From contig JALWTS010000031.1 of assembly GCA_027077805.1 (NCBI GenBank), positions 62,001 through 126,000 of the forward strand: DNA of 64,000 bases. Direction: 5' to 3'. Every line of letters starts with the position of its first letter. Position 1 is the stretch's first letter. The position numbers and the translations under genes are program-made. The notes under the pieces are model-generated. The model was given only the letters and a program-made list of their open reading frames with translations. It was not told where the DNA came from and did not search any database. This document shows positions 1 through 64,000 of this stretch, in pieces. This DNA comes from Gammaproteobacteria bacterium (GTDB lineage: Bacteria > Pseudomonadota > Gammaproteobacteria > JABHGC01).

Positions 1-408
1 TGCACCATGAGTTGAGGTATGCGAATCACCACAAACGACGGTCATCCCTGGTAAAGTTACCCCCTGCTCAGGTCCAATCACATGCACAATCCCCTGGCGA
101 CGGTCTTTCATATGAAATTCAGTAATACCATAATCTTGACAATTTTTATCCAAAGTTTCCACTTGCAATCTCGACACGGGATCGGCAATACCTGCCTCTC
201 GATTAATAGTTGGCACATTATGATCGGGTACGGCCAAATTTGCCGAAACTCGCCAAGGTTGACGTTTGGCTAAACGTAACCCAGCAAAGGCTTGAGGAGA
301 AGTAACCTCATGCACTAAATGGCGATCAATATATAGCAAAGTAGCCCCACTGGCTTCTTGATAAACAATATGTTGTTCCCATAATTTGTCATATAATGTC
401 TTACACAC
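1..408 (-). CDS. leuC: 3-isopropylmalate dehydratase large subunit, N-terminal part (runs off the window)
   Basis: Large subunit of isopropylmalate isomerase, which interconverts 2- and 3-isopropylmalate in leucine biosynthesis; aconitase family, works with LeuD. Translating the minus strand gives 136 codons open to the window edge, with family blocks [18 protein letters not shown] (about residues 24-41), PDHNVPT, and [20 protein letters not shown] near the edge. The cysteines that bind the 4Fe-4S cluster lie further on, outside the window, so integrity cannot be judged. The start is GTG at 408, preceded by a purine-rich AAGGTAAGGG; no ATG is available in this frame. It diverges from the PilZ-like gene at 620. 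The sequence match to the LeuC N-terminus is strong. Confidence 0.94.
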
Positions 409-435
409 AAAACAATCCCTTACCTTATATCTTTT

Positions 436-463
436 ATTATAGTGTAATCAAAGCTATTATTAA
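436..463 (-). promoter_or_regulatory. Putative sigma70-type promoter of leuC
   Basis: On the minus strand a perfect TATAAT (441 to 436) lies 28 nt before the GTG of leuC, with TTAATA 16 nt further upstream as a weak -35 element. The surrounding 211-bp divergent spacer is very AT-rich and holds no other recognisable element. Assignment is by motif and position only. Confidence 0.45.
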
Positions 464-619
464 TTGAAATATTATCGCCAATTAAAAGAATAATAAAACA
501 ATAAAGAATTGTAAATCATTATAAATCTATTATGCTTATTAAAATAATAATAAACAAAAATTTAAATTCACTAGGAAGTTACCTTTGGCAAATGATCACA
601 TGGAAACGGGAGAAGGTCT

Positions 620-2422
620 GTGTCAGGTCATAAAAACACTTTAGGACTGAATGTCCCCAGCTTATCCAAACCAACGCAGAATTCTTTCGATATACGACCT
701 AAGAAGGTAGCCGCTTGGATTCATGAATTACCATTAACCAATCTTGGGGAAACAGCACGCAAGGTTTTTACTGCCTTATCCGAAATTAACCGCTTAGAAA
801 TACCACCTGATTACCGTATTAAAATTATGGAGCAATTTCGCAGTCCTGTGCGTTATATTGCCACTAATTTAAGTAAATATTATATTGGTGTGCCATTTCC
901 ACTCAATCCCAAAAACCGAAAAATTGCCCACTTGTGTCGAGAGCTTGAAATTGAAATGGCAATGGGTTACAAACTGATTATTAATCATTTTCCTGCTGAA
1001 AAAATTAGCATACTGAATAAAAAACTTCTCGTCATTGCCAATCATAGAGCATTACGTTATATGGGACGCATCTTTCTACAATCGGCATTGATTTATGAAA
1101 ATACCCCTGCCTCTTTTTGGAAAGATGTACATGCCTTATATTTATATACAGAACGTCATGCTATTCACCAAATAAGTGTCAAAGAAGAAGAGGAGCAACA
1201 AACCACTAATTTAACGGTGGAAGAGATTTATAAACAAATTTTATTAATGTTTTTAAGCTCACCCTCACGATTAAGACAACGTGATATTCAACAAATTTGT
1301 CGCTTAGTCTCTAATTGGACAGCTTATCTGAAAATTTTAAAACCTAGCAATGGGGAATGTCATGGATTATTTTTTGTTGACTTACAATCAGATAACCCAC
1401 CAGCGTACACGCAATTTTATCAACAACAACCCAAAAAATTTTGTCGTCAACTTGATACGACAGCACTGGTTAAATATCTACAAATACAACAGCAACAAAG
1501 CCATAAACCTAGTTTAAATCGCCTTGATCCGAGTTTATTATCTCGATTGCTGCATGCCTGGAGTCATATCCCTAAACGTAGTGCACCGCGTACCGAAGAA
1601 GATAATGAAATTGAAATTATTCTAGGATTAAATGCTATTTACAAAATAATGACCAGTAAAATCGAAATGGATGAAGAAGGTTCCATAGAACTTCCTGAGT
1701 CTAAAATCGATCATGACTGGCTTGAAGATATTACTGATTTGAGAAAAGATTATAGTATTTTTGAAAGAGATGACAGTTTATCACTCTCGCCAGTTGACGA
1801 TAGCAGACAACTCGAACCTGAATATGTCAACCCTTGGGCTAATTCAAAGCAAGCGAAAACCTATAAATGTGTGGACCCCACAGCAACATTAAACGAAGAA
1901 ACCACTTTTCCTTGCCGAATTATTAATGCTAGTTCGGGTGGCTATTGTTTATTGTGGTATAGTAGCAATCCACCTAAAGCAAGAATTGGTGAATTAGTTG
2001 GCATAGAATCGGAAAATACTATGCAGTACAGCATTGGCGTATTACGTTGGATGAAAAATCAACCCAAACAAGGAATGCTATTTGGTATTCAACTATTATC
2101 ACAACAATCAATTGCAACTAAATTTTATTTAAGCAATCAAAAATCGAAAGCTCAAAATGGCATTTTACTACCTGCGGTTCCCAAACGAGGGAAACTACCC
2201 AGCCTATTAATGGTATCACCCGATTACAAAGGAGGTATGATTTTATTTATCACGGATGGCAAAATAGAAGTTAGAATTCGTTTAACCAAACTCATTGAAT
2301 CAACTGGAAGTTTTTCACAATTTCAATACAGTGAACTTGATAGTGTTAATATTGAACAAGGTTTAAGTGCGAGTCAAGAGGATAACGAAGAAGATTTCGA
2401 CTCAGTCTGGTCACTGATTTAA
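620..2422 (+). CDS. Large PilZ-domain-like protein, probable cyclic-di-GMP-related partner of FimX
   Basis: 600-residue soluble protein. The first about 400 residues are helical-looking and match no domain I can name. At about 415-520 the block FPCRIINASSGGYCLLW resembles a PilZ domain and carries the NxSxxG half of the cyclic-di-GMP motif at about 434-441. The usual preceding RxxxR motif is not evident, so binding may be weak or absent. A charged, proline-poor linker (about 350-410) and an acidic C-terminus follow the pattern of an adaptor. The start is GTG at 620 after GGGAGAAGG. The gene lies 49 nt upstream of the fimX-like gene on the same strand, so the two are probably co-transcribed and act together in surface motility. 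The function is inferred from context; the fold assignment is moderate. Confidence 0.72.
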   Translation: MSGHKNTLGLNVPSLSKPTQNSFDIRPKKVAAWIHELPLTNLGETARKVFTALSEINRLEIPPDYRIKIMEQFRSPVRYIATNLSKYYIGVPFPLNPKNRKIAHLCRELEIEMAMGYKLIINHFPAEKISILNKKLLVIANHRALRYMGRIFLQSALIYENTPASFWKDVHALYLYTERHAIHQISVKEEEEQQTTNLTVEEIYKQILLMFLSSPSRLRQRDIQQICRLVSNWTAYLKILKPSNGECHGLFFVDLQSDNPPAYTQFYQQQPKKFCRQLDTTALVKYLQIQQQQSHKPSLNRLDPSLLSRLLHAWSHIPKRSAPRTEEDNEIEIILGLNAIYKIMTSKIEMDEEGSIELPESKIDHDWLEDITDLRKDYSIFERDDSLSLSPVDDSRQLEPEYVNPWANSKQAKTYKCVDPTATLNEETTFPCRIINASSGGYCLLWYSSNPPKARIGELVGIESENTMQYSIGVLRWMKNQPKQGMLFGIQLLSQQSIATKFYLSNQKSKAQNGILLPAVPKRGKLPSLLMVSPDYKGGMILFITDGKIEVRIRLTKLIESTGSFSQFQYSELDSVNIEQGLSASQEDNEEDFDSVWSLI

Positions 2423-2471
2423 TCACACAAATTATTTAACACAAAAGAACAATATCATAAGGGGCATTATC

Positions 2472-4556
2472 TTGGAAACCATATTACAATTAGCAATTAT
2501 TGAAAGCTCTCCTAACGAAGCAGAAAATTATATCAGCAGTTTGCGTAATGCTGGCATTGCTGCACGTCTAAGTTATATTGCGGATGCCGACACATTAGAA
2601 ACCACACTAAACAAAAAAACCATTGATATGATTTTTTGTGCCAGTCATGTTGAAGCATTATCACCCGAACAAAGCTATCATATGGCAAAAAAACATAATC
2701 CTGATATTCCATTTTTAGTCCTAGGTGATCAGCAAGATTTGGAATTTGTTAATAAAATGCTACAACTTGGTGCTAAGGACGTGATTGCTGAAGATTCCGA
2801 TGAACACCTAGCCTTAGTTACGAAACGAGAAATCCAAGCACTAGAATATCAGCGTGGCTACCATCAAATTGAAAAAAAATACAAAGAAAGTGAAGATCGT
2901 TGTAATCAGCTTATGGAAAGTTCCAGAGATGCCATTGCCTATATTCATGATGGTGCTCATATGCACGCAAATATTGTTTATCTCAATATGTTTGGTTATG
3001 AAGAGCCTGATGATTTATTAGGTATTCCAATTTTAGATATGATTGATGCTAATGATCATATAAAATTTAAACAATTTCTCAAATCTTACCATCATATGGA
3101 TGATAATCAAGAAAACCAACTTGAAGTTAAAGGCAAATTGCCTAATGACAAATCGTTTGATGCTATCATGGAATTTTCCCCTGCTACCTTAGATGGTGAA
3201 GCTTGTACGCAAATCATTATTCGTGATCGAGCCAATAGTAAAGAATTACAAGAAAAACTTGAGAATTTGTCTAATTTAGATTTATTAACAGAATCTTATA
3301 ACCGTCAATATTTTATGAAAAAAATAGAAGACCTAATCCATGACAAACCTAAAAATATGAGTCGCACTGCCTTGTGTTACATACAATTAGATAATTACAA
3401 AAAAATTCGAGACAAAATGGGCATTGCCACCAGTGATGAAGTGATAAAAGAAGTCGCTGCTGTGATTAAAACTTTAACCACAGAACAAGATACTTTTGCT
3501 CGATTTGCAGATCATGTGTTTACTTTATTATCGACTCGATATGATCAAAGCAACATTACCGAGTTTGCTCAAAAAATCTGTCAAGAAGTGGATAAACATA
3601 ATTTTGAACAAGCGGGTCAATTTGTCACCACTCAGTGCAGTGTCGGCATTGTATTTGCGGGTGAATATATAGAAACCGCTCAAGAATTTATTGGACATGC
3701 GATGTCAGCCTGTGAAACCGCTAACTTAGAAGGTGGTAACCGCTATCAACTCCATAATCCCATTCAAACCAGTAATACGGAAAATGACGAGCAATTATCA
3801 ACCCAAGCCATTAAGTTTGCCTTAGAAACCAATAAATTTACCCTAGTTTACCAACCCATTATTAGTCTGCATGGGGATGAAACGGAAAACTACACGGTAC
3901 TATTGCGAATGTTAGATGATAAAAACCAGTATATTATGCCTGACAAATTTATCCCTAATGCTAAAAAGAATAAACTTATTTTCAATTTAGACAAATGGGT
4001 GATTCAACATGCCTTAGAAATATTAGCTAAAAACCGTGCAGAAGGGAAACCCTTAGTATTTTTTATTAAAATTTCAGCCTTATCCCTAACTGACCAAAAA
4101 CTATTACTGTGGATAGTCGATTGTATGAAAAAATACAAAGTGCATGGGAGTTGGTTAGTCTTCCAGATTGATGAAGTTGAAGTTCGTTCACACTTAAAAC
4201 AAAGCAAACAATTCTTAGCTGGTTTAGAAAAAATCAAAGCGACTTTAGCAATGGATAGATTTGGCTTAGAAGCAAATATAGAGGACTTTATTAAGCATAT
4301 ACCCGCTAAATATATCAAAATTGATGCAAGTATTATTGAAACAGCGACCCAAGAAGCGTCTAAACAAGAATTAATCAGAAATATTAATGAAATGGCTCAT
4401 GGCTTAGACATGAAAACCATTGCAAAATCAGTGGAAGATGCCAACACTTTAGCACTGCTTTGGGGCAGTGGGGTTGACTATATTCAGGGACACTTTTTAC
4501 AAGAACCTACCGAAAAATTGGATTACAACTTTGCAGGTGAAGATGATGAGGACTAA
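2472..4556 (+). CDS. fimX: FimX-like cyclic-di-GMP receptor (REC-PAS-degenerate GGDEF-degenerate EAL)
   Basis: 694 residues, about the length of Pseudomonas aeruginosa FimX, with the same domain order: receiver-like 1-125, PAS about 140-255, GGDEF about 265-425, EAL about 440-690. The GGDEF signature is replaced by ADHVF (about 343-350). The EAL signature ExLLR is TVLLR (about 474-479), DDFG is DRFG, and AEGVE is AKSVE. Both catalytic centres should therefore be dead, leaving the EAL domain as a cyclic-di-GMP binding module. The tail YIQGHFLQEP followed by LDYNF is the FimX ending. In the known systems FimX binds PilZ and PilB and promotes type IV pilus assembly at the pole. TTG start at 2472 after AAGGGG. 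The receiver-like domain lacks an obvious phospho-acceptor context, as in FimX. Confidence 0.9.
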   Translation: METILQLAIIESSPNEAENYISSLRNAGIAARLSYIADADTLETTLNKKTIDMIFCASHVEALSPEQSYHMAKKHNPDIPFLVLGDQQDLEFVNKMLQLGAKDVIAEDSDEHLALVTKREIQALEYQRGYHQIEKKYKESEDRCNQLMESSRDAIAYIHDGAHMHANIVYLNMFGYEEPDDLLGIPILDMIDANDHIKFKQFLKSYHHMDDNQENQLEVKGKLPNDKSFDAIMEFSPATLDGEACTQIIIRDRANSKELQEKLENLSNLDLLTESYNRQYFMKKIEDLIHDKPKNMSRTALCYIQLDNYKKIRDKMGIATSDEVIKEVAAVIKTLTTEQDTFARFADHVFTLLSTRYDQSNITEFAQKICQEVDKHNFEQAGQFVTTQCSVGIVFAGEYIETAQEFIGHAMSACETANLEGGNRYQLHNPIQTSNTENDEQLSTQAIKFALETNKFTLVYQPIISLHGDETENYTVLLRMLDDKNQYIMPDKFIPNAKKNKLIFNLDKWVIQHALEILAKNRAEGKPLVFFIKISALSLTDQKLLLWIVDCMKKYKVHGSWLVFQIDEVEVRSHLKQSKQFLAGLEKIKATLAMDRFGLEANIEDFIKHIPAKYIKIDASIIETATQEASKQELIRNINEMAHGLDMKTIAKSVEDANTLALLWGSGVDYIQGHFLQEPTEKLDYNFAGEDDED

Positions 4557-4589
4557 AAATAATCCCAGTCTTTCCTTGCTAAAAAAACC

Positions 4590-5156
4590 TCACCAAGGCA
4601 TAAACCCATTCATAAAAGAGATAGGACGAGAAACATTTTGATTCATTTGAGCAATATCATCGCGTAGTTGTGAAGTAGTCACCGTCATGACATTCAAAGA
4701 ACGATTCATCGCATCCATATTGCTTAACATTGAATCTAAATTATTTACCATAGGATACAAGGTTTGCATGGTCACTGTGACTTCCTGCATATTACTTGCC
4801 ATTCGCCCAACATTTAGACTTAATTGATCCAGATTATTGGAAATATGAACCATATTGTCAGCGACCACCGTCATATTACGATCCACACTTTTGGTCAGTT
4901 GAGAAACATCGGAAGTCAAACTGTAGATAAGATAAAAACCATAAGAAGCTAAAATAATAAATGCAAACAAACTAGGATAAACCACTAATTCCCATCGGTG
5001 GGCACTGACTTCAAAACTTTGAGCTAAACGTTCTAAAGCATCACTGCCCGCGGTGTCATTACCAATAAAATCATTGATGCCTTGATTAGTTTCCGATCCT
5101 GCTTGACCATTTTTATAATGATGATTAGTTTGATTCATATTATCCTTCTCTGACAT
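4590..5156 (-). CDS. Single-pass membrane protein with long polar coiled coil; function unknown
   Basis: 188 residues. Residues 1-57 are hydrophilic (Asn/Gly/Thr-rich), about 58-80 form one clear membrane segment, and 81-175 are a heptad-like region rich in Asn, Met, Ser and Asp with almost no Lys or Glu. The C-terminus ends with a hydrophobic FMNGFMPW. The pattern suggests an inner-membrane anchor with a helical extracytoplasmic or cytoplasmic rod. It is convergent with the fimX-like gene and lies 184 bp downstream of the DUF302 gene on the same strand, behind the ParA-like gene. I recognise no named family. A co-operating partner of the ParA-like ATPase is a guess from position only. Confidence 0.6.
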   Translation of the reverse strand: MSEKDNMNQTNHHYKNGQAGSETNQGINDFIGNDTAGSDALERLAQSFEVSAHRWELVVYPSLFAFIILASYGFYLIYSLTSDVSQLTKSVDRNMTVVADNMVHISNNLDQLSLNVGRMASNMQEVTVTMQTLYPMVNNLDSMLSNMDAMNRSLNVMTVTTSQLRDDIAQMNQNVSRPISFMNGFMPW

Positions 5157-5176
5157 AGTTACGCCTTTATAGTATT

Positions 5177-5192
5177 CAAGTTACCAAGTTAC
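5177..5192. repeat. 8-bp tandem duplication upstream of the coiled-coil gene
   Basis: CAAGTTAC occurs twice head to tail, 20-35 bp before the start of the leftward coiled-coil gene. It is one of several short perfect tandem duplications found in spacers of this window. Confidence 0.8.
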
Positions 5193-5264
5193 CCAGCCTT
5201 TTTACGCTCCTCCTCCCAATTTTACGATATTTCATTAATTCAGACTAAATTTATTATTATCATA

Positions 5265-5335
5265 AGTGCATTTTTTACGCTCATAAAATGATAATATACC
5301 TTTTTTTTGTTCATTATTGCAACTAAAAATGCACT
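5265..5335. repeat. Spaced 11-bp inverted repeat downstream of the DUF302 gene
   Basis: AGTGCATTTTT at 5265-5275 and its exact reverse complement AAAAATGCACT at 5325-5335 flank 49 bp of AT-rich DNA, just after the stop of the DUF302 gene. The loop is long for a terminator; a regulatory protein site or chance are alternatives. Confidence 0.6.
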
Positions 5336-5341
5336 ACACGA

Positions 5342-5923
5342 TCAAAAATCACCGATGATAGTGCGATTCATCATATCAACCAAACTAGTTTTCACTCTCT
5401 CAGCCTGTTGTTTTAACTCAGGTGGCAAAGGCTTACCGCCATATAACATCAAATCCATATTAAACGTATACAACCAAAATTTTCCTTGCTTATCTTGGAT
5501 TAAGCTAATACGACAGGGTAAAAATGCGGAATAAGCATCATTGTAATCTAACATATCTGCTGCAGTTTGAGCATCACAAAACATATAAATTTTGACAAAT
5601 CGATAGTGAGTATGCCCCTCTGCTTTAATTTGTTGATGCAGTGGTAATTCACCAACATTTTTTAAGTTATGCTCATTGGCAATTATTTTCAAACTTTGAT
5701 CAATTTCCTCAATCGACAGGCCATCAACCACAGGGAATCGCCACACACTTGCATCAACAATGCTTTTCTTCTCATAAGTTGTTTTTAAAAAACGAAAATA
5801 AGTCGTTAACGCTTTTGTATCCCATTGCGATAACTCGGTTTTCAATAGCAATAAACCCGTTCCCAAAATAACTAACGTCAGCAATCCCAAGCAAGCCAAA
5901 GCATTCCAAAGCCATTTTAACAT
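5342..5923 (-). CDS. Membrane-anchored DUF302 domain protein
   Basis: 193 residues from the ATG at 5923. A longer open frame exists but would overlap the upstream gene, and a Shine-Dalgarno AAGGAC lies 8 nt before this ATG. Residues about 7-27 form one membrane segment or uncleaved signal. The rest contains a DUF302-like domain (block HYRFVKIYMFCDAQTAADML, then FLPCRISLIQDKQGKFWLYT and NMDLMLYGGKPLP). DUF302 proteins are small dimeric domains of uncertain biochemical role, often periplasmic in sulfur- or metal-metabolising bacteria. The gene starts 4 nt after the stop of the ParA-like gene, so the two are surely one transcript. Function unknown. Confidence 0.72.
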   Translation of the reverse strand: MLKWLWNALACLGLLTLVILGTGLLLLKTELSQWDTKALTTYFRFLKTTYEKKSIVDASVWRFPVVDGLSIEEIDQSLKIIANEHNLKNVGELPLHQQIKAEGHTHYRFVKIYMFCDAQTAADMLDYNDAYSAFLPCRISLIQDKQGKFWLYTFNMDLMLYGGKPLPPELKQQAERVKTSLVDMMNRTIIGDF

Positions 5924-5927
5924 GGTT

Positions 5928-6605
5928 TTAGTCCTTAATAATATCTGGATATAAATTGGCAACAAGTGCCATAAATTCTCTGGCGGCTTTGCTACGAGCA
6001 TGCATTTCAAACACAGCTAAGCCCTCACTAAAAGAACGTCGATATAAGGTACGTTGATATAAACGAGATTTAACAAACTTAGTATTGGGCAAGGTAAGCA
6101 ATGCGGCAGCAGTTTCGTCTGATTCCCTTACCGCATGATGAGTATCTGCTCGATTTAAGAAAGTGATGATTTCACAACGAGTTTTTTTATGTTCTCGATA
6201 GAGTTTATCCAACATTTGTAAAAAGCGTTGCGTGGACCAAATATCCGCCTGACTGGGTGGCACTGGAACAATAATTCGATCAGCAAGCAACAGTGCTTGT
6301 TGCATTCTTTCTAAATCAGCCGTACCAACATCCATTAATACTTGTTGAGATTTTCGACTCTTTTTCTGATTAGCGGTATCGGTTTTAAATTTATCAAACT
6401 CAGCAATGCTTTGCACTGATAGCAATGGTTTATAATTTTCTTCTCTTCTTAATTCCACAGCATCCGTTAAGGTTAATTGCGGATCAAGATCAAATAATAC
6501 CGTTTTTTGTTCCGCATTTGATAACCAAATGGCCAAATTAAACGTTACGGTACTCTTTCCTGACCCACCTTTTAAACTAGCAACTACTGTAATCATACAA
6601 GACAC
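5928..6605 (-). CDS. ParA/MinD-family ATPase without an adjacent ParB
   Basis: 225 residues. Residues 9-16 are KGGSGKST, the deviant Walker A of ParA/MinD ATPases with its signature first lysine. FDLDPQ (about 38-43) is the Walker A' motif, and VLMDVGTADLERMQQALLLAD near 90-110 corresponds to the Walker B region with its usual DxG. No N-terminal DNA-binding domain is present and no ParB or parS-like gene is near, so a role in chromosome segregation is unlikely; small orphan ParA proteins often position membrane or cytoplasmic complexes. The GTG at 6605 has AAGGGA at ideal distance; the ATG at 6596 is the alternative. It is the first gene of the ParA-DUF302 pair. Confidence 0.8.
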   Translation of the reverse strand: MSCMITVVASLKGGSGKSTVTFNLAIWLSNAEQKTVLFDLDPQLTLTDAVELRREENYKPLLSVQSIAEFDKFKTDTANQKKSRKSQQVLMDVGTADLERMQQALLLADRIIVPVPPSQADIWSTQRFLQMLDKLYREHKKTRCEIITFLNRADTHHAVRESDETAAALLTLPNTKFVKSRLYQRTLYRRSFSEGLAVFEMHARSKAAREFMALVANLYPDIIKD

Positions 6606-6730
6606 ACTGTTCCCTTATCGCCAAAGCTAAAAATTTTTTATTATCAAACTTAAATCATGGAAATAATTGTGCATAGTTCTGGCAAAAAATCAAGCAACTG
6701 TTATTCACTTCCTATCTGCCAATAACAACA

Positions 6731-6760
6731 CCCTATGATGAAGATTAATTCATCATAGGG
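6731..6760 (-). terminator. 12-bp hairpin terminator of the RND operon
   Basis: CCCTATGATGAA and its perfect complement TTCATCATAGGG enclose a 6-nt loop, starting 14 bp beyond the stop codon of the RND permease. The stem is strong but the following sequence has only a weak U run, so it may also act as an mRNA 3'-end stabiliser. Confidence 0.7.
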
Positions 6761-6774
6761 CAATATCCATTTCC

Positions 6775-9700
6775 TTAACTATCATCCCCAGAAGAATCAG
6801 AACTATCTGTACCATCCTTGCGACTACCATCCTGCTTCAAACGAATACCTCGTCGAGTAGATTTTTTACGAGTACTACTACGTTTTTTAGTCGTAGAACG
6901 TTTGGTTTTCGTTGCAGGCTTGGTTTCATCAACCGCAGTTGGTTTAGGCTGTTGCTGTTGTACATCATCTTCACCAGAATTACCATCCGTTTCTACTGAA
7001 TTTGCCTCTACTGGCTTATTTGCAGTCACTTCTGCTTCTTTTGGTTTTGACTCATCAGACTTATCAACAGCGACTTTCACCTTAGATTCTTCAGATTTAT
7101 CATCCGCTTTACCATCAACTTTACTGTTAGCAGTCTCATTTTGAGCATCGACTTCTTTTTCTAAATGACGAATCACACCTGTTGGCTCATTCGATTTCGT
7201 ACTGGATTTAGAACTCGCCAGTTCTGATTTAAGCTCAGAACTGGCATGAGGATAAGCCGTTTCTTTACTTGAACTGACCGCAGGTTGCACTTTAGGATTA
7301 TCCCCTAAACCATGATGTTCGACTGGCACACCACAAATATCACAAATTGATTTTTTCGCATCCATACAACCCAATGGAATCACAATTAAGGTTAATAAAG
7401 TTGAAACTAAAACCCCCGCTGCTAACGAAATGGCCATACCATTAAAAATAGGATCAGACAAAATAAACATTGACCCAGCCACTAAGGCAAACGCAGTAAT
7501 CACAATAGGACGAGTCCGAGTTTTACAAGATAAAATCACGGCATCTTCCACAGGCGTACCTTTTTGCACCTCATGCAAGGAAAAATCCACTAATAAAATT
7601 GAATTACGCACAATAATCCCTGCCAAAGCAATCCAACCAATCATAGACGTTGCAGTAAACTCTGCCCCCATTAAAGCATGAGCAGGAATAATCCCTAATA
7701 AGGTTAATGGGATGGGTGCCATAATCACCCCAGGCACTTTAAAGTTACCAAATTCCCAGACCACTAAGACATAAATCAAAATCAATGCCACACAGAAGGC
7801 AATGCCCATATCTCTAAAGGTTTCATAAGTCACTGTCCACTCACCTGCCCAAGCAAATGCCGCTTGGGCATCATTTTCAGGTGGCCCCAACCAAGTTGCC
7901 GAGACATCCGTCGTACCATCAGGTGCGGTATAATTTGCTAATTCATCATGAACATCTAACATTCCATAAACAGGTGCCGCATACTCACCCGTAACGTCAC
8001 CCACGACATATTCGACGGAACGTAAATCTTTGTGGTAAATCGTCCGATCATATAATACCTCTTCAAATTCACCTAATTCGGCTAAAGACACCATTTTCCC
8101 AGATTGAGATCGGATCGGTAAATTTAACAATGGCGCTAAATCAGAACGCACCCCTAATGGTACTTGAATGATAATTTTCGTTGGTTCTAAAATACTGGCA
8201 TTTTCTTTTTTCACTGTCCCTAAACTAAAATCTCCCATTGCCATTGATAAATTACGATTAATGTCTTGAACGGAAATCCCCAAACGAGATGCTTTTTCTT
8301 TATCAACGACAAAGCGTTTATAATAGTAAGGTTCTTCCAAATAATTATCCACATCAGTAATACTGGTTGATTTTTTAAACATTTCGGTGACATCTTGGGC
8401 AAACTTAATCCGAGTCTCTTGATCGGGCCCATAAATTTCTGCCACGACCGATTGCAAAACTGGTGGACCAGGTGGCATTTCCACAACAGAAAACTTAACA
8501 CCGGTTGCTTGTACTACCTCAGATTTTGTTAACAACTCTCTTGCTTGTAGTGCGATCTCATGACTGCTACGTTTACGCTCTGTTTTATCTAATAACTGAA
8601 TTTGAATATCGGCATGCCACGGTTTATTACGCAAATAATAATGTCTGACCATACCGTTGAAATCAAAGGGTCTTGCTGTCCCCACATAGGTTTGAATCGC
8701 GGTTACTTCTTCAATTTCACGCAATTTCGATGCCATATGGTGGGTTAAATTGGCTGTTTCAGGTAATGCCGTACCTTCAGGCATATCAATGACCACGCTA
8801 AATTCTGGTTTATTATCCAAAGGCAACATTTTCACTGTGACGAGTTTAAAATAAAACATGGAACAAGCCGCGAAAAATGCCCCCCATAACACTAATTTAA
8901 ATAAGCGTTTTTTTGCAGGACTCGAAATTAACGGCGTTAAAATCTTACGATAAATTTTCTCCAGCTTTTCCGCTTCCTCATGTTCACGCTTTTCCGCATT
9001 ACGCAAATAACTCATACTTGGTTTAAGGGCAACCGTTAACCACGGTGTAAATACAAATGCCGCAAATAATGAGACTAACATCGCCACAGAACCTAATGCT
9101 GGAATCGGTTCCATATAAGGCCCCATCATCCCCCGTACAAAGCCCATAGGCAATAAGGCCGCAATTACGGTGAAAGTCGCTAGAATTGTGGGATTCCCCA
9201 CTTCTCTTACGGCATCAATGGCCGTTGCAGCATCCATTTTGCCTTCTTCTAACCATCGCCTGTAAATATTCTCTACGACGACAATCGCATCATCCACAAG
9301 AATACCAATGGCAAAGATCAAGGCAAACAAACTCACCCTATCAATCGTATATCCCATTAAATAGGCGATAAAAATCGTAAACAGTACGACAACGGGAATG
9401 ACCAAAAATACCACAAACGCAGGTTTCAATGCTCTAAAGGCAATAATAATCAATACAATCACCGCACCAGTGGCTTTAAAGATTTTCAAAATCAATTCCG
9501 TCACTTTATCGCCTGCCGTTTTACCATAATCCCGAGTAATCGCTACTTCAACATTAGAAGGAATCAATGGATCACCTACGTCAGGATGTTGTAATTGTTC
9601 TACTTTAGAAATAATATCATTGGCAACGACAACACCATTGCTCCCCTGTTTTTTAGCGACGGCAATGGTTACCGCAGGCATACCATCGGGGGAATTTTGA

Positions 9701-10632
9701 TTGCCAGCATACGCAGCACCTGTATAATAAGTCACTAACTGATCCGTATCTTCTGGCGCTTGCGTTACTTTGGCGACATCACGAACATACACTAATTGCC
9801 CTTGATAAGAACCCAGAATCAAATTTTTAACATCATCGGCTGACCGCAAAAATTCTCCTGTTTCCACTTGAAAATGCGTCCCCCCTGCTTCAACATCCCC
9901 TACTGTTACCTGAGTATTAGCACTTTTAATGGTGTTGGCAACTTGATCTAAGGTCATACCATGACCGCTTAAACGATCTGGCATAATTTCAACTCGAACC
10001 TGCTCAGAACGTCCACCAACAATAAAACCTTTCCCCGTATTCGTAATTTCTTTCAGGCTTTGTAATACATCTAAAGACAACAAACGTAATTGCGCATCAT
10101 CCACATCGGGATCACCATCCTCATCTAAGTCCTTAGACCATAAAGTAATATTTACGACCGCCACATCATCAATACTTTTCGGTTTCACTAAAGGTTGCCT
10201 CACACCCGCAGGAATTTTATCCATATTCGACTGTAATTTATCATGCAACTTCACCAAAGAATCATTCATTTCCTCACCAACAAAGAATTGAACCGTTACA
10301 ATCCCTTGTCCTCGTTGTGCGGCTGAGTAAACATGTTCAACCCCAGTAATCTCACTCATCATCCGTTCTAAAGGATCAATGGCTTTACTCGCAACTTCTT
10401 CAGCAGAAGCCCCAGGATATTGAATAAAAATATCCACCATTGGTACGGAAATTTGTGGGTCTTCTTGACGGGGCGTGATGAGAACCCCTATCCCGCCCAT
10501 AAATAACATTGCAAAAAAGAATAAAGGTGATAATGGCGAGTGAATAAACGCTTTGGCCATACCCCCTGCTAAACCTAAGGCTTCTTCTTGCTGTGAATGT
10601 TTGTTATCATTTTGTTGTTCTTTGTCTGCCAT
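6775..10632 (-). CDS. RND efflux permease with extended charged C-terminal tail
   Basis: 1285 residues; the inner-membrane proton-driven pump of a tripartite RND system. The N-terminus has the TM1 and porter pattern of the family (PLSPLFFFAMLF, then PGASAEEVASKAIDPLE). TM4 carries the double aspartate in FAIGILVDDAIVVVENIY (about residue 445). TM10 carries VRNSILLVDF (about 1009), with Arg where AcrB has its proton-relay Lys. The transport core ends near 1088. Beyond it is a tail of about 197 residues with CxxC and HH near its start, a Glu/Lys/Ser-rich middle and a basic Thr/Lys/Arg-rich end. An acidic EF-hand-like loop, DLDEDGDPDVDD, sits in the periplasmic porter region near 170. The adaptor gene lies 37 bp upstream; no TolC-type gene is in the window. 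Substrate unknown. Confidence 0.92.
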   Translation of the reverse strand: MADKEQQNDNKHSQQEEALGLAGGMAKAFIHSPLSPLFFFAMLFMGGIGVLITPRQEDPQISVPMVDIFIQYPGASAEEVASKAIDPLERMMSEITGVEHVYSAAQRGQGIVTVQFFVGEEMNDSLVKLHDKLQSNMDKIPAGVRQPLVKPKSIDDVAVVNITLWSKDLDEDGDPDVDDAQLRLLSLDVLQSLKEITNTGKGFIVGGRSEQVRVEIMPDRLSGHGMTLDQVANTIKSANTQVTVGDVEAGGTHFQVETGEFLRSADDVKNLILGSYQGQLVYVRDVAKVTQAPEDTDQLVTYYTGAAYAGNQNSPDGMPAVTIAVAKKQGSNGVVVANDIISKVEQLQHPDVGDPLIPSNVEVAITRDYGKTAGDKVTELILKIFKATGAVIVLIIIAFRALKPAFVVFLVIPVVVLFTIFIAYLMGYTIDRVSLFALIFAIGILVDDAIVVVENIYRRWLEEGKMDAATAIDAVREVGNPTILATFTVIAALLPMGFVRGMMGPYMEPIPALGSVAMLVSLFAAFVFTPWLTVALKPSMSYLRNAEKREHEEAEKLEKIYRKILTPLISSPAKKRLFKLVLWGAFFAACSMFYFKLVTVKMLPLDNKPEFSVVIDMPEGTALPETANLTHHMASKLREIEEVTAIQTYVGTARPFDFNGMVRHYYLRNKPWHADIQIQLLDKTERKRSSHEIALQARELLTKSEVVQATGVKFSVVEMPPGPPVLQSVVAEIYGPDQETRIKFAQDVTEMFKKSTSITDVDNYLEEPYYYKRFVVDKEKASRLGISVQDINRNLSMAMGDFSLGTVKKENASILEPTKIIIQVPLGVRSDLAPLLNLPIRSQSGKMVSLAELGEFEEVLYDRTIYHKDLRSVEYVVGDVTGEYAAPVYGMLDVHDELANYTAPDGTTDVSATWLGPPENDAQAAFAWAGEWTVTYETFRDMGIAFCVALILIYVLVVWEFGNFKVPGVIMAPIPLTLLGIIPAHALMGAEFTATSMIGWIALAGIIVRNSILLVDFSLHEVQKGTPVEDAVILSCKTRTRPIVITAFALVAGSMFILSDPIFNGMAISLAAGVLVSTLLTLIVIPLGCMDAKKSICDICGVPVEHHGLGDNPKVQPAVSSSKETAYPHASSELKSELASSKSSTKSNEPTGVIRHLEKEVDAQNETANSKVDGKADDKSEESKVKVAVDKSDESKPKEAEVTANKPVEANSVETDGNSGEDDVQQQQPKPTAVDETKPATKTKRSTTKKRSSTRKKSTRRGIRLKQDGSRKDGTDSSDSSGDDS

Positions 10633-10669
10633 AATTTAAGCCTATCTCACTATTTATCAATCAATGAAA

Positions 10670-11800
10670 TTATTGCGAATGATTGCTGGGTAACACCCGC
10701 CCACTTGGATTTGCCATAATTCTTTCACCCGCTTTTAAACCAGATAATACGGTAATTTGATCACGACCATATTTTTCACCAACACGAATTAACCGTAATT
10801 CTGCTTTGTTTTCACTATTGATAACATACACACCTGGTAAACTCCCCCGCCATTTAATCGCAGAAACAGGAATCAATGGGACACTTTTAACCTCTGAATT
10901 GACATCAGGCACGCGTACTTCAACATACATTCCAGGTAATGCCCCTGTACTCGTTGAAATATTGAATTTCACAGCAACTGTATGGCTGTCACTTTGGGCA
11001 ATTGGAAAGATTTGATCCACTGAAATCATAATTTCATTTGGACTAATATCTAACTTAGCAGGGACGGTCATTCCCTGAGAAATCCCTGACATTAAACGAG
11101 CAGGGACATTGACTAATACTTGTAACTCTTGAGTATTCGCAAATTTTAGTAAAGGCTGTCCGGGTTGCACGGTATCCCCAACTTCGACAAATTTACTGGT
11201 AATCAAACCATTAAAAGGTGCCATACTTTTAGCATCACGCAATTTTGATTCAATCGCACGCACTTGAGCTTTTGCTTGCTCAATCGCACTTTTTGCTTGT
11301 TCAATTTGAGTGCCTTGCGCATATAACTGTGCCTGACGATCCAAACCAGGTTGGTTCGTTCCCATCATGGATGAGGCAGGCTTGCTAAACATATTGTCAA
11401 ACATTGAAGGTACGCCCATGCCTGTCATACCCGTATTTTGTTGAGGAGAATGCAACTCTCGGGTGTATTGCATACTCGCATTACGAAAGGCCGCGTCGGC
11501 TTTTGCCAAGTTTGCTCGTGCGGAATTATATTTTGCTAATAATTCCGTTTCATCAATCGCTACTAATAAAGTTTTTGCAGCAAAGGCATCCCCTTCCTTA
11601 CCTGCTAAATAACGCACTCGACCAGGCAGTTGAGCAGCTAATGTGACTTCTCGTTTCGGGATTACCGTGCCACTTAAAGACACGGAACTTCCCACTTGTT
11701 TTTCTATGACTTCCACAATACCACCACCAACCACAGAATCTGCGGTAGCAATTTGTACTGAAAATAGTAAAAAAAACAGCACCCAGCATTTCCTCATCAT
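10670..11800 (-). CDS. RND periplasmic adaptor (membrane fusion protein)
   Basis: 376 residues with a cleavable signal peptide (about 1-20, ending ATADS). The order of parts follows HlyD/AcrA adaptors: a first lipoyl half (RVRYLAGKEGDAFAAKTLLVAIDE), a helical hairpin (about 75-190), a second lipoyl half (GLITSKFVEVGDTVQPGQPLL) and a beta-barrel/membrane-proximal part. The hairpin contains a Met/Gly/Ser-rich insert (about 115-140) that is unusual for the coiled coil. It links the RND permease encoded 37 bp downstream to an outer-membrane channel. The start can be either of two consecutive ATG codons (11800 or 11797), behind GAAGGGG. Confidence 0.92.
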   Translation of the reverse strand: MMRKCWVLFFLLFSVQIATADSVVGGGIVEVIEKQVGSSVSLSGTVIPKREVTLAAQLPGRVRYLAGKEGDAFAAKTLLVAIDETELLAKYNSARANLAKADAAFRNASMQYTRELHSPQQNTGMTGMGVPSMFDNMFSKPASSMMGTNQPGLDRQAQLYAQGTQIEQAKSAIEQAKAQVRAIESKLRDAKSMAPFNGLITSKFVEVGDTVQPGQPLLKFANTQELQVLVNVPARLMSGISQGMTVPAKLDISPNEIMISVDQIFPIAQSDSHTVAVKFNISTSTGALPGMYVEVRVPDVNSEVKSVPLIPVSAIKWRGSLPGVYVINSENKAELRLIRVGEKYGRDQITVLSGLKAGERIMANPSGRVLPSNHSQ

Positions 11801-11819
11801 ATGTACCCCTTCTTTATTT

Positions 11820-11885
11820 AATAAACTAATAAACTCAATTAAAAAAAAATATATCCATAATATCTCTTACGCAAATATCTCTTAC
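11820..11885. repeat. Two short tandem duplications in the spacer before the adaptor gene
   Basis: AATAAACT is repeated head to tail at 11820-11835. AATATCTCTTAC occurs at 11859-11870 and again at 11874-11885 (15-nt period); the second copy contains the stop codon of the SCP2-like gene. Confidence 0.75.
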
Positions 11886-12319
11886 ATCGCTCGTTCTACT
11901 TGAGCCATGATAGCAAACATTCGCATAAATGCACCTGCCAATGTCGGATTTTTTAGCATTTGTTCATAATTTCCCAACACAAATCTAAGTTTACCTGTCG
12001 CAACGGCCATGCCTAAGGTCATCATACCAGGCGGATTAGCAAACCATTGTTGCCAATATTTTTCATCGGATCGAATATCCCATTGTAGTAAAATTTGTTG
12101 TTCAAATGGGGTAACCCTTATTATTTGCCCAGATTTGACTTCCATGATTGATCTAGGCTGTGCTTCTTTAAGCATGCCATAAGCAACAATCGTGCTAAAA
12201 TCAATTTTAGCCAAAGATTGCGATAATTCACTATTTTCATTCCATATGGCTTGATAAACCTTCATCCATGGCATAGAAAACAATTCACTCATGATCTCAT
12301 CCAAAAAATCGCTTGACAT
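11882..12319 (-). CDS. Small SCP2-like protein upstream of the RND genes
   Basis: 145-residue soluble protein with no signal peptide. The central part (about 60-130: KSGQIIRVTPFEQQILLQWDI, then GMMTLGMAVATGKLRFVLGNYEQML) resembles sterol-carrier-protein-2-like lipid-binding domains, which bind hydrophobic ligands in a groove. The match is by pattern only and could be wrong. It lies 81 bp upstream of the RND adaptor on the same strand, so it may be first gene of that operon, which would fit a hydrophobic substrate. The start is the ATG at 12319. Confidence 0.55.
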   Translation of the reverse strand: MSSDFLDEIMSELFSMPWMKVYQAIWNENSELSQSLAKIDFSTIVAYGMLKEAQPRSIMEVKSGQIIRVTPFEQQILLQWDIRSDEKYWQQWFANPPGMMTLGMAVATGKLRFVLGNYEQMLKNPTLAGAFMRMFAIMAQVERAM

Positions 12320-12485
12320 TATGTTAGCAAATCTTACGCGACAATTACATTATTAATGTTTTTAGAGTGTAGATGAATTTTTATCATGTTGCAAAAGAGT
12401 TATTTTTTTTTCAATCTTTTGCTAATAATGCTAGACTAAATCTTAAACGCTCATAATCTTTAATTTTGAATCTTAGGAACTGCAG

Positions 12486-13979
12486 ATGGCGGCTGAAAAA
12501 TCAATTCAAGAACAACTCAACAATTTAGAAACACATCTTAAAAAAGAAAACCCTGTATTACTGGATGCGGTCAAAAATTTTAAGGCCTTGGATCAAGTCG
12601 CCTATAAAATGGGATTGCTAAGTAGAGAAGAATCCTATGCGACTCAGATTCCTTGGTGGCCGCTTATTTCGATTTTAGGCACATTTTCTGCTGGAAAATC
12701 CAGCTTTATCAATACCTACCTCGGTCATAAACTACAACGCTCTGGCAATCAAGCCGTGGATGACAAATTTACGGTGATTACTTATGGCAATGATATTCAT
12801 ACCCTGCCCGGTGTTGCCTTGGATGCCGATCCTCGTTTTCCGTTTTATCAAATGAGTAAAGACATTGAAACGGTTGCGAAAGGGGAAGGGGAATTAATTA
12901 ATCGTTATCTTCAACTCAAAACCTGTCCTAGCGATGTTTTAGAAAATAAAATTATCATTGATTCCCCTGGGTTTGATGCTGATGCTCAACGTACCGCAAC
13001 TTTAAGATTAGCCGAACATATTATTGACCTTTCAGATATGGTATTAGTGTTTTTTGATGCTCGCCATCCTGAACCAGGTGCCATGCAAGATACTTTGAAA
13101 CATCTAGTCTCTTGTAGCATTGAACGTGCTGACGCAGGTAAATTTTTATACATTCTCAACCAAATGGATACAACGGTTAGAGAGGATAATTCTGATGAAG
13201 TAGTAGCAGCATGGCAACGCTCGTTAGCAGAAACAGGTTTAACAGCAGGAAGATTTTACACAATTTATAATAAAGATTTATCCCTACCTGTTGAAGATTC
13301 GCAACAACAACAGCGTATGGATACTAAGTGGAATGAAGATATGTTAGAAATTACTGATCGTATGGCAAAAGTTGAAGTTGAACGTGCGTATCGTATTGTC
13401 GCTGCGTTGGAAAAAACCGCCACTCATATTGAAGATAAGGTCGTCCCTGAACTCACCCAACAACTACAACGCTGGAAGAAAGCAGTATTATGGGGTGATG
13501 GCATTGCCTTTGGCATATTTTTTGGTTTATTGTTCTCTATTAATAGCAAATTTGCCATTACTGAATCCGACTGGTGGCAAAATCTCCCCCAACAATCGAC
13601 TCAACTTGCCATTGCCGTTGGTGGGTTAGTCGTCCTATTACTTGGCATTCATTTTGGGATTCGTCAATTAACCGCACAACATATTGCTCAGGGTTTAAGC
13701 AAAAATCAACAGTTAAAAGGCAATATAATGCGGGCTTTCTTAAAAAATACGGTATTTTGGCGTAGTGTATTTAATACCAAACCAGCGGGCTGGGGGAATC
13801 GTACCCATAAACAAATTCGCCAAATTTTAGATAATGTGAATCGGTTTGTACAAGTACTGAATGATCATTTTACGAATCCATCCGGTCATAAAAATGCCAG
13901 CCAAACAAAATCAACTGAACACAATTCAATCAATACTAAAACAACGCCCTCTTTAGAAGCAATTTCAGATAGTCAATAA
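12486..13979 (+). CDS. Dynamin-like GTPase with two membrane segments
   Basis: 497 residues. The G domain shows G1 GTFSAGKSSF (about 64-73), G3 DSPGFD (about 158-163) and G4 NQMD (about 224-227), as in bacterial dynamin-family proteins. A helical stalk follows. Two hydrophobic segments at about 335-352 and 371-392 form a hairpin that should anchor or tubulate the inner membrane; the C-terminus is polar and Ser/Thr/Asn-rich. Bacterial dynamins act in membrane fusion, repair or stress. It is followed after 17 bp by the ACT-domain gene, so it heads a four-gene rightward group. The specific role is unknown. Confidence 0.85.
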   Translation: MAAEKSIQEQLNNLETHLKKENPVLLDAVKNFKALDQVAYKMGLLSREESYATQIPWWPLISILGTFSAGKSSFINTYLGHKLQRSGNQAVDDKFTVITYGNDIHTLPGVALDADPRFPFYQMSKDIETVAKGEGELINRYLQLKTCPSDVLENKIIIDSPGFDADAQRTATLRLAEHIIDLSDMVLVFFDARHPEPGAMQDTLKHLVSCSIERADAGKFLYILNQMDTTVREDNSDEVVAAWQRSLAETGLTAGRFYTIYNKDLSLPVEDSQQQQRMDTKWNEDMLEITDRMAKVEVERAYRIVAALEKTATHIEDKVVPELTQQLQRWKKAVLWGDGIAFGIFFGLLFSINSKFAITESDWWQNLPQQSTQLAIAVGGLVVLLLGIHFGIRQLTAQHIAQGLSKNQQLKGNIMRAFLKNTVFWRSVFNTKPAGWGNRTHKQIRQILDNVNRFVQVLNDHFTNPSGHKNASQTKSTEHNSINTKTTPSLEAISDSQ

Positions 13980-13996
13980 TTAGAAGGAATAATGTT

Positions 13997-14518
13997 ATGG
14001 CAACTTGGTATATGCTCACGGTGATTGGACAAGATCGCATTGGAATTGTCGCTAAAATTACAACCACACTTTATCAACAAGGCTGTAACTTAGGTGAAGC
14101 ATCCATGCTTCGTCTTGGGGGAAATTTTACCATTATGTTAATGGTAAAATCGGAACAAAGCATGAGCCAAATTGAACAAGGCTTACAAACGATTATCAAT
14201 GAATTAGAATTAAATCTGCATCTCACTCAAATTGATGCCAATCTGCACCAACATCACCTACCCAACATTAAAATCACCGTTTCAGGTGAAGACCATTTAG
14301 GCATTGTCGCCCAAGTAACGAGTTTATTAGCAGATCACCAAGTGAATATTGTTGATTTAGAATCGGATGTGGCAGGTACGGAAAACTCACCGATTTACAT
14401 TATGCGTATTGATGGCATTGCCAAGGGTGATTATGCCAAATTACAACAAGCATTAAACAAATTACAATCACAAGGAATTATCGCCAAAGTTCAAGCAATT
14501 GATACCTTAATTGGATAA
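13997..14518 (+). CDS. GcvR-like protein with two ACT domains
   Basis: 173 residues made of two ACT modules: MLTVIGQDRIGIVAKITTTL at about 6-25 and ITVSGEDHLGIVAQVTSLLA at about 92-111, each with the G-x-I-V glycine that marks ligand-binding ACT loops. This matches the glycine cleavage system repressor GcvR family, which in E. coli senses glycine and restrains GcvA. No gcv gene is near; the neighbours are def and glutamate dehydrogenase, so it may regulate amino-acid metabolism in another way. The start is the ATG at 13997 after AGAAGGA. Confidence 0.8.
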   Translation: MATWYMLTVIGQDRIGIVAKITTTLYQQGCNLGEASMLRLGGNFTIMLMVKSEQSMSQIEQGLQTIINELELNLHLTQIDANLHQHHLPNIKITVSGEDHLGIVAQVTSLLADHQVNIVDLESDVAGTENSPIYIMRIDGIAKGDYAKLQQALNKLQSQGIIAKVQAIDTLIG

Positions 14519-14522
14519 TCCT

Positions 14523-15047
14523 ATGACAATTCTCAATATTTTAAAATACCCCAACCCTGAGCTAAAACAAATCTCTACCCCCGTCACTGACTTTGATTCA
14601 CAACTGGATCATTTTATTCAAGACTTAGAACAAACAAGACAACACGGTCCTGCTGCCGTTGGAATTGCGGCACCTCAAGTTGGCTGTTTTCAACGAATTA
14701 TTATTATTGATGTTTCTAGTCGCAAAAATACTCACAATCATGGTCATTTGATATTGATTAATCCTGAAATTACCGAATGGGATGGTTATGTCATTGGACG
14801 TGAAGGTTGTTTATCCGTGCCGGATTATACGGGTAATGTGATTCGAGCAGAAACCATTAAACTCCAAGCTTTAGACCCCAACGGTCAAACTTTAGAATTT
14901 ACTATGCAAGGTTTTGAAGCCAGAGCATTACAACATGAACTAGACCATTTAGATGGTCTATTATTTATAGATAGATTAGTGAGTCGCCGTACGGATTTAT
15001 TTCAACGACAGCCAAAAAAATCCAAAAAATCCAAAACATCTAAATAA
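14523..15047 (+). CDS. def: Peptide deformylase
   Basis: Removes the N-formyl group from new polypeptides; Fe2+ enzyme in the cytoplasm. All three motifs are present: GIAAPQ (motif 1, usually GxGLAAPQ; the first Gly of the motif is AV here), EGCLS (motif 2, metal Cys), HELDH (motif 3, two metal His and catalytic Glu). The protein is 174 residues from the ATG at 14523; a TTG at 14511 would overlap the preceding gene and adds only four residues. A Lys/Ser-rich tail ends the protein. It lies between the ACT-domain gene and glutamate dehydrogenase rather than beside fmt, its usual neighbour. Confidence 0.93.
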   Translation: MTILNILKYPNPELKQISTPVTDFDSQLDHFIQDLEQTRQHGPAAVGIAAPQVGCFQRIIIIDVSSRKNTHNHGHLILINPEITEWDGYVIGREGCLSVPDYTGNVIRAETIKLQALDPNGQTLEFTMQGFEARALQHELDHLDGLLFIDRLVSRRTDLFQRQPKKSKKSKTSK

Positions 15048-15067
15048 AATTGAAATAGTGAAATAAT

Positions 15068-16483
15068 ATGGCAAAAAATGGTTTAGAATTTCGACAAAGT
15101 GTCGAAAAAATGGTAGATGTTGCTGTGAATACCATTGATCTTGATCCGAATGTGGTTACGGCAATTAAGGTATGCAATTCAGTATTACAAGTTCGCTTTC
15201 CCGTTAAAATTCAAGACAAAATTCAGATTTTTAGTGGTTGGCGTGCCGTACATAGCATGCACCGCCTACCGTCTAAAGGTGGAATCCGTTATTCTTTAAG
15301 CGTAGATCAAGATGAAATCGAAGCATTAGCGGCATTAATGACCTATAAATGTGCTATTGTCGATGTCCCCTTTGGTGGCTCCAAAGGGGGGGTTTTAATC
15401 AATCCTAAAGACTATACTCGTGATGAACTGCAAGCCATTACTAGACGTTTTGCCAGAGAATTAGCCAGAAAAGGCTTTTTAAGTCCTGCCACCAATGTTC
15501 CTGCCCCAGATATGGGGACAGGGCAACGAGAAATGGCATGGCTATTAGATACTTACAAACATTTATATCCTGAAGATATTAATTATATTGCTTGTGTGAC
15601 GGGTAAGCCTGTCGAACATGGTGGCATTCGTGGTCGAACCGAAGCAACTGGACGTGGAGTACAATATGCTTTACAAGAATTTTTTCGCCACCCTGACGCA
15701 ATCAAACAAGCGAATTTAACCGCAGGATTAGCAGGCAAAAAAATTATGGTACAAGGTTTAGGCAACGTGGGCTATCATGCGGCAAAATTTTTATCCGAAG
15801 AAAATGATGCGAAAATCATTGCAGTTATCGAACGTGATGGTGTCATCCGCAATGATCAGGGTTTAGCCATTGAAGAATTACACCAACATTTATGCCAATA
15901 TCATAGCGTACAACATTTTCCCAAAGGCAAATTTCATCCTAATGGGATGGAAGCCTTAACCTTACCCTGTGATATTTTAATTCCTGCCGCGATTGAAAGT
16001 GTGATTCATAAAGACAATGCCCCTTATATTCAAGCGAAATTAATTGCTGAAGCGGCGAATGGTCCCATTACTTATGAAGCGGATGAAATTCTAAACCAAC
16101 GTGGTATTACCATTTTACCCGATGCTTATATGAATGCGGGTGGTGTCATTGTTTCCTATTTTGAATGGATTCGTAACTTATCTCATATTCGTTTTGGTCG
16201 CATGCAGCGCCGATTTGAAGAAAAACAAGGCCAACACATTATTAGTGCCATTGAACACTTAACCAATCAAACCGTCCCTGAATGGATGCATAATGAAATT
16301 GTTAAAGGAGCAGATGAACTTGATTTAGTGCGTTCAGGATTAGATGACACCATGCGTAATGCCTATCAAGAAATCCAAGAAACCCTACGCACCAATCCTA
16401 AAATTACGAATTACCGCACGGCAGCTTATGTGATTGCCATTAGAAAAATTGCCCGTTCTTATTTAGACTTAGGCGTTTACTAA
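15068..16483 (+). CDS. gdhA: Glutamate dehydrogenase (Glu/Leu/Phe/Val dehydrogenase family)
   Basis: 471 residues; interconverts glutamate and 2-oxoglutarate plus ammonia. The substrate domain has KGGIRYS (about 76-82), the catalytic-lysine block MTYKCAIVDVPFGGSKGGV (about 95-113) and PAPDMGTG (about 143-150). The Rossmann fold begins at VQGLGNVG (about 231-238). AAIES and EAANGP blocks complete the signature. The length exceeds the compact 420-450-residue forms mainly through a longer C-terminus. Coenzyme preference cannot be read safely. Its last 15 bp overlap the 3' end of rsfS on the opposite strand. Confidence 0.9.
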   Translation: MAKNGLEFRQSVEKMVDVAVNTIDLDPNVVTAIKVCNSVLQVRFPVKIQDKIQIFSGWRAVHSMHRLPSKGGIRYSLSVDQDEIEALAALMTYKCAIVDVPFGGSKGGVLINPKDYTRDELQAITRRFARELARKGFLSPATNVPAPDMGTGQREMAWLLDTYKHLYPEDINYIACVTGKPVEHGGIRGRTEATGRGVQYALQEFFRHPDAIKQANLTAGLAGKKIMVQGLGNVGYHAAKFLSEENDAKIIAVIERDGVIRNDQGLAIEELHQHLCQYHSVQHFPKGKFHPNGMEALTLPCDILIPAAIESVIHKDNAPYIQAKLIAEAANGPITYEADEILNQRGITILPDAYMNAGGVIVSYFEWIRNLSHIRFGRMQRRFEEKQGQHIISAIEHLTNQTVPEWMHNEIVKGADELDLVRSGLDDTMRNAYQEIQETLRTNPKITNYRTAAYVIAIRKIARSYLDLGVY

Positions 16484-16804
16484 ACTTGCTACTTGTTGAT
16501 GACACCACAATGCTTCTAAGTCATAAAAATCCCTAACCTTGGGTAACATAATATGAACCACGATATCACCATAATCTAATAACACCCATTCCGCTACCTC
16601 TTCGCCTTCCATACCCATAATAGGATAACCCTGTTGCTTGCTTTCAAAGGCAACATGCTCGGCAATCGATTTCACATGACGATGAGACGTAGCACTGACA
16701 ATAATCATGGTATCCATCACATCTGTTAATGCGCTGACATCTAAAACTACCATATCAATGGCTTTTAAGTCACACAATGCGTTTTCAATAATTGATAATA
16801 ACAT
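16469..16804 (-). CDS. rsfS: Ribosomal silencing factor RsfS
   Basis: 111 residues from the ATG at 16804 (a longer in-frame start at 16834 would run into the hairpin upstream). Binds ribosomal protein uL14 and blocks subunit joining in starvation. The family pattern is clear: KAIDMVVLDVSALTDVMDTMIIVSATS at the N-terminus in segments, then GMEGEEVAEWVLLDYGDIVV and HIMLPKVRDFYDLEALW. It usually sits between nadD and rlmH; here it follows adk and the thioredoxin-like gene, and no nadD is in the window. Its end overlaps gdhA tail to tail. Confidence 0.92.
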   Translation of the reverse strand: MLLSIIENALCDLKAIDMVVLDVSALTDVMDTMIIVSATSHRHVKSIAEHVAFESKQQGYPIMGMEGEEVAEWVLLDYGDIVVHIMLPKVRDFYDLEALWCHQQVASLVNA

Positions 16805-16828
16805 TTTTACACTAACCTTAAACCTCAA

Positions 16829-16849
16829 TCCCACGCAGTTTGCGTGGGA
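16829..16849. terminator. 9-bp hairpin between the thioredoxin-like gene and rsfS
   Basis: TCCCACGCA and TGCGTGGGA form a perfect stem with a 3-nt loop. There is no U run on either side, so it may be a weak terminator or an mRNA-processing element rather than a full stop signal. Confidence 0.5.
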
Positions 16850-16870
16850 AACTTAACTTAATTCAACTGT

Positions 16871-17239
16871 TTATTGTTCATTCGCACCAGATTCAATTTC
16901 TTTACGCACATCATCCATATTTAAATCAGAGGCTTTATCAATAAGCGCAATAAAATTAGATTCGGCTAACATACCTGGTTGAGCAAAGATAATAATCTGC
17001 TCTCTAAATATCATTAACATTGGAATCGAACGCACTTGAAACTTTACGGCTAAACTTTGTTCTTCCTCAGTATTAACTTTGGCAAACACAATATCAGGAT
17101 GTTTTTCTGATACTTTTTCATAAATAGGTGAAAAAGTCCGACATGGCGCACACCAAGGTGCCCAAAAATCAATAATAACAAAATCATTATCCTGAATGGT
17201 TTGATCAAAATTTTCACTGTTTAATTCCATGACTGCCAT
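16871..17239 (-). CDS. Thioredoxin-like protein
   Basis: 122 residues with the thioredoxin fold pattern: FWAPWCAPCR (active site WCAPC, about 26-35) and the cis-proline in RSIPMLMIF (about 72-80). WCAPC, not WCGPC, marks it as a variant thioredoxin; the acidic C-terminal extension (about 105-122) is extra. It should reduce protein disulfides in the cytoplasm using TrxB, which is encoded at 45388. It lies 14 bp after adk on the same strand. Start ATG at 17239 behind GGAG; ATG at 17230 is possible. Confidence 0.85.
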   Translation of the reverse strand: MAVMELNSENFDQTIQDNDFVIIDFWAPWCAPCRTFSPIYEKVSEKHPDIVFAKVNTEEEQSLAVKFQVRSIPMLMIFREQIIIFAQPGMLAESNFIALIDKASDLNMDDVRKEIESGANEQ

Positions 17240-17253
17240 CAGAGGCTCCTTAA

Positions 17254-17919
<666 letters not shown>

Positions 17920-18057
17920 TCACTCCATAAAACAAAAACGGTTATTTTGCCTGATTTAGTCATAAATAGCTAGTAGCTGAGATCGATTTGTGGAAACCTG
18001 AGGAAAAATTCGCTAAAATAATAGTCTTCCATACTTAACCTCTGAAAGGAGTTACCC

Positions 18058-19110
18058 TTGCCTAATCTACTGTCAACACTTGGTCAATCAAGCAAAAAAG
18101 CAGTGATGCGTTATCACCCAAGCAATCTAAAAGCACAAGGCATTGTTGGTGCGAGCGTTTCACTCTTGATTTTATTCATTATCATTCTAGTCATATTAGC
18201 ATTTCTTTGGGGACAGGAACCGAATCGTTTTGATGTTTTAGAAATCGCTAAAGAGAAAAATCCAGGCGAATTGGTCACGGGTGATATAACGACGGCAACC
18301 CTAATTCATGTCGCAGAAGTCATGTTAGATAAACCTGGTGGCTACCAATTTAATGATATTACCCCCCCAACCGTTTTTATGGATAACATTCCTAATTGGG
18401 AATTTGGGGTTTTAGTACAAATTCGAGACTTAGCCAGAGCATTGCGTAATGATATGAGTCGTTCCCAATCGCAATCCATAGAAAACAAAGATTTAGCCAT
18501 AGCAGAACCGCAATTTAGCTTTAATAATAATTCATGGTTATTTCCTCCCACTGAAAGTGAGTATGGCAAAGGTATTAAAGCCCTTACCCGCTATTTAGAA
18601 AAATTAGGTGATCCCAAGGAACATAATTACCAATTTTATGCCAGAGCTGATAACTTAGTGAATTGGCTACAACTTGTCTCACAGCGCTTGGGAAGTTTAT
18701 CACAGCGTCTCAGTGCCAGTGTGGGTGAAACGCGTAAAAATATTGATTTAGCAGGCGATGCCGAAGCAAAACAATCAACACCAACGAGTCCAGAAGTCAA
18801 AGTTAAAACCCCTTGGTTAGAAATTGATGACATATTTTACGAAGCCAGAGGCACAACTTGGGCATTAATCCACTTTTTAGAAGCCATAGAAATAGATTTT
18901 AAAGCAGTATTGAAAAAGAAAAATGCCTTAGTCAGCTTACAACAAATTATTCGTGAACTAGAAGCAACCCAAGCAACCGTATGGAGTCCAATGATTGTCA
19001 ACGGTGGTGGCTTTGGTTTATTTGCCAACCATTCATTAGTCATGTCCTCTTATATTGCAAGAGCCAATGCGGCTATTATTGATTTGCGTAATTTATTAAC
19101 ACAAGGTTAA
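18058..19110 (+). CDS. DUF2333 family membrane protein
   Basis: 350 residues: short cytoplasmic N-terminus, one membrane segment (about 31-52), then a large extracytoplasmic domain. The blocks PGGYQFNDITPPTVFMDNIP and NWEFGVLVQIRDLARALRND are the DUF2333 hallmark, a gammaproteobacterial family of unknown role. It has a TTG start at 18058 behind a strong AAAGGAG. It diverges from adk across 141 bp and is closed by the hairpin at 19123. Confidence 0.82.
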   Translation: MPNLLSTLGQSSKKAVMRYHPSNLKAQGIVGASVSLLILFIIILVILAFLWGQEPNRFDVLEIAKEKNPGELVTGDITTATLIHVAEVMLDKPGGYQFNDITPPTVFMDNIPNWEFGVLVQIRDLARALRNDMSRSQSQSIENKDLAIAEPQFSFNNNSWLFPPTESEYGKGIKALTRYLEKLGDPKEHNYQFYARADNLVNWLQLVSQRLGSLSQRLSASVGETRKNIDLAGDAEAKQSTPTSPEVKVKTPWLEIDDIFYEARGTTWALIHFLEAIEIDFKAVLKKKNALVSLQQIIRELEATQATVWSPMIVNGGGFGLFANHSLVMSSYIARANAAIIDLRNLLTQG

Positions 19111-19122
19111 ATTCCCTACAAC

Positions 19123-19146
19123 AACCTTCCCCTAATGGGGAAGGTT
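19123..19146 (+). terminator. 10-bp hairpin terminator after the DUF2333 gene
   Basis: AACCTTCCCC and GGGGAAGGTT pair perfectly around a TAAT loop, 12 bp past the DUF2333 stop and before the purL start. There is little U run after it. Its presence argues against the in-frame ATG at 19135 as the purL start. Confidence 0.7.
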
Positions 19147-19170
19147 TATCAAGTAACAAAAGGCAATATC

Positions 19171-22100
19171 ATGCAACTGCTTATTGGTGGCAATGCACTT
19201 TCAGATTTTAGACAACAACAACTGCAACAACAACTTTCGCAACACTTTAAGCAAGCAATGACAATTCAAACCCATTGGCTATATTGTTTGGATAATGCCC
19301 AAACATTATCGAGTCATCAACAACAACGCTTATCAAAATTATTAGGTGAAACTTACCAAGTATTTGAAGCAAAAACTCACCAATATTATGTCATACCTAG
19401 ATTTGGTACAATTTCACCTTGGTCAAGCAAAGCCACCGAAATCTTACATTATAGTGGCTTAAGCCAAATTCAACGCATTGAACGTGGTATTATTTACCAA
19501 TTAAATATGACCGTAGATGCCAAACAACTGTTCAGCCATATCGCCGATAAAATGACAGAAGTCATGCTAACTGATGCGAATGCCTTAGAAACTATGTTTC
19601 AAGCCTTAGATACTCTCCCCCTACAAAAAATTAAATTATCAGAACTCAAACAAGCTAACCAAAATTTAGGCTTGGCCTTATCAAGCATTGAAATAGACTA
19701 CTTAACAACCGAATTTCAAAAACTACAGCGAGACCCTAAGGATATTGAGTTAATGATGTTTGCCCAAGCAAACTCAGAACATTGTCGCCATAAGATATTC
19801 AATGCCACTTGGACCATTAATCAACAAGCGCAATCCGAATCATTATTTCATATGATTCGTTTTACCTCAAAATCCAGTCCTACTGGTTTATTATCCGCTT
19901 ATCATGACAATGCCGCCGTCATTCAAGGTCCGACAACGAAACGCTTTTGGGTGAATCCAAGCACCCATCAATATCAATACACCCAAGAAGATATGGGCAT
20001 TGTCATGAAAGTAGAAACCCACAACCACCCAACGGCCATTTCTCCGTTTCCAGGGGCGGCCACAGGATCAGGGGGTGAAATTCGGGATGAAGGTGCCACA
20101 GGACGAGGAGCGAAACCCAAAGCAGGTTTAACAGGATTTTCAGTATCCAACTTACATTTACCAACCTTAACCCATGATTGGGAACAACAGCATGATCGCC
20201 CCGCACATATTGCCTCTGCTTTAGAGATTATGCTTGAAGCACCCATTGGGAGTGCCCGTTTTAATAATGAATTTGGCCGTCCTAATCTCTGTGGTTATTT
20301 TCGTAGTTATGAACAAGAAATTACCACTAAGCAAGGCACAGAAATTCGAGGCTATCATAAACCCATTATGTTAGCAGGTGGTTTAGGCAATATTCGCCCG
20401 CAACATATTGAAAAACAAAACCTACCTATCAATACCCCAATTATTGTCTTAGGGGGTCCCGCAATGTTAATTGGTTTAGGCGGTGGTTCGTCATCTTCAA
20501 TGAATGCAGGCAGTAGCCAACAAGAATTAGACTATGCTTCCGTACAACGGGGCAACCCTGAAATGCAACGTCGTTGTCAAGAAGTCATCGATAGCTGTTG
20601 GGCATTAGGTGAGGCGAATCCTATTCTTAGCATTCATGATGTGGGAGCCGGTGGTTTGTCTAATGCCATTCCTGAAATTATTAATGATAGTCAACGTGGC
20701 GGTGTATTTGATTTACAAAAAATTCCTAATGCTCATCCCTTTATGTCCCCTATGCAGACTTGGTGTAATGAAGCTCAAGAACGTTATGTCTTAGCCATTG
20801 CCGAACAAAATTTAGCACAATTTAAAAACCTATGCCAACGGGAACACTGCCCTTATGCCGTGCTGGGTTATACCACCGAAAAAAATCAACTGGTAGTAAC
20901 CGATACGGCATCTAAGCAAAATCCCATTGATATTCCATTATCACTATTATTTGCTCATCCCCCAAAACTTTGTCTAACTGCCAATAATTATCAAGCAAAC
21001 ACCACGCCCTTTGATCAAAATAATATTGATATTAAAGAGGCAATAAGTCGAGTATTACAAGCACCTACGGTTGCCAGCAAACAATTTTTAATCACCATTG
21101 GCGATAGAACGGTTACAGGTTTAGTCGCAAGAGATCAAATGGTAGGCCCTTGGCAAATTCCCGTCAGTGATGTTGCCGTAACATGCAGTGGTTTTAAAGA
21201 TTATACGGGAGAAGCTATGGCAATGGGCGAGCGACCGCCCATTGCCTTATTAAACCCAGCAGCATCAGGACGCATGGCAATCGCCGAAACCATTACCAAT
21301 CTTGCCGCCAGTAATATTGCACAACTGGGTGATATTAAACTCTCAGCGAATTGGATGGCAGCCAGTGGTCATAACAATGAAAATAAAGCCTTATTTGACA
21401 CCGTAAAAGCCATTGCTAAAGAATTATGCCCCCAACTTGGCATTGCGATTCCAGTTGGTAAAGACTCTTTATCCATGAAAACCGTGTGGCAAGATAAAAC
21501 CGTTACTTCCCCATTATCAGTGATTATTTCAGGATTTGCCCCAGTACAAGATGTGAGAAAAACCTTAACACCTGAATTACAGTTACCCACCAATCAAGAT
21601 AGTTTGTTATTATTAATTGATTTAGGGCAAGGTCAACAACGCTTAGGCGGATCAATTCTAGCCCAAGTTTACAATCAACTAGGCGATACGCCCCCTGATT
21701 TAGACAAGCCTCCATTATTAATTAACTTTTTTAATTTAATCCAACAATTAAACCAATCGGGATTATTATTAGCCTATCATGATCGTTCTGATGGCGGTTT
21801 AATCACAACAGTATGTGAAATGGCATTTGCCAGTCATACAGGCATTACACTCTGCCTACCTGAAAAAAGCCATCCATTAGGCTTTTTATTCAATGAGGAA
21901 TTAGGGGCAGTATTACAAATTCGTAAAACGGATCAAGCCTTAGTAGAACAGCACATTGCTCAAGCTGATTTAGCCAATTGCAGTCAAATTATTGGCTGGC
22001 CTAATGATGAAGATGAATTAGTGATTTATCAGCAAAAAACCCGCTATTTTCAACAATCCAGAATAGCACTACAACGCTTGTGGTCAGCCACCAGCTATCA

Positions 22101-22995
22101 TATCCAAGCCCAACGTGATCACCAAGAGTGTGCCAAGCAAGAATACGAGCAAATCTTAGACAAATCCGATTCAGGACTGTATGCAAAAACGCATTTTACC
22201 CTCACAGCACCTAATCTCACTGGCATTCAATCACCCAAAATTGCAATTTTGCGTGAACAAGGTGTGAATGGTCAATTAGAAATGGCAGCCGCCTTTGAGC
22301 GAGCAGGTTTTGACTGTATTGACATCCATATTAATGACTTATTATCGCAAGCACAATTATTATCCCAAGTACAAGGTCTTGCGGCATGTGGGGGCTTTTC
22401 TTATGGTGATGTGTTAGGGGCAGGTGGTGGTTGGGCGAAGAAAATTTTATTTAACGAAAGCCTACGCCAAACTTTCACCGATTTCTTTCAACGCCCTGAT
22501 CGTTTTGCCTTAGGGGTTTGTAATGGTTGTCAAATGTTGTCTTATCTTACGGCGATTATTCCAGGAACTGAGTATTGGCCTAAATTTATCACGAATCAGT
22601 CCGAACAATTTGAAGCCAGATTTTCCTTAGTAGAAATCACCCCTTCCCCTTCAATTTTACTACAAGGCATGCAAGGATCGCATTTACCCATTGCCGTCGC
22701 ACATGGTGAAGGTCGTATTGCAACGGATAATGTCGCAAAATTAAAACCTTATGTGAGTATGCGTTATATCAACCATCAAGGGCAAGCAACGGAAACCTAT
22801 CCATTAAACCCTAATGGCTCTAGTCAAGGCATTACAGGACTTTGTAATCAAGATGGTCGAATAACCATTATGATGCCACATCCAGAACGGGTATTTCGGA
22901 CAGTACAATGCTCATGGCATCCACAAGATTGGCAAGAAAACAGTCCTTGGATGCAGTTGTTTTATAATGCAAGATCATGGGTACAACAATCTTGA
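19171..22995 (+). CDS. purL: Phosphoribosylformylglycinamidine synthase (single-chain)
   Basis: Fourth step of purine synthesis: FGAR plus glutamine and ATP to FGAM. At 1274 residues it is the long gammaproteobacterial form. It comprises an N-terminal PurS-like part (about 1-140), a linker, the FGAM synthase core ([31 protein letters not shown]; a second half with [12 protein letters not shown] and [11 protein letters not shown]), and a C-terminal class I glutaminase with the nucleophile in GVCNGCQML (about 1120) and the His/Glu pair in MPHPERVFR. The start is the ATG at 19171 ([13 protein letters not shown] aligns with the family N-terminus); the earlier ATG at 19135 lies inside the hairpin. 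Monocistronic. Confidence 0.97.
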
Positions 22996-23020
22996 ATAAA
23001 CAAATAATTATTAATTTGAT

Positions 23021-24169
23021 TTATTGATCATACGCTTGTAGAGACTCAAATCGTTTTAAGTCTGCGATGATTTCTGCCCATGCCAGTTTTGATATTTTAT
23101 GTTGTTTATGGCTTTCATCCAAAAACACATTAAAATAGCCATGATTATGACCTAATTGTCGCAAGCGTGATTGTATAATATTCTTATAGCTACGATAAGC
23201 TGTCCCCATAAAACAACAAGGGTCATAGCGATTAAGGATTTGCACATGTTGACGATGCTGACCATACGATGCCAAAATATACAATTCTAACCAGTTAGCA
23301 ATATAATACAATGCCGTATCCGTTTGCTCATACTCAGTAACCTGCCAATCTTGCAAATAATGCGGGAAACTTCCTGCCACCGCATAACTACGCAACAAGT
23401 CTGGTTGCAAAGCAGCAAACAATGTTGTTACCCATGCCCCGCCATCAAACCCAATCATAGCCACAATAGGTTTTGACTGTGTATTAAAATGTTGCCACAT
23501 GGCAATCACAGGCTGTAACAAAAATTTTAGTGCATGTCCTTGATTAGCATCTAATGCTAAAAATCTAAAATCATTATGAAATCGCAATTTCAGTAATCCC
23601 AATCGATCATGCTTAATCGTTGGTTGACTATTCTTACCCAATAATGGCATAGCAAATGCAAGAACGTCATAACCCTGAGACAATAATCGATAAATGCCTT
23701 GCTTCGCAACCCTAAAATCTCCCTCATGCCCTTCATGATAAAATACTATTTTTTGATTAGATTTCCTTGGAATAAAGTGATAAATCACGGAATTAATGCC
23801 AAAATCCATTGTTACGGTTAAGCGATTAATTTGTTGTAATATTTTGCTTTGGTAAAATTTTTGATAATCCAAATCCTGAATATCGACAGCAATAGATATA
23901 TCTGTTGTTGCGGGTAATGTTGCTTGCCCAAATAAATAATGGCTTAAATTTTGACGCCGATTAAAAACATCATTCGGCGATTGAATTTGTATGATCTGCT
24001 TAACATTGACTTGATTTAACCAAGTTTGACTTGACGGCTCAAAACCTTTAGGCACAAAATCAGCCACTGGCAAATTATTATGGCTAGGTAATACCAGCAA
24101 AAGATAGCCTGCAACTATTACTAGCAATAATAAAGGGAGTAGTAACAAGAAATGTCGTAGCTGCAGCAA
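23021..24169 (-). CDS. Alpha/beta-hydrolase-like exported protein with altered nucleophile
   Basis: 382 residues with an N-terminal hydrophobic segment (about 6-28), probably a membrane anchor. The later part looks like an alpha/beta hydrolase: YHEGHEGDF (oxyanion-type turn), YDVLAFAMPLLG, then the nucleophile elbow MIGFDGGAW near residue 242, and a His-rich end DESHKQHK. The usual Ser of GxSxG is Asp here. This could be a different catalytic class, as in haloalkane dehalogenases, or a non-catalytic protein. It follows the DUF6580 gene by 39 bp. No specific substrate can be named. Confidence 0.6.
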   Translation of the reverse strand: MLQLRHFLLLLPLLLLVIVAGYLLLVLPSHNNLPVADFVPKGFEPSSQTWLNQVNVKQIIQIQSPNDVFNRRQNLSHYLFGQATLPATTDISIAVDIQDLDYQKFYQSKILQQINRLTVTMDFGINSVIYHFIPRKSNQKIVFYHEGHEGDFRVAKQGIYRLLSQGYDVLAFAMPLLGKNSQPTIKHDRLGLLKLRFHNDFRFLALDANQGHALKFLLQPVIAMWQHFNTQSKPIVAMIGFDGGAWVTTLFAALQPDLLRSYAVAGSFPHYLQDWQVTEYEQTDTALYYIANWLELYILASYGQHRQHVQILNRYDPCCFMGTAYRSYKNIIQSRLRQLGHNHGYFNVFLDESHKQHKISKLAWAEIIADLKRFESLQAYDQ

Positions 24170-24208
24170 TATGCCATCCTATGTAATAAAAACCACTGTC
24201 ATTAATCA

Positions 24209-24778
24209 CTAAATCGCATTATGTTGGGTTTTTGTTTCCCAATTTAAATAGGCTTGGCTTTGTTGATAAGCAAAAAATAATACCCCACTCCATAACAAAT
24301 TCCCAAATAACATCCCTTTTAAAAAGGGCAAACCGGCAATATAACAGGCGACTAATCCAGACAAAGTCATAGGATAATAGTTTTCTAACCCCCATACCGC
24401 AAAATTGCTTATAATAAAAAACCCTAAACCACTACCTAAACCGTAGCAAGCAAGCGATAAGCAAGAAAATTTAACTTGCAAATAACGCCCTAAAATAATG
24501 GGTGCCATTAATGCCAGATTCACCACTAACATCAAGCCTAATGAGTAAAAACCCAAAAAAGCATCTGAAATCGACATAATCATGGCAATCAAACTTATTG
24601 CCATAATTTTTGATCGAAAGGCAAAGCCTGCGAATAAGGCAATTGCCATGACAGGCGTACTGCCAGGAAAATGCGGTAACAATCGACCTAAAACGCCAAG
24701 CAGTAACAAAACCACAAAACTACTGACCAGCATTTGGGTATGGTTTTTAGGAATAGGATAAATCATTGCTAATCTCAC
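24209..24778 (-). CDS. DUF6580-type multi-pass membrane protein
   Basis: 189 residues, nearly all hydrophobic, with about five or six membrane segments. The blocks LLGVLGRLLPHFPGSTPVMA at the start, SISDAFLGFYSLGLM in the middle and YPMTLSGLVACYIAGLPFLK near the end match the DUF6580 putative transport family, which resembles S components of ECF transporters. No ECF energising module is near, so the substrate is unknown. It is upstream of the hydrolase-like gene, likely in one transcript, and diverges from the LolA-like gene at 24825. Confidence 0.72.
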   Translation of the reverse strand: MRLAMIYPIPKNHTQMLVSSFVVLLLLGVLGRLLPHFPGSTPVMAIALFAGFAFRSKIMAISLIAMIMSISDAFLGFYSLGLMLVVNLALMAPIILGRYLQVKFSCLSLACYGLGSGLGFFIISNFAVWGLENYYPMTLSGLVACYIAGLPFLKGMLFGNLLWSGVLFFAYQQSQAYLNWETKTQHNAI

Positions 24779-24824
24779 TTAATTCATTACAATTATAATA
24801 TTAATCGCCTCAAAGGATAGTATA

Positions 24825-25628
24825 ATGCTTCTCAATCGAAAACTAAAACCATTATTAATACTTTTACTGTCTTTCCTCTTAACTCATCTAACATTTGCAG
24901 AAACGCCTGAGCAAAAGGGACTGGCAATTCTCCAAGAATCCGACAATCGTGATAAGGGCTGGCGGGATCAAACCGCTAGTATGAAAATGACCTTGTATAA
25001 CCGCCAAGGCAAAAGCTCTCAGCGTAAAATTCGCATTAAAATTTTAGAAGTGAAAGCGGATGGTGATAAAAGTTTAACTATTTTTGATCATCCTAAAGAT
25101 GTGAAAGGCACCGCTTTTTTAACCTATTCTCATTCCAATAAGCCTGATCAGCAATGGATGTATCTGCCTGCACTAAAACGTATTAAACGCATTGCCTCCA
25201 AAAATAAATCCGGCCCATTTATGGGCAGTGAATTTGCAATGGAAGATATTAGCTCTTTTGAAATGGATAAATATGATTATAAATATATTGAAAATCAACC
25301 CTGCCCTGATAGTCATTTCGAATGTTTTGTCGTAGAAATGACACCCAGATATGAGTATTCAGGTTATACCCGTTTACTCGCTTGGATTGATACCCAAGCA
25401 TATCGTATTCAAAAATTTGAATACTATGACAGAAAAAACAGCCTATTAAAAACCCAAACCTTTAAAAACTATCGACAATATTTAGGCAAGTATTGGCGTG
25501 CCGATGAAATGTTTATGCAAAATCATCAAACAGGCAAAGCCACTCAGTTATTATGGCAAAATTACCAATTTGGCAATCATTTGAAAGCCAGTGATTTTAG
25601 AAAACAGGTGTTAAAACGGATTCGTTAA
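24825..25628 (+). CDS. Outer-membrane lipoprotein-sorting-like (LolA-fold) periplasmic protein
   Basis: 267 residues with a signal peptide (about 1-25, cleavage near TFAE). The mature part has the pattern of the LolA-like family often annotated as outer membrane lipoprotein-sorting protein: KGWRDQTASMKMTL, FDHPKDVKGTAFL, WMYLPALKRIKRIAS, FMGSEFAMEDIS, WIDTQAYRIQKFEYYDR. Members are usually encoded with RND-type lipid exporters; here no exporter is adjacent. It is distinct from the genuine lolA at 41374. Probably binds lipids in the periplasm. Start ATG at 24825 behind AAAGGATAG. Confidence 0.82.
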   Translation: MLLNRKLKPLLILLLSFLLTHLTFAETPEQKGLAILQESDNRDKGWRDQTASMKMTLYNRQGKSSQRKIRIKILEVKADGDKSLTIFDHPKDVKGTAFLTYSHSNKPDQQWMYLPALKRIKRIASKNKSGPFMGSEFAMEDISSFEMDKYDYKYIENQPCPDSHFECFVVEMTPRYEYSGYTRLLAWIDTQAYRIQKFEYYDRKNSLLKTQTFKNYRQYLGKYWRADEMFMQNHQTGKATQLLWQNYQFGNHLKASDFRKQVLKRIR

Positions 25629-25685
25629 AACAAAAACAACGGCTTAAAACCAGTCAATTTTTATCGGCACAATACTATATCAATG

Positions 25686-26996
25686 TCAACTTTTTTTTAA
25701 TCGCTGTCCCCACTGCTGAATCTTAGATTTTAATTCCAATTCATCAATGGTAAGCAATTGTTTATTTTTAACCAATTGCTTCCCTGCCACCCAAACATGA
25801 TTGACTTGGCTGGCATGACTGGCATAAATCAATTGTGATAATAAATGATAAATAGGCAATACTTCAATAACTGACATATCCATGGCAATACAATCGGCTT
25901 GTTTACCAATTTCTAAGGAAGCAATTTGCGATTGCCATTGCAAGGCGGATGCGGCATTAATCGTTGCCATGGCGAGTGCTTTATTAGCGGGTAGTACGCT
26001 GGCATCATTGGCAACGCCTTTCGCAAGTAAAGCAGCGGTTTGGATTTCCGCTAAAACATCCAAATCATTATTACTCGCCGCACTATCGGTGCCAATGGCA
26101 ATATTGACCCCTTGTCGCATTAATTTCGCCACAGGACAAACACCACTGGCTAATTTCAAATTTGACTGCGGACAATGAATCACTTGCACTTGATTTTCAG
26201 CCACTTGCTCAATTTCATCTTCAGTTAAATGGGTCATATGCACCGCTAATAAACGCTTAGATAATAAACCTAATTGCTGTAAACGCGGAATTGGACGCAT
26301 TTGATAGTGTGCTAAACTCTGATTAATTTCATCTTGGGTTTCATGTACATGCATATGAATGGGAATATCTAACTGATCAGCTTGGCTTGCAATCGTCGCA
26401 AGTGCTTGATCAGAGACACTATAAGGCGCATGAGGTGCCCATGCCCAATGAATATGGGAATGGTCTTGCCATTGTTGATATAGGGCTAAATTTTTAGCAA
26501 TATAGTCATCGGCATTTTTGGCCCATGCGGAAGGAAAATCAACGACAATCAAGCCTAAATTTGCCCGAATCCCTGTTTGTGCGACAACTTTTGCGGTCAT
26601 TTCCGCAAAAAAATACATATCATTAAAACAAGTTACTCCTTGTTTTAACATTTCAGCAATGGCCAATAAGCTACCATCATAGACAAATTCTTCGCCCACC
26701 CATTGTTGTTCGGCTGGCCAAATATGCTGTTGCAACCAAGTCATCAAGGGCAAATCATCCGCAAAGCCTCGTAGTAAGGACATTGCCACATGAGTATGCG
26801 TATTGATTAAACCAGGTAATAACACTTGTTCAGTTAGGACTAAATGTTCAGTTGCTTGATATTTTTTGACGGCTTGTTCAGTAGGTAAAATGTCAATAAT
26901 CATTCCTTTATCAATGGCAAGGCTATATTGACTTAAGATTTGCGCACAAGCATTGGAAATCAGCCAATCGGGGGAAAGTAAGGTGTCAATTTGCAT
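25686..26996 (-). CDS. mtaD: TRZ/ATZ family amidohydrolase, probable methylthioadenosine/S-adenosylhomocysteine deaminase
   Basis: 436 residues. Metal-dependent amidohydrolase with NTHTHVAMSLLRG (metal HxH, about 63-75), HMHVHETQDE (His, about 216-225), AVHMTHL (about 252-258) and GTDSAASNNDLDVL (Asp, about 300-313). These are the metal and catalytic positions of the cytosine/guanine-deaminase-like superfamily. The gammaproteobacterial members deaminate 5'-methylthioadenosine and S-adenosylhomocysteine, feeding methionine salvage. In Pseudomonas mtaD is also encoded near gyrA. Single gene, divergent from gyrA. Confidence 0.88.
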   Translation of the reverse strand: MQIDTLLSPDWLISNACAQILSQYSLAIDKGMIIDILPTEQAVKKYQATEHLVLTEQVLLPGLINTHTHVAMSLLRGFADDLPLMTWLQQHIWPAEQQWVGEEFVYDGSLLAIAEMLKQGVTCFNDMYFFAEMTAKVVAQTGIRANLGLIVVDFPSAWAKNADDYIAKNLALYQQWQDHSHIHWAWAPHAPYSVSDQALATIASQADQLDIPIHMHVHETQDEINQSLAHYQMRPIPRLQQLGLLSKRLLAVHMTHLTEDEIEQVAENQVQVIHCPQSNLKLASGVCPVAKLMRQGVNIAIGTDSAASNNDLDVLAEIQTAALLAKGVANDASVLPANKALAMATINAASALQWQSQIASLEIGKQADCIAMDMSVIEVLPIYHLLSQLIYASHASQVNHVWVAGKQLVKNKQLLTIDELELKSKIQQWGQRLKKS

Positions 26997-27118
26997 GGAT
27001 TACCTCAAACCTTTTTTTTCAATTTGCTTAGAAGATTATAAGCCAAAGTCGTCGCTTATACGGCAAAAAAGCCATTATTCTGTCGCCTAATCAGAACAAA
27101 ATTTTGGCATTCTCTTCG

Positions 27119-27147
27119 TAGCTTAAGCCAGTTTTTTTTGGTATAAT
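27119..27147 (+). promoter_or_regulatory. Putative gyrA promoter
   Basis: A perfect TATAAT at 27142-27147 lies 38 bp before the gyrA ATG at 27185; the -35 region (27119-27124, TAGCTT) is poor. The -10 overlaps an in-frame ATG at 27146, which would not be transcribed whole and so cannot be the start. Confidence 0.55.
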
Positions 27148-27184
27148 GGCAACTCTTTCTTACCAATATTTGCGAAAAAACTCC

Positions 27185-29755
27185 ATGCCACTTGCTAAAG
27201 AAGTCGTATCCGTTAATCTCGAAGATGAAATGAAACAATCCTACCTCGATTATGCCATGAGTGTTATTGTAGGGAGAGCCTTACCTGATGTTAGAGATGG
27301 CTTAAAACCTGTGCATCGCCGTATCTTATACGCCATGCACGAATTGGGTAATTATTATAATCGTCCCTATAAGAAATCCGCCAGAATTGTCGGTGATGTC
27401 ATTGGTAAATATCATCCTCATGGTGATAATGCGGTATATGATAGTATTGTACGAATGGCTCAAACCTTTTCCATGCGTTATGTCTTAGTAGATGGTCAAG
27501 GGAACTTTGGTTCGATTGATGGGGATGCCGCAGCCGCAATGCGGTACACCGAAGTTAGAATGGCAAAAATCACCCATGAATTATTGGCGGATTTAGAAAA
27601 AGATACGGTAAATTTTGCCTTAAACTATGATGAATCCGAACAAGAGCCAATGGTGTTACCGACTTGTTTACCGAATTTATTAATTAATGGCTCTTCTGGA
27701 ATTGCGGTTGGCATGGCAACGAATATTCCCCCTCATAATATCAAAGAAGTCTTACAAGCCTGTATTGCCCTCATTCAACAACCTAATTTAACGATTAGTG
27801 ATTTAATCCATTATATTCCAGGCCCCGATTTTCCAACAGGGGCAATTATCAATGGTGCGTCAGGTATTCGACAGGCTTATGAAACAGGGCGCGGCAAAAT
27901 TTATCTGCGGGCTTGTGCTCAAATTAAAGAAGCCGATAATGGTCAAAAACCTAAAATTATTATCACCGAATTACCCTACCAAGTCAACAAAGCGAGACTA
28001 TTAGAACGCATTGCCGAATTAGTGAAAGAGAAAAAACTGGAAGGCATTACCGAACTCAGAGACGAATCCGATAAAGATGGGATTCGAGTCGTGATTGAAC
28101 TACGTCGAAGTGACTCAGCGGAAGTGGTATTAAATAATTTATATCAACAAACTAGTTTGCAAAGCGTGTTTGGCATCAATATGGTCGCTTTAGTCAATGG
28201 CCAGCCTAAATTATTAAATTTAAAACAAATATTAGATGCGTTCCTCCAACATAGACGTGAAGTGGTAACGCGTCGTACCTTATTTGACTTAAATAAAACC
28301 CAACATTTCGCCCATATTCGTGAAGGTTTAGCAGTGGCTTTAGATAATATTGATGCCATGATCGCGATAATTAGACAATCGAAACATCCTAGTGATGCCA
28401 AAGAAGCCTTACAAAAACCCTATTGGTCAGCCACAACCGTATTACAATTATTACAACAGCAAACCAGTTCGCAATTAAGTGAGCAAGGTTATCAACTCTC
28501 CCCTATTCAAGCCCAAGCGATTTTAGATTTAAAATTACATCGTTTAACTGGCTTGGAAAAAGATAAAATTTTTGCCGAATATCAAGAATTATTAGAAAAA
28601 ATTAACGTATTGGAAAAAATTTTGTCGGATACAAAAGAACTCATGCAAGTGATTCAACAAGAGTTAGAACAATCCCTAGAACGATATCAAGATGAACGCT
28701 TAACCCAAATTCAAATCAATCAAGATGATCTGCAAATGGAAGATTTAATTCCAGAAGAAGAAAGGGTAGTCACGATTTCCCATGCAGGTTATGTGAAAGC
28801 ACAGCCTGTCAGCACTTATAGTGCGCAAAAACGTGGTGGCAAAGGTAAAATCGCAACGACAGTGAAAGAAGAAGACTTCATCGATAAACTATTTGTTGCG
28901 AGTTCTCATGATATGGTGTTATGTTTTTCCAGCTTGGGTCGAGTTTACCTGAAAAACGTCTATGAATTTCCCCAAGGGTCCCGTACTTCCAGAGGTCGGC
29001 CGTTTGTCAATTTATTATCACTGGAAGCCAATGAAAAAATCCATGCCGTACTTCCGGTGAAACAATTTAATGATAAACAATACATATTAATGGCTACCGC
29101 CTTAGGCAGAGTGAAAAAAACCGCTCTCAAAGAATTTGCGAATATTCGTGCCAATGGTCTGCGTGCCATTAATTTAAGGGAGAATGATAAATTAATTGGG
29201 GTTGCCCTTACCGATGGCGAGCAAGAAGTCATGTTATTTAACAGCAATGGCAAAGTCGTAAGATTCCATGAATCGTCGGTACGAAGTTTAAGTCGTACGG
29301 CTCAAGGGGTGAAAGGGATAAAACTGACTGGCGATCAGCATGTTGTTGCCATGATGTTAGCGGATCAAGGCATGGTATTAACCGTATCTGAAAATGGTTA
29401 TGGCAAATGCACCCCTGTGGAGAATTTTCGTTCCCAAGCGCGTGGTGGTTTAGGGGTATTTGCCATGAAAATCAGTCATAAAAATGGGAATATTATTGGT
29501 GCTTTACCAGTGAATGAAGAAGATGAAATTATGTTAATTACCGATGCAGGTACCTTAGTCAGAACCAGAGTGAATGAAATTCGGGTCACAGGTCGGGTAG
29601 CACAAGGGGTTCGATTAATCAATACTAGAAATGATGAAAAATTAATTGAAGTTGAAAAAATTGTGGGATTAGGGGGGTTAGATGAAACCACTGAAACCAT
29701 TGAAACTACCACAGTAGATACGACGACTGAAACGGAAGTCGCCATTGCTGAATAG
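27185..29755 (+). CDS. gyrA: DNA gyrase subunit A
   Basis: 856 residues; breaks and rejoins DNA during negative supercoiling. The N-terminal catalytic domain shows [20 protein letters not shown] (about 26-45), the catalytic tyrosine in AAMRYTE (Tyr121) and the GyrA box QRGGKGK near 550. The C-terminal beta-pinwheel follows, ending in a Thr/Glu-rich acidic tail. The quinolone-determining region reads [12 protein letters not shown], with Asn at the position of E. coli Ser83. The start is the ATG at 27185; the upstream ATG at 27146 overlaps the promoter. It heads the gyrA-serC-serA-pheA-hisC-tyrA-aroA series. Confidence 0.96.
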
Positions 29756-29832
29756 AAAAACCCTAGTTTTTAACAGACTTTTCAATAATGATCAGCTACT
29801 ATTAAAAAAAATTAACCAAAAAAGGAACGTTT

Positions 29833-30915
29833 ATGTCTCGTGTCTATAATTTTAGTGCTGGTCCTGCGATGCTTCCAGAATCAGTATTACAACAAGCGCA
29901 ACAAGACTTACTTAATTGGCATGATTCAGGCATGTCAGTCATGGAAATGAGTCATCGCAGCAAAATGTTTATTGATATTGCCACCCAAGCAGAACAAGAT
30001 TTGCGTCAATTACTTAATATTCCTGATAACTACAAAGTATTATTTCTACAAGGCGGTGCCAGTGCGCAATTTGCCATGGTGCCATTGAATTTGTTTGGGC
30101 AAAAAACCGTTGCTAATTATTGCCAAACGGGTTTATGGTCAAAAAAAGCCATTGCCGAAGCCAAACGCTATGGTCAAGTCAATATTGTTACCAGCAGTGA
30201 CGCTGAAAATTACACTTGCATTCCAGATGTTAGCACATGGACGATTGATCCAAATGCGGCCTATTTTCACTACACCCCAAATGAAACCATTGGTGGGGTT
30301 GAATTTTCATTTATTCCTGAATGCGGTGATATGCCATTAGTTGCAGATATGTCATCTACCTTATTATCACGTCCCTTAGACGTGAGCAAATTTGGCATTA
30401 TTTATGCAGGGGCTCAAAAAAATATTGGCCCCGCTGGTTTGACGATTGTCATTATTCGTGATGATTTAATTGGCCATGCTGCGGATAATGTCCCTGGCTT
30501 ATACCACTATAAAACATGGTCAGATAGTCATTCCATGTACAACACCCCACCGACCTATAGTTGGTATGTGGCAGGATTGGTATTTAAATGGTTATTAGAC
30601 CAAGGTGGTTTAAGGAAAATGGCAGAAATCAATCAAAGGAAAGCCGAAAAACTCTATCGCTTAATTGATCATTCTGATTTTTATCACAATCCTGTGAATA
30701 AAGCGGATCGTTCGTGGATGAATGTTCCCTTTACCTTAGCAGACTCGGCACAAGACAAAGCCTTTTTGGAAGGAGCAAAACAAGCGGGCTTGGAAACTTT
30801 AAAAGGGCATCGTTCTGTGGGTGGTATGCGTGCCAGTATTTATAATGCCATGCCCGAAGCAGGTGTGGATGCTTTAATTGATTATATGACTGATTTTGCC
30901 CAAAGCCGTGCTTAA
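29833..30915 (+). CDS. serC: Phosphoserine aminotransferase
   Basis: 360-residue PLP enzyme converting 3-phosphohydroxypyruvate to phosphoserine, and also used in de novo pyridoxal phosphate synthesis. It begins RVYNFSAGPAMLPESVL, has LFLQGGASAQFA (about 70-81) and the PLP lysine in YAGAQKNIGPAGLT (about 191-204). Ends with GGMRASIYNAMP. It lies 77 bp after gyrA and 44 bp before the phosphoglycerate dehydrogenase gene. ATG at 29833 after AAAGGAACG. Confidence 0.97.
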   Translation: MSRVYNFSAGPAMLPESVLQQAQQDLLNWHDSGMSVMEMSHRSKMFIDIATQAEQDLRQLLNIPDNYKVLFLQGGASAQFAMVPLNLFGQKTVANYCQTGLWSKKAIAEAKRYGQVNIVTSSDAENYTCIPDVSTWTIDPNAAYFHYTPNETIGGVEFSFIPECGDMPLVADMSSTLLSRPLDVSKFGIIYAGAQKNIGPAGLTIVIIRDDLIGHAADNVPGLYHYKTWSDSHSMYNTPPTYSWYVAGLVFKWLLDQGGLRKMAEINQRKAEKLYRLIDHSDFYHNPVNKADRSWMNVPFTLADSAQDKAFLEGAKQAGLETLKGHRSVGGMRASIYNAMPEAGVDALIDYMTDFAQSRA

Positions 30916-30959
30916 GTCTAAAATTGCTTCAACTCACCCAGTTAAATAAGGAATGAATA

Positions 30960-32126
30960 ATGTTTAAAATACGTACGCTTAACAATATTTCCGTGACAGG
31001 TTTGGATCGTTTACCTAGAGATAAATACGAAGTTGCCTCTGAAATCCGTCAGCCCGATGGCATTTTATTACGTTCGTATAAAATGCATGAGATGGAACTC
31101 CCTGACAGTTTAGAAGCCATTGGTCGTGCCGGTGCGGGTGTCAATAATATTCCCATTGATCGTTGTAATGATAAAGGCATTGTGGTCTTTAACGCCCCTG
31201 GTGCCAATGCGAATGCCGTCAAAGAATTAGTGATTGCGGGTATGTTAATCGCCTGTCGTAACATTGGACAAGGCTGGCAATTTGCCCAAAATTTAGAAGG
31301 AGACGATGCCACTATTCATAAAAATGTTGAAGCGGGCAAGAAAAATTTTGTGGGTTTTGAACTGCAAGGTCGAACCTTAGGCGTCGTTGGTTTAGGTGCG
31401 ATTGGCGTGAAAGTTGCCAATGTTGCCATAGCCTTAGGTATGAATGTTATTGGTTATGATCCAACGATTACCGTCAATCGAGCGTGGCAATTATCCTCGC
31501 AAGTCCAACAAGCCTCAGGTGTGGATGCTCTACTGAATCAATCCGATTTTATCACCTTTCATGTGCCTTTAAATGACAAAACCAAAAATATGATTACGGC
31601 GGCTCGTTTGGAACAAATGAAAACAGGGGCGATTTTCTTAAACTTTGCCAGAGATGGCATTTTAAATGATCAAGATGTCGTGAATGCCCTAGATGCGGGC
31701 AAAGTTTATGCCTATGTTTGTGATTTTCCAAGTAACTTACTTAAAAATCACCCAAGAGTTGTCACCCTACCCCATTTAGGTGCCTCTACTAAAGAAGCGG
31801 AAGAAAATTGTGCTATCATGGTCGCAGATCAAATCAAAGATTATCTGGAAAATGGGAACATTTTAAATTCCGTTAATTTCCCTGACGTGCAAATGCCTAG
31901 AAGTGATTACATTCGAGTTGCCATTGTCAATCGCAATATTCCACATATGTTAAGCCAAATTACCACTGCCCTTGCCGAACAAGAAATCAATATTATGGAT
32001 ACTCTCAATAAATCCAGAGGAGAAATCGCTTACACCTTGCTAGATATTGAATCGGAAGTGTCAGAAGCTACGCTGGATAAACTGAGACAAATTGATGGCA
32101 TTCTTAGAGTACGTTTATTAGGTTAA
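30960..32126 (+). CDS. serA: D-3-phosphoglycerate dehydrogenase with ACT domain
   Basis: 388 residues; oxidises 3-phosphoglycerate to 3-phosphohydroxypyruvate, first step of serine synthesis. Domains: substrate-binding (1-95), NAD-binding with LGVVGLGAIGVKVA (about 143-156), catalytic Arg in NFARDGIL and catalytic His in LPHLGAS, then a C-terminal ACT domain (about 320-388) for serine feedback. The N-terminus is shorter than that of E. coli SerA. It is placed between serC and pheA, where Pseudomonas has no gene, and is 2 bp from pheA; the block can thus make the SerC substrate itself. Start ATG at 30960 after AAGGAATG. Confidence 0.92.
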   Translation: MFKIRTLNNISVTGLDRLPRDKYEVASEIRQPDGILLRSYKMHEMELPDSLEAIGRAGAGVNNIPIDRCNDKGIVVFNAPGANANAVKELVIAGMLIACRNIGQGWQFAQNLEGDDATIHKNVEAGKKNFVGFELQGRTLGVVGLGAIGVKVANVAIALGMNVIGYDPTITVNRAWQLSSQVQQASGVDALLNQSDFITFHVPLNDKTKNMITAARLEQMKTGAIFLNFARDGILNDQDVVNALDAGKVYAYVCDFPSNLLKNHPRVVTLPHLGASTKEAEENCAIMVADQIKDYLENGNILNSVNFPDVQMPRSDYIRVAIVNRNIPHMLSQITTALAEQEINIMDTLNKSRGEIAYTLLDIESEVSEATLDKLRQIDGILRVRLLG

Positions 32127-32128
32127 TT

Positions 32129-33238
32129 ATGCCCCAAGCAATGGATTTAACACAACTGCGTCAAGCAATTGACGCAGTAGATCAACAATTATTAACATTA
32201 CTGAATCAACGTGCCCAATTCGCACAACAAGTTGCAAAAGTAAAACAAGCCGAACTTGATTTAAATCATGCAAAGCAAACCATTCAATTTTACCGTCCTG
32301 AACGTGAAGCCCAAGTTTTACGACAAATCCAAGCCAATAATTCGGGACCAATGGCAAACAAAGACATTGCTCACTTATTTCGTGAGATTATGTCGATTTG
32401 TTTGGCATTAGAACAACCCTTAACCATTGCTTATTTAGGTCCAGAAGGGACTTTTACCCAACAAGCCGTATTCAAACATTTTGGGCGAGCAGTACACAGC
32501 AAGCCTTACACGGGTATTGCGGAAGTATTCCAAGCCGTAGAATCGGAAAGTTGCAACTATGGTGTGGTTCCAATCGAAAATTCAACCGAAGGCATGGTGA
32601 ATTACACCTTGGATTTACTGCAAGATTTTCCATTAATAATTTGTGGTGAAGTTGAACTGAAAATCCATCATTGTTTAATTGGGCAAATGGATTCTTTGGC
32701 AGACATAAAAACCCTAGTGTCGCATCAACAATCCCTAGCCCAGTGTCGCCAATGGCTCAGTCAAAATCTTGCCTGTGTTCCACAACAAGAAACCAATAGT
32801 AATGCACAAGCCGCACAATTAGCCCAACAAAATCCAAGCGTGGCCGCTATTGCCAGCCAAGTGAATTGTGGCATTTATAATCTTAAACTTTTAGCTAAAA
32901 ATATTGAAGACAATTCTAATAATACCACCCGATTTTTAATTTTAGGGCGCCAAGCCGTGCCACCCAGTGGCAATGATAAGACCAGCCTATTACTGGCTAC
33001 CCATAATAAACCTGGTGCCTTATATCATTTGCTAGCGGTATTTGCCCAACATCAAGTCAGCATGACCCGTATTGAATCCCGCCCCGCCAAACAAAATTTA
33101 TGGGAATATATCTTTTTTATTGATATTGAAGGTCATCAACAAAACCCTATCATCCAACAAATATTAATAGAACTTGAAACAAAAACGACTTTATTAAAAA
33201 TCTTAGGTTCCTATCCGAAAACAGTGATCACCTCATGA
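32129..33238 (+). CDS. pheA: Bifunctional chorismate mutase/prephenate dehydratase
   Basis: P-protein of phenylalanine synthesis, 369 residues. The chorismate mutase domain (1-90) begins LRQAIDAVDQQLLTLLNQRA. Prephenate dehydratase (about 96-275) has YLGPEGTFTQQA and the catalytic NTTRFLIL. The ACT domain (about 285-369) has NKPGALYHLL and the Phe-binding ESRP motif in RIESRPAKQ, so feedback inhibition is expected. The stop overlaps the hisC start (ATGA). Confidence 0.97.
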   Translation: MPQAMDLTQLRQAIDAVDQQLLTLLNQRAQFAQQVAKVKQAELDLNHAKQTIQFYRPEREAQVLRQIQANNSGPMANKDIAHLFREIMSICLALEQPLTIAYLGPEGTFTQQAVFKHFGRAVHSKPYTGIAEVFQAVESESCNYGVVPIENSTEGMVNYTLDLLQDFPLIICGEVELKIHHCLIGQMDSLADIKTLVSHQQSLAQCRQWLSQNLACVPQQETNSNAQAAQLAQQNPSVAAIASQVNCGIYNLKLLAKNIEDNSNNTTRFLILGRQAVPPSGNDKTSLLLATHNKPGALYHLLAVFAQHQVSMTRIESRPAKQNLWEYIFFIDIEGHQQNPIIQQILIELETKTTLLKILGSYPKTVITS

Positions 33239-34341
33239 CAAATTATCAGCCTTTATCTAATCCAGCCGTTCAAGCCTTACATCCCTATCAACCAGGTAAA
33301 CCGATAAGTGAACTTTATCGAGAAGATGGTTTCGATCATATTATTAAACTCGCATCGAATGAAAATCCTTTAGGCCCAAGTCAAAAAGTACAACAAGTCA
33401 TACAACAACAATGGCAAGGGCAAGACTTCTCTCGCTATCCTGATGGCAATGGCTTTGAATTAAAACAAGCGCTTGCCCAACATCATCACATATCCCCCGC
33501 AATGATTACCTTAGGCAATGGTTCTAATGATGTTTTAGATATGATTGCCCGAACCTTTTTAAGCCCGAATGACAATGCAATTTTTTGTCAATATGGTTTT
33601 ATTGTATATCCGATTGCGGTACAAACGGTTGGTGCGAAAGCCAATATCGTCCCCGCTAAAAATTATGGTCATGATTTAACAGGATTTTTAGCAGCGATTA
33701 ACCATAATACTCGCTTAATGTTTATTGCGAATCCTAATAATCCAACGGGGACTTATAATAGCACTGACGAGCTACAAGCATTTTTAGATAAAGTGCCGCA
33801 ATCCATTATTGTTGTCGTAGATGAAGCCTATTTTGACTATATGCAATCAGACTATGCTGATTATCCTAATGCTAGTTTATGGTTAGTGCAATATCCTAAT
33901 TTAATTGTTACGCGCACTTTTTCTAAAGCTTATGGTTTAGCAGGACTACGGATCGGTTATGCTTTATCCCACCCTAAGATTGCGGAATTACTCAATCGAG
34001 TACGCCAACCCTTTAATGTCAATTCACTCGCCCAAATTGCGGCAATCACGGCATTACATGATCAAGCCTATTTACAACAAAGCGTCAAACTTAATCAAAT
34101 CGGCAAACAACAGTTGCTACAAGGTTTTGAAACATTAGGTTTAAATTGTACGGGTAAGGCGGGTAATTTTTTATGTGTGGAATTTGGCAACAAGGCTTTA
34201 GATATTAATCAAGCCTTATTGAAACAAGGCATTATTGTCCGCCCGATTGCTAATTACCACCTACCCGAACATTTACGCATTAGCATTGGCTTAGAACAAG
34301 AAAATCAAGCATTATTAAATGCCTTAGGTAAAATTTTATGA
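33235..34341 (+). CDS. hisC: Histidinol-phosphate aminotransferase, probably also aromatic
   Basis: 368-residue class I/II aminotransferase. It starts PAVQALHPYQPGKPISEL as in HisC, with LASNENPLGPS, NPNNPTG (about 156-162), and the PLP lysine in FSKAYGLAGLRIGYA (about 225-239). It overlaps pheA and tyrA by 4 bp each, so translation is coupled. Family members in this operon position are thought to transaminate phenylpyruvate or hydroxyphenylpyruvate as well as imidazole acetol phosphate; which one it prefers cannot be told from sequence. Confidence 0.93.
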   Translation: MTNYQPLSNPAVQALHPYQPGKPISELYREDGFDHIIKLASNENPLGPSQKVQQVIQQQWQGQDFSRYPDGNGFELKQALAQHHHISPAMITLGNGSNDVLDMIARTFLSPNDNAIFCQYGFIVYPIAVQTVGAKANIVPAKNYGHDLTGFLAAINHNTRLMFIANPNNPTGTYNSTDELQAFLDKVPQSIIVVVDEAYFDYMQSDYADYPNASLWLVQYPNLIVTRTFSKAYGLAGLRIGYALSHPKIAELLNRVRQPFNVNSLAQIAAITALHDQAYLQQSVKLNQIGKQQLLQGFETLGLNCTGKAGNFLCVEFGNKALDINQALLKQGIIVRPIANYHLPEHLRISIGLEQENQALLNALGKIL

Positions 34342-35207
34342 TAATCAAAAAATTATGTTTACTTGGGATTGGATTGATTGGCGGTTCTTGGGCCTTAGCA
34401 TTACGTCAAGCTAAGGCTTGCCAACATATTGTTGCTTGGTCACGGACACAAAAAACCTTAGAACAAGCCTTAGCCTTAAACGTCATTGATAGCTATACTG
34501 AAACGGCAATCGATGCTGTAAAGGATGCGGATGTGGTCGTATTAGCAACCCCGCTAGGAGCCATGTTACCGATTTTAACCACGATTCAAGCCCATCTTAG
34601 TCCTCATACCATCTTAACTGACGTAGGCAGTGCCAAATTACCTGTGATTGATGCGGTAAAAACAGCGTTTGGTGAAATTCCTGATAATTTTGTCCCTGCT
34701 CACCCGATTGCAGGAAGTGAAAAAAGTGGTATTACGGCTGCCTTTCCCGAACTCTACCAAAATCGTCGCATTATCTTAACCCCATTAGCTCACACCAAGA
34801 CAGATGCGATTAAAATCATAGAACAATTATGGCAAGTAGTGGGTGCAAAACTCGTATCAATGACAGCAGAACATCATGATCAAGTATTAGCAGCCACCAG
34901 TCATTTGCCCCATGTCTTAGCCTATGGTTTAGTGGATTTATTAGCAAAAATGAACGACAATCAAGAAATTTTTAAATTTTCCGCAGGGGGGTTTCGTGAT
35001 TTTACTCGAATTGCCTCCAGCGACCCAACCATGTGGCATGATATTTGTCTTGCCAATGATCAAGCGATTTTAACATTGATTGATAATTATCAAACAGAAC
35101 TCAGCCAAATCAAACAAATAATTCAAGCCAAAGATAGTTCCGCATTATTAGATTTATTTCAACGAGCCAAAACTGCTAGAGATAAATTTAGTGAGGACTT
35201 TAAATAA
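34338..35207 (+). CDS. tyrA: Prephenate dehydrogenase
   Basis: 289 residues; oxidative decarboxylation of prephenate (or arogenate dehydrogenation) toward tyrosine. Rossmann motif LGIGLIGGSWALAL (about 9-22), GSAKLPV and HPIAGSEKSG (catalytic His, about 123-132), ATSHLPHVLAYGLV near 193. No ACT or chorismate mutase domain is attached, unlike enterobacterial TyrA; the gene is also not fused to aroA as in many Pseudomonas. ATGA overlap with hisC. Confidence 0.95.
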   Translation: MIIKKLCLLGIGLIGGSWALALRQAKACQHIVAWSRTQKTLEQALALNVIDSYTETAIDAVKDADVVVLATPLGAMLPILTTIQAHLSPHTILTDVGSAKLPVIDAVKTAFGEIPDNFVPAHPIAGSEKSGITAAFPELYQNRRIILTPLAHTKTDAIKIIEQLWQVVGAKLVSMTAEHHDQVLAATSHLPHVLAYGLVDLLAKMNDNQEIFKFSAGGFRDFTRIASSDPTMWHDICLANDQAILTLIDNYQTELSQIKQIIQAKDSSALLDLFQRAKTARDKFSEDFK

Positions 35208-35236
35208 ACGGATTGATTGAAGATTGATTAAAAATT

Positions 35237-35258
35237 TATTAAGGACCTATTAAGGACT
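35237..35258 (+). repeat. Duplicated 11-bp element carrying the aroA ribosome binding site
   Basis: TATTAAGGAC occurs at 35237-35246 and again at 35248-35257, an 11-nt period, followed by TTATTTATG of aroA. Both copies contain AAGGA; only the second is at usual distance (about 8 nt) from the ATG at 35264. Just upstream GATTGATT is also present twice. Confidence 0.8.
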
Positions 35259-35263
35259 TATTT

Positions 35264-36571
35264 ATGACTAATTTTATTGTACACCCCAGCCAAACCTTAC
35301 AAGGAAGCCTAAGCATTCCAGGCGATAAATCGATTTCCCATCGTAGTATTATCTTTGCTTCCTTAGCGAAGGGTCAAAGCCATATTACGGGTTTTTTAAA
35401 CGGCGACGATTGTTTAGCCACCTTAAAAGCATTTCAAGCGATGGGCGTAGCTATTAGGCAACCTAGCCCAACCGAAGTGATAATCCAAGGTGTCGGCAAA
35501 CACGGCTTACAAGCACCAGCACATGCCTTAGATTTAGGGAATTCAGGTACTTCCATGCGATTACTATCAGGCTTACTAGCGACTCAAGCCTTTGCCAGTC
35601 AATTAATAGGCGATAAATCGCTAAACAAACGCCCTATGGGTCGGGTTACCAAGCCTTTAACTCAAATGGGATGTCATATTAGCACCGAGCAAGGTCATGC
35701 CCCGATTAATATTAAACCTGCCCCGCAACTCCAAGGGATTGACTATAAAATGCCCATTGCCAGTGCCCAAGTTAAATCTTGTTTACTATTAGCAGGCTTA
35801 TATGCTCAAGGTCAAACTTGTGTAACCGAACCCGCACCTACTCGTGATCATACGGAACGTATGCTACAAAGTTTTGGCTATCCTATTCAGCAACAAGATA
35901 ATAAAGTTTGCGTCAACTCAAACCATCAACTACAAGCCTGTGATCTTACCATTCCTGCGGATATTTCATCCGCTACTTTCTTTTTAATCGGTGCTAGCAT
36001 TGCTAAGCAATCTGATTTATATTTGCCTCAAATTGGTATCAATCCCACTCGCACAGGTGTGATTGAAATTTTACAACAAATGGGTGCGAATATTCGTTTA
36101 AATCACACTCGACAACTCGGTGGTGAACCTGTGGCGGATATTCATATCCAAGCTGCCAAATTAAAAGGTATTCGCATTGAAGAACGACTTGTTCCTTTAG
36201 CCATTGATGAATTTCCTGCTATTTTTGTCGCCGCTGCTTGTGCCGAAGGTGAAACGATTTTAACCGCTGCTAAAGAATTACGAGTCAAAGAAAGCGATAG
36301 AATTCAAGTGATGGCAGATGGTTTGCAAAATTTAGGTATCAACGCCCAAGCAACCGAAGACGGTATGATTATCCAAGGGGGACAAATTCAAGGCGGAACC
36401 GTAGAGAGTCATGGTGATCACCGAATCGCAATGGCATTTGCAATGGCGGCTTATGCCAGTCAAGCAAGTATTACCATTACAGATTGTGATAATGTGAATA
36501 CTTCATTTCCTAGCTTTGTGTCGCTTGCTACGATGGCAGGATTAAAATTGGAAACGATTGAAAACAAATAA
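35264..36571 (+). CDS. aroA: 3-phosphoshikimate 1-carboxyvinyltransferase (EPSP synthase), class II-like
   Basis: 435 residues; sixth step of the shikimate pathway, target of glyphosate. Begins GDKSISHRSIIFASLAKG. It carries SAQVK, RDHTE and NPTR, the signatures reported for class II EPSP synthases, but keeps Gly in LGNSGTSMRLL, where the tolerant CP4 enzyme has Ala. Catalytic Asp in IDEFPAIFVAA and LRVKESDR are intact. It follows tyrA after 56 bp of tandem duplications. The usual downstream cmk and rpsA are not here; it faces dnaQ. Confidence 0.96.
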   Translation: MTNFIVHPSQTLQGSLSIPGDKSISHRSIIFASLAKGQSHITGFLNGDDCLATLKAFQAMGVAIRQPSPTEVIIQGVGKHGLQAPAHALDLGNSGTSMRLLSGLLATQAFASQLIGDKSLNKRPMGRVTKPLTQMGCHISTEQGHAPINIKPAPQLQGIDYKMPIASAQVKSCLLLAGLYAQGQTCVTEPAPTRDHTERMLQSFGYPIQQQDNKVCVNSNHQLQACDLTIPADISSATFFLIGASIAKQSDLYLPQIGINPTRTGVIEILQQMGANIRLNHTRQLGGEPVADIHIQAAKLKGIRIEERLVPLAIDEFPAIFVAAACAEGETILTAAKELRVKESDRIQVMADGLQNLGINAQATEDGMIIQGGQIQGGTVESHGDHRIAMAFAMAAYASQASITITDCDNVNTSFPSFVSLATMAGLKLETIENK

Positions 36572-36601
36572 AGAAAGCAAAACAGCACGTCAATCTCATC
36601 A

Positions 36602-37309
36602 TCAATCCCAACGCTGTCCAAGTTCACTCCCACTTTTCTTAGACAATAATTCCAACACGCTTTGATGTGCTTGTAATTCCTCCTCAGAGGCTTGGATAAT
36701 CGGTAGATTATAAGCAGTCATGGTATCAACCGCAACGGACTGATCAACGATATCAATGTGATTGCTTTCTTGCTCACCAAATAAACCTAACTGCCCGCCT
36801 GTCATGGCTAAATAAACTTGGGCCAGTAATTGTGAATCTAGTAATGCACCATGATAAGTTCGTTTGGATCTATCCACACCGTAACGCTTACATAAAACAT
36901 CTAAATTTACCTTTTGCCCTGGATGTTTTTTCTTAGCAATATCAAGGGTATCAATAATTTGGCAATAATGTTCAATTTTTCCCCAACGGGGACCTAAACG
37001 CCGTAATTCGGCATTTAAAAAGCCAACATCAAACTTGGCATTATGAATAATTAATTCGGAGTCTTCAATATAATCTATAAATGTTTGGGCAACCTCTTTA
37101 AACCTAGGTTGATCGGCTAATTTTTCATTGCTAATCCCGTGTACTTTGAGTGCGTCCGCATCAATAACCCGATCAGGTTGTAAATATTGTTGATAGTCAT
37201 TACCTGTTAATTTTCTATCCAGTAATTCCACACAAGCAATTTCGATAATTCTATGTCCTTGTTTAGGGTCTAAGCCTGTGGTCTCAGTGTCTAATACGAT
37301 TTGTCGCAT
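36602..37309 (-). CDS. dnaQ: DNA polymerase III epsilon subunit (3'-5' proofreading exonuclease)
   Basis: 235 residues from the ATG at 37309 behind GAGGA; ATG at 37315 is the alternative, and the open frame further up is not conserved. Exo I motif VLDTETTG, Exo II IHNAKFDVGF, Exo III HGALLDSQLLAQVYL with the DEDDh His. The end LSKKSGSELGQRWD carries the expected helical tail for polymerase alpha binding. Downstream of rnhA and the small open frame, as in the conserved yafS-rnhA-dnaQ order. Confidence 0.94.
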   Translation of the reverse strand: MRQIVLDTETTGLDPKQGHRIIEIACVELLDRKLTGNDYQQYLQPDRVIDADALKVHGISNEKLADQPRFKEVAQTFIDYIEDSELIIHNAKFDVGFLNAELRRLGPRWGKIEHYCQIIDTLDIAKKKHPGQKVNLDVLCKRYGVDRSKRTYHGALLDSQLLAQVYLAMTGGQLGLFGEQESNHIDIVDQSVAVDTMTAYNLPIIQASEEELQAHQSVLELLSKKSGSELGQRWD

Positions 37310-37328
37310 AATCATCCTCACATTTAAA

Positions 37329-37439
37329 TTAAAATAACCGTAAAAATTTATTACTAATGGGTTGAATATTAGTGTCAACAACTTGTAAACATTGACAAAA
37401 ATTCTCAATGCTCATTTCTGTTAAAAAATGTTCCGCCAT
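37329..37439 (-). CDS. Possible 36-residue small protein between rnhA and dnaQ
   Basis: ATG at 37439 shares its A with the rnhA TGA (TGATG overlap) and opens 36 codons before TAA at 37331. The peptide starts [14 protein letters not shown] and has two closely spaced cysteines (FCQCLQ). The overlap geometry is that of translational coupling and the frame fills the 129-bp rnhA-dnaQ gap. No family is recognised, and 36 codons can be open by chance in AT-rich DNA. It may equally be a decayed gene. Confidence 0.35.
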   Translation of the reverse strand: MAEHFLTEMSIENFCQCLQVVDTNIQPISNKFLRLF

Positions 37440-37885
37440 CATGATTCTTCTGATTCCAATTTCAAAATCGCCTCTCTTGCTAACTGATCCACTCGTTCAT
37501 TTTCCACATGCCCGCTATGTCCTTTCACCCATTGCCATTGAACCTGATGTTTTTTAGTCGCATCTAATAATCGTAACCATAGGTCTTTATTTTTCACGGG
37601 TTTTTTTTGGCGAGTTTGCCAATTTTTACGTTGCCACTGTGTTATCCATTCCGTTATGCCTTTCTTTAGATATTGGGAATCAGTGATGAGTTTCACCTGA
37701 CAAGGATATTTTAGTGCTTCTAAACCTTGAATCGCTGCCATCATTTCCATGCGGTTATTGGTTGTTTCTGCTTCGGCACCTGACAGGGTTTTTTCTTGAT
37801 CATGGTAACGTAACAATACCCCCCATCCACCTTTGCCAGGATTGCCTTGACATGCACCATCGGTAAATATTTGTACGGTTTTCAT
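37439..37885 (-). CDS. rnhA: Ribonuclease HI
   Basis: 148 residues from the ATG at 37885, 4 nt after the methyltransferase stop. Cleaves RNA in RNA-DNA hybrids. Active-site acids: Asp in [12 protein letters not shown], Glu in [10 protein letters not shown], Asp in LITDSQYL and Asp in VDQLAREA; His in KGHSGH. Standard gammaproteobacterial form with the basic handle ([14 protein letters not shown]). The longer frame to 37957 overlaps the upstream gene and is not part of the family. Confidence 0.96.
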
Positions 37886-37889
37886 AACA

Positions 37890-38630
37890 TTAGTCTTTTG
37901 ATTGATAAGTTGAGGGTTCTTGTAAACTAGAGCCAGATAATAATTGAAATCTCGCATACCATCTTGGTTTAATCGGCGTTAAGGTTGAGACTTGTTTTTT
38001 TGCGACAATCACATAGACGCCCGCTAAGTAGGGAAAAATCCATTGTCCCCAGCGTTCAATTATTTGACGTTCGACCCAAGGCAAGGAAAAAAACAACCAA
38101 TATTTCGACTCAATTTTAAAACCCAATGAATTTAACCATGACCGTAATTTTGCCACACTAATAAAATGACCACACCACGGCATTTCGTGTTTGTCCTCAA
38201 AACATTGGCGTAGCCCCCATAAACTGCGAGGATGAAAGCCAACAATAATCACATGCCCTTCTGGAATTAACACTCTATCAACTTCGATTAAAATCTGTTG
38301 CGGTTGCTGGGCAAATTCTAAGCTATGTGGCAGTAACACCACATCAATACCTTCCGTCGCAATGGGTAATTGATTCATATCCGCAATAATATCACGCTGC
38401 TGTTCTAAAGAACTATCTAAAACAATATGCTCTAAGGTTAAACTGGGGTCTAATAAATTATCCTCTTGACCTAAAGAACCGAGTTGTAAAATATAATAGC
38501 CAAAAAACTGCGGTAAGATACGGTTTAAATAATCTCGTTCAATCGATAATAAACGCTGTCCTAAAGGTTGACGAAACCAATTTTGTAACTGATGCTGTAA
38601 GGAATAAGTGGCTTTTGGATATAATCCCAT
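37890..38630 (-). CDS. Class I SAM-dependent methyltransferase (YafS-like)
   Basis: 246 residues. SAM-binding region [14 protein letters not shown] (about 47-60, degenerate GxGxxG), then [17 protein letters not shown] (about 98-114) as methyltransferase motif II and [14 protein letters not shown] as motif III. The position next to rnhA-dnaQ identifies it with the YafS group, whose substrate is not established. Start ATG at 38630, 9 bp after the aminotransferase stop. Confidence 0.82.
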
Positions 38631-38639
38631 ATCGTTATC

Positions 38640-39797
38640 CTATCCTAAAAACTGCTTTATTCGATCTAAGCCTTGGGCTAAGTTAGTCATGGATGTTGTA
38701 TAAGCAAAACGTAAATGTTGTTTGGCTTGATAGTGTCCAAAGTCCAAGCCAGGGGTTATCGCAACTTGGACGTGTTGTAATAACTGCTGACAAAATTCTA
38801 AACTATCTTGGCTTAAAGCCTCACAATTGCTGTACAAATAAAATGCCCCCTCAGGGCTATGCTTAATATTAAAACCTAATTTGGGCAGTTCTGCTAATAA
38901 ATAATCTCGACGTTGCTGAAAAATTTGTCGCCGTTGTTCTAAAATTGCGAAAGTTTCAGGTGTGAAGGCTTGTAATGCCGCATATTGGGCAACGGTGGAT
39001 GGAGCTAAGAAAATATTTTGAGCCAGTTTATCTAAGGCAGGCACATAAGGTTCAGGCGCGATAATCCAACCTAAACGCCAACCCGTCATCCCGAAATATT
39101 TAGAAAAACTATTGATAATAAAAATTTGATCCGACACCGATAATGCGGTGTCAGCTTGTTGTTGATAAACTAAGCCGTGATAAATTTCATCCACAATTAA
39201 TTGCCCACCTAAACTAGCAATTTTATTAAATAACTGGTTTAATAATTCTGGCGATAATAAAGTACCCGTGGGATTAGAAGGCGACGCAAGTAATACGGCT
39301 TTGGTGTTTGCCTGCCAATAATGTTCAATTTGTGCCACCGTAGGTTGATAATTTTGCTCGGCATTCACTGGCATCGCAATAGGTTCCGCATTTAATAAAT
39401 GCACAAAATGCCGATGACAAGGATAACCGGGGTCCGTTAATAACACTTGCTCCCCTGCCTCAATTAAACTACTTAACAGCAATTGTAATGCCCCTGAAGC
39501 ACCAGGGGTAATCACCACCTGCTTAGGACTGACGTTGATTTGATAACGTTGTTGATAAAAATCTGCAATCGCTTCTCGCAATTCCGCTAGACCAATGGCA
39601 GGGGTATAATGCGTTTTTTTCGCCGCAAGGGCTTGTTGACCTGCCTCAATGATCGGATCAGGTGTCGGAAAATCGGGTTCGCCAATCTCCATATGAATAA
39701 CAGACGCTCCTGTTGCTTCCATTGCTTTCGCTTTGGCGAAAATAGCCATCACATAAAAAGGCTGGATCGCTTGCATACGTTTGGCTAAATTTAACAT
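38640..39797 (-). CDS. PLP-dependent aminotransferase, class I (AspC-like subgroup)
   Basis: 385 residues. HMEIGEPDFPTP at about 37-48, TPGASGALQLL near 92, SPSNPTGTLLSPELL near 167, PLP lysine in NSFSKYFGMTGWRLGWI (about 229-245). The short AspC-like proteins with this pattern act on aspartate, alanine or other amino acids; the substrate cannot be settled from sequence. It is between cbbY-like and methyltransferase genes in a leftward run. Start ATG at 39797. Confidence 0.85.
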   Translation of the reverse strand: MLNLAKRMQAIQPFYVMAIFAKAKAMEATGASVIHMEIGEPDFPTPDPIIEAGQQALAAKKTHYTPAIGLAELREAIADFYQQRYQINVSPKQVVITPGASGALQLLLSSLIEAGEQVLLTDPGYPCHRHFVHLLNAEPIAMPVNAEQNYQPTVAQIEHYWQANTKAVLLASPSNPTGTLLSPELLNQLFNKIASLGGQLIVDEIYHGLVYQQQADTALSVSDQIFIINSFSKYFGMTGWRLGWIIAPEPYVPALDKLAQNIFLAPSTVAQYAALQAFTPETFAILEQRRQIFQQRRDYLLAELPKLGFNIKHSPEGAFYLYSNCEALSQDSLEFCQQLLQHVQVAITPGLDFGHYQAKQHLRFAYTTSMTNLAQGLDRIKQFLG

Positions 39798-39862
39798 GGT
39801 TAATCACGTTCTTTACGTTGAATAATAAAAAATTACTTAAAACTCGCATAAGCCCTGACATA

Positions 39863-40633
39863 CTAACATTGTTGATGTAATTGGCTTAAAACGTCAACAT
39901 TAATTTCAGTAATCGTAGTGGCTTTAGTGGCTTGTCCAGCGAACACCTGACAAGGTTTTTGGCTATCACCTAAATGATCGACCACCAGACAAGCCCCCGT
40001 AAAGTCATGGTTTTTAGTATAATCATTGACAGTAATAATCGTGGCTAAACCAGCTTGTAATGCGGATTCAATGCCATTCTCAGAATCTTCAAAGGCTAGA
40101 CATTGCGCAGGTGATAATTGCATTTTGTCTAAAGTATAGTCATAAATATCAGGGGCAGGCTTCTTCGCAGGAACAATATCACCTGCGGCAATCACGTCAA
40201 ACCAATCAATAGACGCTTTACCCATCGTATGTTCGAGTAAAGCAAACACATTAGCAGGAGTCGTTGTGGTAGCAATTGCTAAACGTAAACCTCGTTGTCT
40301 GGCTTCGCTTAATAAACGTAATACGCCTGTACGCAATGGAATGTTACCTTGTTGTAATAATTCCGTATAAAAATAGGTTTTTTGTTTGTGCAAATTAGGA
40401 ATAAAATCATCATTTGGCAATACAAAATCGGGATGATACAAATTTAAATAATGGCGAATCCGTTCCTTGCCACCTGTTATGGCTAATAACTGTCCATAAA
40501 GTTCTTCGCTCCAAACCCAATCTAAGCCCGATTGTTTAAAAGCGAAATTAAATGCCACTCTATGACCTTGCTTTTCAGTATCAGCCAAAGTGCCATCGAC
40601 ATCAAATATTAATGCGGTCAATTGTTTAGACAT
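39863..40633 (-). CDS. cbbY: HAD-IA phosphatase of the CbbY type
   Basis: 256 residues. HAD motif I FDVDGTLADTE (about 9-19), motif II IATTTTP (about 139), motif III lysine in AKKPAPD, motif IV FEDSENGIESA. The cap has LLAITGGKERIRHYL, with the GGKERI element that marks CbbY. In autotrophs CbbY removes xylulose-1,5-bisphosphate, a RuBisCO inhibitor. No cbb genes are in the window, so the pathway link is an inference from the family signature. It is 65 bp upstream of the aminotransferase. Confidence 0.8.
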   Translation of the reverse strand: MSKQLTALIFDVDGTLADTEKQGHRVAFNFAFKQSGLDWVWSEELYGQLLAITGGKERIRHYLNLYHPDFVLPNDDFIPNLHKQKTYFYTELLQQGNIPLRTGVLRLLSEARQRGLRLAIATTTTPANVFALLEHTMGKASIDWFDVIAAGDIVPAKKPAPDIYDYTLDKMQLSPAQCLAFEDSENGIESALQAGLATIITVNDYTKNHDFTGACLVVDHLGDSQKPCQVFAGQATKATTITEINVDVLSQLHQQC

Positions 40634-40666
40634 GATGATTTTCCCTCTACTAAAAATATATAAAAC

Positions 40667-40686
40667 CTGTCAAATGCTGTCAAATG
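40667..40686. repeat. 10-bp tandem duplication between pdxH and cbbY
   Basis: CTGTCAAATG occurs twice head to tail in the 91-bp spacer. No Shine-Dalgarno is within it and no function is evident. Confidence 0.8.
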
Positions 40687-40724
40687 GACTGGAGCTGATA
40701 GCTGGGCGAGTGTCGCTTTTCGTG

Positions 40725-41369
40725 CTAAGGTGCTAAACGCTCAATTCGCCACGGATTATTTTGCCCTTGCCATTGATACCGAAATCTATCATGCAAACGC
40801 TTTTCCCGACCTTGCCAAAATTCAAAACTCGTAGGCACGACTCGATAGCCCCCCCAAAAGTCGGGCAATGGAATTTGCCCTTGGGTAAATTTTCGTTTCA
40901 TTTCGTCCATTTTTTGTTCTAATAAGGCTCGTGATGAAATCACTGAACTTTGACGAGAAACCCATGCACCTAACTGACTCCCTCTAGGACGAGTCATAAA
41001 ATATTTTAAGGATTCTGCTTGAGAAATTTTGTCTGCTCTCCCCTTGATTTTTACTTGTCTATGCAAAGCTATCCACGGAAATAATAATGCGACATTAGGA
41101 TTTTCAGCCATTTCTTTGGCTTTTTGGCTTTGATAATTGGTAAAAAATACGAAACCACGGGTATCAAATGATTTTAATAACACGGTGCGTAAGGCAGGTA
41201 TCCCTTCTTTAGAAACGGTGGCCAAACTCATCGCATTAGGTTCTAAGACTTCCACCTCAATTGCTTGCTGAAACCACTGTTCAAATTGTACCCAAGGATT
41301 ATCCGCTAAATTTTGCCGAGATAATCCTGCTTGGGTTGATTCTCGTCGTAAATGAGCAATATCCATCAT
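40725..41369 (-). CDS. pdxH: Pyridoxamine 5'-phosphate oxidase
   Basis: 214 residues; FMN enzyme making pyridoxal phosphate from pyridoxine or pyridoxamine phosphate. Matches: [63 protein letters not shown]-like [14 protein letters not shown] and the ending [19 protein letters not shown]. Together with serC and several PLP enzymes it points to full vitamin B6 supply. Two adjacent ATG codons (41369, 41366). It begins 4 bp after lolA. Confidence 0.96.
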
Positions 41370-41373
41370 GATC

Positions 41374-41991
41374 TTATCTTAATGACTCAATCACATCCGT
41401 CCCTTTAGGAGGATGAATCACAAAGGCTTCGGATTTAAATGCAATATTGGTAACGCCATTGCTAAACCGAAATACCGAACGTTGTGATAAACTATCCATC
41501 ATTTCCATATAAACCAATTTCCCCTGTTCAAAACCAAAGATAATTTGCTGAAATTCCCCTTGTTTAGGCGGGATTGCTTTTAATCGAACTCGATTGCTAT
41601 CCATATCTTCTAAGGTAAATTGATTTAATACCTCTGCTTTACCACTGAGTAATAATGCGGGGGTTGCTTGCAAATTCGTTTCTTGAATTTTAATGGTTAA
41701 TTGTTCTAAATCTGGATCATAAATAAAGATTTTCTCACCATTCGCTGTAATCACTTGCACATAAGGTTGTTTATATTCCCAACGAAATTGATTCGGGCGT
41801 TGTAGCAACATCATGCCACGACTTTGTTCCACGACATAACCTTTGTCATCAATGACTTGTTGTTGAAATTGAGCTTGATAACTTTGGGTGTGTTCCAAAA
41901 AGTTTTTTAATTGTTCTGAAGCAGGCTTTGCCGCCCAAGCCAAACTTAAGCAACCCCAAGCTAATACGATGATGATTAGTTTTAATTTCAT
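41374..41991 (-). CDS. lolA: Outer membrane lipoprotein carrier protein LolA
   Basis: 205 residues with a signal peptide (about 1-20, ending AWA). Periplasmic chaperone that carries lipoproteins from LolCDE to LolB. Matches: [37 protein letters not shown] in segments, then [15 protein letters not shown] and the hydrophobic-cavity strands. It lies 42 bp downstream of ftsK, as in E. coli. The Shine-Dalgarno sequence is present twice (see the repeat at 41999). Confidence 0.94.
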
Positions 41992-41998
41992 TTTTGAT

Positions 41999-42020
41999 CC
42001 TTAATTTTTCCTTAATTTTA
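41999..42020. repeat. 11-bp tandem duplication carrying the lolA ribosome binding site
   Basis: Read on the minus strand, AAAATTAAGGA (first copy with T at its 5' end) occurs twice in tandem before lolA, giving two AAGGA sites 11 nt apart. The second is 6 nt from the lolA ATG at 41991 and at ideal spacing. Confidence 0.82.
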
Positions 42021-42033
42021 ATGTCTTTATTTT

Positions 42034-45000
42034 TTATTCATCGACTGGCGGTGGTGGTGGGGCTAGCACTTCACGATTGCTGTTTTTGCCATCAGGAGGA
42101 CTCACTATGCCAGCCTCTTCCATTTCTTCAACAATTCTAGCGGCACGATTATAACCTACCCTTAAATGGCGTTGGACACTAGAAATAGATACTCGTTGTG
42201 CCGTGGTTACAAATGCAACGGCTTTATCAAATAAGGGATCATAACTATCGGCCCCATCGACATCATCCTCATCGAAATCATCCGTGGAATCCGTGCTGAC
42301 AATCTCTTCAATATAATTAGGCTGGCCTTGTGCCGTTAAAAACGCCACCACTTGATGCACTTCTTCATCCTCCACAAAGGCACCATGTAGTCTTACAGGT
42401 AAACCCGCACCAGGGGAAAGATACAACATATCACCATGACCTAATAAACTTTCGGCACCCGTTTGTTCTAAAATCGTGCGTGAATCAATCCGTGATGAGA
42501 CCTGAAACGCAATTCGGGTTGGAATATTCGCTTTAATCAGTCCCGTGATCACATCCACGGAGGGTCGTTGTGTGGCTAAAATTAAATGAATGCCTGCCGC
42601 TCTGGCTTTTTGAGCCAAACGGGCAATTAATTCTTCCACTTGCTTCCCGACAATCATCATCATATCCGCCAATTCATCTACAATGACGACAATATAAGGC
42701 AAAGGCTCTAACTCAATGACTTCCCCTTCTTTTTCTGCCCAAGGATCGTGTAAAGGTCGTCCTTGTTTCATCGCTTCTTCCACTTTACGATTAAATCCCG
42801 CAATATTTCTTACCCCTAAACCAGCCATTAAGTGATAGCGTCTATCCATTTCGACGACACACCAACGCAAGGAATTTGCTGCTTCTTTCATATTGGTCAC
42901 CACGGGGGCTAATAAATGCGGAATCCCTTCATAAACGGATAGCTCCAACATTTTGGGATCAATCATAATCAAACGCACATCATTGGGTGATGATTTAAAT
43001 AGTAAACTTAAAATCATTGAATTAACTGCCACGGATTTTCCTGAGCCAGTCGTTCCTGCCACCAATAAATGTGGCATTTTGGCAATATTCACCATATATG
43101 GTTGCCCACCAATATCTTTGCCTAACGCTAAAGTCATAGGAGCACTGGCTTGTCGATAAGCCTCAGACCGCAATAATTCACTTAAATAAACCACTTCTCG
43201 TTTCGCATTAGGGATTTCCAAACCAATATAAGGTTTCCCCGGAATGACTTCCACGACTCTGACACTAATGACCGAAAGTGAACGAGCTAAATCTCGTGAT
43301 AAAGTGGTAATTCTGGCCGCTTTAATCCCAGGTGCTAATTGCAACTCAAAGCGAGTAATGACAGGACCAGGATGATACTCAACGACCTCTGCTTTAATCC
43401 TAAAATCATTCAATTTTATTTCAATATTTTCTGCCATTTGTAACAATTCTTCTTCAGAAAAACATTGATTATCACTGGCAGGTTCCTCTAATACATTGAC
43501 GGGTGGTAATTCTATCTCATCATCGACTCGAAATTTCGGGACTTGCTTAACTGCTTTTTTCTTTTTCACTTTTGGTTTTGGTGGCACAACGGATGCGATT
43601 ACTGGTTCAAGGTCAGCTTCAGGTTCCGCTTCAAAGTCAACATTCTCTTTATCTTCCGCTTCATCATTGTCATCTTGCACAATATTTTCTGGTTCTAAAT
43701 CATCGGCATGCGATTTCTCTTCCGCTTGGTCAGCCAATACTGAGGATTCTGAATTATCAAGCACGTTCCCCCTAGAACGGAACACAAAGTTAGTCTCTTC
43801 TTCTATTTCATCAAGATCATCTAATAATGGTGATAATGTTGCAGATGGCACCTCAGAGCGAGTTGACAATGGTGAAGTTGCCTTATTCTCAATGCCATCA
43901 GGGTAAACAATATCGATCTTTTCAGGCACAGCAACTGATTTCTCATGACTCTCTTTCATTTCATCAGGATAAATAATTTCAACCGCATCCTGTGATGGGC
44001 GTTCCTTAGATGCGATAGGTAATTCTCGATGTTGTAACTCAAGCACATCCGATACTGGATTTTCTCGTTCGACAGACTTCACAGATTTTTGCTTACGGCT
44101 AGAATAATCTGACTTTACAGCCGTATCATCTTCAAATGTCGCTTGCGTTTCAGTATTGTCTTCCGCAGTAAAGACCTCTAAATCTGACGCTGGCTTTTTC
44201 GCTACTTTTGCATTAGCGTTACGCTTGTTTTTTTTAGGTTTGTAACTTGACTTAATGGCAGTCTTATCACTATTTTCACCATTGGCATCGGGTGCTTCAG
44301 TGAATATCGGTGTTGTTTTTATCCGCTGAGTTTTGTCTTTGTTTTTTTGGGGTTTATAGCGAGATTTAATCGCAGTTTCATCATCTAATTCCACTTTAAT
44401 TTCAGTGTTATCTATACCATTATCAGGCAATTCAAATTCAATATTTGTTGGTGATAGTACCGCCTGCTTGCACTCAGTTGTTTTAAGCTCAGAAACCACG
44501 GGTTTTTCCAGTGCAACTATTGGTTCAAGTAAGGATGGTGCTTGGCTAATGCTAGGTATTACTGGAATTTGTGCTTGTGATTTATCTTTGTTACTCGTTT
44601 CCAATGCTGGCTCAGAATTAAGCTCTGGTTTTAAAATAGGTTCTACTCGTTTCGCTTTGGTTTCAGTTGTTGCTACCTTAGCTGACGGCCAAAAGGGCAA
44701 AGATGATAATAATAATAAGGTAATCCTGCCAATTTCATCAACAATCGATAACCACGAAAAATGAAACAAAACCCCAATCCCAACAATACTAAGCAAACTC
44801 AAAAATAGTTGCGCACTCACTGGATTTAATTCATCTAACAAAGGTTGACTAATCCAATGACCTAATGCTCCCCCAGCAGATGCTGTCGCAAAAACCAGAC
44901 GAAAGAGTCCAGTGCCTGCGCCAATCAGCAAAATTAAACCTAAAAATTGAATCAATACGGGCAATACTGGATTCGCTTTTTCCCCAGTTAAACGCCAACC

Positions 45001-45258
45001 AATAGAAATCAATACGACTGGAAAAATATAGGCCATATAACCAAAAGCTTGCAGAAAACCATCCGCCAACCATGCGCCCAAACTCCCCCCCCAATTCAAA
45101 GTAACTTGAGATTCCCCTTGATATGACCAACTATTATCGTCTGGATGATAACTAATAAATGATAGCGTTAGATAAACAGCTGAGGCAATCAACAGAAAAA
45201 ATATAACATCCCAAACTCTACCCCATGAAGATACTTTTTTTCTTTTTGCTTGAACCAA
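42034..45258 (-). CDS. ftsK: DNA translocase FtsK
   Basis: 1074 residues; septal ATP-driven DNA pump linking division to chromosome dimer resolution. N-terminus with about four membrane segments (15-185); long low-complexity linker (about 190-610); motor domain with Walker [13 protein letters not shown] and Walker [14 protein letters not shown] (about 840-900); C-terminal gamma winged helix (about 990-1060) for KOPS reading. The linker has three copies of a D-T-A-[IV]-K-S-x-Y element followed by Lys-rich stretches, at about 293, 332 and 378. Start is TTG at 45258 behind GAGGG; the frame is closed just upstream by TGA. Confidence 0.95.
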
Positions 45259-45287
45259 AATCCAACACCCTCATCCTAAAAACAAAG

Positions 45288-45293
45288 ATTATA
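45288..45293 (-). promoter_or_regulatory. Extended -10 promoter element of ftsK
   Basis: Minus strand TGTTATAAT: a perfect TATAAT (45293 to 45288) with the extended TGn upstream, 30 bp before the ftsK TTG start. A good -35 hexamer is not visible, as is common for extended -10 promoters. Confidence 0.55.
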
Positions 45294-45339
45294 ACATGTT
45301 ATCCGAGAAACCCTAGTTTAATATTGTTGTGATTATTAA

Positions 45340-46347
<1,008 letters not shown>

Positions 46348-46365
46348 ATAATTTTAATTTCAATC

Positions 46366-46392
46366 GGTTTCCCCTCGCTTATAGGGGAAACC
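46366..46392. terminator. 10-bp hairpin between trxB and the convergent PilZ gene
   Basis: GGTTTCCCCT and AGGGGAAACC pair around a 7-nt loop, 18 bp after the trxB stop and 15 bp before the PilZ gene stop. It can serve both strands. The arms resemble those of the hairpin at 19123. Confidence 0.68.
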
Positions 46393-46407
46393 TTGGTATG
46401 ATATTGA

Positions 46408-47076
46408 TTAACTTGCCCGACCGTTAATAATTTGTTCAAAAATATAATTTTGTAAAATTAATGACGTTTTATTTTCCAAGTCATAAAACTCTACCCCATA
46501 ACCAAACAAAACCTGATCACCTTCGCCATCTTGATTAAAAGTATTACGAATCACACCTGATAGTAACAAAAATTCATTCATACCTGCGACTCTCACTCTG
46601 GCAGAAATAATTAAAGCATCACCAACTTTACCAATGGTTTCAGTGGCCAACAAGCGAAGACCAGAAATACTAATATCCGAGGCTGCCACTGTTTTATTTT
46701 CCCCTTCGGGATTTTCATCTCGATTCAAAATTGATACGATGAGTTGACTTTTAACTCGTTGATTTTTCCTTACCTCAATACTGCTACAATCTAAAGGATA
46801 ATCTAAATGTAAATAATCAAACGGTTGACGGCACACAAATTGAACTTTTGTCGTAAAACCATAGGCACTATTATTAATCATCATTTTCGCACTAAAAACC
46901 TCTTTTAAATCAACTTTACGCACTTCCCCCTTGACTAGTGGCATACTAACTAATAAAGTTTTATTGGGAATATAACCAATCACTTTTACTGGGTAACGTT
47001 GATTATCTTGTCGGGTTTCAGATTGGAGAAAAATAGTTTCTCCCACAGGTAACTCTATCATACGATTAATTCCCAT
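46408..47076 (-). CDS. YcgR-like PilZ domain protein
   Basis: About 223 residues from the ATG at 47076; ATG codons at 47061 and 47112 are equally possible. N-terminal YcgR-N-like domain begins MIELPVGETIFLQSE. The PilZ domain (about 110-220) has an intact RxxxR (RKNQR) and DxSxxG (DISISG), so cyclic-di-GMP binding is expected. E. coli YcgR acts as a flagellar brake; in a pilus-motile cell it could act elsewhere. It is divergent from aat with a short gap. It is the second cyclic-di-GMP receptor candidate of the window, besides the 620-4556 pair. Confidence 0.8.
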   Translation of the reverse strand: MGINRMIELPVGETIFLQSETRQDNQRYPVKVIGYIPNKTLLVSMPLVKGEVRKVDLKEVFSAKMMINNSAYGFTTKVQFVCRQPFDYLHLDYPLDCSSIEVRKNQRVKSQLIVSILNRDENPEGENKTVAASDISISGLRLLATETIGKVGDALIISARVRVAGMNEFLLLSGVIRNTFNQDGEGDQVLFGYGVEFYDLENKTSLILQNYIFEQIINGRAS

Positions 47077-47125
47077 ATTTCCAAGATATTTTATTTGTAC
47101 TACTGTGATCATAGCAAAAAATTTA

Positions 47126-47851
47126 ATGCGTAAACCGTTTATTATTCCATTCAATGACAATTCAACCCCATTTCCTCCCACTCATTATGCTGACTCGGAA
47201 GGATTATTAGCCATAGGAGGAAATTTATCACCCCAACGCTTGATTATGGCTTATCAACAAGGGGTTTTCCCTTGGGACAAAATCCAACAATACCTATTAT
47301 GGTATAGCCCTGATCCCCGAATGGTATTGTTTCCACAAGAATTTAAAATCTCACGCAGTTTAAAGAAAAACATAAAAAATTCAGGCTATTATGTTACTGC
47401 GGACAAAGCTTTCTTGGCAGTTATCAAAAATTGTGCTGTAATTAAAAGAAATGATCAAAATAGCACTTGGATACGAGCAGACTTTATTGACGCTTATTAT
47501 CGATTGCACCGATTGGGACTGGCTCATTCCATTGAAACTTGGTCTAGTGATCAATTGATAGGAGGATTATATGGTGTCAATATTGGTCGCATATTTTGCG
47601 GTGAATCCATGTTTAGTCAACAAGCGAATGCCTCAAAAATAGCCTTGGCTTATCTAAGCAAAACGCTAAAACAATGGAATTTTGATCTCATTGATTGTCA
47701 GGTTTATACTGAGCATCTTGCCAGTTTAGGAGCAAGAGAAATAAAACGGGCTGATTTTCTTGCTTATCTTCATGCCCAACCTTTAAAACGCTACTCATGG
47801 CAACAAAAATTTGGCACCCAAGCAAATTATTACGAAGAGGGATTATTATGA
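47126..47851 (+). CDS. aat: Leucyl/phenylalanyl-tRNA-protein transferase
   Basis: 241 residues from the ATG at 47126; GTG at 47105 is an alternative. It adds Leu or Phe to proteins with N-terminal Lys or Arg, marking them for ClpAP. Signatures: GLLAIGGNLSPQRLIMAYQQGVFPW, WYSPDPRMVL, TWIRADFIDAYYRLH, LIGGLYGVNIGRIFCGESMFS. The final ATGA overlaps the bpt start. Confidence 0.94.
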   Translation: MRKPFIIPFNDNSTPFPPTHYADSEGLLAIGGNLSPQRLIMAYQQGVFPWDKIQQYLLWYSPDPRMVLFPQEFKISRSLKKNIKNSGYYVTADKAFLAVIKNCAVIKRNDQNSTWIRADFIDAYYRLHRLGLAHSIETWSSDQLIGGLYGVNIGRIFCGESMFSQQANASKIALAYLSKTLKQWNFDLIDCQVYTEHLASLGAREIKRADFLAYLHAQPLKRYSWQQKFGTQANYYEEGLL

Positions 47852-48642
47852 GTTCTGAATGGCTAAAAATTCACAATCATGAAATGTTACCGTTATATCA
47901 TACGATTGAACACAATTGCAGCTATATTCCCAAGCAAGAAGCCATTAACCAATTAATTCACCCCTATACCGATATTGATGTAAAATTATATGATGATTTA
48001 ATCAAAATGGGATTTCGTCGCAGTGGTGAACATATTTATCGTCCAATTTGTCAACAATGTCAAAATTGTCTATCCCTAAGAATTCCTGTCAAGCAATTTA
48101 AACCCAACCGTAGCCAACGGCGTTGTTGGAATAAAAATCAAGACATCACCGTTACGATTCAAGCAAAAAAATTCAGCGAAGAACACTATCAACTCTACTT
48201 GCGATATTCTGATCAACGTCATATTAATTCAAGTATGTCATCACCGGATCGCAATGAATATCACCATTTTTTTAGCAGTGCATGGTGTCAAACCCATTTT
48301 GCAGAATTTCGTCTGGATCAGGAATTAGTTGCTGTCAGCGTATTCGATCAGCTCGATCAGAGCTTATCAGCGGTTTACACCTTTTTTGACCCCAAGCAAC
48401 CCAAACGTGGTTTAGGCGTATTTGCCATTTTATGGCTAGCCCAACAATGTATCAATACCAATAAACCCTATCTCTATCTAGGCTATTGGATTCCACAATG
48501 CCAAAAAATGAGTTATAAACAAAACTATCGACCCGCAGAAATCTTTTATCAAAATGAGTGGATGGATATTGAGCAGTATTTGCAGAAGCCAACATCAAAT
48601 CACAAAATCACATTCAATCATGGAAAATGTGATGGTGATTAA
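47848..48642 (+). CDS. bpt: Aspartate/glutamate leucyltransferase (Bpt, formerly Ate)
   Basis: 264 residues. It adds Leu to proteins with N-terminal Asp or Glu, second branch of the bacterial N-end rule, converging on ClpAP with Aat. N-terminal CSYIP, then GFRRSGEHIYRPICQQCQNCLSLRIPV with the metal-type Cys cluster, and VSVFDQLDQSLSAVYTFFDP in the GNAT-like core. Its ATG is inside the aat stop (ATGA). The pair aat-bpt is typical of Proteobacteria outside enterics. Confidence 0.92.
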   Translation: MSSEWLKIHNHEMLPLYHTIEHNCSYIPKQEAINQLIHPYTDIDVKLYDDLIKMGFRRSGEHIYRPICQQCQNCLSLRIPVKQFKPNRSQRRCWNKNQDITVTIQAKKFSEEHYQLYLRYSDQRHINSSMSSPDRNEYHHFFSSAWCQTHFAEFRLDQELVAVSVFDQLDQSLSAVYTFFDPKQPKRGLGVFAILWLAQQCINTNKPYLYLGYWIPQCQKMSYKQNYRPAEIFYQNEWMDIEQYLQKPTSNHKITFNHGKCDGD

Positions 48643-48645
48643 TAT

Positions 48646-48721
48646 TGGTGGGCCGTCTGCGATTCGAACGCAGGACCAACGGGTTAAAAGCCCGGTGCTC
48701 TACCAGCTGAGCTAACGGCCC
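48646..48721 (-). tRNA. tRNA-Lys(UUU)
   Basis: 76 nt, cloverleaf complete. Acceptor GGGCCGT pairs with ACGGCCC; D arm AGCTCAGCTGGTAGAGCA; anticodon loop CTTTTAA (anticodon TTT); T loop TTCGAAT; CCA is encoded. It lies beside the cpoB end of the tol-pal cluster, as the lysine tRNA genes do in E. coli. It is 3 bp from the bpt stop on the other strand. Confidence 0.98.
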
Positions 48722-48806
48722 TTGTGAAATGGAAAGGACATTATACTGACAACCGTAATAAAATCAAGTCCATTTCTTAAGAATTTGATTTTTTTATATT
48801 GAAAAT

Positions 48807-49211
48807 TTAAATGCTGGAAAACCAATTGCCCCCGCTGAACAAACCTTGTTTTATTTTAAACTCTTGTTCTAATACAATTTTTTTAACTTTTTTCTGGCAT
48901 TTAACTTGACTTAAACGCTGTTTTGATGCATTAAAAATAATTCCGACTGTATCTTCAAATTCTTTTTTGTCAATCACCCCATCATTGCCTGCAAATTGCT
49001 GTAACATTTCTAATGCTCGCTCATCTAAAGCACTTTCCAAGGCATAATCATGCGCATCACAGACTTGTTTTAGGGCATTTCTAGCCTGATCAACCCCAAC
49101 TCCTAATTGAATTGCCACTTGTAAAATGTCTTTTTCTTCCTCTTTATCAATATAACGATCATCAAATGCTCTTAGTTTGACTTCTTCAATTAAACGTTCT
49201 TTTACATCCAT
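48807..49211 (-). CDS. Small TerB-like/EF-hand-like protein after cpoB
   Basis: 134 residues, acidic and helical, no signal. Two similar motifs, FDDRYIDKEEEKDI (about 15-28) and GNDGVIDKKEFEDT (about 74-87), suggest an internal duplication with EF-hand-like or TerB-type acidic turns. It begins 1 nt after the cpoB stop, with AAGGAG, so it is the last gene of the tol-pal operon here. I know no standard Tol-Pal member of this type. The role is unknown; cytoplasmic location is likely. Confidence 0.62.
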   Translation of the reverse strand: MDVKERLIEEVKLRAFDDRYIDKEEEKDILQVAIQLGVGVDQARNALKQVCDAHDYALESALDERALEMLQQFAGNDGVIDKKEFEDTVGIIFNASKQRLSQVKCQKKVKKIVLEQEFKIKQGLFSGGNWFSSI

Positions 49212-49212
49212 T

Positions 49213-50016
49213 TTATTCTCCTTTGGGTAGTTTTGATAACTGTTTTTTTGCCAAATGGGCAGAGACAGAATTAGGAAACACTTGGATCAATTCCGACCAA
49301 GTTGTTTTGGCTTGTTGTAATTGCCCAGTTTCATAAAAAATTTGTCCTATTTTTAATTTAGCATTAGATAGCTTACTATGCTGGGGAAATTTTTGTATCA
49401 ATCGCTGAAACCAAGTTAAGGCGGATTCAAAATCACTTGTTACATAGTAAGTTTCAGCTAACCAGTAATAAAAGTCAGGATATTGCTGATTGCTATCTTG
49501 AGCAATCAATTGCTGTAGCATATCAATAACTTGTTGATATTTCTTTTGTTTTAGTAATAATAAAATTTGTTGATAAGACTGTTCAAAATTTATGGTAGAT
49601 GATGCTGATTGCTCAGATTGTGTCGCAATTATCGCGTTTGAATCATCTGAATCAGTGGATTGCTTTGATTTTATGGGAGTGCTTATGGATGGTATGGCAT
49701 CCGACGGCTGAGACGGCAACTTATCTATAGCCACATAAATATCATGTTGCCGACGTTCGATTTGTTGTAATTGATAACGCTGTTGCTCAATATCCCCTCT
49801 TAATTGAGCAAGCTCTTGTTGCAACTGTTGTACTTTTTGCAATAGCTGAATCAGTCCTTGGCTATCAATCACCCGTTCTAATCGTAATAATCGTTTTTCA
49901 ATACTATTGTTAGCAGTGTTATTAGTCGTAGTTATTGTGTTATAGGTCGTTGCTGTTCCCGCAACCGTAACAAAACTCAAGCATAATAAAGCCAAAAGCA
50001 TTAAATATCGAAACAT
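49213..50016 (-). CDS. cpoB: Cell division coordinator CpoB (YbgF)
   Basis: 267 residues from the ATG at 50016 behind AGGGAAT (a TTG at 50052 is less likely). Signal peptide about 1-20; N-terminal coiled coil with LQQLRGDIEQQRYQL (about 55-90); linker; C-terminal TPR repeats (about 145-265) with KYQQVIDMLQQL and DFESALTWFQ. Couples outer-membrane constriction to peptidoglycan synthesis with Tol-Pal. Gene order tolB-pal-cpoB is as expected. Confidence 0.9.
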   Translation of the reverse strand: MFRYLMLLALLCLSFVTVAGTATTYNTITTTNNTANNSIEKRLLRLERVIDSQGLIQLLQKVQQLQQELAQLRGDIEQQRYQLQQIERRQHDIYVAIDKLPSQPSDAIPSISTPIKSKQSTDSDDSNAIIATQSEQSASSTINFEQSYQQILLLLKQKKYQQVIDMLQQLIAQDSNQQYPDFYYWLAETYYVTSDFESALTWFQRLIQKFPQHSKLSNAKLKIGQIFYETGQLQQAKTTWSELIQVFPNSVSAHLAKKQLSKLPKGE

Positions 50017-50067
50017 AAATAAATTCCCTAGCGTAATATTAAAACAACCCAAACGATCATTTAATAT

Positions 50068-50742
50068 TTAGTTAATATAAACAATGACGACTCGTCGATT
50101 TAATTTCCATGCTGATTCATCATGACCATCGACTGCGGGCATTTCTTCCCCATAACTAATCATTTGAATTTGATTAGGCGAAACACCTTGTAACAATAAA
50201 CTTTGATAGACCGACTGAGCCCGTCTTTCGCCTAAACCAATATTAAATTCACGACTCCCTCTTTCATCCGTATGCCCTTCTAATTCAATCATTGCTTGCG
50301 GATTATCTAATAAATATTGCCCATGATATTGAATAATTGTCTGATACTCACTCGCAATTTGATCACTATTATAATCAAAATAGATAATTTTATCCGATAA
50401 AGGGTTATTTTGATCATCAGAAAATGGATCCAGATCGGATTGTGATACAGATGATATGTTTTGATGTTGATGTTGATCGGTATAATCGGACTGATTTTGT
50501 AAATTACTCTCCAACTGTCCCATAGTTAAATTATTTTGATCTTGATAAGCGAGTGTATCCGCTTGATCTTGATGTTGTGGTGGGATTCTTGGTTTAAACT
50601 GAGTTTGTGCCTGTGTTGAAATACTTTTATCTTCAACTTCAACCCCAACGTGTTCATCATCCTGATGTTGTTTATCAAACAATGAACAAGCACTTATTGC
50701 AAACATTAGAACTAAGGACGTCATCACATTAATTAATTTCAT
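50068..50742 (-). CDS. pal: Peptidoglycan-associated lipoprotein Pal
   Basis: 224 residues. Signal peptide with lipobox ISAC (Cys at about 19). A long Gln/Asp-rich linker (about 25-110) leads to the OmpA-like domain: IIYFDYNSDQI, ELEGHTDERGSREFNIGLGERRA, and RRVVIVYIN at the end. It tethers the outer membrane to peptidoglycan and binds TolB. The linker is longer than in E. coli Pal (about 173 residues in all). Translation starts behind a row of four AGAGG-type sites (see repeat 50749). Confidence 0.95.
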   Translation of the reverse strand: MKLINVMTSLVLMFAISACSLFDKQHQDDEHVGVEVEDKSISTQAQTQFKPRIPPQHQDQADTLAYQDQNNLTMGQLESNLQNQSDYTDQHQHQNISSVSQSDLDPFSDDQNNPLSDKIIYFDYNSDQIASEYQTIIQYHGQYLLDNPQAMIELEGHTDERGSREFNIGLGERRAQSVYQSLLLQGVSPNQIQMISYGEEMPAVDGHDESAWKLNRRVVIVYIN

Positions 50743-50748
50743 ACTTTC

Positions 50749-50776
50749 ACCTCTTACCTCTTACCCCTTACCTCTT
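50749..50776 (-). repeat. Four tandem heptanucleotides forming a row of Shine-Dalgarno sites before pal
   Basis: Minus strand: AAGAGGT, AAGGGGT, AAGAGGT, AAGAGGT in tandem, then GAAAGTATG of pal. The first unit codes the last residues and stop of tolB (AAG AGG TAA). Each unit contains AGAGG or AGGGG; the last is at usable distance from the pal ATG at 50742. Confidence 0.9.
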
Positions 50777-52057
50777 ATCATAAGGAGACCATACAGGCTC
50801 TCTCACACTACCTTGTTGTACTCGTAAATTTTGATGAACTTGCCCATCAACTGACACAGCAGCAACAATACCATTTTGCTGTGCTTGTGTGGCATACAAT
50901 ATCATAGAACCATTGGGAGCAAAACTAGGCGATTCATCTAATTTACCTTGGGTTAATATTTTTAATTGTTTACTACTTAACTCAAGCACTGCGATCCGAA
51001 AATCTTGATTCACTTGATGGACGAATGCCAATAATTTACCATTGGGCGCAAAACTAGCACTCGCATTATATTTGCCCTCAAAGGTTAAACGTTGAATACC
51101 CCCCCCTTGCATTGATATTTTATATAATTGTGGACTACCACCACGATCTGAGGTAAATACAATGCTACGACCATCAGGCGACCAAACCGCTTCTGTATCG
51201 ATAGCATGATGTCGAGTTAATTGTTGTAATTGTCCTGTATTTAATTGCAGAATATAAATATCTGGATTATTGCCTTTCGATAAGGTTAAGGCTAAATAAC
51301 GACCATCAGGCGACCATGCGGGTGCGCCATTAATCCCTGCAAAAGCTGTAATTTTCTGGCGTTTACCTGTCGCAAGTTCTTGAATATAAATAGCAGAGTG
51401 CCGATTTTCAAACGAAACATACGCAAGTTTACTACCATCCGGCGACCATGCAGGCGACATTAATGGTTTCGCAGAACGTACCGTACTTTGTGCTTGTTGT
51501 CCATCCGCATCTGCAATCTGAAGCTCATACAAAGTTTTATCGGCTTGACGATAGGAAGTAATATAGGCAATTTTGGTCGTAAATACGCCTTTCTGCCCTA
51601 ATAATTTTTCATAAATCAGATCACTAATTCTATGTGCGGTATGTCGCAAGTAACGTTGTGGACTAGGAATAGTAAAACCCATAATCTGTTGGACACGAAT
51701 CACATCAAAAACCCGAAATTGTACCTCATATTCTTGTGGATTGATTTTTTTAATTTGACCTAATAGCAAATTTTCCACACCTTGTTGTCGCCAATATGCT
51801 ATATCAGGTTGCTCAATTGTTTGATCTGACAAATTAGCGGTGGTCGTTAGCTGGAAACGCCCACTACGCCGTAAATCATCACGAATAATTTGTGCTAAAT
51901 TCTGATCCACTAAACCATCACTATTAAAATCAGGAATAGTAATAGGCACGGCAGAAACGACACCTTGGGTAATTTCTAAGGTTAAGGGTGCCGATGATAC
52001 GAATACCATCCAAAACAATCCAATTATCACCACACTAAGCTTTTGGCTTAAAAACAA
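50768..52057 (-). CDS. tolB: Tol-Pal system periplasmic protein TolB
   Basis: 429 residues; signal peptide about 1-22. N-terminal alpha/beta domain (about 25-160), then a six-bladed beta-propeller shown by repeats of SPAWSPDGSKLAYVSFE, GAPAWSPDGRYLAL and EAVWSPDGRSIVFTSDRGG. Binds Pal and TolA. The start is TTG at 52057 behind AAGGAG; the next Met is too far inside the signal peptide. The stop lies within the heptamer row upstream of pal. Confidence 0.95.
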   Translation of the reverse strand: MFLSQKLSVVIIGLFWMVFVSSAPLTLEITQGVVSAVPITIPDFNSDGLVDQNLAQIIRDDLRRSGRFQLTTTANLSDQTIEQPDIAYWRQQGVENLLLGQIKKINPQEYEVQFRVFDVIRVQQIMGFTIPSPQRYLRHTAHRISDLIYEKLLGQKGVFTTKIAYITSYRQADKTLYELQIADADGQQAQSTVRSAKPLMSPAWSPDGSKLAYVSFENRHSAIYIQELATGKRQKITAFAGINGAPAWSPDGRYLALTLSKGNNPDIYILQLNTGQLQQLTRHHAIDTEAVWSPDGRSIVFTSDRGGSPQLYKISMQGGGIQRLTFEGKYNASASFAPNGKLLAFVHQVNQDFRIAVLELSSKQLKILTQGKLDESPSFAPNGSMILYATQAQQNGIVAAVSVDGQVHQNLRVQQGSVREPVWSPYDKR

Positions 52058-52102
52058 CCTTATTCTCCTTAATAAGTTATTAAAATTATCGAGTTATAGT
52101 TT

Positions 52103-53263
52103 TCAAACTTCAGGATTAAAATTAAAACGTAATTCCTGAAATTGCTGGTATAGTTCTTGTTCCTGAGGCAGAGGTAAGGGTGAGGCACGATAAACCGCCT
52201 TTTCGGCAGATCGGTCAAAAACCTGATTCCCACTGCTTCGAATGACTTTGGCAGATAATACTTTACCTTGAGGATCGACTCTAACTGACATTAAACAGGA
52301 TAAACCATGCGTTGATAATCCTAAAGGTCGATACCAATTTTGATTAATGGTTTGGACAATTAAACGACCATAATACTGTACTTGTTGTTGTTGATATTCT
52401 TGTGCTAATTGTTCTTCTAAGGCTTTTTCTCTGGCAAGCTGTTCTCGTTGCTTACGTTCTTCCGCTTTACGTTTCGCTTCGGCTTGGGCTTGTTTTTTAC
52501 GTTCTTCTGCCTTACGTTTTCTTTCGGCGTCGGCTTGTTCTCGTTTTTTACGTTCTTCTGCTTTGCGTTTTCTTTCGGCGTCGGCTTGGGCTTGTTTTTT
52601 ACGTTCTTCTGCCTTACGTTTTCTTTCGGCGTCAGCTTGTTCTCGTTTTTTACGTTCTTCTGCTTTACGTTTTCTTTCAGCGTCGGCTTGTTCTCGTTTT
52701 TTACGTTCTTCTGCTTTACGTTTTCTTTCAGCGTCGGCTTGTTCTTGTTTTTTACGTTCTTCTGCTTTGCGTTTTCTTTCAGCGTCGGCTTGGGCTTGTT
52801 TCTGATGTTCGATTGCTTTGCGTTTTCTTTCGGCGTCAGCTTGGGCTTGTTTCTGATGTTCGATTGCTTTGCGTTTTCTTTCGGCGTCAGCTTGGGCTTG
52901 TTTCTGATGTTCGATTGCTTTGCGTTTTCTTTCGGCGTCGGCTTGGGCTTGTTTCTGATGTTCGATTGCTTTGCGTTTTTTTTCCTGTTCAGCTTTTTTA
53001 CGTTGTAGTTCTTCTTTTTCCTGTTGTTGCTTTTTACGTTCGGCTGCTTGGCGTTTGTTCTCAACATCTAACGGTTGTTGTTTTAACTGTTCTAAGACAA
53101 CAGATTCATCAAATAACTTAGCATGAACTATGGGCAGTTGTGGCAAAACGGAATCTTTCGGTTTAATCCAATCTAAATTCAGCGTTAAGACCACAATTAA
53201 AAGCAAATGCAAAAATAATGATCCAATAAATGCCACAGGTTGTTGTTGGATATGCTTCCACAT
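52103..53263 (-). CDS. tolA: TolA, inner-membrane energising protein of Tol-Pal
   Basis: 386 residues. Domain I: membrane segment about 13-31 with SxxLHxxLL (SLFLHLLLI). Domain II: long helix, mostly 17-residue repeats of Lys/Arg/Gln/Ala/Glu (about 97-265). Domain III: globular C-terminus (about 290-386) with GLSCLMSVRVDPQGKVLSAKVI, the TonB/TolA-like fold. Spans the periplasm and couples TolQR to TolB/Pal. The C-terminus ends in FNFNPEV. Confidence 0.93.
   Translation of the reverse strand: MWKHIQQQPVAFIGSLFLHLLLIVVLTLNLDWIKPKDSVLPQLPIVHAKLFDESVVLEQLKQQPLDVENKRQAAERKKQQQEKEELQRKKAEQEKKRKAIEHQKQAQADAERKRKAIEHQKQAQADAERKRKAIEHQKQAQADAERKRKAIEHQKQAQADAERKRKAEERKKQEQADAERKRKAEERKKREQADAERKRKAEERKKREQADAERKRKAEERKKQAQADAERKRKAEERKKREQADAERKRKAEERKKQAQAEAKRKAEERKQREQLAREKALEEQLAQEYQQQQVQYYGRLIVQTINQNWYRPLGLSTHGLSCLMSVRVDPQGKVLSAKVIRSSGNQVFDRSAEKAVYRASPLPLPQEQELYQQFQELRFNFNPEV
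52469..52975 (-). repeat. 51-bp tandem repeat array coding for TolA domain II
   Basis: Nine near-perfect 17-codon units and one degraded unit. Four begin IEHQKQAQADAERKRKA, then five EERKK-type units, in two distinct sub-blocks. High DNA identity between units implies recent expansion. It makes several long spurious open frames on both strands. Confidence 0.9.
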
Positions 53264-53309
53264 AAGATCAAATTCCAGTCAAATAAAGTATGATGTATAA
53301 AATATAAAC

Positions 53310-53732
53310 TTATTCCGTAGGTGATTTTGTCATTAAGCCCAGCTTATCAATTCCTGCTTGTTGTAATACACTCATAATTTCAACGACTTTACCATAAGGC
53401 ACTTCGGTATCCCCACGAATTAAGATATCCGTTTGCGGTTCTAATTTTAATAATGCGATTAATCGTTGCAATAGTAAGTTTTGATTGATGGTAACCTGCC
53501 CCTTTTGTTCAATACTAAGATAGTATTTTCCTTGTTTATCTACGGTTAAAACTACGGGTTCAGATTTACTGTCAATTAGATTCGCCGTTGCTTGTGGTAG
53601 CGCTACTTTGACACCTTGCGTTAATAATGGTGCGGTAATCATAAAAATCACTAATAATACCAACATAACATCAATATAAGGTACGATGTTAATTTGGGAT
53701 AAAGGTTGCCTTTTAGAACGATTAGATGCCAT
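53310..53732 (-). CDS. tolR: TolR
   Basis: 140 residues. One membrane segment (about 20-40) with the proton-path Asp in NIVPYIDVMLVLLVIFMI; periplasmic domain from about 45. Part of the TolQR ion-driven motor. Starts 1 nt from the tolQ stop. Confidence 0.95.
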   Translation of the reverse strand: MASNRSKRQPLSQINIVPYIDVMLVLLVIFMITAPLLTQGVKVALPQATANLIDSKSEPVVLTVDKQGKYYLSIEQKGQVTINQNLLLQRLIALLKLEPQTDILIRGDTEVPYGKVVEIMSVLQQAGIDKLGLMTKSPTE

Positions 53733-53733
53733 A

Positions 53734-54408
53734 TTATTTCACTTTTGCGGTACTACGTTGAAAAATTGTTAAACATTCTTCTAAAAACACTTCATAACGA
53801 TTTTCTAATTTATCAACGTCACTAGAAAATCTATTATAGGCAATCACCGCAGGAATAGCGGCAAATAAACCAATCGCCGTTGCTACTAGTGCTTCAGCAA
53901 TGCCAGGTGCGACTAAGGCTAAAGTCGCATGTTCAACATGACCTAAAGCAAGAAAGGCATTCATAATTCCCCAAACCGTACCAAATAAACCAATATAAGG
54001 ACTGGTAGAACCGACTGTGGCTAAAAAAGTCAGATATTGTTCAAGTTCATTGATTTCTCTTGCTAAAGCCACCCGCATCATGCGACTGACTATGGTCATT
54101 TTATCTAAACCATATTGCGAAGCTCGGGATAATTCTTCAAAGCCTGTCATAAAGATTTGTTCCATACCTGAACAATCTTGCTTTTTTGCCTGTATGTCTT
54201 GGTATAACTCATTTAAATTGCCACCTGACCAAAAGCTTTGTTCAAACTGTTCCGCTTTTTGGTTCGCTTGTTTAAATAATTTCATCCGTGAAAAAATCAT
54301 CGTCCATGAAGCAACAGATGCAAATAATAACACTAACATGACGAGTTGTACGACTAAACTGGCATTCCAGACCAATTGTACGATTGATAATTCATTGCCC
54401 AATGTCAT
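53734..54408 (-). CDS. tolQ: TolQ
   Basis: 224 residues, three membrane segments (about 15-38, 132-155, 168-190) of the MotA/TolQ/ExbB family. Blocks: SWTMIFSRMKLFKQA, TVGSTSPYIGLFGTVWGIM, GIAEALVATAIGLFAAIPAVIAYN. The 4-bp overlap with ybgC shows translational coupling. Confidence 0.96.
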   Translation of the reverse strand: MTLGNELSIVQLVWNASLVVQLVMLVLLFASVASWTMIFSRMKLFKQANQKAEQFEQSFWSGGNLNELYQDIQAKKQDCSGMEQIFMTGFEELSRASQYGLDKMTIVSRMMRVALAREINELEQYLTFLATVGSTSPYIGLFGTVWGIMNAFLALGHVEHATLALVAPGIAEALVATAIGLFAAIPAVIAYNRFSSDVDKLENRYEVFLEECLTIFQRSTAKVK

Positions 54409-54800
54409 TCCTCCTTAAGAAAATTTGGTAATGCTTGTGGACGAAATGAGTTTGCATCAACACATGCAATTTCAACCTCAGCCTGACAGGCTAATTGCTG
54501 GTTAGCTTCAAAAGTAATTTGCTGCTGAAACCAACAACGAATCTTACTGCGTTTCGCAATCACAACCGATACCAACAATTGGTCATCCAGTTTTGCGGAA
54601 CGCTTAAAGTCAATATTCACCTTACTGACCACAAAAAGTTGCTGATGTTCTAAAGCAAATTGTTGTTGACTCATGCCTTTTTCACGCAACCATTCCGTTC
54701 TAGCACGTTCCAAAAATTTCAAATAATTCGCATAATACACCACACCACCCGCATCAGTATCCTCATAATACACCCTGACAGGCCAATAAAAAACATCCAT
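54405..54800 (-). CDS. ybgC: Acyl-CoA thioesterase YbgC
   Basis: 131-residue hotdog-fold thioesterase. VYYEDTDAGGVVYYANYLKFLERARTEWL (about 10-38, in segments) holds the catalytic Asp. Usual first gene of the tol-pal operon; here its ATG overlaps the ruvB stop (TAATG). Confidence 0.95.
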   Translation of the reverse strand: MDVFYWPVRVYYEDTDAGGVVYYANYLKFLERARTEWLREKGMSQQQFALEHQQLFVVSKVNIDFKRSAKLDDQLLVSVVIAKRSKIRCWFQQQITFEANQQLACQAEVEIACVDANSFRPQALPNFLKEE

Positions 54801-55843
54801 TAGATTACCTGTTGATCCAAATTATCAAATAAATCTTGTTTGCTACTTGCTTGTAAACCAAAATGCAAATAGGCATTTTTGGTGCTGACTCGTCCTCGTG
54901 GGGTTCGCATGATAAACCCTTGTTGAATGAGATAAGGCTCGATCACATCTTCAATCGTACCACGCTCTTCTCCAATGGCAGCGGATAAACTATCCACACC
55001 GACTGGCCCACCGTCAAATTTTTCCATAATAGCCAATAATAATTTTCTATCCATTAGATCAAAGCCATACTGATCGACATTGAGCAAATCCATGGCTCGT
55101 TTAGCAATAGACTCTGTTACCCGACCATCGGCTTTAACTTCGGCATAATCTCGTACTCGTCGTAATAAACGATTAGCAATTCTAGGTGTGCCTCTAGCAC
55201 GTCTAGCAATTTCTAATGCCCCTTCTTCCAAGATTCTGACTTGTAATATATCCGCAGAACGAATAATAATGCTTGCCAAATCATTAACAGAATAAAATTC
55301 TAAACGCTGTACAATACCAAACCTATCTCGCAAAGGTGAGGTTAATAATCCTGCTCGAGTAGTCGCTCCAACTAAGGTAAAAGGCGGTAAATCTAATTTA
55401 ATCGAACGAGCCGCAGGACCATCACCAATCATAATATCTAACTGGTAATCTTCCATGGCAGGATATAATACTTCTTCGACCACAGGGGATAAACGGTGAA
55501 TTTCATCAATAAATAATAAATCATGGGGTTCTAAATTGGTTAATAAGGCCGCTAAATCCCCCGGTTTTTCCAAAACCGGTCCAGAAGTCTGCTTGAGATT
55601 CACCTGCATTTCATTCGCAATAATATGGGATAAGGTCGTTTTACCTAAACCGGGTGGGCCAAAGATTAATACATGATCCAAAGCCTCCTTACGAGCTTTA
55701 GCCGCATTGACAAAAATATCCATTTGTTCGGAAACAACAGGCTGACCAATATAATCTTTTAAGGTTTGAGGACGAATCGCACGATCTTGTGCTTCTTCAT
55801 GGGATAAAGCTTGTGCCGTAATTAAGCGATCTTCTTGTTTCAT
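54800..55843 (-). CDS. ruvB: Holliday junction branch migration helicase RuvB
   Basis: 347 residues; hexameric AAA+ motor. Walker [15 protein letters not shown] (about 61-74), Walker [10 protein letters not shown], sensor [11 protein letters not shown], arginine finger in [10 protein letters not shown], winged helix with [15 protein letters not shown] and RTPRGR at the end. Its stop overlaps ybgC. Between ruvB and ruvA lie 82 bp. Confidence 0.97.
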
Positions 55844-55925
55844 ACAACAAATGGGGACAAATTTTTAATGGGTCATAAAAAAATATTATCACACTTATAA
55901 TCAAAAAACTAGTCATATAAATTGC

Positions 55926-56525
55926 CTAACTCATCGTGCTTTTCAAAGCCAAACGAATCATCTCTTGTGAACTTAATGGCTGTGATTTTAATGGATTAAT
56001 CATTTGTTGGGCTTGGGACGCGGGATAGCCTAGTGCCATTAAAGCATCAATGGCATCTTGAACATCATTGACTTCGGTTAAACCCGCCACAGCAACCGTT
56101 GGATCCGCAACTGCACTGCTATCGACATTTTTAACTTTATCTTTTAATTCAATCACTAAACGTTGTGCGGTTTTTTTCCCTACCCCTGGCAAACGAATTA
56201 AACTGCTAACATCTTGCTGTTGTACACAAATAATAAAATCAGTCAAACTCATACTCGATAAAATCGCCAATGCTAATTTCGCCCCAACGCCACTGATTTT
56301 TAATAAATCTCGAAAAAAATCCCTATCGGTTTTATTCGCAAAGGCATACAGGCTATGCGCATCTTCTCGCACCGCTAAATGGGTATAAACGGCTAATTCT
56401 TGCCCGATTTCAACTTGATAAAAAATTGTCATAGGTGCTTGCAATTCATAACCGACACCATTGACATTTAATAATAATATGGGCGGATGTTTTTCTAACA
56501 CATTACCTTTCAACCATCCAATCAT
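55926..56525 (-). CDS. ruvA: Holliday junction branch migration protein RuvA
   Basis: 199 residues; tetramer that binds the four-way junction. Domain I (1-62), domain II with two HhH motifs (LLKISGVGAKLALAIL and LIRLPGVGKKTAQRLVIELK), domain III (about 150-199) that contacts RuvB. ATGA overlap with ruvC. Confidence 0.97.
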   Translation of the reverse strand: MIGWLKGNVLEKHPPILLLNVNGVGYELQAPMTIFYQVEIGQELAVYTHLAVREDAHSLYAFANKTDRDFFRDLLKISGVGAKLALAILSSMSLTDFIICVQQQDVSSLIRLPGVGKKTAQRLVIELKDKVKNVDSSAVADPTVAVAGLTEVNDVQDAIDALMALGYPASQAQQMINPLKSQPLSSQEMIRLALKSTMS

Positions 56526-57064
56526 CGCAATCGTCCTCCTCTGACTTTCAATGTATGAGGATAATTTGAATTGGCACTACCCATGCCAATCATATTGGCC
56601 GTATGATTAAGATAATGATGGGTTAAGGCAATGGCTAAAGCATCGGAAGTATCCACTTGTAATTTTCCCGTAAGATTTAATAAGATTTTTACCATATGTT
56701 GCACTTGCAATTTATCGGCACTCCCTTTGCCAACCACTGCCTGTTTAATTTGCCTTGGGGTATATTCAAATATTTCTAGATCACTAAGCACTGCCACACA
56801 AATCGCTGTCCCTCTGGCATGACCTAATTTTAAAGCAGCATCGACATTTTTTGAAACAAATACCTGCTCAATGGATAATTGTTGCGGTTGGTATGCTTGA
56901 ATCACAAATTCTAACTGTTGGAAAATAATTTTTAAACGTTGCGGTAATGGTTCAGATTTTAAGCGAATACAACCACTCGTTACATGACTGACTGTTTGTT
57001 TTTCGGCATCAATAATACCATATCCCATAATCCTTGATCCCGGATCAACGCCTAAAATTCGCAT
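56522..57064 (-). CDS. ruvC: Holliday junction resolvase RuvC
   Basis: 180 residues. Active-site acids: Asp7 (ILGVDPGSRIMGYGI), Glu in LSIEQVFVSKN, and the pair in DTSDALAIALTHHY. Cuts Holliday junctions with RuvAB. It lies 8 bp after yebC. The C-terminal tail is Asn/Ser/Arg-rich. Confidence 0.97.
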   Translation of the reverse strand: MRILGVDPGSRIMGYGIIDAEKQTVSHVTSGCIRLKSEPLPQRLKIIFQQLEFVIQAYQPQQLSIEQVFVSKNVDAALKLGHARGTAICVAVLSDLEIFEYTPRQIKQAVVGKGSADKLQVQHMVKILLNLTGKLQVDTSDALAIALTHHYLNHTANMIGMGSANSNYPHTLKVRGGRLR

Positions 57065-57072
57065 AAGATAAA

Positions 57073-57798
57073 TTACTCAACAATATCAGCATTAGAATAA
57101 ACATTTTGCACATCATCTAAATCTTCTAAGGCATCTAAAAACCGTAACATTTTTTCCGCCTCTTCGCCTTCTAAGGTTTGCGTCGTTGATGCTTGCATTG
57201 TTACTTCCGAATGAACAGGGACTAAACCTGCTTTGACCAAGGCTTGATGCACTTCTTCCCAAGCATCCGCTGAGGTAATGACTTCAATCGCCCCATCATC
57301 ATGAGTAAGCAAATCATCGGCACCCGCCTCTAAAGCCACATCCATAATTTGTTCCTCATCAAACTCATTAGAAAATATCACAATGCCTAGACGAGAAAAC
57401 AAATAACTGACCGAACCATCGGTCCCTAAATTTCCCCCTGCTTTAGAAAAAGCATGACGCACTTCGGCAACAGTACGATTACGATTATCCGTCAAACAAT
57501 CCACCATGACCGCAATACCATTAGGCCCATACCCTTCATAGCGTACTTCTTCATAATTTTCCCCATCCAAATCACCGCTACCACGTTTAATGGCACGTTC
57601 TACGGTATCTCTAGTCATATTGTTACTAAGGGCTTTATCTACGGCTGCTCTTAAACGAGGATTCGCCTGCACATCACCGCCACCCATGCGAGCAGCCACG
57701 GTAATCTCTCGGATCAGCTTAGTAAAAACTTTCCCCCGTTTGGCATCTTGTGCTTTTTTACGATGTTGAATATTCGCCCATTTACTATGTCCTGCCAT
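57073..57798 (-). CDS. yebC: YebC/PmpR family protein
   Basis: 241 residues from the ATG at 57798 (a TTG one codon upstream is also in frame). [23 protein letters not shown] start, then [23 protein letters not shown]. Members regulate transcription or relieve ribosome stalling; the type upstream of ruvC is standard in gammaproteobacteria. First gene of the leftward ruv-tol run; 148 bp to the divergent fumarase. Confidence 0.95.
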
Positions 57799-57949
57799 CA
57801 ATGCTTCCTTTGTTTAAAATTCCCATTTTAACATATCCAATGAGCTTAGGTCATGCCAACATGATCCACAATTCACCAGAAAATCAAAATGTCGCTTAGT
57901 TGAAGATAATCTAAAATTAAAATATCTCTATCTATTTTGAAAATAAATA

Positions 57950-59461
57950 ATGAATACTATGACAATCATAAACCCTGACGACTTCATACAAAGTCTCGCT
58001 GACGCACTGCAATACATCTCTTATTATCACCCGAAAGATTATATTGATGCTTTAGCCTTAGCCTATGAAAAAGAGCCATCGCCTGCGGCCAAAGATGCCA
58101 TTGCCCAAATATTAACAAATTCCCGCTTATCTGCCATCAATCATCGCCCTATGTGTCAAGATACAGGCATTGTAGTAGTATTTATTGAAGTAGGCATGCA
58201 AGTGCAATGGAATACGGAACAAAGTTTAGAAGCACTGGTTAATCAAGCAGTGCATTTGGCTTACACGAATCCTGATAATATTTTACGAGCGTCAGTTGTC
58301 GCCGATCCTGCGGGTAAGCGTCAAAATACTAAAGATAATACCCCTGCGGTGGTGCATACTCGCTTAGTCAAAGGCAATAAAGTTACGGTAAAACTTGCCG
58401 CAAAAGGTGGTGGTTCTGAAAATAAAGCTCGCTTTAAAATTTTAAACCCTAGTCAAAATTTAGTGGCTTGGGTTTCGGAAACCCTACCGACTTTGGGGGC
58501 AGGTTGGTGTCCCCCTGGAATGTTAGGTATTGGCATTGGTGGTAGTGCGGAAAAAGCAATGTTATTAGCCAAAGAATCCTTGCTTGCTCCGATTAATATT
58601 CATCAATTACAAGAACAAGGGGCTAATAATCGCATTGAAGAACTACGTTTAGAACTTTATGACAAAGTGAATGCCTTAGGTATTGGTGCCCAAGGTTTAG
58701 GAGGAATGACTACCGTATTGGATGTTAAGATTTTAGATTATCCTACTCATGCCGCTTCCTTGCCCGTTGCTTTAATCCCGAATTGTGCCGCCACTCGTCA
58801 TGCCCATTTTAGTTTAGATGGTTCTGGGGCAGTCAGTTTAAGCCCACCTAAAATTGAAGATTGGCCTGCCATTACTTGGCGACCCGATACCCAAGCAAAA
58901 CGAGTTGATTTAGATAGCATTAGCCAAGCGGATATTACGCACTGGCAAGCAGGCGAAAGATTACTACTGACAGGCCATTTATTAACAGGTCGAGATGCTG
59001 CCCATAAACGTATTAAACAATTACTAGAAAATAAACAAACCTTACCTAAAAATTTAAACTTTAAGCAACGGTTTTTATATTATGTCGGACCAGTTGATCC
59101 TGTTAAAGACGAAGTCGTTGGCCCTGCGGGCCCTACAACCGCAACCCGTATGGATAGTTATATGACCATGATGGCAGACTTAGGACTACTAGGGACGATT
59201 GGCAAAGCAGAACGAGGACAACAAGCGATTGCTGTCATTAAAGCCAAACAAATGGTTTATTTAATGGCAGTGGGCGGTGCGGCTTATTTAGTCTCGCAAG
59301 CGATTAAACAATCCAAAGTGGTGGCATTTGCAGATTTAGGGATGGAGGCGATTTACGAATTTTATGTGGAAGATATGCCTGTGACGGTTGCTGTTGATAC
59401 TCATGGGGAATCCGTGCATCAAACAGGGCCTGCAAAATGGCAAACAGTGATTATGACCTAG
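57950..59461 (+). CDS. Class I (iron-sulfur) fumarate hydratase
   Basis: 503 residues, alpha and beta parts fused. Candidate 4Fe-4S cysteines in RPMCQDTG (about 66), LGAGWCPPGMLGIGIGG (about 187) and LIPNCAATRHAHFSLDG (about 276). Beta domain with GPVDPVKDEVVGPAGPTTATRMDSYM and EAIYEFYVEDMPV. Reversible fumarate to malate in the TCA cycle. Could serve related dicarboxylates. ATG at 57950 or 57959. Convergent with the next gene. Confidence 0.9.
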   Translation: MNTMTIINPDDFIQSLADALQYISYYHPKDYIDALALAYEKEPSPAAKDAIAQILTNSRLSAINHRPMCQDTGIVVVFIEVGMQVQWNTEQSLEALVNQAVHLAYTNPDNILRASVVADPAGKRQNTKDNTPAVVHTRLVKGNKVTVKLAAKGGGSENKARFKILNPSQNLVAWVSETLPTLGAGWCPPGMLGIGIGGSAEKAMLLAKESLLAPINIHQLQEQGANNRIEELRLELYDKVNALGIGAQGLGGMTTVLDVKILDYPTHAASLPVALIPNCAATRHAHFSLDGSGAVSLSPPKIEDWPAITWRPDTQAKRVDLDSISQADITHWQAGERLLLTGHLLTGRDAAHKRIKQLLENKQTLPKNLNFKQRFLYYVGPVDPVKDEVVGPAGPTTATRMDSYMTMMADLGLLGTIGKAERGQQAIAVIKAKQMVYLMAVGGAAYLVSQAIKQSKVVAFADLGMEAIYEFYVEDMPVTVAVDTHGESVHQTGPAKWQTVIMT

Positions 59462-59463
59462 CA

Positions 59464-60384
59464 TTATACAACACTAATTTTAGTGCGTGATAATAATATT
59501 AAACCAATAACACTGGTTGGAATATATTGAATCATATGCAATAACACCGCTGCCATTAGTGCCGATTCTTTGTCAATGCCAAACCAACTTAAGCCTAAAA
59601 CTACTGCTGCTTCAAAAACCCCTAAAGCACCCGGAGAGGATGGAATTGCCATACTTAATGCGGATAAGACAAATACCGCTAATCCTTGAGGAATCGTTAA
59701 ATCAAAGTCAACCACCCATAGGAATACTAATATTCCTTGCAAAGCGTATTGCAACCATAAAAACAATGTCATTAAAGTTGATAAAAAAAACAAACGCCAA
59801 GAAAGCCTAGCATTGACATGATGTTGAATGGCAATTAAAAATTTCACCACCCGCCTAGATGGAATTCTGGATAATACCCATTTCACTAACCAAGCATAAT
59901 ATCGGATAATCAATAAAGCAAACCATAAACCGATTACTGCGAATGCTAACGGTAAAATAACCACGCCTTGATTTAAGGCATACACACTCAGTAGCCCTAA
60001 CAATAACAAAGCATTTAAATCAAAAAATCGTTCCCAAAAAACCACACCGAATGCCTCAGTTTTAGACACATTGGCTTGTTGACTTAAATAAACAATTTTA
60101 AGCAATTCACCCAATTTCGCAGGAAATAAATTATTAATTCCTAAGGCTAATAGTGATGCCACCCAACCTTGAGCCACATTAATATGATGATGCATTAAAT
60201 ATGCTAAACGCAAACCTAAAAAAGCATAAGTAACTAATGAAAAAAACACCACCATTAAAATTTTTTCAATGGAATAACGTTGGGCAATACTCCAAAGCTC
60301 AGTCACATCAATATCCCACAAGGCATAAATAATACAAGCAACGGCAAAGCCAATACGAATAAACGCCCCTAAATAGTGTTTCAT
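59464..60384 (-). CDS. Lysylphosphatidylglycerol synthase-type transmembrane (UPF0104) protein
   Basis: 306 residues, about eight membrane segments. Pattern LGINNLFPAKLGELLKIVYLS (about 85-105) with ALSMAIPSSPGALGVFEAAVVLGL near 245-268 is the MprF/AglD-like flippase core family. No catalytic synthase domain is attached, so it likely handles a lipid or lipid-linked substrate that is not known. It is 21 bp downstream of proA, same strand. Confidence 0.82.
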   Translation of the reverse strand: MKHYLGAFIRIGFAVACIIYALWDIDVTELWSIAQRYSIEKILMVVFFSLVTYAFLGLRLAYLMHHHINVAQGWVASLLALGINNLFPAKLGELLKIVYLSQQANVSKTEAFGVVFWERFFDLNALLLLGLLSVYALNQGVVILPLAFAVIGLWFALLIIRYYAWLVKWVLSRIPSRRVVKFLIAIQHHVNARLSWRLFFLSTLMTLFLWLQYALQGILVFLWVVDFDLTIPQGLAVFVLSALSMAIPSSPGALGVFEAAVVLGLSWFGIDKESALMAAVLLHMIQYIPTSVIGLILLSRTKISVV

Positions 60385-60405
60385 TAGTTATTAATCGTAT
60401 TTTAT

Positions 60406-61659
60406 TTATCGAATATGGCCATCCCCTAAAACCACAAATTTTAAACAAGTTAAACCTTCCACGCCGACAGGACCACGCGCATGAAGTTTGTCGGTGCTGA
60501 TACCAATTTCTGCACCTAAACCATATTCAAAACCATCGGCAAAACGAGTGGAAGCATTCACCATCACAGAACTCGAATCCACCTGCCTTAAAAATTGTCT
60601 GGCACGACTGTAATCTTCTGTCACAATGGATTCGGTATGACCTGAACCATATTGACTAATATGTTCAATCGCTTGCACTAAGCCTGTGACAATACGAATG
60701 GATAAAATGGGGGCTAAATATTCTGTTGACCAATCCAACTCGGTTGCGGCATGAATACCTTGAATTATTTGACGAGTTTTTTGACACGCTCGTAACTCAA
60801 CCCCTTTGTTTTGATAAATCTCAACTAATTCTGGCAAAACCTCCGTCGCAATGGCTTCAGCCACTAATAAGGTTTCCATCGTATTACAAGTCCCATAACG
60901 CTGAGTTTTCGCATTATCCGCAATCGCAATGGCTTTCGTTTTGTCTGCTTTATCATCAATATAAACATGACACACACCATCTAAATGTTTAATCACTGGA
61001 ATCGTTGCCTCACGACTCATACGTTCAATTAAGCCTTTCCCCCCTCGGGGCACTAAAATATCCACATAAGACGATAAAGTGATTAATTCACCTACGGCGG
61101 CCCTATCCGTGGTTGCCACGACTTGTACGGCTTCTTTTGGTAATCCTGCTTGGCTTAAACCTGTTTGAATACAAGTCGCAATGGCTCGGTTAGAATAAAT
61201 GGCTTCGGAACCTCCTCGTAAAATCGTGGCATTCCCTGATTTTAAACACAAGCCTGCCGCATCAGCGGTTACGTTAGGACGTGATTCATAAATAATGGCA
61301 ACCACACCTAAAGGCACTCGCATTTGACCCACTTGAATCCCTGAAGGTCGATAACTTAGATTCGTGATCTCACCCACAGGGTCTTTTAAAGCAGTAATCT
61401 GTCTTAAGCCTTCTGCCATGCCTGCAATACGTTCAGGATTTAAGGCAAGTCGATCTAATAATGCCGAATCTAAGCCATTAGTTTCACCTGCTTCTAAGTC
61501 TTTTTGATTTTCTTCTAATAAATGTGCCTGCTTGGTTTCGATTTCGCTTGCAATCGCAACTAAGGCCTGATTTTTTTGTTTACTTTCCGCATTCGCCAAA
61601 ACTTTTGAGGCTTTTTTTGCGGTCTGCCCTAAAGTCAGCATATAATGTTTCATATCCAT
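60406..61659 (-). CDS. proA: Glutamate-5-semialdehyde dehydrogenase (gamma-glutamyl phosphate reductase)
   Basis: 417 residues; NADPH step of proline synthesis. Matches: [36 protein letters not shown] in segments, [22 protein letters not shown], catalytic Cys in [14 protein letters not shown], and [20 protein letters not shown] at the end. Start ATG at 61659 behind AAAGGAC; further ATG codons at 61653 and 61641 are possible. Downstream of holA, as proA is near that block in Pseudomonas. Confidence 0.95.
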
Positions 61660-61683
61660 GGATTTACGTCCTTTTTTCGACAA

Positions 61684-61712
61684 ATTTTTTCTATCAGTTT
61701 TTTTCTATCAGT
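61684..61712. repeat. 14-bp tandem duplication across the holA 3' end
   Basis: On the minus strand ACTGATAGAAAAAA is repeated in tandem; the first unit is coding (Leu-Ile-Glu-Lys) and the second, read in another frame, contributes the TGA stop. Without the duplication holA would end elsewhere. Confidence 0.75.
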
Positions 61713-62695
61713 TTTTTTCCAGCAAACGCTAATGTTAATTGGGTCAGTTCTTGCCAAACCTCCCCTACGACCATCCCTTTGATCATTTGGTCAATCTTAG
61801 CACAATGCTGTAATAATTGTTTAAGTGATAATAAGGTATGTCTTTCAAGCCCTTGCTTAACTAAGGCTTTATGATGTTCCCATACCTTTTGTTCAAACAT
61901 TGCTTTTGTTAAAGAAATGCCTTGGGATTGGGCAAAATTAAGCTGATAACATAAACGAATTTCTCGATTTAATCCCCATAAAACTAGCACAGGCTCGACA
62001 CCTTCTCGCTGTAAACGTTGTAAAATATGTAAACTTTGTTTTACCCTACCTTGTAAACAACTATCCATTAACTCAAACAAATTAAAGCGAGAATAATCGG
62101 CAAGTAATCGTTTCACATCGCTAAGCGTTATAGTCGCATTAGGATATAATACATTTAATTTATCTAATTCTTGTTTCGCAACGAATAAATGCCCTTCCAC
62201 ACAATCGGCAAAAAATGCTAAAGCATCTGGCTGGAATTTTAAGCCTCGCTCAGTAGCACGTTGCTGTAACCAACCTTGTAACATCTGACCATGAAGGTTA
62301 TAAACTGAAATAGTCACCGCTTTGTTTTCCAATATATTGCTTATTTTTTTTTCCAGTTTATCGATGGATAGAATCAGTAAATGCTCAAAATTAGTTTTGA
62401 TATAGGTTTTTAGGCTATTAATCGCAGTTTGATCCATGCTGGTTTGTACTCTAACATCTAAAATTTTACGACTGGCAAATAATGATTGGCTTTGAGCCTC
62501 AGTCAATAAATCCTGCCAGTGGAAATCAATATCGCTATAAAACACATGATGTTCCATAAAACCTTGATGTTTTGCTTGGGCAATAATCGCCTCTAAAGCC
62601 TCAGTACGCTGCAATATTTCTTCGCCTGATAATAGATAAATGGGTGCTAATTTCTGCTGTAAATGCGAAGTTAAATGAGAAAATTTAAGACGCAT
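61694..62695 (-). CDS. holA: DNA polymerase III delta subunit
   Basis: 333 residues; clamp-loader arm that opens the beta clamp. [20 protein letters not shown] near the start, [13 protein letters not shown], then [14 protein letters not shown] in the collar region. Downstream of lptE by 6 bp. Its last codons lie within a tandem duplication. Confidence 0.93.
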
Positions 62696-62701
62696 AATGA
62701 T

Positions 62702-63211
62702 TTACAATGTTTGTAAACGTAATATAATTAAGTCGGCGAGTTTTTGTTCCATTTCTTTAAAAATTCTATCGGATTCATTACGTCGAGATAAGGTAATATC
62801 CCCTCGATCTAACAAATCTCGTTCGATGGCAAGCGGTTGTGGTTTTAATAACACCTTACCATCGGCATTCAGCACTTTGAAATTTAAGCGATAGTAATAT
62901 AAGTATTCTTGAACTTTACCTCTGGCATCTACTGATAATAATTCACTACCACGATGCAAGTCTGAAATATGAATAATCGCTGAAGCCTGTCTTGCCTCTT
63001 TGATACTATCAATGTGATAAGCCGTTAACGTATGACGTAACGTTGCGGCAAATCGTGAATAATAATCTAAGCCACGAAAACTTACCTTATCCAATTCTGG
63101 CGATAATTCCGATGTTAGCGCATGTTGTTGTCCTCTTGGCTGAAAACCACAAGCGGATAATAAACCAAAACTCATCAATCCCATCACCATCCAATGTTTT
63201 AATTTTAACAT
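62702..63211 (-). CDS. lptE: LPS-assembly lipoprotein LptE
   Basis: 169 residues; lipobox LLSACGFQPRG (Cys at about 21). Plugs LptD in the outer membrane for lipopolysaccharide insertion. Pattern: DYYSRFAATLRHTL and GKVQEYLYYYRLNFKVL and SRRNESDRIFKEMEQKLADLI. It begins 6 bp after leuS, standard order leuS-lptE-holA. Confidence 0.92.
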   Translation of the reverse strand: MLKLKHWMVMGLMSFGLLSACGFQPRGQQHALTSELSPELDKVSFRGLDYYSRFAATLRHTLTAYHIDSIKEARQASAIIHISDLHRGSELLSVDARGKVQEYLYYYRLNFKVLNADGKVLLKPQPLAIERDLLDRGDITLSRRNESDRIFKEMEQKLADLIILRLQTL

Positions 63212-63217
63212 AGTTAT

Positions 63218-64000
63218 TTACACCACAATATTAACCAAACGATTAGGCACAATAATCACCTTGCGAATGGTTTTACCGTCAATAAAACGCTGAACATTAG
63301 GTTCAGCAAATGCTGCTGCTTCAATGCTTGCTTCAGAACTCTCCGTAGGCAAACGAATTTTGCCCCGTAATTTGCCTTTCACTTGCACCACCAAAGTCAT
63401 CATAGATTCAACTAAAGCACGCTCATCAACGTTAGGCCATGTTTGATCTAATATTGCTTGTGAATGCCCTAATGCCTGCCATAAATAATGACAAATATGT
63501 GGTACAATCGGGGATAACATTAATACAATCATTTCTAAGGCTTCTTGTGTTACCATTTGACCGAATTCAGAATCATCCTCATATTTCACCACGGCATTTT
63601 GCAATTCCATTACTTTCGCAATCGCCGTATTAAACGTATAACGCTGACCAATATCCTTAGTCACACTTGCAATGGTTTTATGTACTTGACAACGTAATGC
63701 CTGTTGCCTTTCGGTAAACGCTGGTAATTCGGAACGATGTTGCCAATCGACTTTTCTCACACCCTGTTCAATATGTTGATAAACCAAACGCCATAAACGT
63801 CTTAAAAAGCGAAATGCCCCATCAACGGCACTGTCTGACCATTCCAATGATTGATCAGGTGGTGCCGTAAACATCATAAACAAACGTACGGTATCCGCCC
63901 CATATTGTTCAATCATGACTTGCGGATCAACCGTATTACCCTTGGATTTTGACATTTTTGCCCCATCTTTTAACACCATACCTTGGGTTAATAAATGAGT
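63218..64000 (-). CDS. leuS: Leucyl-tRNA synthetase, C-terminal part (runs off the window)
   Basis: The frame is open to the edge; 260 codons plus stop are inside the window. QGMVLKDGAKMSKSKGN carries the KMSKS catalytic loop; then DPQVMIEQYGADTVRLFMMF and EWSDSAVDGAFRFLRRLWRLV of the anticodon-binding domain, and the C-terminal domain ending LVNIVV. Only six residues separate QGM from KMSKS, so the leucine-specific insert found before KMSKS in E. coli is absent. The N-terminal and editing domains are outside. Confidence 0.96.
   Translation of the reverse strand, partial: THLLTQGMVLKDGAKMSKSKGNTVDPQVMIEQYGADTVRLFMMFTAPPDQSLEWSDSAVDGAFRFLRRLWRLVYQHIEQGVRKVDWQHRSELPAFTERQQALRCQVHKTIASVTKDIGQRYTFNTAIAKVMELQNAVVKYEDDSEFGQMVTQEALEMIVLMLSPIVPHICHYLWQALGHSQAILDQTWPNVDERALVESMMTLVVQVKGKLRGKIRLPTESSEASIEAAAFAEPNVQRFIDGKTIRKVIIVPNRLVNIVV

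Follow-up and report, generated by a model that had tools for sequence, protein, structure and literature searches.

A ParB-less ParA ATPase encoded in a conserved exporter operon linked to sulfur-globule proteins

What does a ParA-type ATPase act on when it is encoded among membrane proteins and without ParB? We analyzed a 64,000-nucleotide stretch of contig JALWTS010000031.1 from a gammaproteobacterium (the window), in which an orphan ParA is followed by a membrane-anchored DUF302 protein and a single-pass coiled-coil protein (CC). The initial annotation had treated these three genes as a candidate positioning system for a membrane complex. We find that the operon extends upstream of ParA through an RND exporter and its adaptor, MFP (6775-11800), beyond the three genes first noted. 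Transcription on the minus strand runs in the order small protein (12319-11882), MFP, RND, ParA, DUF302, CC. The features of the locus are:

4590..5156, minus strand: CC, single-pass coiled-coil protein with one transmembrane (TM) segment and a Met/Asn-rich rod
5342..5923, minus strand: membrane-anchored DUF302 protein, 193 aa (Pfam DUF302, E=1.3e-11)
5928..6596, minus strand: ParA/ParF-like ATPase, 222 aa, with a complete deviant Walker A motif (AF2 pLDDT 92)
6775..10632, minus strand: RND exporter (HAE1/AcrB type) of a sulfur-oxidizer subfamily, 1285 aa (Pfam ACR_tran)
6778..7365, minus strand: extended C-terminal tail of the RND protein, rich in Lys, Ser, and Thr and reaching about 196 aa past the conserved core
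6835..6855, minus strand: RND tail motif RRGIRLK, residues 1260-1266, proposed to stimulate ParA; invariant in 61/61 loci
10670..11800, minus strand: MFP, the periplasmic adaptor that serves the RND exporter, of HlyD/CusB type (Pfam HlyD_D23); upstream of ParA in 53/58 testable loci
11882..12319, minus strand: small conserved accessory protein, 145 aa, upstream of MFP, with no Pfam match; same slot in genomes G016 and G089
12486..13979, plus strand: dynamin-like GTPase (Pfam Dynamin_N), divergent from MFP

The deviant Walker A motif of ParA (KGGSGKST, with the signature lysine for ATP-sandwich dimers) and the fold of its AF2 model in Foldseek place the protein in the ParA/MinD (A/D) family. 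K9, K14, D36, D38, and D89 are invariant across an alignment of 25 orthologues, and alignment favors ATG 6596 over GTG 6605 as the start codon. The closest solved sequence relatives are TP228 ParF structures (4dzz/5u1g, E about 5e-14). Foldseek likewise ranks TP228 ParA/ParF best (5u1g, 4e03), followed by MipZ and McdA, with BcsQ structures also among the fold neighbors. By inspection, no MinD-type C-terminal amphipathic membrane-targeting helix is apparent: the chain stops right after the last fold helices, and its C-terminal end is not conserved among orthologues. Four conserved basic residues near the C-terminus (R178, R182, R187, and K203) would fit DNA binding. No parB lies adjacent to the locus. 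The only ParB of the genome is encoded on contig C39 beside its own Soj, and the ParA of the locus is therefore an additional, ParB-less ATPase. The initial annotation had described an intact deviant Walker A motif, no DNA-binding domain, and no ParB partner, and our alignment and genome search bear out all three.

Several known systems resemble this one in part. Like TP228 ParF of the ParF-ParG system and other small plasmid ParA proteins (type Ib), the ParA of the locus combines a length of about 210 aa with a deviant Walker A motif and the lack of a DNA-binding domain. However, ParF, its best sequence and fold match, is only 20-22% identical to it, and in contrast to ParF-ParG the gene is chromosomal, sits in an exporter operon, and has no recognized ParG or centromere gene at the locus; it also carries a conserved motif of its own, NRxDTHHAVRE. 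ParABS (Soj-Spo0J) shares the ParA fold, but the locus lacks ParB and the genome has a separate ParABS pair; ParB too carries a short basic motif at its terminus (MVKKKRGLGRGLDALLG in the genome's own ParB, L237). McdA-McdB and other ParA/MinD cargo systems likewise comprise an extra chromosomal ParA-type ATPase encoded with cargo genes (PMC10241942). No McdB or carboxysome genes were seen in the neighborhoods that we read.

Is the locus a conserved unit? An ortholog scan of 84,980 species genomes yielded 92 orthologous ParA loci, of which 80 were kept. All 80 are gammaproteobacterial by title, and many belong to sulfur oxidizers (Chromatiaceae, Sedimenticola, Thiothrix, Thiosymbion). RND precedes ParA in 61/64 testable loci, and CC follows it on the same strand in 56/59. 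DUF302 follows in 21/59, and in more distant loci a membrane-anchored TPR protein takes or shares its slot. ParA and CC also occur together in 16 of the 17 ParA genomes among 93 genomes sampled one per family (Fisher p=7e-15). The dynamin-like gene is divergent from MFP in the window and in Chromatiaceae, and immediately follows CC in Thiothrix and other loci. The membrane-anchored DUF302 protein that the initial annotation had placed 4 nt after the ParA stop is confirmed there by Pfam and by coordinates, and CC is, as described, a single-pass protein with an Asn/Met-rich helical rod. The annotation had asked whether CC recurs beside ParA in relatives, and it does. Its view of the third gene as weakly linked, across a CC-DUF302 gap of 185 bp, does not hold, since CC is a far more constant neighbor of ParA than DUF302 is. 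An orphan ParA with membrane proteins thus stands as a conserved unit, and positioning of a membrane complex is plausible; what had been missed is the connection to an exporter and to sulfur globules.

That connection lies in the RND-ParA interval, which in the window is empty and only 170 bp long. In most relatives it holds exported proteins, among them a DUF4412 (LolA-like) protein in 38/65 testable loci, and Pro/Tyr-rich YRFRP-repeat proteins or a sulfur-globule protein (SGP). In genome G033, the exported protein encoded directly upstream of ParA matches the Pfam sulphur globule protein family PF17228 (E=1.4e-5), its score of 26.2 bits falling just short of the 26.7 cut-off. A profile built from SGPs located elsewhere recovers canonical SGPs inside the interval at many further loci (L086, L091, L093, L094, L097, L106, L109-L111, and others). 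The envelope proteins SgpA-D of Allochromatium vinosum belong to PF17228, and SGPs are encoded inside the ParA/CC operon in many genomes. In A. vinosum, sgpD is reported to lie beside a hydrophobic/amphiphilic exporter gene (PMC10386293). In the other genome of the window's family, G001 (L033 / L227), an SGP lies directly upstream of ParA, with CC on other contigs. The window's own genome has an SGP outside the operon, at a distance of about 70 kb on the contig that bears the locus.

We searched the 93 genomes for SGPs with PF17228 and found them in 18. In tests that treat families as independent, which holds only partly, and to which shared ancestry may contribute, 17 of the 18 genomes with CC (weakly detected in G057) coincide with the SGP set (p=1.9e-16), as do 16 of the 17 with ParA (p=6.7e-15). 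The sulfur-oxidation markers dsrA and soxB are broader than SGP, and both associate with ParA (p=4e-8 and 2.5e-7). Within dsrA-positive genomes, ParA occurs in 15/17 with SGP and in 1/16 without (p=2e-6), and among genomes without SGP dsrA no longer predicts ParA. The correlate of ParA is therefore SGP, and we rejected dsrA and soxB in that role. Physical linkage, which is less affected by the non-independence of families, agrees: of the 18 SGP genomes, 10 carry an SGP gene no farther than about 5 kb from the ParA/CC locus, where random placement would predict 0.45 (P=1.5e-12). The ParA/CC operon is thus genetically linked to sulfur globules. Some genomes depart from the pattern: G058 carries the operon with no SGP at the Pfam level, and the draft assemblies G001 and G043 have ParA and SGP with no RND of the subfamily detected. 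Ca. Thiodictyon intracellulare, an endosymbiont for which the absence of both sulfur globules and sulfur dissimilation has been reported (PMC8195481), has an RND gene broken into several frames (L112) and a ParA Walker A motif with two glycines replaced (KGRSSKST), alongside general genome decay.

In the Chromatiaceae loci L049, L055, L066, L081, and L090, exported YRFRP/FRPL-repeat proteins replace SGP in the RND-ParA slot. Comparison of the YRFRP-repeat and other intervening proteins with NCBIfam and Pfam returned no relevant family apart from SGP (L184:9418-9840) and DUF4412, and Sedimenticola-type proteins similar to the Chromatiaceae ones matched neither database. The YRFRP/FRPL-repeat proteins are possibly unrecognized globule coat proteins, as their slot and composition hint.

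How could a cytosolic ATPase reach this machinery? The C-terminal tail of an AcrB-type RND protein is cytosolic by known topology. In 61/61 loci with a long RND frame, the tail ends in the motif RRGI[RKQ]L[KRN]. Lys, Ala, Ser, and Thr usually abound in the tail itself, which is basic in nearly all loci; in L056 and L068 the whole tail is net acidic and the motif is kept. Judged from composition only, the tail is probably disordered. RNDs of this subfamily (55-65% identity to that of the window) occur in 17/93 genomes, all within the CC set, and the next-best RNDs in other genomes reach 46% identity or less, with the motif absent from all those read. Conversely, all 15 ParA-positive reference genomes with a subfamily RND have the motif, counting G057, G010, and G075, where it was located in a shifted frame or on a neighboring contig. 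It is also present in G089, where the ParA slot lies beyond the contig end. ParA/MinD ATPases are typically engaged by a disordered N-terminus of the partner protein that carries positive charge (PMC10241942). CC has an acidic N-terminus and the RND tail is basic, so the RND tail fits this description better. The RND exporter is the likely ParA partner and would act through its RRGIRLK tail. A point against the analogy is that the RND motif is C-terminal, whereas known partner motifs are N-terminal.

A second subfamily RND, away from the ParA locus (L269:5513-9262, contig C2 of G085), ends in GRRGIRADKKPTK, a variant of the tail motif. Tail-less paralogues of the subfamily (L270:2854-10135, contig C7 of G057; L271:5811-12555, contig C30 of G016) adjoin genes that read as flavocytochrome c sulfide dehydrogenase and cytochrome c, and these gene neighbors suggest that the whole exporter subfamily serves sulfide oxidation.

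Family f81 separates ParA from the rest of the operon. The single-contig genome G081 has the order RND-SGP-DUF4412-TPR-CC-dynamin, with no ParA orthologue and an RND without the tail motif. Six further f81 genomes with a readable region keep SGP, DUF4412, CC, and dynamin in order, with TPR detected in 5/6. None of the seven has ParA between DUF4412 and CC, and the RRGIRLK-type motif is absent from 13/13 RNDs found in the family. In a tree of RND cores, 9/10 f81 proteins group as one clade, which branches from within the tailed proteins (SH-aLRT 100, 97), the tenth row (L284) being wrong-frame (branch length 10) and disregarded. This nesting points to secondary loss of the tail, which fits its loss together with ParA. 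Counting paralogues by their own neighborhood and not by genome, only three ParA/tail contrasts are independent, and all three are concordant (p=0.25). Since f81 keeps the operon without ParA, the remaining components do not depend on it.

Gene order, co-occurrence and linkage with SGP, invariance of the tail motif, and the joint absence in f81 define the genetic architecture of this system. We think it probable that the locus is a variant of a conserved operon for sulfur globules, in which the ParA module positions or partitions exporter/globule-assembly complexes. Its general plan would be MFP, RND, exported coat or coat-like proteins, DUF4412, ParA, TPR and/or DUF302, and CC, plus the dynamin-like GTPase. 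The MFP-RND complex, CC, and the anchored periplasmic proteins would mark an inner-membrane site for coating or feeding the sulfur globules of the periplasm. RRGIRLK at the end of the cytosolic RND tail would stimulate ParA dimers, themselves presumably nucleoid-bound. They would thereby space exporter complexes, and hence globules, and divide them between daughter cells. A connection between the exporter complex and the globule in the periplasm may be made by CC, probably in a transmembrane role, and by the TPR and DUF302 proteins; the surrounding membrane may be shaped by the dynamin-like GTPase. For the stronger proposal, that ParA acts across the inner membrane to position and partition a storage inclusion of the periplasm, with the C-terminal RND motif RRGIRLK as its partner, we consider the chances evenly balanced.

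The main competing explanation is that ParA is an assembly or regulatory ATPase that gates the RND exporter and the exported coat proteins, in the manner of BcsQ in cellulose secretion. ParA lies within an exporter operon, its absence coincides with that of the RND tail in f81, and BcsQ structures are among its fold neighbors. Against this, the closest fold and sequence relatives are the partition ATPases ParF, MipZ, and McdA, and f81 keeps exporter, SGP, and CC without ParA. Assembly thus needs no ParA in that family, and we regard a BcsQ-like role as rather unlikely, if still a serious competitor.

A second explanation turns on CC, which comprises a net-acidic N-terminus of about 62 aa, one TM segment at about 63-81, and a coiled-coil rod with 12% Met, 13% Asn, and a hydrophobic periodicity peak at 3.5 residues, ending in a conserved RPxxFMNxFMPW. 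Profile matches to Prominin, MCE, DUF948, and others all fell under cut-offs, and we read them as coiled-coil noise. The cytosolic N-terminus of CC could be the direct ParA adaptor, leaving the RND tail motif to bind the membrane, nucleic acid, or another protein. No gene downstream of ParA is a more constant neighbor than CC (56/59), and G001, in which no RND of the subfamily was found, has CC. However, its N-terminus is net acidic in every orthologue aligned and poorly conserved (mean conservation 0.21 against 0.81 in the TM segment), and f81 retains CC but has neither ParA nor the RND tail. A basic CC N-terminus as the partner segment is thereby rejected, ParA contact with the N-terminal 57 residues of CC, as the initial annotation had suggested, is not favored, and an adaptor role for CC appears distinctly improbable.

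Sulfur oxidizers share ancestry, and gene content and order can therefore correlate without function; on this account sulfur-metabolism genes merely cluster and ParA serves an unrelated cargo. We give this little credence, because order is kept across many families, SGP linkage is far above chance, and ParA and the tail are absent together. Positioning of pili or chemoreceptors with the neighboring FimX/PilZ pair, toward which the initial annotation had leaned, is least credible of all: the pair adjoins the locus in the window and mainly in Sedimenticola-type loci, Thiothrix and most distant loci retain the ParA/CC core without the pair, and we rejected the link as local synteny only.

We thus favor positioning of the exporter and its globules by ParA. 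As a protein, the ATPase is of the ParA/ParF-like kind, and the globule envelope proteins SgpA-D are known; what would be new is a form of ParA/MinD positioning for which we propose a novel cargo and a novel type of partner. In the open literature we found no paper linking ParA to sulfur globules, with part of the papers naming both checked in their text; one that names both only speculates on ParA in the positioning of carbonate biominerals. The literature found on globule envelope proteins describes no positioning module. If the proposal is correct, both cargo class and partner type would be undescribed for the ParA/MinD family in that literature, and a periplasmic cargo would be added to ParA/MinD positioning. 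For McdA-McdB systems (PMC10241942), as here, the partner would be expected to present a disordered segment of positive charge, but the proposed cargo differs in being a periplasmic globule assembly reached via a membrane exporter, and the candidate partner motif in being C-terminal and on an RND protein. Descriptions of sulfur globules put them at random positions in many species and at the poles in some (PMC10386293). Little is known of their distribution and inheritance, for which the operon offers named candidates and a mutable seven-residue motif. It also gives a shared context to an exporter family and to uncharacterized DUF302, CC, DUF4412, and YRFRP-repeat proteins.

The DUF302 protein has an N-terminal helix (residues 2-31) followed by a DUF302 domain predicted to be periplasmic. 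Its AF2 model (pLDDT 91) matches PDB entries 1q9u and 1j3m in fold. Cys116 and Cys137, invariant in an alignment of 17 orthologues, fall in the predicted periplasmic part and may have a redox or persulfide role. Distant CC-like single-pass proteins adjoin cell-wall genes (mraY, murG region) on contig C15 of the window's own genome (L176:6329-6886), and form a tandem pair in G035 (L179:7102-8251). Further CC-like proteins are encoded some 6 kb upstream of dsrA in G058 (L173:8716-9252) and G063 (L174:18032-18601), which belong to different families; the one at L173 is a second, divergent copy in G058.
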